Source: Actinomycetota bacterium (GTDB taxonomy: Bacteria; Actinomycetota; Actinomycetes; Mycobacteriales; Mycobacteriaceae). From it: 64,000 nucleotides of DNA. Every line of letters starts with the position of its first letter. Position 1 is the stretch's first letter. The position numbers and the translations under genes are program-made. Of the stretch, positions 1 to 64,000 are shown in pieces. The stretch lies in assembly GCA_018268465.1 (NCBI GenBank), contig JAFDWN010000026.1, forward strand, positions 62,001 through 126,000, in the 5' to 3' direction. Below the pieces are notes generated by a model that saw nothing but the letters and a program-made list of their open reading frames with translations, had not been told where the DNA came from and made no database searches.

Positions 1-1
1 C

Positions 2-979
2 CGTTCGCACGCACCCGGACTCACCGTGGTCGCCGCGGCGTGCCTCGTCTCACTCGGTGTCAATCTGCTTGTACCCGCGGTCAGTCCGCTGATGGTCGCG
101 CTGGCGCTTGGCGTCGTCGTCGCCAACTCCGGAGTCGACACGCGGGCCATGCAGGGTGGCTTGTCCTTCGCGTCACGTCGACTCTTGCGGATCGGCATCG
201 TCCTGCTGGGCCTGCAGGTCTCATTCGGTCTGGTGCTCGGACTCGGCTCGGCCATGCTCGCGGCGCTCACCCTCGTGGTCGTACTCGGCTTCCTGTTCAC
301 CGTCGCCGTGGGCCGCCTGCTGCGGCTGTCGACATCCCGGACCCTGCTGATGGCGTGCGGGTTCTCCATCTGCGGTGCGTCGGCAGTCGTGGCCATGGAC
401 GGTGTGGTCAAGGCCGACGACGAGGACGTGACCGCGGCCATCGCCGCGGTCACCGTCTTCGGCACCGTGTGCATCGCGGGACTTCCGCTGCTGGACACGC
501 TGCTTCCGCTGACCGCCGAACAGTTCGCGCTGTGGGCGGGTTTGTCGGTGCACGAAGTGGCTCAAGTGGTGGCCACGACCGCGGTGGCCGCTCCCAGCGC
601 GCTCGCGGTCGCGGTGACGGTCAAACTCGGGCGTGTGCTCATGCTCGCACCGGTGGTCGCGGGTACCGCGATCGTCCTGCGTTACCGTCGCGGAGCGGCC
701 GCAACCCGGGACGGCGCGCGCCTCACTGTCATCCCGCTCTTTGTCGTCGGGTTTCTGGTGATGGTGACGGTGGCAAGCGCCGGGGTGCTGCCCCAGCCCT
801 TCCTCGAGGCGGCCCGGGTGATTCAGCTGGTGCTCATGACGGCCGCGCTGTTCGCGATGGGCACAGCGGTGCGGCTGGTTCCGCTGATCCGCTCCAGCGG
901 CCGGCTGTTGGTCCTCGGCGCCGTCTCCACCTGCTTCATGGTCACCGCGGCCCTGGCCGCGGTGCTCATCACCACATGA
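2..979 (+). CDS. YeiH/UPF0324-family putative sulfate exporter, C-terminal part
   Basis: Integral membrane protein of the YeiH (PSE, UPF0324) family, proposed to export sulfate or other small anions; the substrate is not proven for most members. About nine to ten hydrophobic segments run the length of the visible protein. The family motifs CGFSICGASAVVA and LSVHEVAQVVA are present in mid-protein. The reading frame is open to the left edge, and the residues before the first internal GTG (position 26) still match the family N-terminus (HAPGL, like the FIPGL of E. coli YeiH). I therefore take the gene as starting just outside the window and the GTG at 26 as internal. It converges on nudC with a 13-base gap. 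Confidence 0.8.
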   Translation, partial: RSHAPGLTVVAAACLVSLGVNLLVPAVSPLMVALALGVVVANSGVDTRAMQGGLSFASRRLLRIGIVLLGLQVSFGLVLGLGSAMLAALTLVVVLGFLFTVAVGRLLRLSTSRTLLMACGFSICGASAVVAMDGVVKADDEDVTAAIAAVTVFGTVCIAGLPLLDTLLPLTAEQFALWAGLSVHEVAQVVATTAVAAPSALAVAVTVKLGRVLMLAPVVAGTAIVLRYRRGAAATRDGARLTVIPLFVVGFLVMVTVASAGVLPQPFLEAARVIQLVLMTAALFAMGTAVRLVPLIRSSGRLLVLGAVSTCFMVTAALAAVLITT

Positions 980-992
980 GACACCCGTCCCA

Positions 993-1955
993 CTAATCCA
1001 GCGCGGCCCAGGACTCGATGATCTCCCTGGCGATCGAGATCGACCCGGGCAGCAACAGCCGCGACGGCGACTCGGTGTTCCAGTCCCCCACGTCCAGCGC
1101 CTCGCGGATCTCGGCGCGGGTGAACCACCCCGCCTCGGCGATTTCACCGTCGTTGAACGAGAACTCCTGGTCGGGGTCGCCAAGGGCATGGAACCCGACC
1201 ATCAGCGATCGCGGGAAGGGCCACGGCTGACTGCCCAGATAGCGGATGTCGGTGACCGTCAGGCCGATCTCCTCGGCGACCTCACGCGCCACACACGACT
1301 CGAACGACTCCCCGGCCTCGACGAACCCGGCAAGCAGCGAGAACAGCCGTTGCGGCCACACGGTCTGGCGGGCCAGCACCGCACGGTCGTGGCCGTCGTG
1401 GATCAGGCAGATGACCGCCGGGTCGATACGCGGGAACTCCTCGTGGCCGTTGTCGGGGTTCAGCCGCGACCACCCGGCCTTGATCGCCTTCGTCGGCGCC
1501 CCGTCCACCGGGCTGAACCGCGCGCTGTCGTGCCAGTTCAGCAGCGCCGTCGCGGTCGCCACCAACTGGGCGCTGACGTCGTCGAACACCGCGCCGGCGC
1601 GGCGCAGATCGAGCACCTCGGCCTCCACGGCACCCGCCGGACGATCCTGGGGCGCCTCCAGCGCGGCGCGTAACGCCCACACGTGCCGACCGTCGGTCAT
1701 CCGGCCGAGGAATACCGCATGCTCGGGCGGAGCGTCGGCCACCGCCGCCGCACCGCTCAACACCACCGAGCTGCCGGTGACCAGCACCTGATTGCGGTGA
1801 TCCACCCGCAGCAGCAGCGCGTCACCCCACCCGGCGGTGGCCGCCTCGATGTCGGTGCGCAGCGTATCGGCGCGGTCGGCCCCCACCCGGGACAACAGCG
1901 GAACCTGACGCAGCTGGAACCCCGCGAACTCCGATGATCCGGATGCCGTTGTCAC
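993..1955 (-). CDS. nudC: NAD+ diphosphatase / Nudix hydrolase NudC
   Basis: Cytoplasmic Nudix hydrolase of 320 residues that cleaves NAD(H) to NMN(H) and AMP; the family also removes NAD caps from RNA. A canonical Nudix box (GFVEAGESFESCVAREV followed by AEEIGL) sits around residue 200, followed by the NudC signature SQPWPFPRS. In E. coli NudC a four-cysteine zinc ribbon precedes the Nudix fold. Here the matching stretch reads FSPVDGAPT ... NGHEEFPRIDPAVI with no cysteines, so the zinc site is absent. The gene overlaps the upstream potassium channel gene by 4 bases, which implies co-transcription. Order and orientation match the mycobacterial core block (Rv3200c-Rv3199c). Confidence 0.92.
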   Translation of the reverse strand: MTTASGSSEFAGFQLRQVPLLSRVGADRADTLRTDIEAATAGWGDALLLRVDHRNQVLVTGSSVVLSGAAAVADAPPEHAVFLGRMTDGRHVWALRAALEAPQDRPAGAVEAEVLDLRRAGAVFDDVSAQLVATATALLNWHDSARFSPVDGAPTKAIKAGWSRLNPDNGHEEFPRIDPAVICLIHDGHDRAVLARQTVWPQRLFSLLAGFVEAGESFESCVAREVAEEIGLTVTDIRYLGSQPWPFPRSLMVGFHALGDPDQEFSFNDGEIAEAGWFTRAEIREALDVGDWNTESPSRLLLPGSISIAREIIESWAALD

Positions 1956-3031
1956 CGTTCGGCGTCCGCGCTGCGGATGTAAAGCAGCCGGTCGCCGAGT
2001 TCGAGCGAATCGACCGCGGGATCGTCGACGCGAAGCAGGTCCCCGTTGCGCACCACACCCAGCACGATGTCGGCCAGGTGACGCGCCGACCCCCCGGTCT
2101 CCTTGGGGGTCACCTCCCGCTCGGCGATCGCGAAACCGGCGTCGGGGGTCAGCAGATCTTCCATCATCTCCACAACGCTGGGCGTCTGGGTGGCTATGCC
2201 CAGCAGCCGTCCCGCGGTTTCGGAGGTCACCACCGTGGTGTCGGCGCCGGATTGCTGCAGCAGATGCTGATTCTCGGCCTCCCGCACCGCGGCGATGATC
2301 TTGGCCTTCGGGGCGAGCTCCCGCGCCGTCAGCGTGACCAGCACCGCGGTGTCGTCGCGGTTGGCCGCGACGATGATCGCCTTGGCGTGCTGCGCACTGG
2401 CCAAACGCAGCACCTCCGAGTCCGTCGCATTGCCGCGGACGGTCACCAGGCCTGCGCTGCGCGCGCGTTCGAGGGCGACGGGGCTCTCGTCGACGACGAC
2501 GATGTCGGCGGGCGCCACCTCGTCACCGACCATCGCGGCGACCGCCGTCCTGCCCTTGGTTCCGTAGCCGACGACGACGGTGTGGTTGCGCACTCTGCTC
2601 CTCCATCGCTGGATCTTCAACGCCTGCCGCGATTGGGTGGTCAGCGTCTCCACCGTCGTCCCGATCAGCACGATCAGGAACGCCACCCGCAGCGGCGTGA
2701 TCACCAAGACGTTGACCAGCCGCGCCTCGGGGGTCAGCGGCGTGATGTCGCCGTAGCCGGTGGTCGACAGCGACACCGTCGCGTAGTACAGGCAGTCCAG
2801 GAATGACAGCTGGTCACCCTGGGCGTCGCGATAGCCGTCGCGGTCGAGATAGACGATCAGCACCGCGGCGAACAGCGCCGTCAACGCGTAGACGACGCGC
2901 CGGAAGATCCGCTGACCCGGGCTGACGAAGGGCTCGGGGATCCGCAGAACGTCGACGAGCGCGGCATCGGGCCGCGCGGTCAGATTCTGGTCGATCGCGG
3001 CGAGCCGTCGCCGCAGCCTGCCTTTAGCCAT
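1952..3031 (-). CDS. Two-TM potassium channel with RCK/TrkA-N domain
   Basis: Predicted K+ channel subunit of 359 residues, likely tetrameric in the cytoplasmic membrane. Two hydrophobic helices (about residues 45-65 and 105-125) flank a pore loop with the selectivity filter TTGYGD. A cytosolic RCK domain follows, with a Rossmann nucleotide-binding motif VVVGYGTKGRT, an acidic strand end VVVDES and a C-terminal RCK_C-like half ending in GDRLLYIRSAD. It corresponds to Rv3200c of M. tuberculosis. It is translationally coupled to nudC by a 4-base overlap and diverges from the DoxX-like gene. A link between K+ flux and NAD metabolism is only suggested by the operon. Confidence 0.9.
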   Translation of the reverse strand: MAKGRLRRRLAAIDQNLTARPDAALVDVLRIPEPFVSPGQRIFRRVVYALTALFAAVLIVYLDRDGYRDAQGDQLSFLDCLYYATVSLSTTGYGDITPLTPEARLVNVLVITPLRVAFLIVLIGTTVETLTTQSRQALKIQRWRSRVRNHTVVVGYGTKGRTAVAAMVGDEVAPADIVVVDESPVALERARSAGLVTVRGNATDSEVLRLASAQHAKAIIVAANRDDTAVLVTLTARELAPKAKIIAAVREAENQHLLQQSGADTTVVTSETAGRLLGIATQTPSVVEMMEDLLTPDAGFAIAEREVTPKETGGSARHLADIVLGVVRNGDLLRVDDPAVDSLELGDRLLYIRSADAER

Positions 3032-3084
3032 GACCGATCATCAACGCACGGTCGCTCGCGGGAGGCGCACGCCACAATGAAACC

Positions 3085-3480
3085 ATGACCACAGCCCCAC
3101 CCGCGGCCCGGCGGAGCGGCGACACACGGCGTGCCTATCGGCTCGCGACCATGCTGCTGAGCGTGGGTGTCACACATTTCGCGGCACCCAAACCGTTCGA
3201 CTGGATCGTGCCCGCCGAACTACCCGGCCCACCGCGCTTCTACACCTACGCCTCCGGTGCGGCCGAGCTGACGATCGGCGGCATGCTGCTGGCACCACGG
3301 ACCCGACGGCTCGGCGCGCTGAGCGCGGCCGCCCTGTTCGTGGCGGTGCTGCCGGCCAACGCCAACATGGTCCGGCTCTGGTGGGACAAACCATGGCCGA
3401 TGAAGGCGGCCGTCATCGCGCGGCTACCGCTGCAGATCCCGATGGTGCTCTCCGCGCTCAAGGTCTACCGCGCCTCCTGA
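3085..3480 (+). CDS. DoxX-like small membrane protein
   Basis: Membrane protein of 131 residues with about four hydrophobic segments and a basic N-terminus. The spacing of HFAAPKPFDWIVP, an AELTIGGMLLAP helix and an MVRLWWDKPW loop resembles the DoxX/DoxD-like family, whose biochemical role is poorly defined (thiosulfate:quinone oxidoreductase in archaea, redox-linked complexes in mycobacteria). The start ATG at 3085 lies 53 bases from the divergent channel gene. It converges on eutC across a short hairpin. It is one of the genes that interrupt the nudC-channel-adnB order known from M. tuberculosis. Confidence 0.7.
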   Translation: MTTAPPAARRSGDTRRAYRLATMLLSVGVTHFAAPKPFDWIVPAELPGPPRFYTYASGAAELTIGGMLLAPRTRRLGALSAAALFVAVLPANANMVRLWWDKPWPMKAAVIARLPLQIPMVLSALKVYRAS

Positions 3481-3485
3481 CCCAC

Positions 3486-3502
3486 CCGGCGGTCCACGCC
3501 GG
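3486..3502. terminator. Short hairpin between convergent genes
   Basis: A perfect 6-base stem (CCGGCG/CGCCGG) with a 5-base loop lies in the 34-base gap between the DoxX-like gene and eutC, which end facing each other. There is no U-tract, so a role as a bidirectional terminator is inferred from position. Confidence 0.4.
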
Positions 3503-3514
3503 CCGCAGGGTCGG

Positions 3515-4291
3515 TTACGGCAGCGCGACAGCCGTCGCCTCGCCGAGCGCGGCGCGGGACGTGTCCTTCAGCGTCACCCCCGACCGGCCCAGCCGGCGCG
3601 CACCCGCGACCAGGGAGCCGGCGATCCGCGCCGCGTCGATGTACCCCAGTCCGTCGGGCGGATGGATGTTCGAGATGCAGTTGCGGTCCGCGTCGGTCAA
3701 ACCCGGGCGCGGCAGATGGGTCAGGTAGATGCCGAGGCTGTCGGCGACCGACAGTCCGGGCCGCTCGCCGATGATGACCAGGACGGTCGAAACGCCCAGT
3801 GCGGCCCCGATGTGGTCGCCAAGGGCCACCCGCGCCTGGGTCGCGATCACCGGCGGCGCGATGCGGTAGCGCCCGCCGAGCTCGGCGACCAGCGCGCCGA
3901 CCAGGCCGGCGCCGTGGTCGACCAGGGCCCGCGGCGACAGACCGTCGGCCAGCACCAACCCGATGTCGGCGCCGGTGTGAGGCAAAACCGACAGATCCGC
4001 CGGTGCCCTGCCCAGATCGGGACGCCGCAGGTATTCATCGCGACCCTGCGCCCGGCTGGTCACCGCCCACGGTGACCCGACACCCAGCGCGTCGATGCGA
4101 TGGACCATGTCATCGACGTCGAGCGGGATGTGCACGGCGTCGCGCGCCGCCGAGTGCGCGGCCATGAACTCGAGAACACGCCGGGAGGGCAGCGCATTGC
4201 CGGCCCGGCCCAGGCCGATGCGGGCCTGGGTGGTGCGGCGCAGCGGCGCCCAGACGTCCTCGGCCGGGACGGCCGGATCGAAGTCGCTCAT
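3515..4291 (-). CDS. eutC: Ethanolamine ammonia-lyase small subunit
   Basis: Small subunit of the adenosylcobalamin-dependent lyase that converts ethanolamine to acetaldehyde and ammonia. The product is 258 residues. Recognisable EutC features are ARIGLGRAGNALPSRRVLEF near the N-terminus, PADLSVLPHTGADIGLVLADGLS in the middle (read here in short stretches) and CISNIHPPDGLGY near the C-terminus. I chose the ATG at 4291 because the ORF extends upstream only with non-homologous residues, and because this ATG overlaps the stop of a mini-ORF within a 32-base repeat unit that follows eutB. The gene is third in a permease-eutB-eutC operon. No eutA reactivase, aldehyde dehydrogenase or microcompartment shell gene is nearby. 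Confidence 0.92.
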   Translation of the reverse strand: MSDFDPAVPAEDVWAPLRRTTQARIGLGRAGNALPSRRVLEFMAAHSAARDAVHIPLDVDDMVHRIDALGVGSPWAVTSRAQGRDEYLRRPDLGRAPADLSVLPHTGADIGLVLADGLSPRALVDHGAGLVGALVAELGGRYRIAPPVIATQARVALGDHIGAALGVSTVLVIIGERPGLSVADSLGIYLTHLPRPGLTDADRNCISNIHPPDGLGYIDAARIAGSLVAGARRLGRSGVTLKDTSRAALGEATAVALP

Positions 4292-4324
4292 CGGGACCTT
4301 TCGCTCTTCGCGCAAGCGCTCATC
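4288..4324 (-). repeat. 32-base repeat unit carrying an 11-codon mini-ORF between eutB and eutC
   Basis: On the minus strand the eutB stop overlaps an ATG (ATGA). That ATG opens the 11-codon frame MSACAKSERSR, whose TGA (4288-4290) overlaps the eutC ATG (again ATGA). The unit spans 4324 to 4293 and its core CTTGCGCGAAGAGC also occurs in the repeat at 26744-26818. The distance from one GATGAGC to the next is 32 bases. The arrangement suggests a reinitiation relay from eutB to eutC; translation of the mini-ORF is inference. Confidence 0.65.
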
Positions 4325-5729
4325 GGGACGCAGCCAGGGCGAGCAGTGGCGACGCCGCCGGATCCACCGGAAGCACCATGCCCCGCTCGTCGGCCATCCC
4401 GAGCCCCGCCAGCCACGCCTCGAATTCCGGGGCAGGACGCAGGTGCATCGCCTGACGCACATACAGCGCGTCGTGGAACGACAGGCTCTGATAGCCCAGC
4501 ATGACGTCGTCGGCTCCCGGAACCGTGATCACGAACGACACGCCCGCGACGGCCAGCAGGGTCAGCAGGTTGTCCATATCGTCCTGGTCGGCCTCGGCGT
4601 GGTTGGTGTAGCACACGTCCACCCCCATCGGCAGGCCAAGCAGCTTGCCGCAGAAGTGATCCTCCAGCCCCGCCCGGATGATCTGCTTACCGTCGTAGAG
4701 GTACTCCGGACCGATGAACCCGACCACCGTGTTGACCAGCAGCGGTTGCACCGCACGGGCGACCGCGTACGCACGGGTCTCCAGAGTCTGCTGATCGACC
4801 GGCTTTCCGCCGACACCGAGATGGGCACCCGCCGACAGCGCCGAACCCTGCCCGGTCTCCAGGTACATGACGTTGTCGCCGACGGTGCCCCGGCCCAGCG
4901 ACCGTGCGGCTTCGTTGGCTTCGGCCAGCATCGACAGCGTGACACCGAAACTCGCGTTGGCCGACTGGGTTCCGGCGATCGACTGGAACACCAGGTCGAC
5001 GGGTGCACGCCGCTCGACGAGTTCCATCGTGGTGGTGACGTGGGTCAGCACGCACGACTGCATCGGGATGTCGAATCGCCGCCGGATGTCGTCGAGCAGA
5101 TGCAGCAGTTCGGAGGTGGCGTGCGGCGAGTCGGTGGCCGGGTTGATGCCGATGACGGCGTCACCACAACCCATCAACAAGCCGTCGAGCGTAGCCGCGG
5201 CGATCCCCCGCGGATCGTCGGTCGGGTGGTTGGGCTGCAACCGGGTGGCCAGGGTGCCCGGGGTGCCGATGGTGGTGCGGAACGCCGCATGAACCCGCAC
5301 GGCCGCCGCGACGGTGATCAGGTCCTGGTTGCGCATGATTTTGCTGACGGCGGCGACCATCTCCGGGGTCAGCCCCGGTGCGACGGCCGACAGCCGCGCC
5401 GCGGCGTCGGTCTGCGACGCCACCTCGAGAAGCCAGTCGCGAAACCCGCCGACCGTCAGGTGCGAGACGGCCGAGTACGCCGCTTTGTCGTGACTGTCGA
5501 TGATGAGCCGGGTGACGTCGTCGGTCTCGTAGGGCACCACCTCCTCGGTGAGGAAGGTGCTCAGCGGCAGGTCGGCCAGCGCCCACGCCGCCGCCGCCCG
5601 TTCCTCGTCGGATTCGGCGGCGCACCCGGCCAACTGATCACCGGACCTCGACGGGGTCGCCTTGGCCATCAGCTCCACCAGCCCGTCGAACTGATAGGTG
5701 GTGCCGCTGATCTGGTGCCGATAGGTCAT
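4320..5729 (-). CDS. eutB: Ethanolamine ammonia-lyase large subunit
   Basis: Catalytic TIM-barrel subunit of ethanolamine ammonia-lyase, 469 residues (about 453 in E. coli). It binds ethanolamine and, together with EutC, adenosylcobalamin. Visible signatures include LLMGCGDAVIGINPATDS, SCVLTHVTTTMELV, FQSIAGTQSANASFGV, YLETGQGSALSAGAHLGVG and YTNHAEADQDDMDNL. The start at 5729 gives MTYRHQISGTTY and overlaps the permease stop by 4 bases; the longer ORF upstream is only frame read-through inside the permease gene. It belongs to the permease-eutB-eutC operon, which would supply carbon and nitrogen from ethanolamine without a microcompartment. Confidence 0.95.
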   Translation of the reverse strand: MTYRHQISGTTYQFDGLVELMAKATPSRSGDQLAGCAAESDEERAAAAWALADLPLSTFLTEEVVPYETDDVTRLIIDSHDKAAYSAVSHLTVGGFRDWLLEVASQTDAAARLSAVAPGLTPEMVAAVSKIMRNQDLITVAAAVRVHAAFRTTIGTPGTLATRLQPNHPTDDPRGIAAATLDGLLMGCGDAVIGINPATDSPHATSELLHLLDDIRRRFDIPMQSCVLTHVTTTMELVERRAPVDLVFQSIAGTQSANASFGVTLSMLAEANEAARSLGRGTVGDNVMYLETGQGSALSAGAHLGVGGKPVDQQTLETRAYAVARAVQPLLVNTVVGFIGPEYLYDGKQIIRAGLEDHFCGKLLGLPMGVDVCYTNHAEADQDDMDNLLTLLAVAGVSFVITVPGADDVMLGYQSLSFHDALYVRQAMHLRPAPEFEAWLAGLGMADERGMVLPVDPAASPLLALAASR

Positions 5730-7165
5730 CTGAGGTCCTCTTCGGCCCTGGCCAGGGCGGCGAACTCCTCGTCGGGCGAGTTCGCCACCAGGCGATGCCT
5801 GCTGTAGAAGCCGAAGTACGCCATGAACGCCGCGAACACGACCAGGCAGCACAGTGCCGCGATGTGGTCGACCAGGAACGTCGCGATGACCGCCAGAACG
5901 GCGATGACGAGCGCGAAACCGGTGGTCACCGTGCCGCCGGGGGTGCGGTAGGGCCGGTGCATCTCGGGCTCACGCCGACGCAGCACGATATGGCTGACCA
6001 TCATCAGCACATAGCTCAGCGCGGCCCCGAAGACGGCCATGTTGAGCAGCAGAGCGCCCTTGCCCGTCAGCGAGAGGGCGAAGCCGATCAGGCCCGGCAC
6101 GACGAGCGCCAGGGTGGGTGCCTTGCGGGAGTTCGTCACGGACAGGACCGTGGGCAGGTAGCCGGCCCGGGACAGCGCGAAGAGCTGCCGTGAGTAGGCG
6201 TAGATGATCGAGAAGAAGCTGGCGATGAGTCCGGCCAGGCCGATGTAGTTCACCACGCGCGCGGCGGTGCCGTCGCCGAGGGCTTCGACAAGCGGGTTAC
6301 CCGACGACGACATGGCTTCCGCGCCACCGGCGCCGGTGGTCAGGATCAGCACCGTCGCGCAGGTGACCAGCAGCACGGCCATCGCGGCGATGATGCCGCG
6401 AGGAACGTTTCGTTCCGGATTCGCGGTCTCCTCGGCTGCCAGCGGCACGCCTTCGACGGCGAGGAAGAACCAGATGGCGAACGGGATGGCGGCCCAGATG
6501 CCCAGGTAGCCGTGCGGCAGCAGTGCCGAGGCGCCGGCGGCGTCGGTCGGAGCGATGTCGGTCAGATTCGCGGCGTCGAAGTGCCCCACCGCGGCGACCG
6601 CGAAGACGACCAGGCCGACCAGGGCGATGGCGGTGATCACGAACATGACCTTCAGCGCCTCGCCGACGCCGGCGAGGTGGATGCCGATGAATATCGCGTA
6701 CGCCGCCAGGTACACCCACCAGCCGTCCGTGATGCCGAACAGACCGAGCGATTCGACGTAGGCGCCGATGAAGGTGGCGATGGCGGCCGGCGCAATGGCG
6801 TACTCGATGAGAATCGCGGTGCCCGTGGCGAATCCGCCCCACGGACCCAGTGCCCGGCGGGCGAAGGTGTAGCCGCCGCCCGCGGCGGGTAACGCCGAGG
6901 ACAGTTCGGCCATGCCGAGGACCAGCGCGAGATACATTCCGGCGATCACCACGGCGGCGATCGCCAGGCCGCCGAAACCGCCTTCGGCCAGGCCGAAATT
7001 CCACCCGGAGTAGTCGCCCGACACGACGTAGCTCACGCCGAGGCCCGCGAGGAGCACCCACCCGGCGCTGCCCTTCTTGAGCTGCCGCTTCTGCAGATAC
7101 GCGTCGGACTCCACGTGGGTGTCGACACCCTGGGTGTGCGTCACCCGGTGCTCGTTGGCGGTCAC
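5726..7165 (-). CDS. eat: Ethanolamine permease, APC superfamily
   Basis: Twelve-helix amino acid-polyamine-organocation transporter of 479 residues, first gene of the eut operon. Family features are GLGVSYVVSGDYSGWNFG in the first helix, LPAAGGGYTFARRALGP (the APC-type AGGxY loop) and VEGVPLAAEETANPERNVPRG in helix six to seven. This set is typical of the EAT subfamily that imports ethanolamine. I prefer the GTG at 7165 over the ATG at 7213 because AAGGAG lies seven bases upstream of it and the extra N-terminal residues look noncoding. A CCCCGC/GCGGGG hairpin (7206-7220) is in its presumed leader, and a 12-base inverted repeat (7287-7328) lies further upstream. Confidence 0.88.
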   Translation of the reverse strand: MTANEHRVTHTQGVDTHVESDAYLQKRQLKKGSAGWVLLAGLGVSYVVSGDYSGWNFGLAEGGFGGLAIAAVVIAGMYLALVLGMAELSSALPAAGGGYTFARRALGPWGGFATGTAILIEYAIAPAAIATFIGAYVESLGLFGITDGWWVYLAAYAIFIGIHLAGVGEALKVMFVITAIALVGLVVFAVAAVGHFDAANLTDIAPTDAAGASALLPHGYLGIWAAIPFAIWFFLAVEGVPLAAEETANPERNVPRGIIAAMAVLLVTCATVLILTTGAGGAEAMSSSGNPLVEALGDGTAARVVNYIGLAGLIASFFSIIYAYSRQLFALSRAGYLPTVLSVTNSRKAPTLALVVPGLIGFALSLTGKGALLLNMAVFGAALSYVLMMVSHIVLRRREPEMHRPYRTPGGTVTTGFALVIAVLAVIATFLVDHIAALCCLVVFAAFMAYFGFYSRHRLVANSPDEEFAALARAEEDLR

Positions 7166-7286
7166 ATCTAACTCCTTAGCTACAGCGGACTTGTGGCGGA
7201 CGTCGCCCCGCACCGCGGGGTGTGACCCCGAACACTAGGGCCAGAAGGGTTGCAACACCGTTGCTTTGTTGAGTTAATTCGTTGGC

Positions 7287-7328
7287 GCACAACGTAATAG
7301 AACTAAGTGTTCTTGAATTACGTTGTGC
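7287..7328. promoter_or_regulatory. Nested inverted repeat, candidate eut operon operator
   Basis: Outer arms GCACAACGTAAT (7287-7298) and ATTACGTTGTGC (7317-7328) are perfect 12-base complements. Inner arms AGAAC (7299-7303) and GTTCT (7309-7313) flank TAAGT. It lies about 120 bases upstream of the permease start. No regulator gene is adjacent, so the binding protein is unknown; a hairpin role in RNA is the alternative. Confidence 0.55.
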
Positions 7329-7541
7329 CGCAGCAGCACACAACTGCCGCGGTTCAGGGGAGCCGACCACGGGCCGGCCCGTTCTCCGGTGGCGCGCAGC
7401 GGCGCACCGATCGCACCTGCCGAACCCGCGGGCGCAACGTCGGCATCGCTCCTCCCGTGCATCGACGGCGAGCGGACCCACGTCCGACGACCGCGACGTC
7501 ACCTCGGCCCGCGCAACCCCGGGAAGCGAAACCGTCGACCC

Positions 7542-7625
7542 ACCTTTAGAGCTGCCCCGGCCGGCCGATACGCCTCGATCCCCTTCGCGTTATGCCTTCT
7601 AAAGGTCGCTGAGCCAACCTTTAGT
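7542..7625. repeat. Three ACCTTTAG motifs
   Basis: ACCTTTAGA at 7542-7550, its exact reverse complement TCTAAAGGT at 7598-7606, and ACCTTTAGT at 7617-7625. The cluster of a non-GC-rich 8-9-base word in a noncoding stretch suggests protein-binding sites. Nothing else identifies the binder. Confidence 0.4.
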
Positions 7626-7764
7626 GGAGACAGACTATTGCCTCCACCGCGCCTTGTCCAGCCTCTGGCGACGCAGACGTCGCGGCGGGGACCGGGACGC
7701 CCGCCCGGACCGGAGGCGACGCGGCATTCGATACGCCGATACGCGCACGTCGCACCGCGGATCG

Positions 7765-10700
7765 CTAGGCCGCCGCGGAGTCGGAGAGCAGGGCCGCGAT
7801 GGCATCAGCGTCGGGAAGTACGTCCGGGCGCACCGTCTGCCCGCTGCGCACATAGTGGAAAACCGCGCCGACCGACTCGACGGGACAGCCCCGCAGGCCC
7901 GCCCAGGCGAGCCGGTACACCGCGAGCTGGACAGCGGCGTGCCGTTGGGCCTCCTCGGACTGCGGCGGGCTCCCGGTCTTCCAGTCCACCACCGTCACGC
8001 CCGCATCCCCCTCGGCGAACACGGCGTCCATACGCCCCCGAACCACGGTCTGACCGATCACCATCTCGAAGGGAACCTCGACCTCGACCGGGGTGCGGGC
8101 CGCCCAGGACGACACCATGAATGCGGCCTGCAACTCCTCCAGATCCTCGGCCGTGGCACGTCCGACATCACCGTCCACCGCCCCCGGCAGGTCATCCAGA
8201 TCGATGAGGGTCTCGGCGTGGAAGTAGCGCTGCACCCACTCGTGGAACGCCGTGCCCAGCGCCGCGTGCGGATCGGGACGTGCGGGCAGGCGCCTGCCCA
8301 GCCGTAGCGCCACGGCGCCAGGGTCGCGACCGAACTCCACCAGCGTGCTGACCGACATCTGGGCGGGTAACCCCGCCGTGGCGGCACGCGGCGGGCGGTT
8401 GCGCTCGGCGAGCAAGGCATCGACATCGGCGGCCCACCCTTCGGTGTCGATGCCACCGCCGCTCTCGACACCGCACCGATCGGGTTCGGCGCGACCGGGG
8501 TGTGACAACGCCGCGGCCACCAGCGCCGCGCCCCGATCCACGTCGGCGCGCCGCGCCGGGATGGGATCGACGGGCCAGACCGCCTCGACGACGTCATCGC
8601 GCAACGGGTTGGACTCCCCCTCACCCGGCGCCGGCTGCCACTGATCGATCTCGCCGCACGGGTCGCCTTCGGCCGCCGACGTGTCGATGATGTCCTTCAG
8701 TTCGCAGAGGAACTCCGATGGCCCTCTCGGCTTGCTTTCCGATGCGCCCCAGTGGTGCCCGGAAAGCAGCAGAGTGCTTTCGGCACGGGTCACCGCGACG
8801 TAGAGCAGCCTGCGCTCCTCGTCGATACGGCGTTGTTCCAGCCGCCGCTTGTGATCGGCGATCTTGTCCGACAGCTTTTTTCGGTCATTGACATCCGAGG
8901 TGTCCAGCACGGGCACGCCATGCTCGGAGGCGGTGGCGCGGTCACCGCGCAGCAGCGGCGGCAGGTCGGCCGGGTCGGTGAGCCAGGTGCGCATCTGAGT
9001 CGTCGACGGAAACACGCGCCCACTGAGGTGGGGCACCGCCACCACACCCCATTCCAGGCCCTTGGCGGCATGCACGGTCAGGATCTGCACACGATCCGCC
9101 GACACCGCGACCTCGGCGGGTGCCAGCCCCTTCTCCACCTCGACGGCAGCCTCGAGGAAGGCCACCAGCCCCTCCGCCGACGCGCCGGGACGGGCCGAGA
9201 ACTCCGCGACGACATCGGCGAAGGCATCGAGGTGTTCGGTACCCGCCCAGCCCGCCGACACCGGCCGCGCGGCACGCACCTCGGCATCGATGCCCAGCGC
9301 GCGCCGCACCTCGGCGACGAGATCGGGCACCGGACAGGCCACGTGCGCGCGCAGCATGCTCAACTCCCGCGCCAGCGAGACGATCCGGCCGTGCCCGGCA
9401 GGCGAGTACTGGGCCGCCGGGCCGGGATCGCAGATCGCATCGGCCAGACACGCGGCGTCGGCGTCCGGCGCCGCCTGCGCCACGATCTGCTCGGCGGTGC
9501 CTGCGGCGGGCGAGATGTCGAGTTCGACCGCACGCTGCCACAGCGCGGCCAGGTCACGCGCACCCAACCGCCACCGCGGTCCGGTGAGGACGCGCATCGC
9601 CGCGGGTCCGGCGTTCGGCAGCACGACCAGTCGCAGCATCGCCACCACGTCGGCGACCTCCGGGATCGCCAGCAGCCCCGCCAGCCCCACAACCTCGACG
9701 GGGATGCCCCGTGCGGCCAGCGCCACGGCCATCGGCGCCGCGTCGGCGTTGCGGCGCACCAGCACCGCGGCGGTCGGGGCGGGTTCACCCGCGGCTGACG
9801 CACGGCCACGGATCTCGGCCAGCTGCCCGGCCACCCACTCCCGTTCGGCCGCCACATCCGAGATCAGCGCGCAGCGCACGGTTCCGGGTTGGGCGTCCGG
9901 TCGGGGTAACAGCGTCCGCACCGCCACCGACCGCCGCCGCGCCTCGGCCGATACGGCGTTGGCGATGTGCAGCGCGCGGGGCGGATTGCGCCAACTCGTG
10001 CGCAATTCCAGCGTCGGCGCTGGCGTGCCGTCGCCGAGCGGGAAATCCGTCGCGAACCGCGGCAGGTTGGTCGCCGACGCGCCACGCCAGCCGTAGATCG
10101 ACTGGATCGGATCGCCCACCGCGGTCAGCGCCAGGTCGTCGTCGACCCCGCCCCCGAACAGGGACGACAGGGCGACCCGCTGGGCGTGGCCGGTGTCCTG
10201 GTACTCGTCGAGCAACACCACCCGGTAGCGCTGCCGCAGCTGTTCACCGACGACCGGGAACCCCTCCGCCAGCCGCGCCGCGGCGGCCATCTGCATACCG
10301 AAGTCCATCACCTTCTCGGCGCGCATGCGCTGATGCAACGCGTCGATCAACGGCACGAGCATCGTGCGTTCGGCCTGGGTGGCCAGCAGCCGCAGCAGCC
10401 ACTGGCTGGGGCCGCGGTCGCGCTGAGAGGGGCCGGCGGGCAACGTGTGGATCAGCCGCTCAAGCTCGACGTGGGTGTCGCGAAGCTGATCGGTGTCGAC
10501 CAGGTGCTCGGCGAGCTGCCCCGCCAGTCGCAGCACCATGCGGGTGATCGCGGCTGGGGTCTTGTCGGTGTCCAATGCGCCGGGGTGATCGCACACCACA
10601 CGAAACGCCAACTGCCACAATTCGGTTGCACCGACGAGGCGGGTGTCGGGTTCGACCGGCAGCAGCAGACCGTACTCGCGCAGCAGCGTACCCGCGAAGG

Positions 10701-11052
10701 CGTGATACGTGCTCACCAACGGCGACCCACCCGGGTCACCGATCACGTCGGCACGGTCCTGGGGCACCAGACCCGCACCGGCGAGGCGGGCAAGCCGGGT
10801 GCGTACCCGTCGCATCAGCTGTCCGGCGGCCTTGCGGGTGAAGGTCAGTCCGAGTACTTCACTTGGCCGGGCGTAACCGTTGGCCACCAACCAGACGACG
10901 CGCGCGGCCATCGTCTCGGTCTTGCCCGCGCCGGCTCCGGCGATGACGACGAGAGGCCCCGGTGGCGCCGCGATAACTGCGGCCTGTTCCGGTGTGGGCG
11001 CGAAAATGCCGAGTGCTGAGGCCAATTCGTCGGGTGTGTAACGCGGTGTCAT
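7765..11052 (-). CDS. adnB: AdnB subunit of the AdnAB helicase-nuclease
   Basis: Lead motor and nuclease subunit of the mycobacterial double-strand-break resection enzyme AdnAB, which is distinct from RecBCD and AddAB. The 1095 residues equal the length known for M. smegmatis AdnB. An N-terminal UvrD-type SF1 helicase has Walker A AGAGAGKT (residues 38-45), motif II LLDEYQDTGHAQR and a QSIYGWRGA motif. A C-terminal RecB-type nuclease domain carries GRMDAV and VVDWKTG (DWKTG at about residues 1023-1027). The gene overlaps adnA by 4 bases and is second in the operon, so the two subunits are made together. It functions on chromosome ends, with end resection requiring both subunits. Confidence 0.96.
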   Translation of the reverse strand: MTPRYTPDELASALGIFAPTPEQAAVIAAPPGPLVVIAGAGAGKTETMAARVVWLVANGYARPSEVLGLTFTRKAAGQLMRRVRTRLARLAGAGLVPQDRADVIGDPGGSPLVSTYHAFAGTLLREYGLLLPVEPDTRLVGATELWQLAFRVVCDHPGALDTDKTPAAITRMVLRLAGQLAEHLVDTDQLRDTHVELERLIHTLPAGPSQRDRGPSQWLLRLLATQAERTMLVPLIDALHQRMRAEKVMDFGMQMAAAARLAEGFPVVGEQLRQRYRVVLLDEYQDTGHAQRVALSSLFGGGVDDDLALTAVGDPIQSIYGWRGASATNLPRFATDFPLGDGTPAPTLELRTSWRNPPRALHIANAVSAEARRRSVAVRTLLPRPDAQPGTVRCALISDVAAEREWVAGQLAEIRGRASAAGEPAPTAAVLVRRNADAAPMAVALAARGIPVEVVGLAGLLAIPEVADVVAMLRLVVLPNAGPAAMRVLTGPRWRLGARDLAALWQRAVELDISPAAGTAEQIVAQAAPDADAACLADAICDPGPAAQYSPAGHGRIVSLARELSMLRAHVACPVPDLVAEVRRALGIDAEVRAARPVSAGWAGTEHLDAFADVVAEFSARPGASAEGLVAFLEAAVEVEKGLAPAEVAVSADRVQILTVHAAKGLEWGVVAVPHLSGRVFPSTTQMRTWLTDPADLPPLLRGDRATASEHGVPVLDTSDVNDRKKLSDKIADHKRRLEQRRIDEERRLLYVAVTRAESTLLLSGHHWGASESKPRGPSEFLCELKDIIDTSAAEGDPCGEIDQWQPAPGEGESNPLRDDVVEAVWPVDPIPARRADVDRGAALVAAALSHPGRAEPDRCGVESGGGIDTEGWAADVDALLAERNRPPRAATAGLPAQMSVSTLVEFGRDPGAVALRLGRRLPARPDPHAALGTAFHEWVQRYFHAETLIDLDDLPGAVDGDVGRATAEDLEELQAAFMVSSWAARTPVEVEVPFEMVIGQTVVRGRMDAVFAEGDAGVTVVDWKTGSPPQSEEAQRHAAVQLAVYRLAWAGLRGCPVESVGAVFHYVRSGQTVRPDVLPDADAIAALLSDSAAA

Positions 11053-14000
11053 GGACGTTCACCCCCCGCAGCCTGCGCGGGGCAACTCGAGCGCACCGGG
11101 CAGTGCCCGCAGCCCTCGTTGACGCGCGCGACGAATCCGGGTCCCTGCGTCGCCCCGGCCGCCTGATGCACGACGTCCAGCCACTGCTGCACCGCGGCGG
11201 GGGTCAAGGCGTCCTGCTCCCGCTCGGTGGCTCCTGCGGTACCTGTCTTGCCGAGGTACACCAACCGTCCACCACCCGGCTCATCCCCGGGGGCGAGCAG
11301 ACCGGAGGCGATGGCCAGCTGATACAGCGCCAGCTGGGCGTGGCGCTGGGCGTCGTCCTTGGTGACCGGGCTCTTGCCGGTTTTGATGTCGACGACCACA
11401 AGGCGTCCGGCACCGTCGCGCTCGAGCCGGTCCAGCCGCCCTCGCACCCGCACTCCCGGGGTGTCCGCGGCGGGCGCACCGAGCACGCCCTCGACCGCTA
11501 CTTCCGTACCGACCTCGGTCAGCTCGTGGCGTGTCTGCGCCCGCCACTGCATGAACGTCGACAGCATCGTGCGGTGCCGCGCCAGCTCATTGTCGGCATA
11601 CCAACGGGATTCGAATGGCAGCAGGTCCCAGAGCTGCTCCAGTTCGGCGACCATCCGCGTTTCGGTTACCTCCGGATCGGCGATCAGGGCGTGCAGCACC
11701 GACCCCACCGCCGAGCGCACATCACGGCCTTCGGTACCGCCATGGCGTTCCAGCAGCCAACGCAGCGGGCAATCGGCCAGCATCTGCAGGGTCGACGGCG
11801 ACAGCGACACCACATGCCCGTCGCCCTGCCACAGCGGCTCCTCGCTGGACATCGGCGTCATCCCGTACCACTGGTGCGGGTCGGCCCCGGGCACACCCGC
11901 CGCGGTAAGCCGGGCCAATTGGGTTGCGGCACAGCCACGGGAGGGATCGTCGACGGTCCCTTCGGGAGCGCAGACCACCGCGCGCAGGCGGCCGACGACG
12001 GCGGCGGGCGCCAGCACCCGCGGCGCGCGCACCGGATCGGTCGCGTGCGCGGGCCCGGACGCCAGTGCCGACAGCTCGTGCACGAAAGGGGATGGGATCA
12101 TCGCATCGTCCCCCTCGTGGCCGTCGACGGCGGTGACCAGCAGGTGGGTGCGGCACCTGCCGATGGCCGCGATCAGCAATCGCCGTTCCTCGGCGAGCAA
12201 CGGCGCCCGCGTCGACACCGCCTCGTTGCCGGTGGTGACACCGTCGAGCACGTCGATCAGATGCTGCGTGCCGAGCACGCCGCCGCGCGGAACGGTGTTG
12301 GGCCACAGGCCTTCCTGCAGCCCGGCGATCGCCACGAACTCGAATTCGCGGCCCAGCGCCGCGTGCGCGCTGAGGATGGCGACCGCTTCGGGGGCACAGC
12401 GCTCGTCACGCGGTCTCGTGGGCAGCGTCAGCGCCGAGACGTGGTCGACGAGGCCGCGCAGTGATGCGCCCGCGGTGCGGCTCACATACTGTTCGGCGAT
12501 ATCGAACAGGGCGGTGACCGCATCCAGATCCCGGTCGGCCTGGGCGCCCGCGGTGCCCCCGCGTTCACTGGCGGCCAGCCAGCGCTGTTGCAAACCCGAC
12601 GTGTGCCAGACCTGCCACAGGACGTGGCCCGGATCCAGGCCGGCCGCCGCCGTGCGGCGCGCGGCCGCCAGCACCGACCGCACCCGGCGCAACGGCCGGT
12701 CCAGTTCGGTGGGCAGCTGCGCGGGCCCCGCCAGCGCCTCGGCAAGCAGCACCGTGAACTCCCGCGGCGGGACGGCGCCGTCCGCGCGGCGCAGTGCGCG
12801 GCGCAACTGGCGCAGCGTCACCGGGTCGACCCGCCCGATCGGTCCGGTGAGAAGCTGCACGGCCCGATCGCCGGCCATACCGTCCGCGGCCACCTCCAGG
12901 ACGGTCAGCAACGCCCGCACCGCCGGCTGTTCGCCCGGCGGTATGCCCGCCGCGGACTGGTCGACGGGCACACCCGCGCCGTTGAGCGCCCGCGCCAGCG
13001 CCACCCCGACGCGCGGCACCGACCGCACGATGACCGCCATATCCGACCACGCGACACCGTCGACCAGATGGGCACGGCGGAGTGCGTCGGCCACGATGGC
13101 CGCTTCGTCGTGTGGTGTCGCGGCGATCCGCACCCGCACCGTGCCCTGCCGCGCACCGGGGCCGTGCTGATCATCGGTGGTCGACGGCGCGTCCTGCCGG
13201 CGCGCGAACGCGCCGATCGTCCTGGCGACCTCGGGGGCGCACCGGTGCGATGCCGTGAGCGTGACCTGGGTGGCGCCGTGCTCACCGGCCCATCGGAGCA
13301 GAGCTGGGTCGGCCCCGCGATAGCCGAAGACCGACTGATCCGGATCGCCGGCGATGACGGTCAGCCCCGCGCTGGCGGCGAGCACCCGGACCAGGCGGGT
13401 GGCCTGGGGGTCCAGGTGCTGGGCGTCGTCGACGAGCAGCAGCCTGACCCGACCGCGCTCGGCGGCGAGCAGGTCCGCGTCGGCAGCGAACGCCTCCAGG
13501 GCCGCCCCGACCAGCTCCGCGGCACCCAGCGCGGGCACCGTGGCGTTCGGCGCGGCCATACCCACCGCCGCGCGCAGCAGCATGATCTGCTCGTAGGCCT
13601 GGGCGAACTGGCCGGCCGCCAGCCATTCCCGGCGCCCCGACCGGCGGCCGAGACGTTGCAGCGCAAGCGGATCCACCCCCCGTTCGGTGCATCTGGCCAT
13701 CAGATCGCGCAGTTCGGCGGCGAATCCCGCGGTGACGAGCGCAGGCCGCAGCGCCTCCGGCCACTGCACCGACGAGTTCGCACCGTCCGCCACGTCGCCG
13801 GCGAGAAGCTCCCGGATGATTCCGTCCTGTTCGGCGCCGGTGATCAACCGGGGCGGGGGTGCTCCGTGGCGCGCGGCGGCCAGGCGCAGCACCGCGAACG
13901 CGTAGGAATGCACGGTCCGCACCAACGGTTCGCGCACCACCTGCCGACCGGAGTGCAGCAGCCGTGCCGTGACTCCCGCGCGGGCGTCGGCGCTCAGCCG

Positions 14001-14192
14001 CGCCGAGCCGGTCAGCAGCAGAACGGATTCCGGATCCAGCCCAGCCGCGATGTGCTCTGCCGCGGTGTCGACCAGCAGCGTGCTCTTACCCGTGCCGGGC
14101 CCGCCGATGATCCGTACCACACCCGACCGACCCGGCCCGGTCGGCCCGGCGCCGCCCGACGATGTGGTCGATTCGGTGCGCGCTGCTGTCAT
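11049..14192 (-). CDS. adnA: AdnA subunit of the AdnAB helicase-nuclease
   Basis: Partner subunit of AdnB, 1047 residues (1045 in M. smegmatis). The N-terminal SF1 motor has Walker A GGPGTGKST, but its motif II reads VDDAQHLD instead of the usual DExxD. The C-terminal RecB-family nuclease has GRLDRL and VVDIKTGK with the metal-binding Asp near residue 935. One cysteine before the nuclease core (ADCPLRWLL) and three at the C-terminus (NEGCGHCPVRSSC) match the iron-sulfur staple pattern of AddB-like nucleases. It is transcribed divergently from lipV, with a 116-base spacer, and drives adnB through a 4-base overlap. Confidence 0.95.
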   Translation of the reverse strand: MTAARTESTTSSGGAGPTGPGRSGVVRIIGGPGTGKSTLLVDTAAEHIAAGLDPESVLLLTGSARLSADARAGVTARLLHSGRQVVREPLVRTVHSYAFAVLRLAAARHGAPPPRLITGAEQDGIIRELLAGDVADGANSSVQWPEALRPALVTAGFAAELRDLMARCTERGVDPLALQRLGRRSGRREWLAAGQFAQAYEQIMLLRAAVGMAAPNATVPALGAAELVGAALEAFAADADLLAAERGRVRLLLVDDAQHLDPQATRLVRVLAASAGLTVIAGDPDQSVFGYRGADPALLRWAGEHGATQVTLTASHRCAPEVARTIGAFARRQDAPSTTDDQHGPGARQGTVRVRIAATPHDEAAIVADALRRAHLVDGVAWSDMAVIVRSVPRVGVALARALNGAGVPVDQSAAGIPPGEQPAVRALLTVLEVAADGMAGDRAVQLLTGPIGRVDPVTLRQLRRALRRADGAVPPREFTVLLAEALAGPAQLPTELDRPLRRVRSVLAAARRTAAAGLDPGHVLWQVWHTSGLQQRWLAASERGGTAGAQADRDLDAVTALFDIAEQYVSRTAGASLRGLVDHVSALTLPTRPRDERCAPEAVAILSAHAALGREFEFVAIAGLQEGLWPNTVPRGGVLGTQHLIDVLDGVTTGNEAVSTRAPLLAEERRLLIAAIGRCRTHLLVTAVDGHEGDDAMIPSPFVHELSALASGPAHATDPVRAPRVLAPAAVVGRLRAVVCAPEGTVDDPSRGCAATQLARLTAAGVPGADPHQWYGMTPMSSEEPLWQGDGHVVSLSPSTLQMLADCPLRWLLERHGGTEGRDVRSAVGSVLHALIADPEVTETRMVAELEQLWDLLPFESRWYADNELARHRTMLSTFMQWRAQTRHELTEVGTEVAVEGVLGAPAADTPGVRVRGRLDRLERDGAGRLVVVDIKTGKSPVTKDDAQRHAQLALYQLAIASGLLAPGDEPGGGRLVYLGKTGTAGATEREQDALTPAAVQQWLDVVHQAAGATQGPGFVARVNEGCGHCPVRSSCPAQAAGGERP

Positions 14193-14308
14193 ACGGGCAT
14201 GACATCACGAGGGTCCGACATCCGGTGGGCGCACGATCCGCGCACGTGATCGCACCACCGACGACACGCCTCGGACGGGCGGGCCGGCGTCATGGCAGCA
14301 TCGACACC

Positions 14309-15094
14309 GTGACCGACGACTTCCCCGCGCTGCACGTGCACCGCTACGGCCCGGTGCAGGCGACCCAACTGCTGCTGGTCCACGGCCTGACCGGACACGG
14401 CCGTCGATGGGAGACGCTGGCCACCCGACACCTGTCCGAATACGCCACCGCAGCGCCGGATCTGCTCGGCCACGGCCGCTCGCCGTGGGTCGCGCCGTGG
14501 ACCATCGACGCGAACGTCGATGCGCTCGCCGCACTCCTCGACGGGCCCGCACTGGTCGTCGGCCACTCGTTCGGCGGCGCGATCGCGCTGAAACTCGCTG
14601 CGGTGCGGCCAGATCTGGTGTCCGGCCTGGTGCTGCTCGACCCGGCCACCGGGCTGGACGGCGGCTGGATGCGTGATGTCGCCGATCAAACGCTGGCCTC
14701 ACCGGACTACACCGACCGCGATGAGGCACGCAGCGAGAAGGCCACCGGCTCGTGGGCCGACGTGGCGCCCGACGAACTGGAGCGCGAACTGGACGAACAT
14801 CTCGTCGAGCTGCCCGGCGGCCGTTACGGTTGGCGGATCAGCGTCCCCGCGGTGCTGTCGTACTTCAGCGAACTCGCCCGCCCGATCAGTCTGCCGCCCA
14901 AAGGAATACCGACGGTGCTGGTTCGCGCCACACGGACCCGCCCGCCCTACGTGCACGACGGGCTCGTCTCGGCACTGACCACACGTCTCGGTGCGGATTT
15001 CACCCTGGTGGACTGGGACTGCGACCATATGGTCGCCCTGGCCAAACCCGAGGAGACCGCAGCCCTGATCCGCGCGCGGCTCACGCAGGGGTAA
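14309..15094 (+). CDS. lipV: Alpha/beta hydrolase, LipV-like lipase/esterase
   Basis: Alpha/beta-hydrolase of 261 residues, equivalent by position and sequence to M. tuberculosis LipV (Rv3203). The nucleophile elbow is GHSFGG, the oxyanion region is LLLVHGLTGHGRRW, and the likely catalytic histidine lies in WDCDHMVAL near the C-terminus. I chose the GTG at 14309, which gives a compact N-terminus directly before the first beta strand; the longer frame to 14162 runs into adnA. It sits 2 bases upstream of the alkyltransferase-like gene and so is probably co-transcribed with it. No signal peptide is evident, so it acts in the cytoplasm. Confidence 0.85.
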   Translation: MTDDFPALHVHRYGPVQATQLLLVHGLTGHGRRWETLATRHLSEYATAAPDLLGHGRSPWVAPWTIDANVDALAALLDGPALVVGHSFGGAIALKLAAVRPDLVSGLVLLDPATGLDGGWMRDVADQTLASPDYTDRDEARSEKATGSWADVAPDELERELDEHLVELPGGRYGWRISVPAVLSYFSELARPISLPPKGIPTVLVRATRTRPPYVHDGLVSALTTRLGADFTLVDWDCDHMVALAKPEETAALIRARLTQG

Positions 15095-15096
15095 CC

Positions 15097-15393
15097 GTGG
15101 CAGCGGTGACCGACGAACAGGTGGAGGCGGTTCGCGCGCTGGTCGCCTCGATCCCCGCGGGCCGGGTGTCGACGTATGGCGACATCGCCGACGCCGCAAG
15201 ACTTTCCAGTCCGCGCATCGTCGGCTGGATCATGCGGACCGACTCGTCGGATCTGCCCTGGCACCGCGTCATCGCCGCGTCGGGGCGGCCCGCGGCCCAT
15301 CTGGCCACCAGCCAACTCGAACTGCTGCGCGCCGAGGGCGTACTCGCCGTAGCCGGCCGGGTTCGGCTCGCCGACGTGCGACACACCTTCTGA
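15097..15393 (+). CDS. Alkyltransferase-like protein (ATL), MGMT C-terminal family
   Basis: Small protein of 98 residues with the DNA-binding fold of O6-methylguanine methyltransferases. The helix-turn-helix stretch IPAGRVSTYGDIADAA and the arginine finger region are present. The acceptor motif PCHRV is replaced by PWHRV, so it cannot take up the alkyl group. Such ATL proteins bind O6-alkylguanine and hand it to nucleotide excision repair. It starts at GTG 15097, just after lipV, matching Rv3203-Rv3204. The proximity to adnAB places several DNA-repair genes together. Confidence 0.9.
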   Translation: MAAVTDEQVEAVRALVASIPAGRVSTYGDIADAARLSSPRIVGWIMRTDSSDLPWHRVIAASGRPAAHLATSQLELLRAEGVLAVAGRVRLADVRHTF

Positions 15394-15438
15394 GCACCCG
15401 GTCACGACGGTGCACCCGGACCGCCCGTTCGGGCAGAC

Positions 15439-16299
15439 CTACAGCACCAGCCGGACGAGCGCGGCGGTGCGCGCCAGACCGGGGAACGCCGCCGCGGTGG
15501 ACCGGGGGTGCAGAGCATGTACAGCGAGACGGAACATCAAGGCGCGCAAAAGCATCTGCGGCCACTCCGGCAACGAGGACCACCGCTCGATCAAACCGTC
15601 GTCGGCCTCACCCCAGGACAGGGCGTCGACCACGACGACACCGGCCGCCCACGACCCGGGACGCCAGTAGGGGGTGATGTCGGTGATGCCCGGCGCGGCC
15701 GCGCCGGCGAAGAGCACCGTGCCATAGAGGTCTCCGTGCACGAGCTGGCTGGGACTCTTGGTCGGCCTGCGCAGCCCGGCGAGCTGGTTGATCAGCTCCA
15801 CCGAGCGCTGCCCGTCGGCCGAACCGGGGGCCACGCGCGCCCCCGGCGGCAGGGAATGCAGCGGCCGATCCTCCCACGCGGCACGGTCGGCGGCGATGAA
15901 GACGTCGACATCGGCCCAGGGGGCGACCGGCGGCTGGGTGAGAAACCGGGGCCGCTCCAGCTTCGCGGTGGCCTCATGCAGTCGGACCGCCGCGGAGACC
16001 ACCTCGTCGTGCCGGGGTTCCGGACTGCCCGCGACGAAGGTGTCGGCACGCCAGCCCGCCACCACATATCTGCCGTCGGTCGAGCGCACCGGCCTGGCCA
16101 GCCGCACACCGTCGACGAACAACGTCTCGCGGATCTTCGCCGACCACGCCGCGCGGGCGTGATCGGCGATCATCGACAGGACGACCTCGCCGCAGCGCCA
16201 GCCGCCCTCCCAGCTCGAACCGAGCGGCACGGGTCTGACGCCGGCAAGGCCGAACGCCGCCAACACATGCTCAGGCGGCCGTTCCACAGTCACAGGCAC
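15439..16299 (-). CDS. TIGR02569-family actinobacterial protein (Rv3205c-like)
   Basis: Cytoplasmic protein of 286 residues conserved in actinobacteria and placed in family TIGR02569. A VHGDLYGTVLFAG segment recalls the HGDLxxxN catalytic loop of aminoglycoside phosphotransferase-like kinases, and ITDITPYWRPGSWAAGVVVVDAL resembles their IDWE/D strand in position (given here in part). Substrate and activity are unknown. It is codirectional with moeZ, 81 bases downstream of it, and a hairpin lies in that gap. Confidence 0.75.
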   Translation of the reverse strand: MPVTVERPPEHVLAAFGLAGVRPVPLGSSWEGGWRCGEVVLSMIADHARAAWSAKIRETLFVDGVRLARPVRSTDGRYVVAGWRADTFVAGSPEPRHDEVVSAAVRLHEATAKLERPRFLTQPPVAPWADVDVFIAADRAAWEDRPLHSLPPGARVAPGSADGQRSVELINQLAGLRRPTKSPSQLVHGDLYGTVLFAGAAAPGITDITPYWRPGSWAAGVVVVDALSWGEADDGLIERWSSLPEWPQMLLRALMFRLAVHALHPRSTAAAFPGLARTAALVRLVL

Positions 16300-16300
16300 A

Positions 16301-16319
16301 GGCTACCGGCGACGTAGCC
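16301..16319 (-). terminator. Small hairpin downstream of moeZ
   Basis: GGCTAC and GTAGCC form a 6-base stem with a 7-base loop just past the moeZ stop in the direction of transcription, and directly before the next gene's start. It could attenuate or terminate moeZ transcripts; there is no U-tract. Confidence 0.3.
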
Positions 16320-16380
16320 GCAGGTCGGTGCGTTACACGGCTGTGTCGCACCGCATGTGGCAAATGGCACCCGATTTGTG

Positions 16381-17583
16381 TCAGTACATCACCATGTCGG
16401 GCTCGAGCTGATTGGCCCAGGCGACGATCCCGCCCTGCAGGTGCATCGCGTCGGAGAAGCCTGCCTTCTTGACCGCAGCCAGCGCCTCGGCCGACCGCAC
16501 ACCCGTCTTGCAGTAGAGCACGGCCGTGCGGTCGTGTGGCAGTCGCGCCAGCCCCGCACCGGACTCGATCGTCGACTTGGGGATCAGCTCGGCGCCCTGG
16601 ATGTGGTTGATATCCCATTCGACCGGCTCACGCACGTCGATGAGGGCCAGCGGCCTGCCGGAATCCAGCAGCTCACGCAGCTCGCGAGGGGTGATGGTGG
16701 CGCCGGCGGCAGCCTCGGCGGCAGCGTCGGACACCACACCGCAGAACGCCTCGTAGTCGATCAGCTCGGTGATCTTGGGCGTCGAGGGATCCTTGCGGAT
16801 CCTGATCGTGCGGTAGGTCATGTCCAGTGCGTCATAGACCATCAGCCGGCCCAGCAGCGGCTCGCCGATACCGGTGATCAGTTTGATCGCCTCGGTCCCC
16901 ATCACCGCGGCGATGGAGGCACACAGGATGCCCAGCACCCCGCCTTCGGCACACGACGGCACCATGCCGGGCGGCGGCGGCTCAGGATAGAGGTCCCGGT
17001 AGTTGAGGCCCTTACCGTTCGGCGCGTCCTCCCAGAACACCGACACCTGGCCCTCGAACCGGTAGATCGACCCCCAGACGTAGGGTTTGCCTGCCAGCAC
17101 CGCGGCGTCATTGACCAGGTAACGGGTGGCGAAGTTGTCGGTGCCGTCCAGGATCAGGTCGTACTGTTCGAACAGGTCGACGGCGTTGTCGGGTTCCAGG
17201 CGCACCTCGTGCAGCCGAACGTCGACGAGCGGGTTGATCTCGAGGATCGAATCCCGCGCGCTCTGCGCCTTCGAGCGTCCGATGTCGGACTGGCCGTGGA
17301 TGATCTGGCGCTGCAGGTTGGACTCGTCGACGACGTCGAACTCGACGATCCCGATGGTGCCCACGCCGGCGGCGGCCAGGTACAGCAGCGTCGGCGAGCC
17401 GAGTCCGCCCGCCCCGATGACCAGCACCCTCGCGTTTTTCAGCCGCTTCTGCCCGTCGACCCCGAGATCGGGAATGATCAGGTGGCGGCTGTAACGAGCG
17501 ACCTCCTCACGCGTGAGGACGGCTGCGGGTGCAACGAGCGGCGGTAGCGACCCCCCGGTCGGCTCACCATTAGTCCCGGACAC
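16381..17583 (-). CDS. moeZ: Adenylyltransferase/sulfurtransferase MoeZ
   Basis: Two-domain enzyme of 400 residues that activates sulfur-carrier proteins (MoaD2, CysO, ThiS-like) as acyl-adenylates and transfers sulfur to them. The N-terminal MoeB/ThiF domain has the nucleotide loop VIGAGGLGSPTLLYLAAAG and the catalytic region DGTDNFATRYLVND. The C-terminal rhodanese domain has the persulfide cysteine in LYCKTGVRS. The CxxC zinc pairs of E. coli MoeB are not visible; the corresponding place reads YRDLYPEPPPPG. This matches Rv3206c. It serves molybdopterin, thiamine and cysteine sulfur supply. Confidence 0.93.
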   Translation of the reverse strand: MSGTNGEPTGGSLPPLVAPAAVLTREEVARYSRHLIIPDLGVDGQKRLKNARVLVIGAGGLGSPTLLYLAAAGVGTIGIVEFDVVDESNLQRQIIHGQSDIGRSKAQSARDSILEINPLVDVRLHEVRLEPDNAVDLFEQYDLILDGTDNFATRYLVNDAAVLAGKPYVWGSIYRFEGQVSVFWEDAPNGKGLNYRDLYPEPPPPGMVPSCAEGGVLGILCASIAAVMGTEAIKLITGIGEPLLGRLMVYDALDMTYRTIRIRKDPSTPKITELIDYEAFCGVVSDAAAEAAAGATITPRELRELLDSGRPLALIDVREPVEWDINHIQGAELIPKSTIESGAGLARLPHDRTAVLYCKTGVRSAEALAAVKKAGFSDAMHLQGGIVAWANQLEPDMVMY

Positions 17584-17692
17584 GGCACCTCTCCCTCGAG
17601 TTCGGCGATATGCGAGGCCGCACGCGGCAGCACTCCATCACAATAAGCACATCGCACAACACCGGGCGCCCGGGAAGCCTTCCCGCGACGCC

Positions 17693-18730
17693 TCAGGCGA
17701 TCGGGTAGGGCCAGGGGTTGAACCGGCAGGTCTTGCCGTCGGCGGTGACCGTTCCCGGATCGAACCGGGCGGCATCGTCGTTGCTGGTCGAGAACGTCTG
17801 CTGCATCATCACCGGCGCCAGCTGACCCTCCTCGGCACACTGCTCGTGCCGCTGGTAGCCGATGGCGTGACCGACCTCGTGGTTGATCAGATACTGACGG
17901 TAGGACCCGACGTCACCCTGGAAGGGCACCGCGCCGCGCACCCAGCGGGCCTCGTTGACGAACACCCGCGGCTGGCCGTCGGTGTACTCGGGGTTGTAGC
18001 AGGACGCCTCGAGCTGGATGTCGTACCCGCACCCGCCGCGGATGGTCATCGGTGAGGTCAGCGATACGCGGAAGTCGGGTTCACCCTGGTAGGACGCATC
18101 GACGCGGCTGAACGCGAACTGGGGGTTATGCGTCCAGCTCTTGGGATTGTCCAGGGTCTCGCTCACCATGCGGGCGAACCCGTCGTCACCCCCGAAGGTC
18201 GTGGTGTCCACCCCGTCCTCCACCTCGACGGTGTAGGTGAACGTCTTCACGGTGCCCTCACCCACCTTCGGGGTGGTGCCGGGCACGATATGCCAGGTCC
18301 CGGCGCCGGCCTCGGTGAACTGGCCGCCATCGGGCAGGATTCCGGTCGGCAGATTGGCGTCGAACTGCGTCAGGCCCTTGGGCGGCGCCCCGATGATGGC
18401 CGTACTCGCCGCACCGATGGTCGGCGGCCCCTGGACGGGCCCCTCGTCGTCGATCGCGGGCGCGGGTGCGCTGGTCCCGGTGATCGTCTGGTACAGCACG
18501 ATGGCGGTCACCACCGCCAGCACCGGCAGCGCATACGCGCGCCAGCCGTAGGTGGACACGAAGCGGCCCAGCCAGGTCTGCTTACGCCACCGGCGATGGT
18601 CCTCGCGATTGGAGCGCGCCCGCCCGGAATCGGACGTGAGCGGGTCACGCTGGGCCCGCAGCGGCTCCCGCCACTCGGTGCGCAGCGCCGGCGCACGCCC
18701 GCCCCCGCGACGCCCCGGGTCGTAGGTCAC
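17693..18730 (-). CDS. DUF3152 protein with metzincin-type zinc site, single membrane anchor
   Basis: Protein of 345 residues equivalent to Rv3207c. A basic cytoplasmic N-terminus is followed by one hydrophobic helix (WRAYALPVLAVVTAIVLY) and an extracytoplasmic domain. That domain contains HEVGHAIGYQRH, which fits the metzincin pattern HExxHxxGxxxH, and then PVMMQQT, a plausible Met-turn. It is therefore probably an anchored cell-wall-side metalloprotease; the substrate is unknown. I chose GTG 18730 (MTYDPGRRGGGR), since upstream residues lack similarity. It diverges from the TetR gene. Confidence 0.82.
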   Translation of the reverse strand: MTYDPGRRGGGRAPALRTEWREPLRAQRDPLTSDSGRARSNREDHRRWRKQTWLGRFVSTYGWRAYALPVLAVVTAIVLYQTITGTSAPAPAIDDEGPVQGPPTIGAASTAIIGAPPKGLTQFDANLPTGILPDGGQFTEAGAGTWHIVPGTTPKVGEGTVKTFTYTVEVEDGVDTTTFGGDDGFARMVSETLDNPKSWTHNPQFAFSRVDASYQGEPDFRVSLTSPMTIRGGCGYDIQLEASCYNPEYTDGQPRVFVNEARWVRGAVPFQGDVGSYRQYLINHEVGHAIGYQRHEQCAEEGQLAPVMMQQTFSTSNDDAARFDPGTVTADGKTCRFNPWPYPIA

Positions 18731-18878
18731 CGCACCAGAATGGCACAGACCAGCCCATTGGCACTTCCGGCACGCCACCATCCGGTCAGTCCGCCGGGCC
18801 CGCGCGGACGGGACGGCCACCGCGCGACGCCGTCCTGCACCGGTTGGGTTACCGTCGGTAGTAGTGTCGTGGCAATGA

Positions 18879-19645
<767 letters not shown>

Positions 19646-19646
<1 letters not shown>

Positions 19647-19683
19647 CCGGGCCAGGTTCCTGTCGAACCGAACCCGGCCCGGC
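19646..19683. terminator. Bidirectional hairpin between TetR and DUF3107 genes
   Basis: GCCGGGCC (19646-19653) pairs with GGCCCGGC (19676-19683), and an inner GGTTC/GAACC stem closes a 5-base loop. The structure fills the 48-base gap between two genes that end facing each other. Confidence 0.65.
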
Positions 19684-19694
19684 GGGCCCGAGGG

Positions 19695-19943
19695 TCAGGC
19701 GGTGGTGGCCGGCGCCGCCTGGACACCGAAGCCGACGCGACGCCCATCGGCGGCGCCGATCTCGACGTAGGCGATCTTGGTGTTCTGGACGAGGTAACGC
19801 CTGCCCTTGTCGTCCGTCAGGCTCAGCAGGCCCGACTCCTTGCCGAGCGCGTCGCTCACCAGCTTCTCCACCTCACCCGGCGTCTGCGCGCTGTTGAGGA
19901 CCAGCTCACGCGGGCTGTCCGAGATACCGATTTTGACCTCCAC
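19695..19943 (-). CDS. DUF3107 protein (TB9.4, Rv3208A-like)
   Basis: Small acidic to neutral protein of 82 residues, conserved across actinobacteria next to the TetR gene. The sequence MEVKIGISDSPRELVLNS, then KLVSDALGKESGLLSLTDDKG and RYLVQNTKIAYVEIG is typical of DUF3107. The fold is a small alpha/beta protein that could bind nucleic acid or a ligand, but no function is established. The M. tuberculosis homologue is known as TB9.4. It is monocistronic here, with its own upstream region of about 350 bases shared with the divergent membrane-protein gene. Confidence 0.88.
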   Translation of the reverse strand: MEVKIGISDSPRELVLNSAQTPGEVEKLVSDALGKESGLLSLTDDKGRRYLVQNTKIAYVEIGAADGRRVGFGVQAAPATTA

Positions 19944-20290
19944 GCTGTGTCCCTTTCTCCGCGCTGCTCACTGCGGGACCCGATTCCGTGATCGATGCCC
20001 CCAGAGCAGGCTAGTGGACGGCGACCGCGGCGCGCGGCGCCGGTGGGTTCGCGCTGAGCGAAGGGCCGCGCCGGGCCCGGAGCCGCCCCGCCGCACCCGC
20101 CCGAACCGGTCGACAGGAGCCGGCCGAGGCCCGTCCCGGCCGTTCGCCGCGCCTGCCGCACCCGCCGTTCCGGACCTCGACCCAAACGAGTCCGGACCGT
20201 GACCAACACGCCCGGCCTCGAGCCTCACCCGTCACTTCTGCACCGATAGCATCAGGGCCGCTAGTCAACGAGATGACGGGGATAGCCCAC
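19944..20290. promoter_or_regulatory. Divergent intergenic region with a -10 element at 20247-20252
   Basis: About 350 bases without a credible gene. A mycobacterial -10 (TAGCAT, 20247-20252) faces the rightward membrane-protein gene and predicts a transcript start near 20259, giving a leader of about 30 bases. No convincing -35 is visible. I find no clear element for the leftward DUF3107 gene; most of the interval is featureless GC-rich sequence. Confidence 0.45.
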
Positions 20291-21154
20291 ATGACCAGGC
20301 CTTATTCGCCTTACTCGCCGCATTCGTCGGCGCGGACCGAGCGTTTCGCCGACCGCGCCGATCAGCCCGCGGACCACCGCGACACCTTCGGCGCCACGGG
20401 CCGCACCGGCGAATACGCCGGCGCGTCGGAGTACGGGCGCTACGGGAGTTACGGAACGTACGGAAACCGCGGGGACCACGGCGGCTACGGGGACGACCAG
20501 GATCAGGGCGACTACGAGGATTACGAGGACTACGACGAATACGACGACGGCAGCCAGGCGCCGATCGACCGACGCTGGGTGTGGGTCGCGGGCGTGGCCG
20601 GCGCCATTCTGCTCGTCGCGGTGCTCTGCACCGTCGTGATCCTGGGCGGCGGCGACAGCGGCTCGGTGTCGGCCACCGTCAGCCCACCGACCACGCAGAC
20701 CAGCCAGCCAGCCACCACGAACGCCGCGCCGCCGGTCATACCACCCGCAGACGCCCTGCCGCCGGAGACCGTGACAACCGTCACGCCGACTCCGAGCGCG
20801 ACCGCGACGCCGACCGCCGAGGCCACACCACCGCCGGTGGCAGCGCCACCACCGCCCCCCGCCGAGGCGGCGCCCCCCGTCGATCCGCGCACCGTCACCT
20901 ACACCGTGACGGGCAACCGCCAGCTCATCGACCTGGTCACCATCATCTACACCGACCAGCAGGGCGCACTGCAGACCGACGTCAACGTGGCGCTGCCGTG
21001 GACCAAAACCGTCGTGCTCGACCCCGGCGTCGACCTCAAATCGGTGACCGCCACCAGCATGGGCGGGCAGCTGAACTGCTCGATCACCGACGCCGCCGGT
21101 GCCACGATCGTCGCGCAGACCAACAACACGCTCATCACCACCTGCACGAACTGA
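20291..21154 (+). CDS. Membrane-anchored Thr/Pro-rich protein with MmpS-like C-terminal domain
   Basis: Protein of 287 residues in the Rv3209 position. The cytoplasmic N-terminus is rich in Gly, Tyr and Asp (YEDYEDYDEYDD). One transmembrane helix (VWVAGVAGAILLVAVLCTVV) follows, then a Thr/Pro/Ala linker and a C-terminal extracytoplasmic domain (TVTYTVTGNRQLIDLVTIIY ... TTCTN) that resembles the MmpS/lipoprotein beta-sandwich. It probably spans the cell wall zone. I took ATG 20291, which has GGGGA eight bases upstream, rather than ATG 20273. It converges on the ferritin-like gene with a 30-base gap. Confidence 0.75.
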   Translation: MTRPYSPYSPHSSARTERFADRADQPADHRDTFGATGRTGEYAGASEYGRYGSYGTYGNRGDHGGYGDDQDQGDYEDYEDYDEYDDGSQAPIDRRWVWVAGVAGAILLVAVLCTVVILGGGDSGSVSATVSPPTTQTSQPATTNAAPPVIPPADALPPETVTTVTPTPSATATPTAEATPPPVAAPPPPPAEAAPPVDPRTVTYTVTGNRQLIDLVTIIYTDQQGALQTDVNVALPWTKTVVLDPGVDLKSVTATSMGGQLNCSITDAAGATIVAQTNNTLITTCTN

Positions 21155-21184
21155 TCGGGGCCGCGAGCGGGGCCCGGCGGGCTC

Positions 21185-21889
21185 TCAGGCCAGGCCGAGC
21201 TCCTGCATGCGCGCACTGTGAGTGCGCTGCAGCCGCTCGAAGAACTCGGCGATCTGGGACAGCCCCCCGCCGGTCGACATCACCAGGTCGACGAGCTCGT
21301 CGTGATCGGCGAGCACGTACTGGGCCTGGGTGATGGCCTCGCCGAGCAGCCGACGCGACCACAACGCCAGCCGGTGGCGCTGTTTGTCGCTGGCACGCAC
21401 CGCCGCCTGCACCTCGGCGACCACGAACTGCGAGTGCCCCGTCTCCGACAGCACCGCGCGCACCACAGACGCCACGTCCTCGGGGAGCGCGTCGGCGATC
21501 TCCAGGTAGAAATCGGCGGCGAGCGCATCGCCGATATATGTCTTGACCAGCGCCTCCAGCCACGTGCTCGGCGTGGTCAGCCGGTGATAGGACTCCAGCG
21601 CCGACGCGTACTTGGTCATCACCGGCACGACGTCGACGTTGCGGCGCTCCAGCGCGTCGCGCAGCAGTTCGTAATGCGCCATCTCGGCGGCGGCCATGCT
21701 GGCCATGTTGATCCGGCCCCGCAGATTGGGCGCCATCCTGGCTTCGTCGGTCAGCCGGTAGAACGCCGCGACCTCGCCGTATGCCAGCACCGCGAACAGT
21801 TCATCGACCCCGGGATGGCCGGCCGGCACGCCCGGTGTCCCGGGGTCCGCCATCTGGTGGGGCGAGGTGCCGGCAGGCGTCGAATTCAT
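21185..21889 (-). CDS. Ferritin-like protein (Rv3210c-like)
   Basis: All-helical protein of 234 residues. The order of acidic and histidine residues (GEVAAFYRL, MAAAEMAHYELL, DALAADFYLEIA, ETGHSQFV) fits a four-helix ferritin-like bundle that could hold a di-iron site, similar to the tRNA hydroxylase MiaE-like group. The true reaction is unknown. I chose the ATG at 21889 (MNSTPAGTSPHQM) by comparison with the expected ~231-residue homologue. It diverges from the DEAD-box helicase transcript. Confidence 0.78.
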   Translation of the reverse strand: MNSTPAGTSPHQMADPGTPGVPAGHPGVDELFAVLAYGEVAAFYRLTDEARMAPNLRGRINMASMAAAEMAHYELLRDALERRNVDVVPVMTKYASALESYHRLTTPSTWLEALVKTYIGDALAADFYLEIADALPEDVASVVRAVLSETGHSQFVVAEVQAAVRASDKQRHRLALWSRRLLGEAITQAQYVLADHDELVDLVMSTGGGLSQIAEFFERLQRTHSARMQELGLA

Positions 21890-21942
21890 GGCCCAACTGT
21901 AGACGCCGGACCGCACAACACCCGCCCGCAAAGCGGGCCAGC

Positions 21943-21948
21943 TATCAT
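21943..21948 (+). promoter_or_regulatory. -10 element of the DEAD-box helicase transcript
   Basis: TATCAT fits the mycobacterial TANNNT -10 consensus and predicts a start near 21955. The resulting leader to the helicase ATG at 22133 would be about 180 bases and would contain the small ORF at 21993-22136. No good -35 is visible. Confidence 0.45.
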
Positions 21949-21992
21949 GGGGAGCGGCAGTGTCCCGGAAAGCGCCGGTCACCGCCAAAGAA

Positions 21993-22136
21993 ATGTGCGT
22001 GCACGTGCATGGCTCGCCTCGACGGCACAACCTCGAAGGCTCCTCGACGGCAGAGCCCCGCGAACTTTTCGTCAAACTCGTGCGCGCTTGGAAGCAACGA
22101 GGTTTGACCCTGAAAGGCTACGTCTCCCAAGCATGA
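21993..22136 (+). CDS. Possible 47-residue leader ORF overlapping the helicase start
   Basis: A small frame in the helicase leader begins at ATG 21993 and ends in a TGA that overlaps the helicase ATG (ATGA at 22133-22136). The product would be basic and His/Arg-rich at the N-terminus (MCVHVHGSPRRHN) and end in RGLTLKGYVSQA. Only a weak purine stretch (AAAGAA) precedes it. I do not recognise the protein. It could be a translated leader coupled to the helicase, or a chance frame in a structured 5' untranslated region. Confidence 0.35.
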   Translation: MCVHVHGSPRRHNLEGSSTAEPRELFVKLVRAWKQRGLTLKGYVSQA

Positions 22137-23629
22137 CTCCCCTTGTCTCACAACCGAACATCACCTTTGCCACCCTCGGCGTTCGCGACGAAATCGTGCG
22201 CGCACTGACCGAGCAGGGCATTGAACATCCCTTTGCCATCCAGGAGCTCACGCTGCCGCTGGCGCTGGCCGGCGACGACCTGATCGGCCAGGCCCGCACC
22301 GGGATGGGCAAGACCTACGCCTTCGGCGTCCCGCTGCTGCAGAAGGTGAGCACCGACGCCGCCCGCCCGCTGTCGGGTATCCCCCGGGCCCTGGTCGTCG
22401 TCCCCACCCGCGAGCTGTGCATCCAGGTCTCCGGGGACCTGGCGACCGCAGCGAAGTACCTCACCGCCGGTGACCGCAAACTCACGGTCCTGTCGATTTA
22501 CGGCGGCCGCCCCTACGAGCCGCAGATCGAGGCACTGAAGAAGGGTGTCGACGTCATCGTCGGCACCCCGGGCCGGCTGCTCGACCTGGCTCAGCAAGGT
22601 CATCTGCAGCTGGGCGGACTTTCGGTGCTGGTGCTGGACGAGGCCGACGAGATGCTCGACCTGGGCTTCCTGCCCGACATCGAGCGGATCCTGCGTCAGA
22701 TCCCCGACGACCGCCAGTCCATGCTGTTCTCGGCCACGATGCCCGACCCGATCATCACCCTGGCCCGCACCTTCATGAGCCAGCCCACGCACATCCGGGC
22801 CGAAGCGCCGCACTCCTCGGCGGTGCACGACAGGACCAGCCAATTCGTCTACCGCGCCCACGCGCTGGACAAGGTGGAACTGGTCAGCCGGGTGCTGCAG
22901 GCCCGGGGCCGCGGCGCGACGATGATCTTCACGCGCACCAAGCGCACCGCCCAGAAAGTCGCCGACGAACTGGCCGAACGCGGATTCAAGGTCGGCGCGG
23001 TGCACGGCGACCTCGGCCAGATCGCCAGGGAGAAAGCACTCAAGTCCTTCCGCACCGGCGGCATCGATGTCCTCGTCGCCACGGACGTGGCCGCGCGCGG
23101 CATCGACATCGACGACGTCACCCACGTCATCAACTACCAGATTCCCGAGGACGAACAGGCCTACGTGCACCGCATCGGGCGGACCGGCCGGGCCGGCCGC
23201 ACCGGTGTCGCGATCACGCTGGTGGACTGGGACGAACTCACCCGCTGGGAACTGATCGACAAGGCGCTGGGCCTGGACTGCCCGGACCCTGCCGAGACCT
23301 ATTCCAGCTCACCCCACATCTACGAAGAGCTCGACATTCCCGCGGAAGCCGGCGGCTCCGTCGGGCCCACCCGCGCGCCCAGCGGTACCAAGGCGCCCCG
23401 GCAGAGCACCGACGAGGACGAGAAACCCGCCCGGCGTAGCAACCGGGTCCGGCGGCGCACCCGCGGCGGCAAAAAGTTGACCGGTCACCCGGAGACGGCG
23501 ACCGAAGACGATTCTTCGGTGGCAGCCCCTGATGCCGACGAGGACGCCGCCGGCGCGGACTCGACGCACAGCGGCCGTCGCCGCCGTCGCCGCCGGCCGC
23601 GCAAGAGCGAAGCCGCCGCCACCGGCTGA
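22133..23629 (+). CDS. rhlE: DEAD-box ATP-dependent RNA helicase (RhlE type)
   Basis: Cytoplasmic RNA helicase of 498 residues, equivalent to Rv3211. All core motifs are present: Q motif (FAIQELTLPLAL), motif I ARTGMGKT, PTRELCIQV, TPGRLLDL, motif II DEAD, motif III SAT, ARGIDI and HRIGRTGRAG. The basic C-terminal tail (RRSNRVRRRTRGGKK and a run of arginines at the end) probably binds RNA. Roles in ribosome assembly, RNA decay and cold adaptation are known for the family. A long leader with a possible small ORF precedes it. The propeller protein gene starts 16 bases downstream. Confidence 0.95.
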   Translation: MTPLVSQPNITFATLGVRDEIVRALTEQGIEHPFAIQELTLPLALAGDDLIGQARTGMGKTYAFGVPLLQKVSTDAARPLSGIPRALVVVPTRELCIQVSGDLATAAKYLTAGDRKLTVLSIYGGRPYEPQIEALKKGVDVIVGTPGRLLDLAQQGHLQLGGLSVLVLDEADEMLDLGFLPDIERILRQIPDDRQSMLFSATMPDPIITLARTFMSQPTHIRAEAPHSSAVHDRTSQFVYRAHALDKVELVSRVLQARGRGATMIFTRTKRTAQKVADELAERGFKVGAVHGDLGQIAREKALKSFRTGGIDVLVATDVAARGIDIDDVTHVINYQIPEDEQAYVHRIGRTGRAGRTGVAITLVDWDELTRWELIDKALGLDCPDPAETYSSSPHIYEELDIPAEAGGSVGPTRAPSGTKAPRQSTDEDEKPARRSNRVRRRTRGGKKLTGHPETATEDDSSVAAPDADEDAAGADSTHSGRRRRRRRPRKSEAAATG

Positions 23630-23645
23630 CGCCTTTCTCGCCTTC

Positions 23646-24857
23646 ATGGTCAGACCCGAGCGCCGCACCCGCGGCGATATGGTTGCGGCCCTGGCCATCG
23701 TCGTGGTGGTGGCCGTCGCGGCGGCCGTCATCTGGTGGACGAGCGATGCCAGGGCAACGATCAGCAGGCCCGCCTCCGAACGCCTGCCCGCGCTGACGTC
23801 GGCGCCCGATGTCCCTGCCTCGCTGACGCAGCTCTGGTCGGTGCCCAGTCCGGCGACCACCGCGCCCGTCGTCGCGGGCGGCGCCGTGATCACCGGCGAC
23901 GGACGCACCGTGGTGGGGCGCGACCCGGTCACCGGAGCGAGTGCCTGGAGTTACTCGCGCGACCGCGACCTGTGCGGCGTGACGTGGGTGTACAGCTACG
24001 CCGTCGCCGTGTATCCCGACGTGCGGGGATGCGGTCAGGTCAGCACCATCGACGGTGCGACGGGCAAACGCGGCCCCGCCCGCACCGGGTACTCCGACCC
24101 GGAGGTGAGACTGTCCTCCGACGGAACCACGGTGTTGTCCGCCGGCGACAGCAGGCTGGAATTGTGGCGCTCCGATATGGTCCGGATGATCAGCTACGGC
24201 TCACTGGATGCCCGGATAAAGCCCGGCGTTCCGGCGTCGCCGCTGTGTCGGCTGGTGTCGACGGCGGCCAGCTCCGCGGCCGTGTCGGTGTTGGAAGCCT
24301 GCCCCAACCAGCCCGACCTGCGGCTGACGCTGCTGCGGCCGGCCGATGATGAGGACAGCCCCGACCTGAAGTACGTCGAGCAGCCCGGCGTCACCGACGA
24401 CTCGGGGGCACAGGTGATCACCGTGTCGGGGACCACGACGGCGGTGTACGTCCCCACCCCCAAACCGACCGTCAACATCGTCGACGACACCGGCGCGACC
24501 GTGGCCAGCACGCTGCTGCCCGCACCGGTGTCGCCAGAGGCCGTCGCGACCCGCGCCGGGGATCTGGTGACCTGGTGGACCGGCGACAGCGTGCTGGTGT
24601 TCGAGGCTGACGGCCTGCGCTACAAGTACACGGTGACCCCGGCTGGCGAGAACCGCGCGGTGGGGCCGGCCACGGTGATGGCCGGACGGCTGATCGTGCC
24701 GGTGACCGACGGGTACGACGTCTTCGATCCGGCCACCGGCGCCAGCGAGCGCCATATTCCGGTCGCACGCCCGGGAGGGCAGGTCCCCGTGGTGCCCGCG
24801 GTGGCGGGTTCGACCATCCTCGAGCAACGCGGCGGAGAACTGGTCGCGCTGGGATAG
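23646..24857 (+). CDS. Membrane-anchored PQQ-like beta-propeller protein (Rv3212-like)
   Basis: Protein of 403 residues (407 in M. tuberculosis). A short basic N-terminus and one hydrophobic helix (MVAALAIVVVVAVAAAVIWW) anchor an extracytoplasmic domain of repeated beta-strand units with TGxxxW and DPxTG motifs (GRDPVTGASAWSYSR, VFDPATGASERH), typical of PQQ-like beta-propellers. Such proteins often scaffold envelope complexes; no enzyme residues are recognisable. The ATG at 23646 is preferred over a frame that begins inside the helicase gene. It is probably co-transcribed with the helicase. Confidence 0.8.
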   Translation: MVRPERRTRGDMVAALAIVVVVAVAAAVIWWTSDARATISRPASERLPALTSAPDVPASLTQLWSVPSPATTAPVVAGGAVITGDGRTVVGRDPVTGASAWSYSRDRDLCGVTWVYSYAVAVYPDVRGCGQVSTIDGATGKRGPARTGYSDPEVRLSSDGTTVLSAGDSRLELWRSDMVRMISYGSLDARIKPGVPASPLCRLVSTAASSAAVSVLEACPNQPDLRLTLLRPADDEDSPDLKYVEQPGVTDDSGAQVITVSGTTTAVYVPTPKPTVNIVDDTGATVASTLLPAPVSPEAVATRAGDLVTWWTGDSVLVFEADGLRYKYTVTPAGENRAVGPATVMAGRLIVPVTDGYDVFDPATGASERHIPVARPGGQVPVVPAVAGSTILEQRGGELVALG

Positions 24858-24900
24858 TTACGGCCCGCTGCCGGCCCGCGGGCGTGGTCGCCGGCCGGGG

Positions 24901-25719
24901 TCACCCCCGCCAGGCGAGCATGGACTTCAGCTCGGTGAAGTCGTAGCCACTGTCGTCCGGATGGATCTCGGTGGTGAACAGTGTCACGCCCTCGGCGACG
25001 AAGTCGTCGGCTGTCGCGGCGTCGGTCCAGGCCATCGCCCGCTCGATATCCGCTTCGTCACGTCCGGCCTCGCCCGCGAGCCGCTTGAGGAGTTCGTTCT
25101 TGCGACGGAACTCATCGAGGGGTTCGAAACTGTGCCAGATGTCGGCGTGGCGCGCGGCGGCGGGAATGGTGCGCTTCTCTCCACCGCCTCCGATCAGGAC
25201 CGGGATATGACGCAGCGGGCCGGGAGTCAGGTGGGCCAGCCGATGTTCGATCCTGGCCAACCCGCTGTCGAACAGATCCATCCGTGATTTCGTGGTGCCG
25301 TAGTCGTATCCGTACACGTCGAAATCCTTGGGATACCAGCCGGCGCCCAGCCCGAGGATGAGGCGCCCTCCGCTGATGTGGTCGACCGTGCGGGCCATGT
25401 CGGCGAGGAGGTCGGGGTTGCGATACGGAACGCCGGTGACCAAAAGGCCGATCTCGGCGCGGCTGGTGATTTCACCCCACGACGCCAGCGCGGTCCATCC
25501 CTCGAAGTTGTTCACGTCGGGCTGCTCGTCTTCGAGGATCGGTGCACCGTCGACAATCTCGACGAAGGGTCTGTGGAAGTGGTCGTAACCGAAGATCGCG
25601 TCGGCGCCCAAGTCTTCGGCCCGCAGCACCGCCTCACGCCACGTGGCGTAGTCCGGCGCCCCGCCGGGCCATAGTTGGACGCCGATCCGTACGCCGCTCT
25701 GATTCGCTGATGTGGTCAT
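24901..25719 (-). CDS. LLM-class flavin-dependent (probably F420) oxidoreductase
   Basis: TIM-barrel oxidoreductase of 272 residues in the luciferase-like monooxygenase superfamily. Hallmarks are GVQLWPGG at the N-terminus, GADAIFGYDHF, the ISGGRLILGLGAGWYPKDF turn (given in part) and the PVLIGGGGEKRT motif, a pattern typical of mycobacterial F420-dependent members. The substrate cannot be predicted. It has no counterpart between Rv3212 and Rv3213c, so it is an insertion into the conserved block. It lies 146 bases downstream of the parA stop in the same direction. Confidence 0.85.
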   Translation of the reverse strand: MTTSANQSGVRIGVQLWPGGAPDYATWREAVLRAEDLGADAIFGYDHFHRPFVEIVDGAPILEDEQPDVNNFEGWTALASWGEITSRAEIGLLVTGVPYRNPDLLADMARTVDHISGGRLILGLGAGWYPKDFDVYGYDYGTTKSRMDLFDSGLARIEHRLAHLTPGPLRHIPVLIGGGGEKRTIPAAARHADIWHSFEPLDEFRRKNELLKRLAGEAGRDEADIERAMAWTDAATADDFVAEGVTLFTTEIHPDDSGYDFTELKSMLAWRG

Positions 25720-25865
25720 CGTGCAGTGCCTTCCACCGGGTGCTCAACGGGTTGCCTTCACTGCAACTGAGCCGATAAGCGGTTCCATCCCGAGGGACCC
25801 GCTCGCGGCGCGCGGCAACCATTCGGCGTCATGGGGGCAGACGTCGCCCACGACCTCCGCCGGTG

Positions 25866-26687
25866 TCAGACCTCCGGGGCGAAGGTCTTCATCGCCCTGC
25901 CGCTCTTCCAGTGCCGCAGCAGTGCCTCGGCCAGCTCCCGGTAGGCCAGAGCGCCCTTGTTCTTGCGGCCGGCCAGCACCGACGCGCCCGACGCACTGGC
26001 CTCGGCGAACCGCACGGTGCGCGGGATCGGCGGCGCCAGAACCGGCAGGTCGTAGCGATCGGCCACGTCGAGAAGCACATCGCGGCTGTGGGTGGTGCGT
26101 GCGTCGTACAGGGTGGGAAGCGCTCCGAGCAGCGTGAGGTCGGCATTGGTGATCTGCTGGACGTCGGCGATGGTGCGCAGGAACTGCCCCACCCCCCGGT
26201 GCGCGAGGGTTTCGCACTGCAGCGGCACGATCACGTCGTCGGAGGCGGTCAGACCGTTGAGGGTGAGCACGCCCAGCGACGGCGGGCAGTCGATGATGAC
26301 CACGTCGTAACCCTGACCGTCGGCCTCGGGTCCGGTGAGTTTGGCGAGTGCGCGTTTGAGTGCGTATTCCCGCCCTGCCCGCATCAGCAGCATCGCCTCG
26401 GCTCCCGCCAGGTCGATGTTGGCCGGCAGAAGTGTCATACCTTCGGTGGTGTCGACCAGCGCGGCGCCGGGCTCGACCTCGCCGAGCAGCACTTCGTGCA
26501 CCGAAACCGGCAGCTTGTCTGGATCCTGCCCGAGCGAGAACGTCAGACATCCCTGGGGGTCGAGGTCGATGAGCAGCACCCGCTTGCCCTTTTCCGCCAT
26601 TGCCGCACCCAGCGACGCCACCGTCGTCGTCTTGGCAACCCCACCCTTTTGGTTGGCGACCGCAAGTACCCGCGTCACAGTGCCCAT
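25866..26687 (-). CDS. ParA/Soj-family ATPase (Rv3213c-like)
   Basis: Deviant Walker A ATPase of 273 residues. The P-loop is NQKGGVAKTTT, with the signature lysine of the ParA/MinD group, and Walker B is DVVIIDCPPSLG. These proteins position cargo such as chromosomes, plasmids or protein clusters; no ParB partner or parS-like site lies next to it, so it is probably a second, non-segregation ParA. It diverges from the phosphoglycerate-mutase-family gene, whose start region carries a 33-base repeat. The C-terminus ends in KSGRAMKTFAPEV. Confidence 0.9.
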   Translation of the reverse strand: MGTVTRVLAVANQKGGVAKTTTVASLGAAMAEKGKRVLLIDLDPQGCLTFSLGQDPDKLPVSVHEVLLGEVEPGAALVDTTEGMTLLPANIDLAGAEAMLLMRAGREYALKRALAKLTGPEADGQGYDVVIIDCPPSLGVLTLNGLTASDDVIVPLQCETLAHRGVGQFLRTIADVQQITNADLTLLGALPTLYDARTTHSRDVLLDVADRYDLPVLAPPIPRTVRFAEASASGASVLAGRKNKGALAYRELAEALLRHWKSGRAMKTFAPEV

Positions 26688-26737
26688 CCTGGCACGCCCC
26701 GGACGCCATGGCGTGACGTGGGGCAGAATCGCATGGC

Positions 26738-27448
26738 GTGGGCGATGAGCAGCTTGCGCGAAGAGCAGACAACAGCGATGAGCAGCTTGCGCGAAGAGCG
26801 GACGGACCCGATGAGCAGTTGACGCCGCGGGGTGCCGGTGACGTCCGCCGGCATCGTCTCTTGCTGCTTCGCCACGGCGAGACGGAGTGGTCGCGCTCGG
26901 GACGTCATACCGGCCGCACCGACCTGGAGCTCACCGAATCAGGCCGCGAGCAGGCCACCCTGACCGCCGAAGCGCTCGCCGACCTGAAGCTGATCGACCC
27001 GATCGTCATCAGCAGCCCCCGGCACCGGGCCCTCGTCACCGCCGAGTTGGCGGGGCTGCGCGTCGACGAGGTGTCTCCGCTCCTGGCGGAGTGGGATTAC
27101 GGCGATTACGAGGGCCTGACCACCCCGGAAATCCGCCAGACCGTGCCCGATTGGCTGGTCTGGACGCACGGATGTCCCGGCGGTGAGAGCGTCGTCGACG
27201 TCGCCGCGCGGGCCGACCGTGCCATCGCGGTGGCGCTGAACCACATGGCCTCCCGCGACGTCGTGTTCGTCGGGCACGGGCATTTCTCCCGCTCGGTCAT
27301 CACCCGCTGGATCGAACTCCCCCTGTCCGAGGGCATCCGGTTCGCCATGGTCGCGGCGTCCATCGCGGTGTGCGCCTTCGAGCACGGTGTGCGCCAGGTC
27401 AGCGCGCTGGCGCTGACCGGGTACCCGCATCCGTGCACACCCATGTGA
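26738..27448 (+). CDS. Histidine phosphatase superfamily protein (Rv3214/Gpm2-like phosphatase)
   Basis: Acid-phosphatase/phosphoglycerate-mutase fold protein. The catalytic motif is LLLLRHGETEWSR, with SSPRHRA and the second histidine region FVGHGHFSR. The M. tuberculosis homologue Rv3214, annotated as a mutase, was characterised as a phosphatase. The start is uncertain. The frame is open to GTG 26738 but then encodes the 33-base repeat (EQLARRAD twice). A TTG at 26819 immediately after the repeat would give a 209-residue protein close to Rv3214 in length, and the repeat's own short frame ends in TGA overlapping that TTG. I list the longer span but favour the TTG. entC overlaps the end by 4 bases. 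Confidence 0.85.
   Translation: MGDEQLARRADNSDEQLARRADGPDEQLTPRGAGDVRRHRLLLLRHGETEWSRSGRHTGRTDLELTESGREQATLTAEALADLKLIDPIVISSPRHRALVTAELAGLRVDEVSPLLAEWDYGDYEGLTTPEIRQTVPDWLVWTHGCPGGESVVDVAARADRAIAVALNHMASRDVVFVGHGHFSRSVITRWIELPLSEGIRFAMVAASIAVCAFEHGVRQVSALALTGYPHPCTPM
26744..26818 (+). repeat. Two and a quarter copies of a 33-base repeat at a gene start
   Basis: Units begin with GATGAGCAG at 26744, 26777 and 26810 and share the core CTTGCGCGAAGAGC. Each unit presents an ATG in the same frame. That frame runs MSSLREEQTTA, MSSLREERTDP, MSS and stops at TGA 26820-26822, overlapping the TTG start candidate at 26819. The same core lies between eutB and eutC (4293-4324), which makes this a dispersed repeat, not a coding tandem repeat. 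Confidence 0.75.
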
Positions 27449-28566
27449 GCGCCGGGCGACCGGTGCCCCCGCGAACCGAACCATCCTTTGTGCTCTGCGG
27501 ACCCGATGGGACGGTCGTTGCCGAGGGCGTGCACGCCGTCTACCCGGACCTGGCCGGCGCCCGACGCGCGCTGCGGACGGGTCGAACGCCGATTCTGTTG
27601 GGCGCCTTACCTTTCGACATGTCCGACCGCACCGCCCTGATGTGCCCCGAGACAGTCCGATTCACCGAGGCGCTGTCGCCGCGCACAGCGGTGGCCATGC
27701 CCGCTGTCCGTATCGCCGCGACCGACCCCACACCGCAGACACATCGGGCGCGGGTGCGCGCGGCGGTGGACAGGCTCAACGAGCCCGGCGGCGATCTGCA
27801 CAAGGTGGTGCTGGCCCGTGCCCTGCGGTTGGTGGCCGACGGACCGCTGGACCCGGGTGCGATCCTGCGCCGGCTGATCGCCGACGACGCCACGGCCACC
27901 GCGTATCTGGCGGACCTGACACCGGCGGGCGGCCCGTACACGGGCGCCGCCCTGGTCGGCGCGAGCCCCGAACTGCTGGTCGCGCGTCACGGCGAGGTGG
28001 TGACCTGCCGCCCGTTCGCGGGGTCGGCCCCGCGCTCCCCCGACCCGGACATCGACCGCGCGAACGGCGCCGCACTGGCCGATTCGGACAAGAACCGCCA
28101 CGAACACGAGTTGGTGGTGGACGAGATGCGCAAGGCTCTGGACCCGTTGTGCGTGGATCTGCAGATCGCCGCCGCACCGCAACTGAGCCGCACGGCCGCC
28201 GTGTGGCATCTGAGTACCCCGATCGCCGGTAGGTTGCGTGAACCGTCGACGACGGCACTGGATCTGGCGGTGGCCCTGCATCCGACACCGGCCGTGGGCG
28301 GGGTGCCGGCCCGCATGGCCGCCGACCTGATCCGCGAGCTGGAAGGTGACCGCGGTTTCTACGCGGGGGCCGTGGGCTGGTGCGACGCCGCCGGCGATGG
28401 CCGCTGGGTGGTGTCGATCCGCTGCGCGCAGCTGTCCGCGGACCGGCGTAGCGCCGTCGCCCATGCCGGCGGCGGTATCGTCGCGGAATCCGATCCCGAC
28501 GACGAAGTCTCGGAGACCACGACGAAGTTCCGAACCATCCTGTCGGCATTGGGAGTCGCACCGTGA
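27445..28566 (+). CDS. entC: Isochorismate synthase (EntC/MenF family)
   Basis: Chorismate-utilising enzyme of 373 residues (372 in Rv3215) that converts chorismate to isochorismate for menaquinone or siderophore supply. Family motifs include DLHKVVLAR, GASPELLV, FAGSAPR, HEHELVVDEM, VWHLSTPI and LHPTPAVGGVP, followed by GFYAGAVGW near the C-terminus. The GTG at 27445 overlaps the preceding stop (GTGA) and fits the known length; the frame extends further upstream without homology. It is followed by an overlapping GNAT gene. Confidence 0.9.
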   Translation: MSAGRPVPPRTEPSFVLCGPDGTVVAEGVHAVYPDLAGARRALRTGRTPILLGALPFDMSDRTALMCPETVRFTEALSPRTAVAMPAVRIAATDPTPQTHRARVRAAVDRLNEPGGDLHKVVLARALRLVADGPLDPGAILRRLIADDATATAYLADLTPAGGPYTGAALVGASPELLVARHGEVVTCRPFAGSAPRSPDPDIDRANGAALADSDKNRHEHELVVDEMRKALDPLCVDLQIAAAPQLSRTAAVWHLSTPIAGRLREPSTTALDLAVALHPTPAVGGVPARMAADLIRELEGDRGFYAGAVGWCDAAGDGRWVVSIRCAQLSADRRSAVAHAGGGIVAESDPDDEVSETTTKFRTILSALGVAP

Positions 28567-29045
28567 CCGCGCACAACATCCGCCGCGCCCGACCGGGTGA
28601 CGAGGTCGAGCTGACCGCGATGATCCATGAACTCGCCGCGTTCGAGCATGCCAGCGCGGACTGCATCGTCACCGAAAGCCAGTTGGCCGCAGCACTGTTC
28701 GGTGACCGTCCGACGGTGTGCGGCCACGTCGCCGAGGTGCACGGCCAGGCCGCGGCCGGCGCGCTGTGGTTCCACAATTTCTCCACCTGGGACGGGGTGG
28801 CGGGGATCTATCTGGAGGATCTGTATGTACGGCCGGCGTTCCGGCGCCGCGGGCTGGGCCGCGCGATGCTGGGGACGCTGGCCCGTGAATGCGTCGACAA
28901 CGGCTATACGCGGCTGAGCTGGGCGGTCCTGGACTGGAATGTCAACGCCATCGCGACGTACGACTCGATCGGCGGCACGCCGCAGAACGAGTGGATCACC
29001 TACCGGTTGTCGGGTCCGGCGTTGTCCGAACTCGCGGAAGGCTGA
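28563..29045 (+). CDS. GNAT-family N-acetyltransferase (Rv3216-like)
   Basis: Acetyltransferase of 160 residues with the acetyl-CoA binding signature FRRRGLGRAML and a strand-turn GIYLEDLYVRP. The family acetylates small amines or protein N-termini; the C-terminal pattern TRLSWAVLDWNVNAIATYDS is close to diamine-acetyltransferase-like members, but the substrate is unproven. It overlaps entC by 4 bases. Its last 46 bases overlap the end of the convergent membrane-protein gene. Confidence 0.88.
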   Translation: MTAHNIRRARPGDEVELTAMIHELAAFEHASADCIVTESQLAAALFGDRPTVCGHVAEVHGQAAAGALWFHNFSTWDGVAGIYLEDLYVRPAFRRRGLGRAMLGTLARECVDNGYTRLSWAVLDWNVNAIATYDSIGGTPQNEWITYRLSGPALSELAEG

Positions 29046-29428
29046 TCGCCGGGCCGGACGTCGGCCATCCAGTCCTGCGCCTGGCGGCTGAAGAGCGGGA
29101 CCAGCGCCATCAGCGCGAGAGCGGTGACGGCGATGCTGTACGCCAGCTGATGTGAGGTGAACACGTACCACGCCACACCCAGCAGCACCAGGTTGGCGAA
29201 GACGGCGATACCGCGGCCCCAGCGCCGTCCGGTGATCAGCGCCCAGCCGCCGGCGAGCACCCCCGAGCCGATGAGCAGGAACCACGCCGCGGTACCGAAT
29301 CCGCTGACGATGCGCTGGTCGGCGCCCTCGAATCCGCGGACCACCAGCACGACGGCGATGATCAGCGCCGCAATCCCTTCGGCGGCGACGAGGAATCCGG
29401 CGTAGCGGACGAGCGGAGGCGGCGTCAC
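29000..29428 (-). CDS. Four-helix membrane protein (Rv3217c-like)
   Basis: Integral membrane protein of 142 residues with four hydrophobic helices (starting [17 protein letters not shown] and ending [12 protein letters not shown]). No catalytic residues are apparent, and it corresponds to Rv3217c. It starts with GTG overlapping the aroQ stop by 4 bases, so here the core gene is coupled to the quinate operon. Its 3' end overlaps the convergent GNAT gene by 46 bases. Confidence 0.8.
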
Positions 29429-29889
29429 CGACTGCCCCCGCCGAGCTTCTCGGCCAGGTAGCGCACCGCCATGTCGTAGCCCAGCGGACCGGCCCCGGCC
29501 ACCACCATGTCGGCGACCGCGGAGACGAAGGAATGGTGGCGGAACTCCTCGCGCTGGTGGATGTTGCTCAGATGCACCTCGGCCACCGGCAGATCCGCGC
29601 TGCGCAGGGCGTCGGCGATGGCCACCGACGTGTGGCTGTAGGCGGCGGGGTTGATGACGATGCCCGCGCAGTCGCCTCTGGCTTCGTGGATCGCGTCGAT
29701 CAGCACACCCTCGTGGTTGCTCTGTACCGCGCGGATGTCGAAACCCAGTTCGCCGGCCACCGCCGTCACCTGCTGCTCGATCTGAGCCAGGGTGGTGGAA
29801 CCGTAGATCTCGGGCTGCCGGGTGCCGAGCAGGTTGAGGTTGGGCCCGTTGACGAGCAACAGCCTGCGCGGAGATTCGCTATCGGTCAC
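29425..29889 (-). CDS. aroQ: Type II 3-dehydroquinate dehydratase
   Basis: Dodecameric type II dehydroquinase of 154 residues that interconverts 3-dehydroquinate and 3-dehydroshikimate. Visible active-site motifs are [20 protein letters not shown] with the catalytic tyrosine, [17 protein letters not shown], and [17 protein letters not shown]. Because it lies between quiC and a transport/dehydrogenase cluster, it is most likely the catabolic copy (quiB role). It overlaps quiC and the downstream membrane gene by 4 bases each. Confidence 0.95.
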
Positions 29890-31691
29890 CGTCGTACGGT
29901 ACCGACGCCGCCGAGCTGCGCGGCCAGCCGCACCGGTGCGTTGGCTGCGCCGTAGCCGTCGTAGTGGCCGAATCGCTGGACGAATTCGAAGAACACTCTG
30001 CCGACGGTGCGGGTGTAGAAGTGGATGAAGTGGCCGTCGTCGTCGCGGTCGTAGAGCAGGTTGAGCTCACGCAGCTCGGACACCAGCTGCTCGTCGAGGC
30101 CGAACCGGCCGGACAGGTAGTCGTAATAGTTGTCCGGTACGGCCAGGAAGCGCAGGCCGCGCTCGGCGGCGGTACGAGCCACCACGAATACGTCGGTGCA
30201 GGCGAACGCGACATGCTGAGCCACGTCGGCGCCGTCGAGCACATGGGGGGCGACGTTGAGCAGCAGCCGGACCGCCGAGTCGGCGGAGCGCATCGACTGG
30301 CTGCGCACGAGGCCGCGTGGACCCGGCACCTCGGTCGGCTCGTCGGCGCGCAGCCCGAAGAGGCTGGAAAAGTAGAGCACCGACTCCTCGGCGCTCTGCC
30401 AGGGCTGCGACAGGTTGACGTGGTCGATGCCGCGCACCGGGGTCGCCGGGGAGGGCCGCCCGTTCTCGAACTCGTCGACCCAGGCCGGTTCGGTCACCCA
30501 GAACATCTCGGTGCCGTCGGGGGCGACGGCGGCGCCGAGTTCCTGCTCGGCGGCATAGGTGCGGCGGTAGGCGATCGGTGCCATCAGTTCGGCGGCGCGC
30601 CGCGACTGTGCGGCGCCGTCGGGGACCTGCAAGCCGACGGCGGCGACGTGCGGAACCTGATCGCGGGCCTGCTGTTCGTTGAGGACTACCCGGGCGTCTC
30701 CGGCCACCCACAGCGACACCGGTTTCGTGCGATGCCGCCCACCGGGGGTGAAACCGAGCTGGCTGAGCAGCACCTCGACCTCGCTGGTGTCCTCGGCCTT
30801 GAGTTCGACGAAGTCGAAGCCGGTCGGCGGCTTGACCGCGGTGAGTGCGGCCAGTCCGGGCCGGGATCCCTCCGGGTGGCCCGCGGCGGCGCGGTCCTGC
30901 AGCCACAGCAGCGACCGCAACGCGTGGACGGCGGTGCGGCCGGGGTCGGTCTGGCGGAAGGTGTCGTTGAAGATCTCCAGCGAGAGCGGGCCGTCATATC
31001 CGGCGGAGAGCACGTGGGAGAGGAACCCGGTGAGGTCGAAGTGGCCTTCGCCCGGGAACAGCCGGTGATGGCGGCTCCACGAGAGCACGTCCATGGTCAG
31101 TGCGGGTGCGTCGGCAAGCTGCAGGAAGAAGATCTTCTCGGCCGGAATGTCCTCGATGGCCGCGGGGTCGTGTCCGCGGGAAAGCACGTGGAAGCTGTCG
31201 AGGCACAGCCCGACCTGGGGATGATCGGCGCGGGCGACGATGCGCCAGGCGCGCCGGTAGTCGTCGACGAAGCGGCCCCATGCGAGAGCTTCGAAGGCGA
31301 TCCGGATGCCGTAGCCGGCCGCCAGGTCACCGATGCGGCCGAGCTGTTCGGCGGACAGCTCGTCGGAGTCGACGGTGGCGGTGGCGACGTTGCCGCAGAC
31401 CAGGACGGTGTCGATACCCAGGCGCCGGGCGGTGGCGAAAGTCGCGGCGGCGCGGCGGAGGTTGTCGGCGAAGGTGGTCTCGTCGACTCCTTCGAGGTCG
31501 CGCAGCGGCTGGTAAAGGTCTAGCGACAGGCCGAGGCGGGCGGCCAGGGCGCGGATCTCCTCGGGTGAGTGGTCGCTGGCGATGAGGTCCGGTTCGAAGA
31601 GTTCGACGCCGTCGAATCCGGCCGCGGCGCATGCGTGCAGCTTCTGCACCAACGAGCCTGACAGCGACACGGTGGCGATCGACGTCCTCAC
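29886..31691 (-). CDS. 3-dehydroshikimate dehydratase fused to an HPPD-like domain (QuiC1 type)
   Basis: Two-domain protein of 601 residues. The N-terminal AP-endonuclease-like TIM barrel (residues ~1-275; [42 protein letters not shown]) is the dehydratase that makes protocatechuate from 3-dehydroshikimate. The C-terminal half (~290-600) is a vicinal-oxygen-chelate domain like 4-hydroxyphenylpyruvate dioxygenase ([34 protein letters not shown]), known in QuiC1 enzymes but of unclear catalytic role. It heads the operon with aroQ, and a TetR-operator-like palindrome lies upstream. The N-terminal domain carries the predicted metal ligands. Confidence 0.88.
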
Positions 31692-31726
31692 GGTTTTCTC
31701 CTGTCGTCCAGCTCACATTCCGCCCC

Positions 31727-31747
31727 TAATGTACCAAATGGTTAATT
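31727..31747. promoter_or_regulatory. Candidate operator upstream of quiC, divergent from tetR
   Basis: The imperfect palindrome AAT-GT-ACCA-AA-TGGT-TA-ATT spans 31728-31747. Read toward quiC it contains ACCATTTGGTACATTA, which matches 13 of 16 bases of the site upstream of the shikimate dehydrogenase gene (32645-32660) in the same orientation relative to its gene. It lies between quiC and the TetR gene, so it is the likely binding site of that regulator. Confidence 0.6.
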
Positions 31748-31786
31748 GTCGCGAAAGTGTGAGCACTGAGGGTGCCCGCGGAGCAG

Positions 31787-31792
31787 TAAGCT
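31787..31792 (+). promoter_or_regulatory. -10 element, probably leaderless tetR transcript
   Basis: TAAGCT ends seven bases before the GTG start at 31800, so transcription would begin at or beside the start codon. There is no Shine-Dalgarno sequence in front of the GTG. Leaderless mRNAs are common in mycobacteria. Confidence 0.45.
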
Positions 31793-31799
31793 GCGCGAC

Positions 31800-32441
31800 G
31801 TGGTGGCCAAGCCCAAGCAGGAGCTCCAGCGCGACGCCGAACGGACCCGCGCCGAGCTGCTGGCCGTCGCAACCGAGGTGTTCGCCGAGTCCGGTTACTC
31901 CGGCGCCCGCGTCGACGAAATCGCCGAGCGCACCCGCACCACCAAACGGATGATCTACTACTACTTCGGCGGCAAGCAGCAGCTCTACCTGGCCGTTCTG
32001 GAGAACGCCTACCGGGGCATCCGCGAGGCCGAGCAGAAGCTGCGGGTGGACCACACCCATCCCGTCGAGGCACTGCGCCGGCTGGCCGAACTGACCTTCG
32101 ACCATCACATCGCCCACGACGAGTTCATCCGGCTGGTGTCCATCGAGAACATCCACCGCGGCGAGTTCATCCGTCAGCTGAGCTCACTGCGCGAACTCTC
32201 GCAGCCGGCCACGACCCTGCTCGACGAGATCCTGGCCGACGGGCGTGCGCAGGGCCTGTTCCGCGACGACGTCGACGCCCTCGACGTGCACATCGTCATC
32301 AGCTCCTACTGCGTGTTCCAGGTCGCCAATCGCTACACCTTCGGATTCCTCTTCGGCGTCGACTTCACCGAGACGCCGCAGCGCGCCCACCTGCGCCGGA
32401 TGATCGGCGACGTCGTAGTCGGCTGGCTCACCACCCACTGA
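31800..32441 (+). CDS. TetR-family regulator of the quinate/shikimate genes
   Basis: TetR protein of 213 residues with the DNA-binding helices at about residues 36-58 (VDEIAERTRTTKRMIYYYFG). The ligand-binding half contains FDHHIAHDEFIRLVSIENIHRG (given in part), typical of a group found with aromatic-acid catabolic genes. It is divergent from quiC-aroQ and upstream of the dehydrogenase-transporter pair. Matching operator-like sites precede both units, so it probably represses them until quinate, shikimate or an intermediate is present. The start is GTG 31800. Confidence 0.85.
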   Translation: MVAKPKQELQRDAERTRAELLAVATEVFAESGYSGARVDEIAERTRTTKRMIYYYFGGKQQLYLAVLENAYRGIREAEQKLRVDHTHPVEALRRLAELTFDHHIAHDEFIRLVSIENIHRGEFIRQLSSLRELSQPATTLLDEILADGRAQGLFRDDVDALDVHIVISSYCVFQVANRYTFGFLFGVDFTETPQRAHLRRMIGDVVVGWLTTH

Positions 32442-32500
32442 CGCACCACTGCACCTCCGGAGGCGCGCCGTAGGGGCGTGGGCCGACCCGCCGCCGACTC

Positions 32501-32570
32501 GGCGCCCCCGAGTGTGGGTCCTGCGCACGCAGTTCCCGGCTTTTGCGTACACGACTCCCACACTCGCGCC
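32501..32570. terminator. Long imperfect hairpin after tetR
   Basis: CGAGTGTGGG (32509-32518) and CCCACACTCG (32557-32566) are perfect 10-base arms. Inside them ACGCA/TGCGT and short CCGG matches extend the pairing. It follows the tetR stop by 60 bases. The sequence looks like an intergenic palindromic element that I associate with mycobacterial genomes, which a genome search would confirm; terminator function is inferred from position. Confidence 0.5.
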
Positions 32571-32604
32571 GTCACGCGCGGGAGATCCGGCTCACACAGA
32601 CCCC

Positions 32605-32660
32605 TTGACGGGACGCGCACCACAGTGCTCTACTTTGCGTACGTACTAGTTCGTACATTA
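32605..32660 (+). promoter_or_regulatory. Promoter and operator of the shikimate dehydrogenase-transporter unit
   Basis: A -35-like TTGACG (32605-32610) and a TACTTT (32631-32636) are followed at once by the palindrome GTACGTACTAGTTCGTAC (32639-32656), which has one mismatched pair. The right part (32645-32660) matches the quiC upstream site at 13 of 16 bases. The 20-base spacer is longer than usual, so the exact promoter is uncertain. AGGAG at 32661-32665 is the ribosome binding site. Confidence 0.55.
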
Positions 32661-32674
32661 AGGAGCAGCCCGAA

Positions 32675-33553
32675 ATGGCACAGCCTCGGCCGCAGCACCC
32701 CTACGTCGTCGGCCTCGTCGGCACCGGCGTCGGCCCCTCTCTGACGCCGCCGATGCATATGGCCGAGGCCCGCGCCCAGGGCATCGACTACGTGTACCGC
32801 ACCATCGACCTCGACGACATCGGCGCCGCCCCCGAACAGATCGGCGAAATCCTCGGCTGGGCGAAGGCCCTGGGCTACGACGCCCTCAACATCACCCACC
32901 CGTGCAAACAGCTGGTCATCCCCCACCTCGACGAGGTCGATCCCGTCGCCGCCGCCCTGGGCGCGGTCAACACCGTCGTGTTCACGGGCGGCCGCGCCGT
33001 CGGCTACAACACCGACACCACGGGATTCGCCACCGGATTCGCCGAAGGCCTCCCCGGGGCCGAGACCGGCCACGTCGTGCTCGTCGGCGCCGGCGGAGCG
33101 GGTGCGGCCGTGGCCGACGCGCTGCTGCGGACGGGCACCGCCCACCTGACCGTCGTCGACGTCGACACCGACCGCGCCGGCGCGCTGGCCCGCGATCTGG
33201 TGACCCGCCACCGGCTGTCCCGCGTGGACGCCTCCGCCTTCGACAAACTGTCGGTGCTGCTGCCCGAGGCCGACGGGGTGGTCCACGCCACCCCCACCGG
33301 CATGGCGGCCCATCCGGGACTGCCGTTCGACGCCGCGCTCCTGCATGCCGACCTGTGGGTCGCCGACATCGTCTACCGGCCGTTGGACACTCCGCTGCTG
33401 CAAGCCGCGCGCGCGACCGGATGCCGCACCCTCGACGGCGGTCACATGGCCGTGCACCAGGCCACCACCGCCTTCACCCTGATCACCGGCCGCACCCCCG
33501 ACGCGGGGCGGATGTCGGCCTTTTTCCGTTCCCTCGTCGCCAATCCGGCATGA
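32675..33553 (+). CDS. Shikimate/quinate 5-dehydrogenase family protein
   Basis: AroE-fold NAD(P)-dependent dehydrogenase of 292 residues. The substrate loop reads GTGVGPSLTPPMH, the catalytic lysine is in NITHPCKQ, the aspartate is in NTDTTG, and the nucleotide loop is GAGGAGAA. The departure from the biosynthetic SLSPxxHN motif and the catabolic neighbours fit a quinate/shikimate dehydrogenase that feeds 3-dehydroquinate or 3-dehydroshikimate to AroQ and QuiC. The transporter gene follows 44 bases downstream with its own AAGGAG. Confidence 0.88.
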   Translation: MAQPRPQHPYVVGLVGTGVGPSLTPPMHMAEARAQGIDYVYRTIDLDDIGAAPEQIGEILGWAKALGYDALNITHPCKQLVIPHLDEVDPVAAALGAVNTVVFTGGRAVGYNTDTTGFATGFAEGLPGAETGHVVLVGAGGAGAAVADALLRTGTAHLTVVDVDTDRAGALARDLVTRHRLSRVDASAFDKLSVLLPEADGVVHATPTGMAAHPGLPFDAALLHADLWVADIVYRPLDTPLLQAARATGCRTLDGGHMAVHQATTAFTLITGRTPDAGRMSAFFRSLVANPA

Positions 33554-33597
33554 ATCACCCGTCCGCCCATCACAATTCAGACCAAGGAGCCGCACCG

Positions 33598-34929
33598 ATG
33601 ACCACCGACACCTCCGACGCGCACACGCGCACACCGAAGAAGGCCGCGCTGGCCAGCTTCATGGGCAGCGCGGTCGAGTACTACGACTTCTTCCTGTTCG
33701 GGTCGGCCGCCGCGCTGATCTTCCCGCACGTCTTCTTCCCGTCCGGCGACGACGCCGCACTGGTGATGTCCTTCGCGACATTCGGTTTCGCCTACATCGC
33801 CCGACCGGTCGGCGCGTTCATCCTCGGCCATTTCGGTGACCGCATCGGCCGCCAGCGGGTGTTGATGTTCACCCTCGTGCTGATGGGACTCTCCACGTTC
33901 GTCATCGGCTGCCTGCCCACCTTCGAGACCATCGGCTGGGCCGCACCCGGACTGCTGGTGGCATGCCGTCTCCTGCAGGGTCTGTCCGCGGCCGGCGAGC
34001 AGGCCGGCGCCAGCTCACTGACCCTGGAGCACTCCCCGGACAACCAGCGCGCTTTCTACACGTCGTGGACCCTGACCGGAACCCAGGGCGGGCTGATTCT
34101 GGCCTCGCTGGTTCTCATCCCGTTCATGGCGCTGCCCGACGAGGCCAAATACAGCTGGGGTTGGCGTGTCCCGTTCTGGCTGTCCGCCGTGGTCGTGATC
34201 GTCGCCTACTTCATCCGCCGCCAGCTGCACGAGACCCCGCAGTTCACCGAGGCCAAGGAAGCCGGCACCATCGCCCGCGTCCCGCTGGTCCCGCTGCTGC
34301 GCAACCACTGGGCCGACGTGCTGCGAGTCATCCTCTGCGCCTTCATCGCCGCGGTGTCGACGGTGTTCGCGAACCTGGCGCTGGCCTACGGCAAGAAGGT
34401 GGGCCTCGACGCCGACCTCACCCTGTGGCTGGTGGTCGTCGCCAACGTGTTCGCGCTGGGCACCCAGCCGCTGTTCGGCAAACTCGCCGACCGGATCGGC
34501 CGCAAGCCGGTCTTCATCTACGGCGCCCTGTCGTCGGCGGCGATGATGCCCTTCTACATGCTCTCGATGAGCCAGGGCAATCATCTGCTGACGTTCGCCC
34601 TGGCCGTGGCCACCTTCTCCTTCGGCTACGCAGCCGCCAACGCCGTGTGGCCCGCGTTCTACGGTGAGATGTTCTCCACCCAGGTCCGGTTCTCCGGTAT
34701 GGCCATCGGTACGCAGCTGGGCTTCCTGCTCGCCGGGTTCGCGCCGTCGATCGTCACCGCCCTGGGCGGCGTACGTGAAGGTGGTTGGGTCGTGATCAGC
34801 GCCTTCACCGCCATCGTCTGTGTGATCTCCGCCGCCGCGGCGGCCACGGCCCGCGAAACCAAGGATGTGCCCACCGCACTGCTCGGACACAAGGTCCCCG
34901 ACTCCCCCAAGGAGCTGGTGAAGAACTGA
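33598..34929 (+). CDS. MFS metabolite:H+ symporter (ShiA-like)
   Basis: Twelve-helix major facilitator of 443 residues in the metabolite:H+ symporter family. Signatures are VEYYDFFLFGSAAAL in helix one, GHFGDRIGRQRVL between helices two and three, GLSAAGEQAGA in helix four, and LADRIGRKPVF between helices eight and nine. Members import shikimate, quinate, protocatechuate or related acids, and the operon partner points to shikimate or quinate. The ATG at 33598 is preceded by AAGGAG. It converges on the IclR regulator. Confidence 0.88.
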   Translation: MTTDTSDAHTRTPKKAALASFMGSAVEYYDFFLFGSAAALIFPHVFFPSGDDAALVMSFATFGFAYIARPVGAFILGHFGDRIGRQRVLMFTLVLMGLSTFVIGCLPTFETIGWAAPGLLVACRLLQGLSAAGEQAGASSLTLEHSPDNQRAFYTSWTLTGTQGGLILASLVLIPFMALPDEAKYSWGWRVPFWLSAVVVIVAYFIRRQLHETPQFTEAKEAGTIARVPLVPLLRNHWADVLRVILCAFIAAVSTVFANLALAYGKKVGLDADLTLWLVVVANVFALGTQPLFGKLADRIGRKPVFIYGALSSAAMMPFYMLSMSQGNHLLTFALAVATFSFGYAAANAVWPAFYGEMFSTQVRFSGMAIGTQLGFLLAGFAPSIVTALGGVREGGWVVISAFTAIVCVISAAAAATARETKDVPTALLGHKVPDSPKELVKN

Positions 34930-34936
34930 CCACCAC

Positions 34937-34992
34937 GGGCCCTGCAGGTCACAGCAAACGGCCGACGCCGCGCGCCGCGACCTGCAGGGCCC
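34937..34992. terminator. Perfect 14-base inverted repeat overlapping the end of the IclR gene
   Basis: GGGCCCTGCAGGTC (34937-34950) and GACCTGCAGGGCCC (34979-34992) are exact complements, separated by 28 bases. It lies where the transporter and the IclR gene end facing each other, and it covers the last 14 codons of the latter. Bidirectional termination is likely. Confidence 0.6.
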
Positions 34993-35704
34993 CGAGCAGC
35001 CTCTGACGGTCGCGTTTGAGGGTGGGCACGACCACCCCGATCGCGGCCGTCACCGCGTTGTCGGATGCCTGCACGACGGGTACCGCCAGCGAGCACGCCC
35101 CCAGCGACATCTCCTCGGAGGTGGTCGCCACACCCTCCCGCCGGATCCGCTCCAGCTGCGCGGCCAGCACCCGCGGCTGGGTGACGGTGTGCGGCGTGAT
35201 CCGGGTCAGGTTGGCAAACGTCCGATCCTGCACTTCGCGGGGTGCGTGCGCGAGCAGTACCTTGCCGACGCCGGTGCAGTGCATCGGCAGTCGGCTGCCC
35301 ACCGTGCTCACGATCGGCACCGACGCCCGTCCCGCCATCCGCTCGAGATAGAGCACCTGGTCGCCGTCCCGGACGGCGAGGTGCACGGTCGCGAGCGTCG
35401 CCGCGTACACATCATGCAGAAAAGGTTCCGCGACCTGCTTCAATCGGCCTTCCACCGGTGCCAGCAGGCCGGCCTCCCACAGTAGCCTGCCGACCACGTA
35501 CCGGCCGTCGGAGCGGCGCTGCAACGCCCCGCCCGCCACGAGTTCGCCCACCAGCCGGTGCGCCGTCGGGACGGGGATGTCCGCCCGCCGGGCCAGCTCG
35601 GACAACGTCAGATGGCGATGTCGCTCGTCGAAGGCCGCGATCACCGCCAGCAACCTCGACGTGACCGTGACTCCCGGGGCGGAGGTATTTCCCGCCATCT
35701 GCAC
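34949..35704 (-). CDS. IclR-family regulator, probably of the pca operon
   Basis: IclR protein of 251 residues. The winged helix is at the N-terminus (LSELARRADIPVPTAHRLVG) and the GAF-like effector domain follows (GSRLPMHCTGVGKVLLAHAP, EEMSLGACSLAVPV). It is divergent from pcaHGBL with only 65 bases between starts, which suggests control of that operon, in the way PcaR/PobR-type IclR proteins respond to protocatechuate or 3-oxoadipate. An AGGAG precedes the start. Its 3' end forms part of a hairpin shared with the transporter. Confidence 0.88.
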   Translation of the reverse strand: MQMAGNTSAPGVTVTSRLLAVIAAFDERHRHLTLSELARRADIPVPTAHRLVGELVAGGALQRRSDGRYVVGRLLWEAGLLAPVEGRLKQVAEPFLHDVYAATLATVHLAVRDGDQVLYLERMAGRASVPIVSTVGSRLPMHCTGVGKVLLAHAPREVQDRTFANLTRITPHTVTQPRVLAAQLERIRREGVATTSEEMSLGACSLAVPVVQASDNAVTAAIGVVVPTLKRDRQRLLGALQVAARGVGRLL

Positions 35705-35708
35705 GCTC

Positions 35709-35725
35709 CTTCCGCTGAGCGAAAG
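35709..35725. promoter_or_regulatory. Candidate IclR operator between regulator and pcaH
   Basis: CTTCCGCTGAGCGAAAG is a 17-base palindrome with one mismatched pair around a central G. It overlaps the regulator's ribosome binding region and lies about 45 bases before pcaH, a position that would allow autorepression and control of pca. No second copy was seen in the window. Confidence 0.45.
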
Positions 35726-35769
35726 CCTACTGTGTCCTCAGCCACCCCCGAGCCCCTACTGTCGTTCCC

Positions 35770-36558
35770 ATGACAGCCCCCATCGACACCAACCCCGACA
35801 GCGCGTCGGCCAGCCAGGCGGAGATGAACGCCGAGATGGCCGCGATCGAAACCGCCTACCTGCGTTCCGGCGTCGAGGAAACTGAGCCCCGACTGGACTA
35901 CGCCCCCTACCGCAGCAGCCTGCTGCGCCACCCCACCAAGGATCTGCACCACGCCGACCCGGAGACCATCGAGCTGTGGTCCCCCTGCTTCGGCGAGCGC
36001 GACGTGCACCGGCTCGAGTCGGATCTGACCATCCAACACAACGGCGAGCCGATCGGTGAGCGCATCATCATCACCGGGCGCATCGTCGACGGCGACGGCC
36101 GCCCGGTACGCCGCCAGCTGGTCGAGATCTGGCAGGCCAACGCCGGCGGACGGTACGTGCACAAACGCGATCAGCACCCGGCACCGCTGGACCCGAACTT
36201 CACCGGCGTCGGCCGCTGCCTGACCGACGACGACGGCACCTACCACTTCACCACCATCAAACCCGGCCCCTACCCGTGGAAGAACCACCACAACGCATGG
36301 CGGCCGGCCCACGTGCACTTCTCACTGTTCGGCACGGATTTCACGCAGCGCATGATCACGCAGATGTACTTCCCCGGCGATCCGCTGTTCGGGCTGGATC
36401 CGATCTACCAGTCGATCACCGACCAGAAGGCCCGCGACCGGCTGGTCGCCAAGTACGACCACAACGTCACCACCCACGAATGGGCCACCGGCTACCGGTG
36501 GGACATCGTGCTGACCGGTTCGAACCGCACCCACTTCGAAGACGAGGGCACCAACTGA
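35770..36558 (+). CDS. pcaH: Protocatechuate 3,4-dioxygenase beta subunit
   Basis: Iron-binding subunit of the intradiol dioxygenase that opens protocatechuate to 3-carboxy-cis,cis-muconate, 262 residues. The iron ligands of the family are visible as a tyrosine pair region (GPYPWKNHHNAW) and the histidines of WRPAHVHFSLFG, with MYFPGDPLF following. The N-terminal extension before LRHPTKDL is normal for PcaH. Its stop overlaps the pcaG start (TGATG). It leads the pcaH-G-B-L operon. Confidence 0.96.
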   Translation: MTAPIDTNPDSASASQAEMNAEMAAIETAYLRSGVEETEPRLDYAPYRSSLLRHPTKDLHHADPETIELWSPCFGERDVHRLESDLTIQHNGEPIGERIIITGRIVDGDGRPVRRQLVEIWQANAGGRYVHKRDQHPAPLDPNFTGVGRCLTDDDGTYHFTTIKPGPYPWKNHHNAWRPAHVHFSLFGTDFTQRMITQMYFPGDPLFGLDPIYQSITDQKARDRLVAKYDHNVTTHEWATGYRWDIVLTGSNRTHFEDEGTN

Positions 36559-37112
36559 TGAGCACCCTGCTGACCGCCACCCCCGGCCAGACCATCGGAC
36601 CGTTCTACGGCTATGCCCTGCCGTTCGAGCGGGGCAGCGACCTGGTTCCCCCGCAGACCCCCGGCGCCATCCGGTTCCACGGCGTGGTCACCGACGGCGA
36701 CGGCAAACCCGTACCCGACGTGATGCTGGAGATCTGGCAGGCCGACGCGCAGGGCAACGTGCCCACATCCGCCGGTTCACTGCGCCGCGACGGATGGACG
36801 TTCACCGGCTGGGGCCGGGTGTCCACCGACGACGAGGGCCACTTCAGTTTCAGCACGGTGGAACCGGGCGCGACAGACGCCGGACGGCCGCCGTTCATCG
36901 CCGTCACCGTGTTCGGGCGCGGCCTGCTCAACCGGCTCTTCACCCGTGCCTACGTCCCCGGCGATCACCTCGACACCGACCCGCTGCTGACCGGCCTACC
37001 CGAGGACCGCCGCGCCACCCTGGTAGCCGAGCGCGACGACCAGGGCCTGCGGTTCGACATCCGCCTCCAGGGGGCGGGCGAGACGGTGTTCCTGCGCTAC
37101 CCGGGACAGTGA
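36558..37112 (+). CDS. pcaG: Protocatechuate 3,4-dioxygenase alpha subunit
   Basis: Partner subunit of PcaH, 184 residues, with the same beta-sandwich but without the iron ligands. Key stretches are PGQTIGPFYGYALPF, EIWQADAQGN, FTGWGRVSTDDEG, and FGRGLLNRLFTRAYVPGD. The ATG at 36558 overlaps the pcaH stop, and the pcaB start overlaps its stop, so the complex and the next enzyme are translationally coupled. Confidence 0.95.
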   Translation: MSTLLTATPGQTIGPFYGYALPFERGSDLVPPQTPGAIRFHGVVTDGDGKPVPDVMLEIWQADAQGNVPTSAGSLRRDGWTFTGWGRVSTDDEGHFSFSTVEPGATDAGRPPFIAVTVFGRGLLNRLFTRAYVPGDHLDTDPLLTGLPEDRRATLVAERDDQGLRFDIRLQGAGETVFLRYPGQ

Positions 37113-38326
37113 GCGTGGCGGACCTGTTCTGGCCCGGCGACGAACGCGCGGGCGACGTGATGAGCCAGCGCGCGTTCTTCGACGCCCTCGTGGCGGTCGA
37201 AAACGCCTGGCTCGCCGTGCTTGTCGACGCGGGCGTGGCGCCCGTCGCGGCCCGCGCTGAGCTGGGCGAACTGGTGAGCGCCGACGACCTCGCGCCGATC
37301 GCCGCGGGCGCCGAACGCGACGGCAACCCCGTCACCGGACTGGTCGCGCTGCTACGCGACCGGGCCGCCGCGGACCGTCCGGACACCGCCCGCTGGCTGC
37401 ACCGAGGACTGACCAGCCAGGATGTCATCGACACCGCGCTGATGCTGTGCCTGCGCGACGGGCTGCGCCGGGTGGGCGAGGCGCTGAGCGCCCAGGCCGA
37501 CGTCCTCGTCGGGCTCGTCGAAACCCACCGGGACGCAGCGATGCTCACCCATACACTCACCCAGCCCGCCCTGCCCGGCACCGCCGGACTGAAGTTCGCC
37601 GGTTGGTTATCGGCAATCCTCGACACCGGCGAGATCCTCGCCGCGGTGCCGGCCCTGCCTGTTCAGGCGGGCGGCGCGGCGGGCACCATGGCGGCCGCGA
37701 CGGAGCTCACCGGCTCCGCGGACGGCGCGTTGGCACTGTCCGACGGACTGGCCCGCGCGCTGGGGCTCGCCCCGGCGCCACCGTGGCACACCGCCCGGTC
37801 GGTGATCACCCGCGCCGGTGACGCCCTGGTGAGCTGCTGCGACGCGTGGGGCCACATCGCGGCCGACATCGCCGTCGGAAGCCGTTTCGAGGTGGGCGAA
37901 TTCGCCGAGGGCAGCGGCGGCGGATCGTCGACGATGCCGCATAAGCGCAACCCCGTCGGTGTGGTGCTCCTGCGCCGGGCGGCGCTCGCGGCGCCCGCCC
38001 TTGGCGCCACCCTGCACTGCGCGGCGGGCGCCAGTGTCGACGAACGCGCCGACGGCGCATGGCATGCCGAGTGGTCGACGTTGGCAACGCTGGCACGGCG
38101 TAGCGTGGTGGCGGCCGCGCAGGCCACGGATCTGCTGTCCGGCCTGACCTTCGATACCGACCGCGCGGCGGCCAATCTGGCCGCCGCCGAAGGCCTGCTG
38201 GCCGAACAGCGCACGATGAGCCAACTCACCGGCCGGCCACCGGCACCGGCGTATCTGGGCGCCACCGACCGGCTCGTTGACGCGGTACTGCAACGAGCCC
38301 GAGAACTGGCGAAGGAGCGACAATGA
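37109..38326 (+). CDS. pcaB: 3-carboxy-cis,cis-muconate cycloisomerase
   Basis: Fumarase/argininosuccinate-lyase superfamily enzyme of 405 residues that lactonises 3-carboxymuconate to 4-carboxymuconolactone. Superfamily signatures are TSQDVIDTALML and GGSSTMPHKRNPV. The GTG at 37109 overlaps the pcaG stop (GTGA) and gives VSVADLFWPGDERAG, a normal family N-terminus; the longer frame reads through pcaG. It overlaps pcaL by 4 bases. Confidence 0.93.
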   Translation: MSVADLFWPGDERAGDVMSQRAFFDALVAVENAWLAVLVDAGVAPVAARAELGELVSADDLAPIAAGAERDGNPVTGLVALLRDRAAADRPDTARWLHRGLTSQDVIDTALMLCLRDGLRRVGEALSAQADVLVGLVETHRDAAMLTHTLTQPALPGTAGLKFAGWLSAILDTGEILAAVPALPVQAGGAAGTMAAATELTGSADGALALSDGLARALGLAPAPPWHTARSVITRAGDALVSCCDAWGHIAADIAVGSRFEVGEFAEGSGGGSSTMPHKRNPVGVVLLRRAALAAPALGATLHCAAGASVDERADGAWHAEWSTLATLARRSVVAAAQATDLLSGLTFDTDRAAANLAAAEGLLAEQRTMSQLTGRPPAPAYLGATDRLVDAVLQRARELAKERQ

Positions 38327-39465
38327 GCACAGTCCCCACGATCGCGGGCACCGACTTCGGGGGGCCGCCCGACGCGCCGCTGCTGCTGCTCGGGCCGTCC
38401 CTCGGCACCTCCGCGGTGACGCTGTGGTCGTCGGCGGCGCACCGGCTGGCACAACGGTTCCGGGTGGTGGCGTGGGATCTGCCCGGCCACGGTTCCTCCA
38501 CGGGCTGGGCGAAACCGTTCACGATGGCCGAGCTGGCCCGCGCCGTGCTGGCACTGGCCGACACCGCCGCGCCCGGCGAGCGGTTCCACTATGCGGGTGA
38601 TTCCGTCGGGGGCTGCGTGGGGCTGCAACTGATGCTCGATGCACCGCACCGGATCTCCACCGCCACCCTGCTGTGCACGGGAGCGGTGATCGGTACCGCC
38701 GAGTCGTGGGCCGAGCGCGCGGCCACGGTGCGCGCGTCGGGTACGGCGGCCATGCTGACCGGATCGGCGCAACGATGGTTCGCCGCGGGTTTCACCGAGA
38801 GCAATCCCGAACCCAGCTCGGCGTTGTTACACGCGCTGCGCGACGCGGACGCGGAGAGTTACGCGCTCGTGTGCGAGGCCCTGGCGCGCTTCGACGTCAC
38901 CGGCCGGCTCGCCGAGATCGCGACCGCGGTGCTGTGCATCGCCGGCGAGCAGGATCTCCCCACTCCCCCGGAGTCATTGGGCCACATCGCTTCCGGGGTC
39001 AAGGACGGCCGACTGGTGGTGCTGCCCGGCGTCGCGCACCTGGCCCCCGCCGAATCCCCGCTCAAGGTCGCCGACCTGATCGCCGGGCACGCCGCCCCCG
39101 ATGTGTACACCGCCGGGATGGCCGTCCGCCGCGAGGTGCTCGGCGACGAGCACGTCGACCGGTCCATCACCAACACCACCGATCTCACGGCCGACTTCCA
39201 GGATCTGATCACCCGTTACGCCTGGGGCAGCATCTGGACCCGCCCCGGACTGGACCGCCGCAGCCGATCGATGATCACGCTGACCGCGCTCATCGCCCGC
39301 GGGCACCACGAGGAACTGGCCATGCATCTGCGGGCAGCCCGGCGCAACGGGCTGACCGACGACGAGATCAAGGAGGTGCTGCTGCAGAGTGCGATCTACT
39401 GCGGCGTGCCCGATGCCAACACGGCGTTCCGGATCGCCGCGCAGGTGCTGGGCGCAGGTGACTGA
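38323..39465 (+). CDS. pcaL: PcaL: 3-oxoadipate enol-lactonase fused to 4-carboxymuconolactone decarboxylase
   Basis: Bifunctional protein of 380 residues that carries out two successive pca steps. The N-terminal alpha/beta-hydrolase (residues ~1-255) has the nucleophile elbow GDSVGGCVG and is the PcaD lactonase. The C-terminal AhpD-like domain (~265-380; ITRYAWGSIWTRPGLDRRSR, MHLRAARRNGLTDDEI, YCGVPDANTAF) is the PcaC decarboxylase. This fusion is the usual form in Rhodococcus and Streptomyces. It also serves the catechol branch, since CatC produces the same enol-lactone. Confidence 0.95.
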   Translation: MSTVPTIAGTDFGGPPDAPLLLLGPSLGTSAVTLWSSAAHRLAQRFRVVAWDLPGHGSSTGWAKPFTMAELARAVLALADTAAPGERFHYAGDSVGGCVGLQLMLDAPHRISTATLLCTGAVIGTAESWAERAATVRASGTAAMLTGSAQRWFAAGFTESNPEPSSALLHALRDADAESYALVCEALARFDVTGRLAEIATAVLCIAGEQDLPTPPESLGHIASGVKDGRLVVLPGVAHLAPAESPLKVADLIAGHAAPDVYTAGMAVRREVLGDEHVDRSITNTTDLTADFQDLITRYAWGSIWTRPGLDRRSRSMITLTALIARGHHEELAMHLRAARRNGLTDDEIKEVLLQSAIYCGVPDANTAFRIAAQVLGAGD

Positions 39466-39865
39466 TCGGGGCGGTGCGCCCGACGAGCCACCGTGCCCCT
39501 GCGGTTCGGGCGAGGACTATCCGTGTTGCTGCGGTCCGCTGCACCGCGGGCAGCGGCCAGCGGACACCGCGGTCGCGCTGATGCGGTCGCGGTTCACCGC
39601 CTTCGCCCTGGGCGACCCCGACTACCTGCTGGCCACCTGGCATCCCAGCACCCGGCCCCGCACGCTGCATCTCGACCAGCGGATCGTCTGGCGCCGTCTG
39701 CAGATCGTCGACACCGACGCCGGCGGGCCCGTCGACGCCACCGGCGTCGTCGAGTTCCGCGCCCAGTACCTGCTCGACGGCAAACGCCATATCCTGCACG
39801 AACGCAGCAGCTTCGCCCGCGACGCCGGCCGATGGGTGTACGTCGACGGCGACGTGGGCGAATGA
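39458..39865 (+). CDS. YchJ/UPF0225-type SEC-C motif protein
   Basis: Protein of 135 residues. The N-terminal cysteine cluster CPCGSGEDYPCCCGPLHRG is a SEC-C-type zinc-binding motif. The rest (YLLATWHPSTRP, RHILHERSSFARDAGRWVYVDG) is the NTF2-like domain of the YchJ family. The function is unknown. The GTG at 39458 overlaps the end of pcaL by 8 bases, so it is transcribed with pca although no role in catabolism is known. Confidence 0.85.
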   Translation: MTDRGGAPDEPPCPCGSGEDYPCCCGPLHRGQRPADTAVALMRSRFTAFALGDPDYLLATWHPSTRPRTLHLDQRIVWRRLQIVDTDAGGPVDATGVVEFRAQYLLDGKRHILHERSSFARDAGRWVYVDGDVGE

Positions 39866-39932
39866 CACGTCGACGCACCCTCGGTAGGGTGACTGACCGG
39901 CGGCTCTGCCGCGGCAGCGAGGTAGACACACG

Positions 39933-40505
39933 ATGCGGACCACACGAACGGCAAGCCCGCGACTGGCGGTTGTCGCGGGCGTAGCAGCAGCAGCGGCGCT
40001 GCTGGCACAGGTGACCGAGCCGTCGGTCGCGCTCGCCGACAACACCGTCGTCGTCCAGCCCCCGGTCGACCCGGGGGACGGCTCCCTGCCGGGCGATACC
40101 GCGCTGACACCGTTCGACGTGGCCGATCCGGCGATCGGCAGGCTCGATCCGCGTCTGCTGACGGCGGTCCAGAATGCGGCGGGCGCCGCGGCCGCCGACG
40201 GAATCACGATGACGGTCACGTCGGGATGGCGTTCACCGGAGTTCCAGCAGCGTCTGCTCGACGACGCGGTCGCCACCTACGGCAGCCTCGCCGCCGCGCG
40301 CCAGTACGTGCAGGTGCCGGGGGCCTCCAAACATGTGATCGGCGAGGCGGTCGACATCGGTGGGGTCGGTGCCGACGATTGGCTCATCGCCAATGGGCCG
40401 AGGTTCGGTCTGTGCCAGATCTACGCCAACGAGGTCTGGCACTTCGAACTGGCCGCCGACGCCGCAGGTCTGTGCCCGCCGCTGCTACCCGACGCGGCGG
40501 GCTGA
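39933..40505 (+). CDS. Secreted VanY-like D-alanyl-D-alanine carboxypeptidase family protein
   Basis: Peptidase M15-type protein of 190 residues with an N-terminal signal peptide (RLAVVAGVAAAAALLAQV, then cleavage near SVALADN). The zinc motif appears as SKHVIGEAVDIGG (SxHxxGxAxD) and the second histidine as EVWHFEL. It would trim peptidoglycan stem peptides in the cell wall. It is preceded by a 67-base gap after the SEC-C gene and converges on the hydroxylase gene with a 13-base gap. Confidence 0.85.
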   Translation: MRTTRTASPRLAVVAGVAAAAALLAQVTEPSVALADNTVVVQPPVDPGDGSLPGDTALTPFDVADPAIGRLDPRLLTAVQNAAGAAAADGITMTVTSGWRSPEFQQRLLDDAVATYGSLAAARQYVQVPGASKHVIGEAVDIGGVGADDWLIANGPRFGLCQIYANEVWHFELAADAAGLCPPLLPDAAG

Positions 40506-40518
40506 GACCGACCGCGCC

Positions 40519-42120
40519 CTACCCGGCGCCGAAGTAGCTGACGTCGTCGTTGCCGATCAGGTCGGGCACGGTCCAACCGTCGAGGTCGTATTCGGCCAGG
40601 CACGCCTCGGCCAGACCCTTCATCTGCGCCACTCCCCCGCGGTTCTGCGCCGCGAAGAGCAACTCGGCCTTCACGTTCTCGTGGTTGCCCGAGTAGTTGC
40701 GCTCGTAGAGTTCGTGGCGGCCGCCGAATTCCGAGCCGATCGAATCCCACAGTGCCTTCATGACTTTCACACGGTCGACGGCGGCGATGCCGTCCGAACC
40801 GCGCACGTACTTGTCCAGGTAGGGCCGCACGCCGGCGCTCTTGAAATCCGCCGCGGAGGACGGCAGGTAGATCAGGCCCGAGGCGACGTCCTGTTCGATG
40901 ATCTCCTTGACCCGCGGATACCCCTGGATCATGAACATCCGATAGGTCAGGCCGTACTCGAGACGTGGAATCACGGTGTCACCGATCCACGGCTCGGGAT
41001 TGCGCGCCATCGCGTCGGTCAGCGTCCAGAACAGGTTGCGCCAGCCGATGACCTCACCCACCCGCGTCTGGACACCCCGGAAACCGCCGGAACCCGTCGA
41101 ATCCAGCGCCTTGAGCAACAGCCCGGCGATGAAGTCGAGTTTCACGGCCAGGCGGGTGCAGCCCTGGAAGGTGAAGCGGGGCAGGAAGCCCGACTGCGGG
41201 AAGAACGCGTTGATGCGCTCGACGTCGCCGTACATGAACACGTTCTCCCACGGCACCAGCACCTTGTCGAAGATGAAGATGGTGTCGTTCTCGTCCATCC
41301 GGCTCGACAGCGGATAGTCGAACGGAGTGCCCATCACCGCGGCCTGCTGGGTGTAGGAGGTGCGGCAGATGAGTTTGACGCCGGGTGCGTCCATCGGCAC
41401 CGTGCAGATCAGCGCGAACTCCTTCTTACGGATCGGCAGACCGTAGTGGGCGATGAAGTTGTAGTTGGTGATCGCCGACCCCGTCGCCACCACCTTGGCG
41501 CCGGAGACGATCAGCCCGGCGTCGGTCTCCTTCTCCACCTTCATGTAGACGTCGCCGACCTCGTCGGGAGGGAGCTGACGGTCCACCGGCGGGTTGATGA
41601 TCGCGTGGTTCCAGTACAGGACCTTCTCCTGCGATTCGCGGTACCACCGGTCGGCGTTGGCCTCGAACGGTGCGTAGAGCTCCTTGTTGGCCCGCAGGGT
41701 GCCCAGGAAGCTGGCCTTGTAGTCGGGTGAGCGGCCCATCCAGCCGTAGGTCATCCTGGCCCACGCCGCGATGGCGTCACGCTCCTTGATCAGGTCGTCG
41801 GCGCTGGTGGGGGCCTTGAAGAAGGGCATGGTGACGCCGCCGTTGCCGGTGTCGGTGGGTGTGGTGACCGTGTCGACGTGATCACCGCCGTGCAGTGAGT
41901 CGTACAGGCGTGCCGTCATCCGAATGGGGTTGCGGAACGCCGGATGGGTGGTGACGTCGCCGACGCGTTCGCCGTGCAGCCAGATCTCGCGGCCGTCGCG
42001 CAGCGATTCGATGTACTCGTTGCCGGTCATCGGTCGGGACGCGAAATTGCGGGTCTGGTTGGCCGGACAGTCCGCGGCGGGATTCTGCCGGGCGTCGGGA
42101 CGGTGGTCGATAGTGGTCAT
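40519..42120 (-). CDS. HpaB-family two-component flavin-dependent aromatic hydroxylase, oxygenase component (PheA1-like)
   Basis: FADH2-dependent monooxygenase of 533 residues. Family landmarks are [56 protein letters not shown] (in part), [19 protein letters not shown] and [16 protein letters not shown]. The sequence strongly resembles the phenol hydroxylase PheA1 of rhodococci as I recall it, more than E. coli HpaB. The adjacent flavin reductase and divergent AraC regulator repeat the pheA1-pheA2-pheR arrangement, and catechol genes lie nearby. The likely reaction is phenol to catechol; 4-hydroxyphenylacetate or a halophenol is possible. Confidence 0.85.
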
Positions 42121-42130
42121 CGGGTGCCTT

Positions 42131-42718
42131 TCAGGAGTGGGTGGATGTGCGGAGCTGGTAGAGCGGGGCGAAATTAGTGGTGGCGTCGAACCATCCGGAA
42201 TGCGGATCGTCGGCCGACAGCGTCCACAGCGAATTCACCGATGGCGCACCCAGATCGTGGAAGGTGCTGCGGTAGTACAGCAACGGGGCCTTCGGGGGGT
42301 TGTCGGGGGCGTGGGCGTCGACGATCTCGCCGATGAAGATGATGTGGTCGCCGCCGTCGTAGGTGCGCCAGGGCAGGCAGCTCAGCGTGGCCGCGGTCCC
42401 GCACAACACCGGCGCGGTGGGTCCGTCCGCCCACACCGGACCCGGTTCGGTGGGCCGCCCGGCGAAGTGCATGGCGATGTCGAGCTGATCGGCCGCCAGG
42501 ATGTTGACGGTGAAGGGCGCATCGCTGAGGTACCCGCACGCCTTGGACTTTCGTGTCAGCGTCACCTGGCACAGGCGCGGTTCCAGCGACACCGCGGTGA
42601 ACGCGGTGACCGTCGCGCCGTGCGGTTTGCCGTCGGCGGTTCGGCAGGTGATGACCGTGACACCGCTGGCGAACTGGCCGAACACGTTCTGCAGGGCCCG
42701 CTTGTCGATCGCTTCCAC
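42131..42718 (-). CDS. NADH:flavin oxidoreductase component of the hydroxylase (PheA2/HpaC-like)
   Basis: Flavin reductase of 195 residues that supplies FADH2 to the oxygenase. The flavin-binding fold shows [53 protein letters not shown] and a [15 protein letters not shown] strand. GTG 42718 is preceded by AGGAGG at a spacing of eight. It is the first gene of the two-gene operon and starts 10 bases upstream of the oxygenase gene. Confidence 0.9.
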
Positions 42719-42756
42719 GTGATCGCCCTCCTGTGACTACCGTGACTGTGACGTAG

Positions 42757-42762
42757 AACATA
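42757..42762 (-). promoter_or_regulatory. -10 element of the hydroxylase operon
   Basis: On the minus strand TATGTT fits the TANNNT consensus and predicts a start near 42750, about 30 bases before the GTG. No good -35 is present, as expected for activation by the divergent AraC protein. Short GTGAC repeats lie between 42733 and 42752. Confidence 0.4.
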
Positions 42763-42839
42763 AGCTGGACGCCGGTGACTGACGATCCGCCGAACGCGGT
42801 CCCGGTCCGGAATGCGCGGCGAGATTTCAGGGAGTGCCA

Positions 42840-43760
42840 GTGGCGATGACCGCGGATCCGGACTGGGATTCGGTGTCGGACGCCGTGTCTGGCGCGTATT
42901 TCCCGCACGAGCTGCGACCCCGCGAACCGGGCAGCAGCGCCGACCTCGACATCGCCGTGACCGCGGTGGGCCCGCTTCGGATCGTGCGGATCGGTTGGGG
43001 GGCAGAGGTATCCATTCACACCGAACACCCAGGTGCGTTCGGTATCAACGTGCCGCTGCACGGTGTGCTCGAAACCGAACTCGCGGGACGATTGGTGGTG
43101 TCCACCAGTGGCTTCGCCACGGTGAACCCGCCGGACACCCCGGCCGAGATCACTCGCTGGTCCAGCACGTGCACCATTCTGGGCGTGCGGATCGACCGGG
43201 ATCTCGTACAGCAGGAACTCTGGCGGGTCACCGGCGGACCCGATGCCAGCATCCCCGGCCAACTCGATTTGCGCGACGCCTCCGGCGCGAGCTGGTTGCA
43301 GCTGGTGCGCAGCCTCGCCGACCATCGCGATGACGACCCACTGTTGTCCAATCCCCTTGTCGCCCAGCAGCTGGCCTGCTCACTGACCGACGCATTCCTG
43401 GTCGCGGCGCTACCCGCGGCGCCCGAGGACCGACTGCCGGTCCGGCCACGGATCGTGTCGCGGGTGGTCGACGCGCTGCGGGCCGACCCCGCACGGCCGT
43501 GGACGGCGGCGGATATGGCGGAAGTGGCCGGGGTCAGTGTGCGACGCCTGCAGGAGGGCTTCCGCCAGTACCTGGGTAAGACACCGCGCGAACTGCTCAA
43601 CGAGATCCGGCTCGACCGGGTGCACACCGAATTACGTTCCGGCACAGCGATTTCTGTCACCGATGTGGCCGTGCGGTGGGGTTTCACCCATTTCGGGCGG
43701 TTCGCTGCGGCGTTCCGCCGGCAGTACGGTGTTGCGCCCTCAGAACTGCTGCGGGGCTGA
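42840..43760 (+). CDS. AraC-family regulator of the hydroxylase operon (PheR-like)
   Basis: Activator of 306 residues. The N-terminal half fits the AraC-binding-like domain seen in PheR/ThcR/EthR-type regulators, and the C-terminal ~100 residues hold two helix-turn-helix motifs (AADMAEVAGVSVRRLQEGFR and VTDVAVRWGFTHFGRFAAAF). GTG 42840 has GGGAG five bases upstream and is preferred to GTG 42834 and ATG 42846. It is divergent from the hydroxylase genes and probably activates them on phenolic substrates. It is paralogous to the AraC gene at 48112. Confidence 0.88.
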   Translation: MAMTADPDWDSVSDAVSGAYFPHELRPREPGSSADLDIAVTAVGPLRIVRIGWGAEVSIHTEHPGAFGINVPLHGVLETELAGRLVVSTSGFATVNPPDTPAEITRWSSTCTILGVRIDRDLVQQELWRVTGGPDASIPGQLDLRDASGASWLQLVRSLADHRDDDPLLSNPLVAQQLACSLTDAFLVAALPAAPEDRLPVRPRIVSRVVDALRADPARPWTAADMAEVAGVSVRRLQEGFRQYLGKTPRELLNEIRLDRVHTELRSGTAISVTDVAVRWGFTHFGRFAAAFRRQYGVAPSELLRG

Positions 43761-43785
43761 GGGGGCCGCGAAATGCCCCGGCCGT

Positions 43786-45105
43786 TCAGAGCGTTGCACA
43801 ATTCGGAGTGGTCGGCTCGCCGTTGAATCGATCGGCGAGCCATTGCATGGCTCGCTCTCCGTCGACGAAGTACGGCAGCAGATGGTTGATCGACAGCTTG
43901 TTCAGGAATGGCGGCTGCTCATTGGTCCAGAACTCGACGTCGGCGCCCTGCCGGCACCAGTCGACGGCAAGCTGGCGAGACGCGGCCCACGGGCTGAACG
44001 AGTCGTAGCGGTTGGTGGAAATCATCACCGGCGCTTGCGGTTTGAGTGTCCCCAGCCGTTGCGCGGCAAGGATGTCACTGAGCGGCTGTGACTGGATCAG
44101 CCCCACCGGGTCGACGTTGAACCAGAACTGCACATGCCGGAACGCGTAGTCGGCAACGGTCTGCAGTAAGCAGATGCTGCGCGACCAGGTAACCATCTGC
44201 ACGCCGCGCGGCGTCAAGGTGCCCATCAACGCGTCTCCCGTCTCCGGGTAGGCGGCAACGATGCCGTTGAGGACATACCCAAGCGCGCCGGCCATGAGGT
44301 TTCCGTCGACGAACGGCAGCAGGGCCGGGATGTCGGCCGGCGGCGCGCCCGACCATGCACCCACGACCTGCAGCTCCGGCGCGTATCCTGGGGCGAGTTC
44401 GGCGGCCGACGCCGATGCCTGACCACCGGCTGACCAGCCCCAGAACGCCACTGGCCCGTGGGGATCCAGCGAAGTGCCGGGCAACTGCATTGCGGCACGC
44501 GCGGAATCGATGAGTGCCGTGCCGGCCGCGAGGCGGTTGAGGAACTGCGGCACCTTGCCGGGGATGCCCAGCCCGACGCCGTCGGTCACCACCACCGCGA
44601 AACCTCGCGCCACCATGGTGGCCACGAACGTCTCCTCGTACCCGAACATCAGGTCGAAGCCCTGGGAGAAGTGGATGCCCTGATTGAACATCCGCGACGG
44701 CGCGCACTGTTCGCCGAGACCGTATGGCCCTGTGGCGAAGGCGATCAGCGGTCGCGGGCCCCGTCCCGGCCACGGGTTGTCGGGTTCGAAGTACGTGCCG
44801 GTGACGGCGACGGGCTCGCCCCGGCCGTCGGTGCTGCGGTACATGATGCGGGTACCGGTCGCGACGTAGGCACCCAGCTGTCCGGACGGTTCGAGAACGA
44901 GCCGCGACGGCTCGGATCTGATCAGATCGCCCGGCAGCCCCGGGGGCAATGGCTCCGGAGGGGTGTAGAACGCGCGGTACGGGGTCTCGTCGGCCCGCGA
45001 TACGGCGGGATGCGCGACAGCGCCGAGAACGAGGGCAAGGGCGGTGAGAACGACAGCGCTGAACGCAAACGCCCGGTACGCAGGCATCGATAAGCTCCTA
45101 GACAT
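43786..45105 (-). CDS. Secreted lipase, alpha/beta-hydrolase (secretory lipase family)
   Basis: Exported hydrolase of 439 residues. A signal peptide (FSAVVLTALALVLGAVAHPA) ends near SRADETP. The nucleophile is in GWSAGGQ, and the acid and histidine are probably in NRYDSFSP and NHLLPYF. The fold matches the LIP secretory lipase family common in mycobacteria and fungi. It is not part of the aromatic pathway as far as can be seen. It converges on the AraC gene, and a strong hairpin separates it from the P450 operon upstream. Confidence 0.85.
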   Translation of the reverse strand: MSRSLSMPAYRAFAFSAVVLTALALVLGAVAHPAVSRADETPYRAFYTPPEPLPPGLPGDLIRSEPSRLVLEPSGQLGAYVATGTRIMYRSTDGRGEPVAVTGTYFEPDNPWPGRGPRPLIAFATGPYGLGEQCAPSRMFNQGIHFSQGFDLMFGYEETFVATMVARGFAVVVTDGVGLGIPGKVPQFLNRLAAGTALIDSARAAMQLPGTSLDPHGPVAFWGWSAGGQASASAAELAPGYAPELQVVGAWSGAPPADIPALLPFVDGNLMAGALGYVLNGIVAAYPETGDALMGTLTPRGVQMVTWSRSICLLQTVADYAFRHVQFWFNVDPVGLIQSQPLSDILAAQRLGTLKPQAPVMISTNRYDSFSPWAASRQLAVDWCRQGADVEFWTNEQPPFLNKLSINHLLPYFVDGERAMQWLADRFNGEPTTPNCATL

Positions 45106-45153
45106 CGTTGGCTTGGACGCGCAGTTGCGCTCGTCCGGAGGTGGGTGAACCGA

Positions 45154-45195
45154 GGCCGGATCCGGTAGGGCACCGGCGCCCTACCGGATCCGGCC
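45154..45195 (-). terminator. Perfect 18-base stem hairpin after the P450 operon
   Basis: GGCCGGATCCGGTAGGGC (45154-45171) and its exact complement (45178-45195) enclose a 6-base loop. The hairpin begins 7 bases past the ethD stop and lies before the lipase start, so it should terminate the operon. There is no U-run. Confidence 0.75.
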
Positions 45196-45201
45196 GGTCG
45201 G

Positions 45202-45507
45202 CTAGCTCGGCCGGGGGTGGTGCAGGATCTCCACGCCGCCGGCGGCGAAGTTGTCGACATCGTCGCGAGCCTGGCGCCCCGCATCGGACTGCAGGGCGGC
45301 CATCATCGCCTCTGGAGTGTCGAAATCGGCCTCGAACTTCGCAATGTAAGGTGAATCATTCACCACCCCAAGGATATCCAGGGTGTAGCGGATGTCGCGC
45401 ACACCGGGCAGCCGGGAGGCCAGCGGCAGGTGACGATCGAGATAGTAGGACCGGAACGCCGCTGCGTCGGCGGGCTGCCGGTACAGGACGACCAACGTGT
45501 GCGCCAT
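45202..45507 (-). CDS. ethD: EthD-domain protein
   Basis: Dimeric alpha-beta-barrel protein of 101 residues (HTLVVLYRQPADAAAFRSYY, PGVRDIRYTLDI, MMAALQSDAGRQARDDV). EthD is required for P450-dependent ethyl tert-butyl ether degradation in Rhodococcus, by an unknown mechanism, and the domain often accompanies catabolic oxygenases. It is the last gene of the reductase-P450-ethD operon, 16 bases after the P450 gene. Confidence 0.85.
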   Translation of the reverse strand: MAHTLVVLYRQPADAAAFRSYYLDRHLPLASRLPGVRDIRYTLDILGVVNDSPYIAKFEADFDTPEAMMAALQSDAGRQARDDVDNFAAGGVEILHHPRPS

Positions 45508-45523
45508 GGTCAGTCCCGTCGCG

Positions 45524-46837
45524 TCACGGCCGGTCCCCGGGAACCGGGTTGTGGGCAGGGTCCCACTGCACCCTCACGTGGTCGGGCCCGCGGAACGACG
45601 TATTGGGCGAGTAGGTCCACTCCTGGTCGGCGACCAGACGCAGATGCGGCAGCCTGCGGGTGGTCTCCTCGAGCATCACCCGCATCTCCATACGCGCCAG
45701 GGCCTGCCCGAGGCAGTGGTGGATGCCCCAGCCGAATGCCAGGTGCTGATCGGCGTTCTCGCGCATGATGTCGAACGCGTCGCCGTCCTCGAACACCGCG
45801 TCGTCGTGGTTCGCCGAACCCGTGAGCAGCAGGATCCGCTCCCCGGCGGGGATATCGAACCCGCCGACGGTCACGGGCTTGGTGGTGATCCGGCGCCAGG
45901 CGGGCACCGACGACGCGAACCGCAGGATCTCTTCGACTGCGTTGGGGATGAGCGAAGGATCCCCGCAGATCATGTCCCACTGGCTGCGGTTTTCCAGCAG
46001 CGTCTTGAATCCGCTCGCCGCGGCGTTGGTCGTGGTCTCGTGCGAGGCGTAGAGGTGACTCTGCATGATGGAGGCGAGGTAGGTCCTGTCCCACACCTGG
46101 TCGTTACCCGCGGCCTGCCAGGCCCTGATGGCATTGCTCATGTAGTCGTCGCCGGGCTGCTCGATGAGCCGCTCGACATGGGCGCGCGCGTACTGCAGAT
46201 AGGCGGCGAACTCTTCGGCGAGCGCCACCTGCTGGTCGTCGCTCGGCCGGCCCCAGATCCACAGGGCGAACCGTGATGCGTATCCGCGCACCCGGGCAAC
46301 CTCGGCTTCGGGCACGCCCATCAAGACGAATGCGGTCAGCGCGGGGACTTCGAAGGTCATATCCGCGACCATGTCCGCCGCACCGTGCTTCACGATCGCA
46401 TCGAGGCACTCCGTGACGAATCGCCGGGTAAAGGGCTCGATTTCGGCAGCCTTGAGTTCGGTCGCACCCTTGCGCAGAACCCGTCGGCGTTTGGTGTGCA
46501 GCGGCGGGTCCTCGTCGACGAGCATCGTCGACGGGACGAAGTCGACCGCCGCCAGCTTCTCCATGGCGGCCGGGCAGGGCGGCTTGATCATCTCGCCCGC
46601 CGCGGTGGCCGAATAGGATTCGGTGTCGCGGAAGATCGCCAGCACGTCGGCGTACCGGCTCACCACCCAGTACCCGATCTCGGGGCTGTAGAACACCGGC
46701 TCCTCGGCGCGCGCCCTGGCGAACACCGAGTACGGATCCTGCAGATAGCCTTCGTCGAACGGATTGAAGTCCGAAGCGAACTTCGACACCGGGCATCGCC
46801 CGCGCAGAATCTCGCTGTCGGCAACGGCTTCGGTCAT
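45524..46837 (-). CDS. Cytochrome P450
   Basis: Soluble class of bacterial P450, 437 residues. The heme-binding loop is FGWGIHHCLGQ, the K-helix ExxR is EEILRFAS, and the I-helix acid/alcohol pair is in ASHETTT, where the usual glycine of A/G-G-x-D/E-T is serine. The C-terminus SFRGPDHVRVQWDPAHN is like the EthB/ThcB group. The partners are a single-chain iron-sulfur flavoprotein reductase and EthD. The substrate is unknown; O-dealkylation of an aromatic or ether compound that would feed the nearby catechol pathway is a reasonable guess from context. Confidence 0.9.
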   Translation of the reverse strand: MTEAVADSEILRGRCPVSKFASDFNPFDEGYLQDPYSVFARARAEEPVFYSPEIGYWVVSRYADVLAIFRDTESYSATAAGEMIKPPCPAAMEKLAAVDFVPSTMLVDEDPPLHTKRRRVLRKGATELKAAEIEPFTRRFVTECLDAIVKHGAADMVADMTFEVPALTAFVLMGVPEAEVARVRGYASRFALWIWGRPSDDQQVALAEEFAAYLQYARAHVERLIEQPGDDYMSNAIRAWQAAGNDQVWDRTYLASIMQSHLYASHETTTNAAASGFKTLLENRSQWDMICGDPSLIPNAVEEILRFASSVPAWRRITTKPVTVGGFDIPAGERILLLTGSANHDDAVFEDGDAFDIMRENADQHLAFGWGIHHCLGQALARMEMRVMLEETTRRLPHLRLVADQEWTYSPNTSFRGPDHVRVQWDPAHNPVPGDRP

Positions 46838-46882
46838 GGTCTCCTCATTTCCCTCAACTCACTCTATTTGTTTTGCGGTACA

Positions 46883-47866
46883 TCACAGGTCGAGCACCAG
46901 GCGGTCGGACCGGGCGCGCGAGCAGCAGATCATCATCACGGTGTTGTCCGCCTTCTCGTCGTCGTCGAGGATCTGGTCGCGATGGTCGACCTCACCGGAG
47001 AGGACCGCTGTTTCGCACGATCCGCAGACTCCCTCCGCGCAGCTGTTGGGCGCCTTGACTCCGCACGCCAGCACGGCGTCGAGAATCGACGTGTCCGCCG
47101 CCACCCGCACGACCCGCCCCGACCGCGCCAACTCGACGTCGAATTCGCGCTCCACCGCCCGGTCGAGAGCGGGCAGAGCCGCCGAGAATCGCTCCACCCG
47201 CAGCTGATCGGCGACTCCGAGCTCGTCGCAGCGCGCACTGACTGCGTCGAGCAGACGGGCCGGTCCGCAGGCATAGACCAGCACGCCGCGGCCCAGGTCG
47301 GGCGTGAGCACGCCGGCGAGGTCGAGCCGGGTGCCCTCGTCGCTGATGTGCAGTTCCGCTTCGGGCATCGCCGCCAGCTGGTCGGTGAATGTCATTCTCG
47401 CGCGGCTGCTTCCGGCGTACCGCACGGTGAAAGGCACACCCGAACGACGCGCCGCGGCGATCATCGGCAGCAGGGGCGTCACGCCGATCCCACCGGCCAG
47501 GAACAGGTATCCTGGCGCATCTCGAAGGGGAAAGTTGTTGCGGGGAAATCCGACTCGCAGAGTCGATCCCTTTCTGAGCTCGGCATGGATGTACTCCGAT
47601 CCGCCGCGACTATCGGGGTCGCGCAGCACCGCGATCTCGTAGCGGCTCAGGTCGTTCGTGTCACCACACAGCGAGTACTGACGGATGATGCCATTGGGCA
47701 GGTGCAGATCGATATGCGCACCGGCCTCCCAGCCCGGAAGCGGGTGTCCGCCAGTGTCGATCAACTCCAGGACGACGGTGTCCCGGCACTCGGTGCGGAT
47801 GTCGTCGACGGTGAGGGTGAACGTCTCACCCGTCCCGGATTCCTGTTCGACCGCAGACTTCGCCAC
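46883..47866 (-). CDS. PDR/VanB-type reductase with C-terminal 2Fe-2S ferredoxin domain
   Basis: Electron donor for the P450, 327 residues. The FMN/FAD-binding barrel (GAHIDLHLPNGIIRQYSLCG) is followed by the NAD(P)H domain (FLAGGIGVTPLLPMIAAARR, YACGPARLLDAV). A plant-type ferredoxin domain is at the end (CAEGVCGSC with the fourth cysteine in MICC). The order flavin-nucleotide-ferredoxin is that of phthalate dioxygenase reductase, so no separate ferredoxin is needed. GTG 47866 is preceded by AAAGGAGG. It leads the operon and follows the AraC gene. Confidence 0.92.
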   Translation of the reverse strand: MAKSAVEQESGTGETFTLTVDDIRTECRDTVVLELIDTGGHPLPGWEAGAHIDLHLPNGIIRQYSLCGDTNDLSRYEIAVLRDPDSRGGSEYIHAELRKGSTLRVGFPRNNFPLRDAPGYLFLAGGIGVTPLLPMIAAARRSGVPFTVRYAGSSRARMTFTDQLAAMPEAELHISDEGTRLDLAGVLTPDLGRGVLVYACGPARLLDAVSARCDELGVADQLRVERFSAALPALDRAVEREFDVELARSGRVVRVAADTSILDAVLACGVKAPNSCAEGVCGSCETAVLSGEVDHRDQILDDDEKADNTVMMICCSRARSDRLVLDL

Positions 47867-48002
47867 GTGATCCTCCTTTCCCGGATGGCCGGAGACAGTG
47901 GAGTACGACGCTGCTGCCGCCGGAGGGCGGGCATGGCTCATCCCGCGTCCGCGGTGGCGTCCCGTGGCGCGCAGATTCACGTAATCCGATCTGCTGGAAA
48001 CG

Positions 48003-48056
48003 AATCTAGAAAGTGCGGTGCGTCATATCTATCCGCGGTGCGACAGATTTGATCCG
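48003..48056 (-). promoter_or_regulatory. P450-operon promoter with tandem AraC-type direct repeat
   Basis: Two adjacent copies of a 21-22-base motif start at 48015 and 48035. Both read GCGGTGCG, then CA, AT, T and TCCG at matching places. A -10 (TAGATT on the minus strand, 48003-48008) lies just downstream, with no -35 of its own, so the proximal copy covers the -35 position. This is the layout of class II activation by an AraC protein; the neighbouring AraC gene is the obvious candidate. Confidence 0.6.
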
Positions 48057-48111
48057 TTCTGCGCCATCCTCGCGATGTGCTCGGCGCCGTGGCGGGCGGG
48101 CGCCTGCAGGA

Positions 48112-49062
48112 TCACGGCTGATCGTGGCGCAGAGACTGAGACGGGCTGACCCCGTAGGTGCGTCGGTACTCCGCGGCGAAGCGCCCGAGGTGACAGAATC
48201 CCCACGAACTGGCCACCGCGGCCACCGAGGTCGACTCCGGCGACGCCGCGACCAGCGCGTCGTGCGCCCGGCGCAACCGCACCGAGCGCACGAACTCCGC
48301 CGGGGTGCATCCGTACTGCTCACGAAATCCGCGCTGTAAGGAGCGGACGCTGATGCCGACCGTGGCGGCGATATCCGTCGGCGTCAGCGGCTGGTCGGCG
48401 TTGGCTTCGACGAACTCGGCGGCCTTGCCGATCACCGCGGACGCCGCCGGTGGCGCGGGGTCGCGCAATGCGGTGCTGTAGTCGTGCTCGGCGAGCATCA
48501 GCAGTCCGATGATCGTGCTGTAGGCCAGCGGTTTGACCATCATCGGATTGGCCATGATCGACCCGGCCACCTGACCCTGGTGGACGTCGCGAACCATGGA
48601 CCACCATGCCACCCCGTCTGGGGCGGTCAGATCGATTGGGCCACAAAGTCGCAGGGGCCGGTTGATCGGGCGCTCCAGCAGATCGGCGAGCACACTGTGG
48701 ACGACACCTCCGTCGATCTTCATCGCGAAGATGTTGAGCCTGCTGCCCTCCGGGCAGACGATCCTGGCGTCGGAGCCCGATTCGTAGGCCACTGCATGCG
48801 CCGGCGTGACCTCGGTGCGCACACCCGCGGAAACGGATATCAGCCCACCGCTGAGCGGCACGTTGACGTGGTAACCGCCGATGGCGGGGCAGTAGAGATC
48901 GCTGTTGCTGTTGTATTCGAGCCGGCCGGTCACCACAGGGCCGGCCGAGACCGCCTCGAGTTCGGCCGTGAACGAGCCCGGCCGGTCGACCCGCGTCAGC
49001 GTGTGGGGGTGGAAGACCTCGCCCGCCCGCGACGTCGCTTCTTCGACGTCGTTACTGCGCAT
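48112..49062 (-). CDS. AraC-family regulator of the P450 operon (EthR/ThcR-like)
   Basis: Activator of 316 residues with the same domain order as the AraC protein at 42840. The sensor half includes GYHVNVPLSGGLISVSAG, and the two helix-turn-helix motifs are TPTDIAATVGISVRSLQRGF and SVAAVASSWGFCHLGRFAAE. I chose ATG 49062 (MRSNDVEEATSR); upstream residues are low-complexity read-through. It is codirectional with the reductase-P450-ethD operon, an order also seen in eth and thc clusters. A perfect -35 TTGACA lies upstream at 49268-49273. Confidence 0.88.
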   Translation of the reverse strand: MRSNDVEEATSRAGEVFHPHTLTRVDRPGSFTAELEAVSAGPVVTGRLEYNSNSDLYCPAIGGYHVNVPLSGGLISVSAGVRTEVTPAHAVAYESGSDARIVCPEGSRLNIFAMKIDGGVVHSVLADLLERPINRPLRLCGPIDLTAPDGVAWWSMVRDVHQGQVAGSIMANPMMVKPLAYSTIIGLLMLAEHDYSTALRDPAPPAASAVIGKAAEFVEANADQPLTPTDIAATVGISVRSLQRGFREQYGCTPAEFVRSVRLRRAHDALVAASPESTSVAAVASSWGFCHLGRFAAEYRRTYGVSPSQSLRHDQP

Positions 49063-49323
49063 CCGCACCGGGTCATCCCCGCACCCTCGCGCCCGCCCGA
49101 CGCCGGATTCGGCGTCGGGTCCACGTCCGACCATCAGCGACCACCCGTGCGGGCGACGCGTCGCAGGGGTCGGGTTCGGTCATCGTGGTCGTGCGTGTGC
49201 GGGCCTTCCCATCGGGTGCCGGTGCCCCGGCGGCGGGTACCGAAACTGTGCATTGCGTCACAATCGGTGTCAAGCCCGTGCTTCCACTGCCGGACACACG
49301 GTGGGCATTCGCCCCCACAGCAG
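49063..49323 (-). promoter_or_regulatory. Upstream region of the AraC gene with TTGACA at 49268-49273
   Basis: About 260 bases between catC and the AraC gene, both leftward. On the minus strand TTGACA is followed after 17 bases by CACAGT, a weak -10, which would give a long leader of about 180 bases. I see no gene or clear terminator for the cat operon here. Confidence 0.35.
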
Positions 49324-49608
49324 TCAGCTCGCGTTGACGTCCGACGGGTGCACCGCGAGCGGCGTGACGTGGATGGTCATGTACGGGAACAGCGGAAGTC
49401 CCGAAAGGATTTGGTGCAGTTCGTCATTGGATTCGACGTCGAAAATCGAGAAGTTCGCGTACTCGCCGACGACGCGCCAGATGTGTGGCCATTTACCGGC
49501 CCGCTGCAACTGCTGAGAGTAGTCCTTCTCCCGGGCCACGAGCCTGGCCCGGACATCCGGGTCGAGCTCGGGCGGGATGTGGACGTCCATGCGGACGTGG
49601 TAGAGCAT
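49324..49608 (-). CDS. catC: Muconolactone delta-isomerase
   Basis: Small decameric isomerase of 94 residues, the family's normal length, that turns muconolactone into 3-oxoadipate enol-lactone. Conserved stretches are MLYHVRMDVHIPPEL, WPHIWRVVGEYANFSIFDV and LSGLPLFPYMTIHVTPLA. It is last in the catR-B-A-C operon, 7 bases after catA. The product goes to the lactonase domain of PcaL. Confidence 0.95.
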   Translation of the reverse strand: MLYHVRMDVHIPPELDPDVRARLVAREKDYSQQLQRAGKWPHIWRVVGEYANFSIFDVESNDELHQILSGLPLFPYMTIHVTPLAVHPSDVNAS

Positions 49609-49615
49609 CGGGCCG

Positions 49616-50482
49616 TCAGCTCCGTTCGGGGTCGAGGACGAAGTTGTACGTGACCTTTTCGCTGCCGTCGGTCTGCGCCTGGGGGTCGAGTATCAACTCG
49701 GATTTGACCGCGCTGGCGATGTCGTCGTCGTTGTGCTGGTCGCCGGGGAAATACAGTTGCGCGGTGAGCAGTTCGTGACCGGGCGCGGAGACCTTCACGT
49801 GCAGGTGGGCGGGTCGCCAGGCATGCCAGCCGGCAGCGGCGATCAACTTGCCACAGGAGCCGTCGGTCGGGATCTGATACGGCGCGGGCCGAATCGTGGT
49901 GATCCTGAAGGTGCCGTCGGGACCCGTCGAGAAGGAACCGCGGAGGTTCCATTCCGGGATGCCGGGCGCGAACTGTGAATAGAAGCCCTCGGCGTCGGCG
50001 TGCCACAGTTCGACCTTGCCCGCCAACGGAGTTCCGTCGGTGGAGGTGATGGTGCCCTCCCACACGAGCGGGGTGCCCGCCTCGTCGTCGCGCATCGGAA
50101 TCGTGCCCGTGGCACCGCACTCGGGCGATGCGGGGACGTAGTAGGGACCCTCGATGGTGCCCTTGTTCCCCTCACGATGGTCGGTCGCGACGTCCTCGAC
50201 GACGTGCTCCACCCACACGTCCAGGAACAGCGGCCACTCACCGTCCTGACCGACGTTGATGAGCCACGCCTTGAGCGCGTTGTACTCGTCATAGGTCACC
50301 CGGTGGCGCCGGATCGTGTCGTGCACCGCGGCCAGCACCTCGCGGGCCAAGGTGTCGACGCGTTCGGCCGGCGTGTCCTGCACGGCCGCGAACGGCGACT
50401 TGTCGGCATGGAAGCGCTCGGTGGCCGATGCGCCCGATGCGGCGGCGGTGGCCTGCTCGGCGGGGGTCTCGATGGTGGTCAT
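49616..50482 (-). CDS. catA: Catechol 1,2-dioxygenase
   Basis: Intradiol dioxygenase of 288 residues that cleaves catechol to cis,cis-muconate. The Fe(III) ligands lie in EGPYYVP, PAPYQIP and the histidines of WHAWRPAHLHVKV. An N-terminal helical dimerisation domain precedes the catalytic beta-sandwich. ATG 50482 (MTTIETPAEQ) is preceded by AGGAGA, while the longer frame runs into catB. Catechol would come from BenABCD and probably from the phenol-hydroxylase-like pair. Confidence 0.95.
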   Translation of the reverse strand: MTTIETPAEQATAAASGASATERFHADKSPFAAVQDTPAERVDTLAREVLAAVHDTIRRHRVTYDEYNALKAWLINVGQDGEWPLFLDVWVEHVVEDVATDHREGNKGTIEGPYYVPASPECGATGTIPMRDDEAGTPLVWEGTITSTDGTPLAGKVELWHADAEGFYSQFAPGIPEWNLRGSFSTGPDGTFRITTIRPAPYQIPTDGSCGKLIAAAGWHAWRPAHLHVKVSAPGHELLTAQLYFPGDQHNDDDIASAVKSELILDPQAQTDGSEKVTYNFVLDPERS

Positions 50483-50523
50483 TGATCTTCTCCTGTTTCT
50501 CGTGGGCTGGTGGTGAAGTTCTG

Positions 50524-51627
50524 TCAGTGGTCGGTGCGGTAGCGCGCGAGCTTGTCGGGGTCGATGTCGATGCCGAGTCCGACACCCGGCGGGACGTGCA
50601 GCAACCCGTCCCGGATCCGCAGGGGCTGCGCCAGCAGGTCGTCGGACATGTCGAGGAAGTTGGACAGTTCGCCGGCACGGCGCGACGTCAGCTCGTAGGC
50701 CGCACCGAATGCGACCGCACACGCCGTGCCGAGCTGACCGTCGATCTGGTTGCCGATCACCACCTCCAGACCCAGTCCCTCGGCGAGGTGGTGCACCCGC
50801 GCCGATCCGGTGAATCCGGTGCGCGCCGTCTTGATGCTCACCGCCGTCGCCGATCCGCCGAGCACCTCGCGGGTCACGTCGGCAGGGGTGGGCACCGACT
50901 CGTCGGCGATGAACGGCACGTCGAGCTGGCCGACCAGCCAGCGCCGGCCGAGCACATCGTCGGCGGGACACAGTTCCTCGGCGAAGAGCAGATCCAAGTC
51001 GGCCATATCCTTCATGGCGCGCAACGACTCCGACGCGCTCCAGCCGCGATTGCCGTCGACGTACAGGTCGACGGAGTCACCGAACCGGTCACGCAGCGCG
51101 CGCACCACCGCGGTGTCCAGCGACACCGGCAACCGTCCCACCTTCACCTTGAAGGTGGTGATGCCGTAGTCGTCGCGCATCCGTTCGGCCTCGGCGACCA
51201 TCTTCGCCGGCTCGTCGAACCCCAGCATGTGGCTGACCCGCATTCGGTCGGTGTACCCGCCGAGCAGGCTGCTCACGGGCAGCTCCAGGGTGCGGCCGAG
51301 TGCGTCCCACATCGCCATGTCGATGGCCGCCTTGGCGGTGGGGTTGCCCACCGTGCGGCCCAGCCGTTGCTGCACGACTTCGCGTTCGAGCAACGTCAGC
51401 CCGACGATCTGCGGGGCGAAGACGTGCTCGATGACCGCGACGATGCCCGGTTGGGTCTCGCCGTAGGTGAACGGACGCGGCGGCGCCTCGGCGACCCCGA
51501 CGACTCCGTCGTCGGTGTGGACGCGTACCAGCACATGCTCGGCGGCGTGCACCTCGCCCGAGGCGAACTTCAGCGGCTTGACATAGCGAATGGCGAACGG
51601 AATCGCTTCGACAGCAGTGATTTTCAC
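50524..51627 (-). CDS. catB: Muconate cycloisomerase
   Basis: Enolase-superfamily enzyme of 367 residues converting cis,cis-muconate to muconolactone. The catalytic KxK is in TTFKVKVG, the metal ligands are in DGNRGW, EELCP and ADESVP, and the second lysine is in VSIKTARTGF. Its start overlaps the catR stop by 4 bases. The gene precedes catA by 41 bases. Confidence 0.94.
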   Translation of the reverse strand: MKITAVEAIPFAIRYVKPLKFASGEVHAAEHVLVRVHTDDGVVGVAEAPPRPFTYGETQPGIVAVIEHVFAPQIVGLTLLEREVVQQRLGRTVGNPTAKAAIDMAMWDALGRTLELPVSSLLGGYTDRMRVSHMLGFDEPAKMVAEAERMRDDYGITTFKVKVGRLPVSLDTAVVRALRDRFGDSVDLYVDGNRGWSASESLRAMKDMADLDLLFAEELCPADDVLGRRWLVGQLDVPFIADESVPTPADVTREVLGGSATAVSIKTARTGFTGSARVHHLAEGLGLEVVIGNQIDGQLGTACAVAFGAAYELTSRRAGELSNFLDMSDDLLAQPLRIRDGLLHVPPGVGLGIDIDPDKLARYRTDH

Positions 51628-52559
51628 AGAGACTCTCCCCTGACGGGATGGGTGGACGAGGGCCGGTCGAGCCGGCCGGGAACGGGGTAGGCGCTTTGCA
51701 GGACCTCGACGACGGCGTCCACGACGGGATTCTCGGCGCCGCTGCGCCAGGCCAGAGCCAGTTCGATGGTGCCGGCGTCGAGCAGGTCGCGGAACACGAC
51801 GCCGTTCAGCGGCAGCGAGCGCACCGAACCGGGCAGCACGGCCACCCCGAGGCCGGCGGCCACCAGCGCGAGCAGCACCGCGGTGCCCGGTGCGGAGTGC
51901 TCCCGGTGCGGGACGAAGCCGGCGCGCCGACAGCTGCGCAGCACCGCGTCGTTGACCGCGGAGTCGGGGCTGGAGTACGCGACGAACGACTCACCGCGCA
52001 GATCGGTCATCGCCACGACGGGTTCGACGGCAAGGCGGTGGTCGACGGAAACCGCCAGCACGAGCGGCTCGACGTCGATGGTGCGCAGGGCGATGCCGTC
52101 GCCGGCGGCCGGGGGCCGCAGGACGCCGAGATCCAGGGCTCCGGTGCGCAGACCTTCGCACTGGGGCGGTGTCAGCATGTCGGCCCGGATCTCCAGGGCG
52201 ACCGCGGGCAGTTCCCGCCGAACGATCCGCGCCATGCGGGGTAGGTGTGAGAACGCCGCGGTGCCGGTCAGTCCGATCCGCAGCAGCCCGGCGCGTCCGG
52301 CCGCGATCCTGCGCACCCCACGCTCGGCGTCTCGGACGTCGGCCAGGATGCGGTCGGCCTCGGCACGCAGGAACTCACCGGCGGCGGTCAACGACACCTG
52401 CCTGGTGGTCCGGTTGAACAGGGTGACGTCGAGTTCGGCCTCAAGCTGGCGGATGGCGTAGGACAGCGCAGGCTGCGCCACATGCAGCTGCTCGGCCGCC
52501 TGGCCGAAGTGGCACGTGTCGGCCACGGCCGCGAAGTAGCGCAGGTGCCGCAGGTCCAT
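51624..52559 (-). CDS. catR: LysR-family regulator of the cat (and possibly ben) genes
   Basis: LysR-type regulator of 311 residues. The winged helix-turn-helix is MDLRHLRYFAAVADTCHFG then AAEQLHVAQPALSYAIRQLE, and the periplasmic-binding-protein-like effector domain follows (LLRIGLTGTAAFSHLP). It is the first gene of the leftward operon and overlaps catB by 4 bases, so it is co-transcribed with the genes it should control. CatR/BenM relatives respond to muconate or benzoate. The divergent ben operon shares its upstream region. Confidence 0.88.
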   Translation of the reverse strand: MDLRHLRYFAAVADTCHFGQAAEQLHVAQPALSYAIRQLEAELDVTLFNRTTRQVSLTAAGEFLRAEADRILADVRDAERGVRRIAAGRAGLLRIGLTGTAAFSHLPRMARIVRRELPAVALEIRADMLTPPQCEGLRTGALDLGVLRPPAAGDGIALRTIDVEPLVLAVSVDHRLAVEPVVAMTDLRGESFVAYSSPDSAVNDAVLRSCRRAGFVPHREHSAPGTAVLLALVAAGLGVAVLPGSVRSLPLNGVVFRDLLDAGTIELALAWRSGAENPVVDAVVEVLQSAYPVPGRLDRPSSTHPVRGESL

Positions 52560-52829
52560 GTCCCGTTCCGATTCCCGTTCTCGTCGTGATATCCGGCGGA
52601 TATCTCGTTGACGTGCCCGTTGTGATGGGCGACACGTCCACCGTAAGCACGCAATCCATACAGAACAAGGACAGATATTCGGCATTTTGATAAACGCTCG
52701 CGATTAATAAGACCCTGGGTCAGGACTGGGAATAACCCTCGTGTGATGGATACCACGAGCTGTGAGAGTGCTGGAAAGCGTCACACACTGCGTGCACCGA
52801 GCGCATCAGCCCGCCCCACCGGAGGAACT
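52560..52829. promoter_or_regulatory. Divergent cat/ben control region with a LysR-type palindrome
   Basis: GATATCCGGCGGATATC (52588-52604) is a perfect 17-base palindrome containing the LysR pattern T-N11-A. For the leftward genes TTGTTC (52668-52663) and TACGGT (52645-52640) are spaced by 17 bases on the minus strand and predict a start near 52633. For ben I see the ribosome site GGAGGA (52821) but no convincing -10. The 52670-52740 part is AT-rich for this genome and probably contains the ben promoter. Confidence 0.5.
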
Positions 52830-54215
52830 ATGACCGCATCCACCACTGCCCGTGCAACCCACCTGGCGAGCGTTCTCGCCGACGCCGTCGTCGAGGATCC
52901 CCAGTCGGGGATCTACCGGGCCAACCGGAGGATCTTCACCGACGAGGAGATCTTCGAGCTCGAGATGAAGCACGTCTTCGAAGGCAATTGGATCTACCTG
53001 GCCCACGAGAGCCAGGTGCCCAATCCCGGCGACTACTTCACCACCTACATCGGCCGCCAGCCCGTCGTGATCACCCGCGACAAGAACGGTGAGCTGAACT
53101 GTCTGATCAACGCGTGCGCACACCGCGGGGCGATGATCTGCCGGCGCAAGACCGACAACAGGATGACGCTGACGTGCCCGTTCCACGGCTGGACGTTCCG
53201 CAACGACGGCACCCTGCTCAAGGTGAAGGACCCCGACGGCGCCGGCTATCCGGAGTCGTTCAACGTCAACGGCAGCCACAACATGACCCGGGTCGCACGG
53301 TTCGACAGCTACCGCGGATTCCTGTTCGGCAGCCTCAACGCCGACGTCCTGCCGCTGGATGAACACCTGGGTGACACCACGAAGGTGATCGACATGCTCG
53401 TCGACCAGTCCCCCGACGGGCTCGAGGTGCTGCGCGGCTCGTCCACCTACACCTACGACGGCAACTGGAAGGTGCAGGCCGAGAACGGCGCCGACGGCTA
53501 CCACGTCACCGCCACCCACTGGAACTACGCCGCCACCACCAGCAGGCGCAGCACCGGCGAATCCACGAACGACACGAAGGCCCTCGACGCGGGCAGCTGG
53601 GGTAAGTCCGGCGGCGGCTACTGGTCCTTCCCGCACGGCCACCTGTGCCTGTGGACGTGGGCGGGCAACCCGCAGGACCGGCCGCTGTGGGACAAGCTCG
53701 ACGAGCTCAAGGAGCAGTACGGCCAGGCCAAGGGTGAGTTCATGGTCAAGGGTTCGCGCAACCTGTGCCTGTACCCGAATGTCTATCTGATGGACCAGTT
53801 CTCGACGCAGATCCGGCACTTCCGCCCGATCGCGCCGGACCAGACCGAGGTCACCATCTACTGCATCGCCCCCAAGGGGGAGAGCGCCGAGGCCCGGGCC
53901 CACCGGATCCGCCAGTACGAGGACTTCTTCAACGCCTCGGGCATGGCGACCCCCGACGACCTGGAGGAGTTCCGCTCCTGCCAGCTGACGTTCCGGGCCC
54001 AGGCCGCGCCGTGGAACGACATGAGCCGCGGTGCCGAGCACTGGCTCACGGGACCAGATCCCGTCGCCGAATCGCTGGGTATGGACGGTGTCGTCTCGGC
54101 TGGTGTCAAGAACGAGGACGAGGGCCTCTACCCCGTCCAGCACGGCTACTGGCTGCAGACCATGCGCGACGCCCTCGCCCGCGAAGAAGCAACCGCAACC
54201 GGAACGGAGATGTGA
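52830..54215 (+). CDS. benA: Benzoate 1,2-dioxygenase, large (alpha) subunit
   Basis: Rieske non-heme iron oxygenase subunit of 461 residues that dihydroxylates benzoate at C1-C2. The Rieske cluster is bound by CAHRG (C96, H98) and CPFHGW (C116, H119). The mononuclear iron site follows at [16 protein letters not shown] precedes ATG 52830, while the upstream extension of the frame is noncoding. benB follows 4 bases downstream. Confidence 0.95.
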
Positions 54216-54219
54216 CGCC

Positions 54220-54744
54220 ATGACCACCACCGAAAAATCCAGCACCACCGGGAAACTCATCACGCAGAACTCGATCGAGCAGTTCCTCTACCGGGAGGCC
54301 CGCTACCTCGACGACCGCGAGTTCGAGAAGTGGCTGGACTGTTACGCCGACGACGTCGTGTACTGGATGCCGTCGTGGGACGACAACGACACGCTCGTGG
54401 AGGATCCGCAACGGGACATCTCGCTGATCTACTACGCCAACAAGGGCGGCCTGGAGGACCGGATCTTCCGCATCCGTACCGAGCGGTCGTCGGCGACGTC
54501 GATCCCCGAACCACGCACCAGCCACAACATCAGCAACGTCGAGGTCATCGAACGCCGGGGCGAGCTGGTGGACGTCCGATTCAACTGGCACACCATGTAT
54601 TTCCGGTACAAGACCATCGACCCGTACTACGGCACCTCGTTCTACACCATCGACTTCTCCGGTGAGCAGCCGCTGATCCGGCGCAAGACCGTCGTACTCA
54701 AGAACGACTACATCCACCACGTCGTCGACGTCTACCACTTCTGA
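54220..54744 (+). CDS. benB: Benzoate 1,2-dioxygenase, small (beta) subunit
   Basis: Structural beta subunit of 174 residues with the NTF2-like fold. Typical stretches are EQFLYREARYLDDREFEKWL, DVVYWMPSWDDND, and SHNISNVEVIERRGE, ending in IHHVVDVYHF. ATG 54220 follows the benA stop closely. The reductase gene starts 11 bases after its stop. Confidence 0.95.
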   Translation: MTTTEKSSTTGKLITQNSIEQFLYREARYLDDREFEKWLDCYADDVVYWMPSWDDNDTLVEDPQRDISLIYYANKGGLEDRIFRIRTERSSATSIPEPRTSHNISNVEVIERRGELVDVRFNWHTMYFRYKTIDPYYGTSFYTIDFSGEQPLIRRKTVVLKNDYIHHVVDVYHF

Positions 54745-54755
54745 AGGCGCACCCC

Positions 54756-57449
54756 ATGACCGACACCGGATACTCGGTGGCGTTGTCCTTCGAGGACGGC
54801 GTCACCCGCTTCATCACCTGCCGCGACGACCAGACCGTCGCCGACGCGTCCTACCGCCAGCGCATCAACATCCCGCTGGACTGCCGCGACGGTGCCTGCG
54901 GGACGTGTAAGGCGTTGTGCGAATCGGGCGACTACGACGGCGGCACCTACATCGACGACGCGCTGTCCCCCGACGAGGCGGCCGCCGGCTACGTGCTGCC
55001 GTGCAGTATGAAACCGCGGTCGGACCTGGTCCTGCAGATCGCCAGCACCTCCGACATCGCCAAGACCCAGGCCGCCACCTACACCGGGACGCTGGTGCGG
55101 CTGGATCGGTTGTCCGCCACCACCGTCGAAATCGGCATCGAGATCCCCAACCGATCCGAACTGGCGTTCCTGCCCGGGCAGTACGTGAACATCGCGGTGC
55201 CCGGTACCGGCGGCGACACCCCGGTCACCAGGTCGTACTCGTTCTCCAACGCCCCGCGGGAGAACCTGCTCACCTTCCTGGTGAAACTGACTCCGGGCGG
55301 GGCGATGTCGGAGTATCTGGCCCAGCGCGCCGCGGTCGGGGACACCATCACGTTCACCGGCCCCAACGGGTCGTTCTTCCTGCGGGAGGCGCAGCGGCCC
55401 GCGCTGCTGCTCGCCGGCGGCACGGGTCTGGCCCCGATCCTGGCCATACTGCGGAAACTGCGTGACGACGGCAGCCACCGCAAGGTGCACCTCGTGTACG
55501 GCGTGAGCACCGACGAGGATGTCGTCGCACTCGATGCGATCGACGACATCGCCTCGACGCTGCCGGGTTTCACCTGGGACTACTGCGTCGCCGACCCGTC
55601 GAGCGCGGCCGCCAACAAGGGCCCGGAGCGGGCCTACGTGACCAGCCTGATCGGGCCGGAGCACCTTTATGACGGCGACGTCGCCGTGTACCTCTGCGGC
55701 CCGCCGCCGATGGTGGAGTCGGTGCGCCGTCACGTCGCCGACGCCGGGATCGACCCGTCCGGGTTCTACTACGAGAAGTTCGCCCTGGCCCACGCACCGG
55801 CCACCGCACTCCCGGGGCAGGACACCGAAACACGCTCCACGACAACCGTCGAGGAGCTCCTCGTGTCCGCCGATGCGCGCACCGTCGCGGGGCAGGTGAT
55901 GCTGCGGCCTGCGGAGCTGAGCGCCCTGCTCGGCGGCGCCGCCGACACCGGCGACAGTATCCGCCGGATCGCCGGGCAGCTGATGGTTCCGGTCGCCGCA
56001 GGCGGCGTCACCACACCGCTGGACGTCGACAGCGAGCTGTTGATCTCTGCCGGGGCGCGCTCGGTGGCCGGTCAGGAAGTGTTCGCCGCCGCGGCCGCGC
56101 GTCCTGTCTCCGCACCCGCCCCGGTCCCCGTGTCCGCTCCGCCGGCGGTGGCTGCCGCACCCGCGGTGGCACAGGACGGCTACCAGATCGGCGAGGAACA
56201 TCCCGAGGTCCACGAGTCCGACGCCCTCTTCGAAGCACGCCAGGCACTCGAACTCGGCGCGCTGGAACTGACTCTGGGCAGGCTCTCCAGCCGTCAGATC
56301 GCCGGCTACCGCCTGCTCGCGGAGTCGACGCTGCCGTATGTCGACGGCGACCGGTTCGTCGACGCGGCCCAGTACACCGAGACCAACGCGGCATTCCACG
56401 ACTACCTGTTCACCCTGACCGGCAACGAACACCTGCTGCAGGCCTATCAGGCACTCGGGGTGAAGGGGCGGATGGGCGAGGTACTGCGCAACGCGACATG
56501 GTGCCATCCCCTGTGCGCACGCGACCATGTCGATATCGTCGACGCATTCGAGGCAGGCGACCGAACCGCTGCCCGCGATTTGATCACCGCGCACGCCGAC
56601 CGGGCCAAGCAGACCATGCGCCGCGCGATGGCGGACTCGCTTGCACGGCGGCGCCCGAAGTTCGTCACCCCCGGCAGGTTCGCGGGCAAGGTCGTCGTCG
56701 TCACGGGCGCCGCGCAGGGCATCGGCGAGCACACCGCCCGCCGGATCAGCGCAGAAGGCGGCACCCTGGTGGTTGCCGACCGCTCCGAGCTGGTCAAGGA
56801 ACTCGCCGACGAGCTGTCCACCGGCGGGCCGGAGGCGCTCGCCGTCACCGCCGACCTGGAACACTGGGAGGGCGCGGAAAGCGTCGCCCGCCAGGCTCTG
56901 TCGGCCTTCGGCCGGATCGACGTGCTGGTCAACAACGTCGGTGGTGCGATCAACTTCAAACCGTTCACCGAGTTCAGCGACGCCGAGATCCGCGCCGAGA
57001 TCGACCGGTCCCTGATGACCACGCTGTACTCCTGCCGCGCGGCGCTGCCCTCGATGGTCGCGCGGGGACAAGGCGTCATCGTCAACGTCTCCTCGGCCGC
57101 GACCCGCGGCATCCACCGCATCCCCTACTCGGCCGCCAAGGGCGGGATCAACGCCATCACCGCATCGCTGGCCATGGAGTACGCCGACAACGGCATCCGG
57201 GTGGTCGCCACCGCACCCGGCGGAACCGAGGCGCCACCCCGGCGCATCTCCCGCGGCACACCCGAGCCTGGCAACGAGACCCAGCGGGCCTGGTTCGACG
57301 CCCACATCGAGCAGACGGTGGACTCGTCGTTGCTCAAGCGCTACGGCACGCTCGACGAGCAGGTCGCCGCGATCTGCTTCCTGGCCTCCGAGGAGGCGTC
57401 CTACATCACCGGAACCGTCCTGCCCGTCGCGGGCGGCGACCTCGGCTGA
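54756..57449 (+). CDS. benC-benD: BenC-FCD-BenD fusion: benzoate dioxygenase reductase, GntR-type ligand-binding domain and cis-diol dehydrogenase in one chain
   Basis: A single open frame of 897 residues. Residues 1-100 are a 2Fe-2S ferredoxin domain (C43, C48, C51, C83). Residues ~105-345 are the FAD and NADH domains (RSYSFSN, LLLAGGTGLAPILAIL, YLCGPPPMVESV), together a full BenC. Residues ~365-445 contain two copies of ELL(V/I)SA(D/G)AR(T/S)VAGQ 60 residues apart, followed by an Ala/Pro linker. Residues ~485-630 match the FCD domain of GntR/FadR regulators, with H548, H591 and H613 at the metal positions and N544 where Asp is usual. No DNA-binding domain is present. Residues ~640-897 are a full SDR (TGAAQGIG, NNVGG, YSAAK), matching BenD, which oxidises the benzoate cis-diol to catechol. 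Internal translation of BenD from ATG 56628 remains possible. Confidence 0.9.
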   Translation: MTDTGYSVALSFEDGVTRFITCRDDQTVADASYRQRINIPLDCRDGACGTCKALCESGDYDGGTYIDDALSPDEAAAGYVLPCSMKPRSDLVLQIASTSDIAKTQAATYTGTLVRLDRLSATTVEIGIEIPNRSELAFLPGQYVNIAVPGTGGDTPVTRSYSFSNAPRENLLTFLVKLTPGGAMSEYLAQRAAVGDTITFTGPNGSFFLREAQRPALLLAGGTGLAPILAILRKLRDDGSHRKVHLVYGVSTDEDVVALDAIDDIASTLPGFTWDYCVADPSSAAANKGPERAYVTSLIGPEHLYDGDVAVYLCGPPPMVESVRRHVADAGIDPSGFYYEKFALAHAPATALPGQDTETRSTTTVEELLVSADARTVAGQVMLRPAELSALLGGAADTGDSIRRIAGQLMVPVAAGGVTTPLDVDSELLISAGARSVAGQEVFAAAAARPVSAPAPVPVSAPPAVAAAPAVAQDGYQIGEEHPEVHESDALFEARQALELGALELTLGRLSSRQIAGYRLLAESTLPYVDGDRFVDAAQYTETNAAFHDYLFTLTGNEHLLQAYQALGVKGRMGEVLRNATWCHPLCARDHVDIVDAFEAGDRTAARDLITAHADRAKQTMRRAMADSLARRRPKFVTPGRFAGKVVVVTGAAQGIGEHTARRISAEGGTLVVADRSELVKELADELSTGGPEALAVTADLEHWEGAESVARQALSAFGRIDVLVNNVGGAINFKPFTEFSDAEIRAEIDRSLMTTLYSCRAALPSMVARGQGVIVNVSSAATRGIHRIPYSAAKGGINAITASLAMEYADNGIRVVATAPGGTEAPPRRISRGTPEPGNETQRAWFDAHIEQTVDSSLLKRYGTLDEQVAAICFLASEEASYITGTVLPVAGGDLG

Positions 57450-57501
57450 CCCCGCTTCACAGCCCTCAACCCACTCCCCCCAACACAATTGGAGCTCAAC
57501 C

Positions 57502-58806
57502 ATGCCCGAAAACCGAAGAGCGCGCGCCCTCGCTTGGGTAGTCGCCCTCTCCACCGCTGCGCTCGTCTTCGACGGATACGACCTGGTCGTCTACGGCACC
57601 GTCGTACCCACCCTGCTCGCCGATCCGTCCCAGCTCGGTGCGATCTCACCCGAACAGGCGGGCGCACTGGGCAGCTACGCCCTCATCGGCGTCATGGTGG
57701 GCGCGCTGGCCGCAGGCGCGATCGGTGACCGCGTCGGCCGGCGCGCCGTCATGCTGGTCAACCTCGGATGGTTCTCGGTCGGGATGCTGCTCACCGCATT
57801 CGCCCAGTCGGTGACCATGTTCGGCTTCTTCCGGTTCCTGACCGGGATCGGCGTCGGCGCCCTGGTCGCCACCGTGGGCGCGCTCGTGGCCGAATTCGCC
57901 GAGCCGCATCAGCGCAATCGGCTCAACGCCGTCGTGTACAGCGGGATCCCCGCAGGCGGTGTCCTGGCGGCGCTGGCCGCTCTGCTCTTCGCCGACAGCG
58001 ACAGCTGGCGGATCCTCTTCGCGTTCGGTGCGCTGCCGTTCGTGACACTGCTCCCCCTTGCGGTGTGGAAGCTGCCCGAATCCCCGCGCTGGCTGATGTC
58101 GCGGGGACGCGAGGAGGAAGCCGTCGCGCTGGCCGCGCGCACCGGCGTCACCCTGCCGTCTGCGACCGAATCAGACACCGGCGGTGTCGGTTTCGCGGCA
58201 CTGGTACGCAAGCCGCTGGTCGGACCGACCGCCCTGCTCGGCTTGATGAGCTTCGTCGGCCTGCTGCTGACGTATGGCCTCAACACGTGGCTGCCGCAGA
58301 TCATGCAGAGCAACGGCTACGGCAAGACCTACTCGCTGACGTTCCTGCTGGTGCTCAACCTCGGCGCGATCCTCGGTGGTCTGTTCGCGTCCTACGTCGC
58401 CGACCGGCTCGGCAGCGCCCAACGCGTCGTAGTCACGACCTTCGTCCTCGCCGCGGCGATGCTGCTCCTGCTTCCGCTGAGTCTTCCGCTTGGCGCGCTG
58501 CTCGCCGCCGTCGCGATCGCGGGTGTGGGAACGATCGGCACGCAGGTGCTGATCTACGGACTGGTGTCGAACTACTACCCCACCCGGGCGCGTGCCGCCG
58601 GAGTCGCGTGGTGCGCAGGGTTCGGCCGCCTCGGCGGGATCGTCGGACCGGTGATCGGCGGGCTGCTGGTCGGCGCCGGGGTCGGCGGGTCGGTCGCATT
58701 CCTGATCTTCGCGGCGCTGGCCCTGCTCGGCGCCATGGTCACCGCCTTCGTGCCGAAGAGCCGTTCGCCGATGCCCGCCACCGATCAGGTCGCCGCGTCG
58801 GTATAG
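57502..58806 (+). CDS. benK: Aromatic acid:H+ symporter (BenK-like MFS)
   Basis: Twelve-helix transporter of 434 residues in the AAHS family. Signatures are DGYDLVVYGTVVP in helix one, GDRVGRRAVML between helices two and three, LTGIGVGALVATVGALVAEF in helix four and ESPRWLMSRGR in the central loop. The operon position after benABCD indicates uptake of benzoate. GGAG lies seven to nine bases before ATG 57502. A long hairpin follows the gene. Confidence 0.88.
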   Translation: MPENRRARALAWVVALSTAALVFDGYDLVVYGTVVPTLLADPSQLGAISPEQAGALGSYALIGVMVGALAAGAIGDRVGRRAVMLVNLGWFSVGMLLTAFAQSVTMFGFFRFLTGIGVGALVATVGALVAEFAEPHQRNRLNAVVYSGIPAGGVLAALAALLFADSDSWRILFAFGALPFVTLLPLAVWKLPESPRWLMSRGREEEAVALAARTGVTLPSATESDTGGVGFAALVRKPLVGPTALLGLMSFVGLLLTYGLNTWLPQIMQSNGYGKTYSLTFLLVLNLGAILGGLFASYVADRLGSAQRVVVTTFVLAAAMLLLLPLSLPLGALLAAVAIAGVGTIGTQVLIYGLVSNYYPTRARAAGVAWCAGFGRLGGIVGPVIGGLLVGAGVGGSVAFLIFAALALLGAMVTAFVPKSRSPMPATDQVAASV

Positions 58807-58819
58807 CCGCTACCCCGTG

Positions 58820-58883
58820 CGCCGAATGTGCGGTTGTTGTACGGGTTTCGCGAGAGCGACCGTCAACAACCGTACATTCGGCG
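58820..58883. terminator. Long hairpin between benK and the quinone reductase gene
   Basis: The left arm (58820-58844) and right arm (58860-58883) pair over about 24 positions with one mismatch and one bulge, around a 15-base loop. They begin CGCCGAATGT and end ACATTCGGCG. It separates two genes that end facing each other, so it is a probable bidirectional terminator. Its length and regularity also suggest a dispersed palindromic element. Confidence 0.7.
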
Positions 58884-58896
58884 TATCAGAGGAGGC

Positions 58897-59877
58897 TCAT
58901 GGCACCAAGAGGAGTTTGCCGGTGGTGGCGCGGCTCTCCATGTCGGCGTGTGCTTGTGCCGCATCTCCCAACCGGTACTCCCCGCCGATTCTCACCTGGA
59001 GCACGCCCGCGGCGATCCAGTCGAACAGCTGCGCCGTATGGGCGCGAAGCAGCGCAGGCGTGGGGATGTGATCGCTGAACACCGCGTAGCCGATCTTGAT
59101 GCTCTTCGGCAGGGCCATGATGTCGATCGGGTCCGGCCCGCCCAGCACGGGGCCGTACCAGCAGAACGTGCCCGAGCGGCGCAGCACATCGAGTGAACCC
59201 TGGAAGGTCGTCGGCCCGGACCCGTCGTACACGACGTGCACGCCCGCACCACCGGTCAGCCGCAACGCCTCGTCGGCGAACCGGCCCTCGGTATCGACGA
59301 TCACATGGTCGGCACCCGCCTCCTTGGCCGCGGTGACTTTGCCCTCCGACGAGACGCGACCGATCACCGATCCGCCCCGCAGCTTGACGATCTGGGTCAG
59401 TAGCAGGCCAAGGCCACCCGCCGCGGCGTGGACGAATGCGACGTCACCCGGCTGCACCGGGTAGAAGCCCGTGGCGAAATGGCTTGCAGTGAGGCCTTGC
59501 ATCATCACCGACGCGGCCGTGCGGTCGTCGATCCCGTCCGGGATCGGCACCAGCGATGCGGCGGGGATGGCGATCCGCTGCGCATAGCTGCCCGGCGCAT
59601 AGACCCAGGCCACACGCTGACCGACCGTGATGGCGTCGGGACCACCGTCGGCGTCCTCGCCGACGGCCACCACCCGGCCCGCGCCCTCCACACCGAGGAT
59701 CTTGGGATCGGGAATGTCGGTCCAGGCCGTGCCCTGCCGCACCCCGATATCCATGAAGTTCACTCCCGCGTAGCCGATCTCGACCAACGCTTCACCGGGA
59801 CCCGGAACCGGTTCGGGCCGGTCGGCGTACTCGAGCACCTCCCGACCGCCCGTGCCGGTCATCACGACTGCCTTCAC
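58897..59877 (-). CDS. Quinone oxidoreductase-like NADPH-dependent reductase
   Basis: Medium-chain reductase of 326 residues without zinc ligands. It begins MKAVVMTGTGGREVLEY, has the GYAGVNFMDIGVR segment, and the nucleotide loop FVHAAAGGLGLLL. The family reduces quinones or enones and helps against reactive electrophiles. I chose GTG 59877, because AAGGAG ends five bases before it, whereas the GTG at 59883 overlaps that ribosome site. A GAACGTTCGTTC site sits in front of it and the tetR gene is just upstream. Confidence 0.88.
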   Translation of the reverse strand: MKAVVMTGTGGREVLEYADRPEPVPGPGEALVEIGYAGVNFMDIGVRQGTAWTDIPDPKILGVEGAGRVVAVGEDADGGPDAITVGQRVAWVYAPGSYAQRIAIPAASLVPIPDGIDDRTAASVMMQGLTASHFATGFYPVQPGDVAFVHAAAGGLGLLLTQIVKLRGGSVIGRVSSEGKVTAAKEAGADHVIVDTEGRFADEALRLTGGAGVHVVYDGSGPTTFQGSLDVLRRSGTFCWYGPVLGGPDPIDIMALPKSIKIGYAVFSDHIPTPALLRAHTAQLFDWIAAGVLQVRIGGEYRLGDAAQAHADMESRATTGKLLLVP

Positions 59878-59893
59878 TGCCACTCCTTATCGT

Positions 59894-59905
59894 GAACGTT
59901 CGTTC
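59894..59905. promoter_or_regulatory. Second TetR operator-like site, in front of qor
   Basis: GAACGTTCGTTC has the same half sites (GAACG/CGTTC, two-base centre) as the site in the tetR promoter at 60505-60516. It lies in the 39-base gap between tetR and the reductase start. Confidence 0.55.
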
Positions 59906-59916
59906 TGCAATTGGGG

Positions 59917-60483
59917 CTACTGAAGCGCCCGCAGCGCCATGTCGGCGAGGCCCGTGAGGACCGCGGGTGCCGCACCGCCGCGGCCGGCGACGCGGATACC
60001 CGCGATGTTCGCGACAAGGTAGTCGGCCGCCAGGTCCGGGTCGAGCCCGGAAGCCACATCCCCCTCCCGCTGCGCATCGCGCAACCGCCCGGCGATCACC
60101 GCGTGCAGGCTCTGGCCGAACAGTGCCTTGATCTCGGTCAGCTCGGGACGCGAAGCGCCGAACTCATAGGTCGAGGCGACGCCTAAACACGGCTGATCAG
60201 CGGTTTCGACCACACGCCGCAGCATCGCGACGATTCCGTCGACGGCCCGTGCACCGCTGCGGAGCGCATCGAAATGCGCCGCACACTCACCCATGCCGTA
60301 GCGGCGCACCGCCGAGCAGTACAGCTGCCACTTGTCGCCGAATGCCGCATAGAGGCTCTGCCGCCCTATCCCCATCGCGTCGACGAGCATCTGGGCCGAG
60401 CTGCCCTCGAAGCCGTGCTCGCGGAAGACGCCGATCGCTCCGTCGAGGGCGGCGTCGGCGTCGAACTCCCGTGATCGTGCCAC
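59917..60483 (-). CDS. TetR-family regulator of the quinone reductase operon
   Basis: TetR repressor of 188 residues with the helix-turn-helix at about residues 24-45 (SSAQMLVDAMGIGRQSLYAA) and a ligand domain containing YEFGASRPELTEIKALFGQS. It is upstream of, and in line with, the reductase gene. Its promoter overlaps a perfect GAACGATCGTTC palindrome, so it likely represses itself and qor. The GTG start at 60483 coincides with the predicted transcript start, so the mRNA is probably leaderless. Confidence 0.88.
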   Translation of the reverse strand: MARSREFDADAALDGAIGVFREHGFEGSSAQMLVDAMGIGRQSLYAAFGDKWQLYCSAVRRYGMGECAAHFDALRSGARAVDGIVAMLRRVVETADQPCLGVASTYEFGASRPELTEIKALFGQSLHAVIAGRLRDAQREGDVASGLDPDLAADYLVANIAGIRVAGRGGAAPAVLTGLADMALRALQ

Positions 60484-60516
60484 CCATCCGTTATACCTTT
60501 TCAGGAACGATCGTTC
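60484..60516 (-). promoter_or_regulatory. tetR promoter with overlapping palindromic operator
   Basis: On the minus strand TTGAAC and TATAAC (60495-60490) are spaced by exactly 17 bases. The predicted start falls six to seven bases past the -10, on the GTG at 60483. The perfect 12-base palindrome GAACGATCGTTC (60505-60516) overlaps the -35 and spacer, an arrangement that would block RNA polymerase. Confidence 0.7.
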
Positions 60517-60594
60517 AATTTTACGAAGGTGCGGTCATCCCCGGGCTCTCGCACAAAAACGGGTACAACAACCGTGCGCCCGGCATGGTCGAAC

Positions 60595-60600
60595 TACCAT
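60595..60600 (+). promoter_or_regulatory. -10 element, probably leaderless LuxR transcript
   Basis: TACCAT fits the consensus and ends six bases before the GTG at 60607, the same spacing as in the tetR promoter next to it. No ribosome binding site precedes either GTG candidate (60601 or 60607). Confidence 0.45.
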
Positions 60601-60606
60601 GTGACG

Positions 60607-63231
60607 GTGGTCATCGGGTCAACCCCCTTCGTCGGGCGTGACCTGGAGCTGACCGAACTGGCCGACCGCCTCGCCGACATGCACGGCGTCGACGTGGTCG
60701 CCGTCGTCGGCGAGGCAGGCATCGGTAAGACGGCGCTGCTGCGCAGGCTTGCGGCCGCACACCCGGGAAGTCTGTGGGCCCAGGCGGCCGCGTGGGAATC
60801 CGGCACGCCCGGCGGGATGCTCGCTCAGCTGCTCGACGGGAACGCCGCCCCGGACCCGGTGGTCGCCGCAGAGCAGCTGGCCGACGCGGCGGCCGACGCG
60901 CGGCTCATCGCGGTCGACGATGCGGACAACGCCGATACCCTTTCCCTGCAGTCGCTTTCGACCATGCTCCGACGCCACCGCGACCTGCCGGTGCTGGTCG
61001 TACTCGGCGCCGTATCCGTGCCGTCGACGCTGACCGACGTCGTCACCGGCGAGCTGCGGCTCACCGGGCTGGACAGCCCGGCGGTGGCCGCACTCGCCGC
61101 CACCCGCGGCAGGATCATCCATCCCGCCATGGCCGACGCGCTGACCCGGCACACCCGCGGCAACCCCCGCGATGTGCACGCACTGCTCGACGAACTGCCT
61201 GCCACGCTGTGGTCGCAGCCCGACGCACCGCTACCCGCCCCCTCCTACGTCGTCACCCGGGTCGGGAATCAGTTGCAGCAGTGTGGTTCCGACGCGCGGA
61301 GCCTGGTCGAGGCACTCGCGATCCTCGGCCCCGCGGCGAGTCTGGCCGAAGTGGCGACGCTGGCCGGCCTCGGCGACCCGTCCGCGGCGATCGACGAGGC
61401 GGCGGCGGCGGGTCTCATCGCGGGCGGTTCGCGATTCGAGCCCCGGCTACGCGACCACCTCACCCGGGCCGCGGTGGTCGACCTGATGGGAACACGGGGG
61501 GCGAGCCGGGTCCACCAACGCGCCGCGGAGATCGTCATCGATCCGGCCCGCCGGGTCGCGCACCGGGTCGCCGCCGCTCCCCTGCCCGATACCGCACTCG
61601 CCGACGATGTGGCCATCCTCGCCGGCGAACGAGCCGCGGAAGGCGCATGGGCCGAAGCCGCCACGTTGTTCCGGGATGCCAGCAGGCTGACCCCCGACCC
61701 GCTGGTTCGCGACGAACGGCTCACCAGGTCGGTGGATGCGCTGATCGCCGCCGGCGATTGTGCCGGCGCGGCCGCACAGGTCCCCGCGATCGAGAGCCTT
61801 CGCGAAACACCGCTGCGTAACGCGGTTTTGGCGTACCTGGCGATAGTGCGCGGACGCGCCACCGAGGCCGAGGTCCGGCTGCGGCGCGCCGACGACATCG
61901 TCAACATCGACCGGGACCCCGACACCGCGGCACTGATCGCCCAGCGCTATGTGCTGCATTCCCTGGTCCGGTGCAGGGGCGAGGAACTGGTCGGCTGGGC
62001 CGACCGGGCCATCGATCTGGCGGGACGGGAGTCCTCGGCGGGGATCGAGGCGGCGGCGATCCGTGGCCTCGGGCTCGCCGCGACCGGTCAATCCCGCCAG
62101 GCCACCGCCGCGTACGACGAACTGGCGAGCTGGGTGCGGCACGGCGCCCAGGCGCAGCGGGTCACGATGGCGCGGGGCTGGCTGCAACTCATCCGCGACG
62201 ACGTCGACGGCGCCAGGTCCAGTCTGGAGAGCGCGGTGGCCACCGCGGGTCTGGGTGGTTCGGCGCGGATCACGCTGTGGGCCCACGCGTGGCTGGCCCG
62301 CGTCCAGTTCGCCACCGGCGAGTGGGACCGTGCGTTGCAGACCGTCGAGCTGGGCCGGGCACTCACCGCGTCGAGCGGGATCGTCCTGGCGGAGCCGCTG
62401 CTGGAGTGGACGGCCGCGCAGGTTCATGCGCTGCGGGGCAACTGGGCCGCCGCGGACGCCGCGGTGCGCAACGCCGAGGCGGTCACCCAGGACTACGAGA
62501 TCATGCGGATACCGACACTGCTGGGCAAGGCGCAGATCGCCGAGGCGGAGGCCGACTATGCGAAGGTGCGGCGGGTGCTCGATCCGTTGCGGGCGATGGC
62601 GCCCGGCACCTCGCTGCAGGAACCCGGACACTGGCCCTGGGTCGACGTGCTCGCCAACGCGATGGTGATCGACGGTCAGCTCGACGCGGCGGATACGTTC
62701 CTGCGGCCCTTCGAATCCCGCGCTCGCGCCCGCGGGCACCGGTCGACGCAGGCCCGGTTGGGGTATGCCAGGGGCAGGCTGCTCGGTGCCGCCGGTGACC
62801 TGCCCGCCGCGCGACGGGCGTTCGAGGAGTCGCTGCGTGTCCTCGAGGGTCTGCCCCTGCGCTACGACCTGGCCCGGGTGAACTTCGCGTTCGGGCAGAC
62901 CCTGCGGCGGGCCGGTAAGCGCCGCCAGGCCGACGAGGTGATCAGCACCGCCCGCGACCTGTATGTCTCGCTGGGCGCCGACACCTATGTGGCACGGTGC
63001 GACCGAGAGCTCAAAGCCGGTGGCGTGCACCAGGTTCGCGGTTCACGCGACAACGTCGAACTGACCCCCCAGGAAGAGGCGGTGACGTCCCTGGTCGCCC
63101 AGGGACTGTCGAACCGCGAGGTGGCCGCGGAACTGTTCGTGTCACCCAAGACGGTGCAGTATCACCTGACCCGGATCTACGCCAAGCTCGGGGTGCGGTC
63201 GCGCTCCGAGCTCGCGGCGTTGCGGCGCTGA
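60607..63231 (+). CDS. Large ATP-binding LuxR-family regulator (LAL/MalT-like)
   Basis: STAND-type regulator of 874 residues. An N-terminal AAA/NTPase domain has [15 protein letters not shown] and Walker A GEAGIGKT (residues 35-42), with LIAVDDADN as Walker B. A long helical repeat region follows (repeated Ala-rich helices, TPR-like, residues ~350-790). The C-terminal ~60 residues are a LuxR helix-turn-helix ([40 protein letters not shown]). GTG 60607 is chosen for its spacing from a -10; GTG 60601 is the alternative. The target is unknown, but pca and ben genes on both sides are candidates. Its last 55 bases overlap pcaJ. Confidence 0.85.
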
Positions 63232-63857
63232 TCCGTCACCGGTGCCGCGGTCTTGGCGATGACCTCGTCGAGTTCCACGCCCGGGGCGAGTTCCACGACG
63301 GCGAAGCCCTCACCCGTCACGTCGAACACACCGAGATCGGAGATCACCTGGCTCACCACCTTCTTCCCGGTGAGTGGCAGGTCGCAGCGGGTGACCAGTT
63401 TGGCCGCACCGGATTTCGCGACGTGGTCCATCAGCACGATCACTCGTCCGGCGCCGTTCACCAGATCCATCGCGCCGCCCATCCCCTTGACCATCGAGCC
63501 GGGGACCATCCAGTTCGCCAGGTCGCCGTTGGCGGCCACCTGCATGCCGCCGAGCACCGCGACGTCGACGTGTCCGCCGCGGATCATCGCGAAGCTGGTC
63601 GAGGAGTCGAAGTACGACGCGCCGGGGACCACCGACACGGTCTGCTTACCGGCGTTGACGAGATCGGGGTCGACCTCGTCCTCGTACGGGAAGGGTCCGA
63701 CGCCGAGGATGCCGTTCTCGGCGTGCAACTGCACATCCGAACCCTCCGGCAGATAGTCGGGAATCAGCGTCGGCAGTCCGATGCCGAGGTTGACGTAGTC
63801 GCCGTCGCGGAGTTCCAGCGCGGCACGGGCGGCCATTTCGGTACGTGTCCAGCTCAT
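63177..63857 (-). CDS. pcaJ: 3-oxoadipate CoA-transferase subunit B
   Basis: Beta subunit of 226 residues of the enzyme that moves CoA from succinyl-CoA to 3-oxoadipate. The catalytic glutamate is in [13 protein letters not shown], and GNLADWM-type sequence appears as [11 protein letters not shown]. The family also includes acetoacetate transferases (ScoB); the context favours 3-oxoadipate. The C-terminus runs on past the usual end ([17 protein letters not shown]) and overlaps the LuxR gene by 55 bases on the other strand. The start overlaps the pcaI stop by 4 bases. Confidence 0.88.
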
Positions 63858-64000
63858 TTCGTGACCTCCTGCGTGGGGCGGGGGCGGGTGGTGCGCTTCT
63901 CGATGCCTTTGCGGGCGGCCTGTTCGGGGGTCAGCGCGACGACGCGCTTGACGAAGATGCCGGGCAGGTGGATCTCGTCGGGGTGCAGTTCGCCAACCTC
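63854..64000 (-). CDS. pcaI: 3-oxoadipate CoA-transferase subunit A, C-terminal part
   Basis: The last 48 codons of a gene that continues past the right edge. The visible residues ([20 protein letters not shown], then [20 protein letters not shown]) match the C-terminus of the alpha subunit of CoA-transferases. The stop TGA overlaps the pcaJ ATG. It would be the first of the pcaIJ pair. Confidence 0.85.

Follow-up and report, generated by a model that had tools for sequence, protein, structure and literature searches.

A fused BenC-FCD-BenD protein encoded in a ben/cat cluster and its distribution among actinobacteria

The fusion of a benzoate dioxygenase reductase (BenC), an FCD ligand-binding domain and a cis-diol dehydrogenase (BenD) in one protein is real and is common to many actinobacteria. 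The example described here is a single open frame of 897 codons followed by TGA, located at 54756-57449 (+) of the window, which is the whole stretch of 64,000 nucleotides that was analysed.

Gene and domain organization

The gene is divided into the following parts:

54756..57449, + strand, fused benC-FCD-benD gene, 897 aa (single open frame; Pfam and NCBIfam matches)
54771..55784, + strand, BenC reductase part, residues 6-343, with 2Fe-2S cysteines and FAD and NAD domains (Pfam, NCBIfam)
55785..56180, + strand, variable linker, residues 344-475 (conservation profile; 70-190 residues in 105 fused proteins)
56181..56633, + strand, conserved FCD block, residues ~476-626 (Pfam FCD at residues 491-615, nucleotides 56226-56600; conservation profile)
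56634..56675, + strand, short FCD-BenD joint, residues 627-640 (length 14 in 76 of 105 fused proteins, range 11-23)
56676..57446, + strand, BenD cis-diol dehydrogenase part, residues 641-897 (Pfam, NCBIfam)

The Pfam matches on the 897-residue protein are Fer2 (13-87), FAD_binding_6 (112-207), NAD_binding_1 (218-324), FCD (PF07729; 491-615, 56.8 bits against a cut-off of 24.3, E 3.9e-15, positions 2-124 of the 125 in the profile) and adh_short (645-827). Both halves also exceed the curated NCBIfam cut-offs for the proteobacterial-type enzymes, BenC (NF040810) with 461.9 bits against 430 over residues 6-343 and BenD (NF040811) with 412.1 bits against 380 over residues 641-897. The preliminary description had claimed a full BenC, an FCD domain and a full BenD in one frame of 897 residues, and these matches bear it out for all three; its statement that the protein has no DNA-binding domain also holds, as a GntR helix-turn-helix is absent from the Pfam matches at E<=1. 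A true BenC-FCD-BenD fusion lacking a DNA-binding domain is supported by these profile matches. Within residues 345-640, the range for which an FCD search had been proposed earlier, the Pfam match covers 491-615; residues 344-475 lie outside the FCD and form a mostly variable linker rich in Ala and Pro.

Residues C43, C48, C51 and C83 of the BenC part, which we take to be the 2Fe-2S cysteines, and S780, Y791 and K795 of the BenD part, presumably the SDR residues, do not vary among 41 aligned fused proteins. The source assembly (99.87% complete, 5.86% contamination) yielded no further full-length BenC or BenD; ranked by score, the matches that come next are 30% (BenC part) and 36% (BenD part) identical, so that the fused chain appears to be the sole source of both activities.

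A frameshift, an assembly error and chance read-through are ruled out, as the same single frame recurs at 105 loci that differ in their BenC sequence. An independent BenD made from an internal ATG at 56628 (M625), raised in the preliminary description, is unsupported, since ribosome-site-like sequence is absent upstream. This residue is Met in 90 of 93 aligned proteins, and a match to at least 5 of the 6 positions of AGGAGG precedes none of the 90; such a match precedes 29% of 93 gene starts picked by script and, among 1195 further internal Met codons, 1%. The mean AGGAGG score of M625 (3.44) is slightly higher than that of other internal Met codons (3.15) and lower than that of the gene starts (4.14). 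Leaderless internal translation could still yield a separate BenD.

Gene neighbourhood

The location of the fused gene in a ben/cat cluster is supported. The CatA of the window scores above its family cut-off, and the genes next to the fusion are:

52830..54215, + strand, benA, benzoate 1,2-dioxygenase large subunit, start inferred (TIGR03229, 810.1 bits, cut-off 780.95)
54220..54744, + strand, benB, benzoate 1,2-dioxygenase small subunit (TIGR03232, 271.4 bits, cut-off 225.55)
57502..58806, + strand, MFS transporter (Pfam MFS_1; TIGR00895, 249.3 bits, below the cut-off of 418.55), possibly for BenK-like aromatic acid uptake

Related stretches were compared on genome contigs, and the best 80 of 234, a set biased to close relatives, all carry BenC, FCD and BenD in a single frame (80/80) and all have the order benA, benB, fused gene (80/80). 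Within the fetched flanks of these best 80 loci, relatives of the LuxR-like gene of the window occur in 73, those of its LysR gene in 68, of catB in 69 and of its MFS gene in 21. A large LuxR-type regulator lies downstream in the window at 60607-63231; as its relatives lie near the fused gene in 73 of the 80 loci, it may control the operon.

Distribution among genomes and plasmids

The preliminary description proposed a search of other mycobacteria for the architecture. In the source genus, 148 genomes were covered; matches at E<=1e-100 occur in 19 of them, and 17 of the 19 have the fused gene; G006 and G120 have separate BenC and BenD genes and no FCD. The source-family sample gave 45 matching genomes of 161 at E<=1e-60 (25 fused, 17 BenC-FCD with a separate BenD, 3 separate BenC and BenD), and the class sample of 394 genomes gave 15 at E<=1e-75, of which 11 are fused, 1 has BenC-FCD with a separate BenD, 1 has separate BenC and BenD, and 2 match to a single part only; some genomes are shared between the samples. 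The family of genome G149 has a different make-up, with 23 of 120 genomes matching at E<=1e-60, comprising 14 with BenC-FCD and a separate BenD, 8 with separate BenC and BenD, 1 with BenD only and none fused, in a count that leaves out a second BenC copy in G579.

The record titles of the best 80 of 234 loci bear 21 genus names, including Mycolicibacterium, Gordonia, Williamsia, Nocardia, Rhodococcus, Amycolatopsis, Saccharopolyspora, Nocardioides, Kribbella, Kitasatospora, Knoellia and Geodermatophilus. Matches were obtained in 120 plasmid records; among the 30 listed, a single record, from Tsukamurella, has a place where 80% or more of the query is covered. The fused gene of locus L195 lies on a Tsukamurella tyrosinosolvens plasmid, and the record calls its protein simply BenC. 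One genome (G511, locus L129) has the fused gene together with a separate BenD-like gene that is 57% identical.

Origin of the fusion

Loci with both enzyme parts and distinct BenC sequences numbered 154 after 3 partial rows and 32 rows with an already-seen BenC sequence were dropped, with single-part loci (e.g. L123, L124, L129) left out. They comprise 105 fused loci, 31 with BenC-FCD and a separate BenD, and 18 with separate BenC and BenD. Four of the 18 are from proteobacterial plasmids (L196-L199), where, unlike in the fusion, BenC and BenD are two separate genes and FCD is absent. A quick maximum-likelihood tree of BenC and BenD was built from 106 of the 154 loci (62 fused, 26 BenC-FCD with BenD, 18 BenC with BenD), using a short tree search with SH-aLRT as the only support measure, and the proteobacterial rows were taken as its outgroup.

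All 62 sampled fused rows fall in one clade (SH-aLRT 100), and the rows with BenC-FCD and a separate BenD fall outside it. The three architecture states need 8 changes in all on the tree, a count that alone cannot separate gain from loss. This topology is consistent with the fusion having arisen once, and because BenC-FCD with a separate BenD occurs in 31 loci, the sampled ones outside the fused clade, the simplest reading is that FCD joined BenC first and that BenD joined afterwards, once. The earlier picture of an FCD domain inserted between the two enzymes is not supported by these 31 loci. Read with the proteobacterial outgroup, the tree suggests that FCD was lost several times.

Three unfused rows, all from the source genus (L025, L026 and L121), are nested within the fused clade on starred branches. 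In each of them the reductase terminates shortly behind a single linker motif, and its stop codon shares the sequence GTGA with the start codon of BenD, with no space for an FCD domain. These loci are best read as having lost both FCD and the fusion, in what would be a single reversal on the sampled tree.

Linker and joint

The linker between BenC and FCD has a median length of 134 residues in the 105 fused proteins (range 70-190), and contains in the present protein three copies of a short motif, found by a motif search in the linkers:

55878..55895, + strand, linker motif copy 1, RTVAGQ (375-380)
55962..55979, + strand, linker motif copy 2, RRIAGQ (403-408)
56058..56075, + strand, linker motif copy 3, RSVAGQ (435-440)

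Motifs close to R-x-[VIL]-A-G-Q number 220 in the 105 linkers, compared with a shuffled mean of 0.5 (maximum 3 in any of 200 shuffles), a comparison that describes a conserved repeat and is not an independent prediction, the motif having been defined on the same sequences as were counted. The fourth place is A in 192 of the 220 and the sixth is Q in 211. One linker has four copies, 32 have three, 52 have two, 16 have one and 4 have none. The strict form R-x-[VIL]-A-G-[QE] is present in 94 of 105 fused linkers and in none of the 31 unfused BenC-FCD linkers. At the DNA level, one pattern of the linker motif was not enriched in the source genome, with 11 matches (2 in this linker) compared with 15 for the reversed control. 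In one genus, unfused loci L170 and L185-L188 have linkers of 148-213 residues with another short repeat around ARPVGY, which is perhaps analogous to the R-x-I-A-G-Q repeat.

The FCD domain

Conserved positions of the domain were counted over 136 FCDs (105 fused and 31 unfused), and the putative metal ligands were likened by motif and spacing to those of Ps5454 (PMC7674646):

56238..56240, + strand, R495, Arg in the first helix of FCD, presumed to contact a carboxylate (136 of 136 FCDs)
56385..56387, + strand, N544, putative metal ligand (134 of 136; like Asn144 of Ps5454)
56397..56399, + strand, H548, putative metal ligand (136 of 136; like His148 of Ps5454)
56526..56528, + strand, H591, putative metal ligand (136 of 136; like His192 of Ps5454)
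56592..56594, + strand, H613, putative metal ligand (136 of 136; like His214 of Ps5454)
56502..56516, + strand, C583-x3-C587 (CHPLC), in fused proteins only (C583 in 101 of 105, C587 in 103 of 105; 0 of 31 unfused FCDs)

According to PMC7674646, Asn144, His148, His192 and His214 are nickel ligands in the solved domain of Ps5454; the spacing of N544, H548, H591 and H613 is 4, 43 and 22, compared with 4, 44 and 22 in Ps5454, a likeness of residue type and spacing that is known here from sequence. With these residues and R495 kept, the domain seems capable of binding a metal and possibly a carboxylate, and acid sensing by it is plausible. In DgoR, the same source states, metal is required for D-galactonate binding and the R102A mutant no longer binds. 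R495 is presumed to correspond to this R102 by its place in the first helix and not by alignment. In PDB sequence searches, whose matches were all weak (best E 0.047 and 0.044) and included unrelated chains as well as GntR-family ones, R495 falls opposite an arginine in solved FCDs of the GntR family. The FCD family and the N/H/H/H metal residues are shared with the FadR/FCD branch of GntR regulators (TM0439, Ps5454, LldR, DgoR, CitO), from which the fusion differs in lacking the helix-turn-helix and in being joined to two enzymes. A profile search of the source genome for FCD relatives gave one other match (E 1.6e-6). The C583/C587 pair could be a second metal site or a redox site.

FCD is the most conserved of the three domains in fused proteins (mean pairwise identity 78%, with 72% for BenC and 75% for BenD) and the least conserved in unfused ones (55%, with 68% for BenC and 70% for BenD). 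Among pairs with 70-75% identity in the enzyme parts, FCD identity is 77% in fused (2140 pairs) versus 58% in unfused proteins (79 pairs), and at equal enzyme divergence the domain is thus more constrained in fused than in unfused proteins.

Partial correlations of the distances do not support the idea, also considered, that FCD co-evolves more closely with BenD than it does with BenC. In fused proteins the coefficient is 0.55 with BenC versus 0.39 with BenD, a difference whose interval includes zero; in unfused ones it is 0.66 versus 0.24, and the interval excludes zero. This higher rate covariation with BenC leaves an FCD-BenD partnership unsupported.

Proposed function

In the pathway, each benzoate costs BenC one NADH, and each diol that BenD oxidises to catechol yields one. 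We consider it probable that the fused protein is a bifunctional enzyme, fused once, which keeps BenC and BenD at 1:1 and in which FCD is a module for regulation or assembly that binds a metal and a carboxylate. This starts from what was observed: the fusion and how it is distributed, a tree fitting one origin, the pocket residues and the strong constraint. A ligand, a metal, allostery, assembly and equal supply as the selective benefit are what the proposal would add. The N-terminal BenC would pass electrons from NADH to the BenAB dioxygenase, and the C-terminal BenD would convert the cis-diol product to catechol and regain one NADH; since one NADH is used and one returned, a single chain would fix the two activities at 1:1. 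Local NADH recycling is plausible, and NADH may be channelled. The FCD domain, as it keeps the metal and carboxylate pocket residues, may bind a divalent metal and a pathway carboxylate (benzoate, its diol or muconate) and would tune or assemble the complex instead of binding DNA. The linker would hold BenC on a long tether in which the motif R-x-[IVL]-A-G-Q recurs, FCD and BenD being closely joined, and the length of the tether suggests that BenC can move between sites. Benzoate dioxygenase is multimeric (alpha3beta3), and docking of the repeated linker motif to it may be put forward as speculation. Relatives without FCD keep the operon, which suggests that the domain modulates and does not catalyse; it is missing from 8 of 23 matching genomes of the G149 family, 3 of 45 of the source-family sample and 3 source-genus genomes, and is therefore dispensable for the pathway there.

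The alternatives overlap, and their probabilities do not add to one. The benefit might lie only in equal expression and co-assembly of BenC and BenD, with neither NADH channelling nor sensing, which we regard as possible but on balance doubtful. It would suit the GTGA gene overlap of the 3 source-genus genomes without the fusion, which would couple translation, and a BenC tether that is long and variable, unlike a fixed channel, but the constraint on the FCD pocket would be left unexplained. Somewhat less probable is a purely structural FCD, a helical bundle dimerising or spacing BenC and BenD and fixing their ratio, in which a metal stabilises the fold and nothing is sensed. Lineages without FCD that still have BenC and BenD are consistent with it, as are the high constraint over the whole domain and the discussion, in PMC7674646 and PMC4746285, of the buried FCD metal as possibly structural; a pure spacer, however, need not keep the helix-1 arginine, a presumed ligand contact that is invariant in 136 of 136 FCDs. 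We judge it unlikely that FCD acts as an in-enzyme metal-dependent carboxylate sensor gating electron delivery or diol oxidation, where benzoate, the cis-diol or muconate would bind R495 and the metal held by N544, H548, H591 and H613, the motifs would dock the tether to the several BenAB alpha subunits, and the resulting complex would carry benzoate through to catechol and recycle its own NADH. A functionless leftover regulator domain, fused by neutral read-through of adjacent genes, is highly improbable: FCD-less BenCs do occur at several places among FCD-bearing actinobacterial ones, read as repeated loss, but no other domain of the fused proteins is as conserved as FCD (78% mean identity), its pocket residues are invariant, and about 20 named genera retain the fusion, for which the sampled tree shows one reversal.

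Relation to known systems

Haddad, Eby and Neidle (2001) reportedly described BopZ of Rhodococcus sp. 19070 as a reductase of benzoate dioxygenase that is extended at its C-terminus by about 200 residues, a stretch then said to be unlike known proteins, and with the dehydrogenase as a separate gene. We take BopZ, likened here by description only, to be probably the BenC-FCD form seen in 31 loci. The preliminary description knew of no described protein with the order BenC-FCD-BenD, but the benABCD operon of Gordonia alkanivorans YC-RL2, which has LysR and LuxR regulators, is reported to contain benC and benD joined together with an FCD domain (PMC6362181, AMB Express 2019). The fused parts are the same, and G. 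alkanivorans NBRC 16433 (L067) is in the present fused set. In its accessible part, the YC-RL2 report (PMC6362181) is an in silico study of one genome and holds no distribution, tree, pocket or linker analysis. In Rhodococcus ruber Chol-4, a figure legend in PMC6498646 labels benC as reductase component/diol dehydrogenase beside a benD, which is perhaps an annotation of the same fusion family. The fusion itself was thus already known, and its distribution, single origin, pocket conservation and linker repeat, for which no earlier description was found in the openly licensed literature, are added here.

Implications

A fused protein labelled only BenC, as on the Tsukamurella plasmid, means that genomes with the fused gene can appear to lack benD. 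The natural comparison sets (BenC; BenC-FCD; BenC-FCD-BenD; the reverted lineage) would allow the role of the fusion to be told apart from that of FCD. If the proposed function is true, the ligand-binding domain of a regulator would have been reused to act directly on an enzyme.
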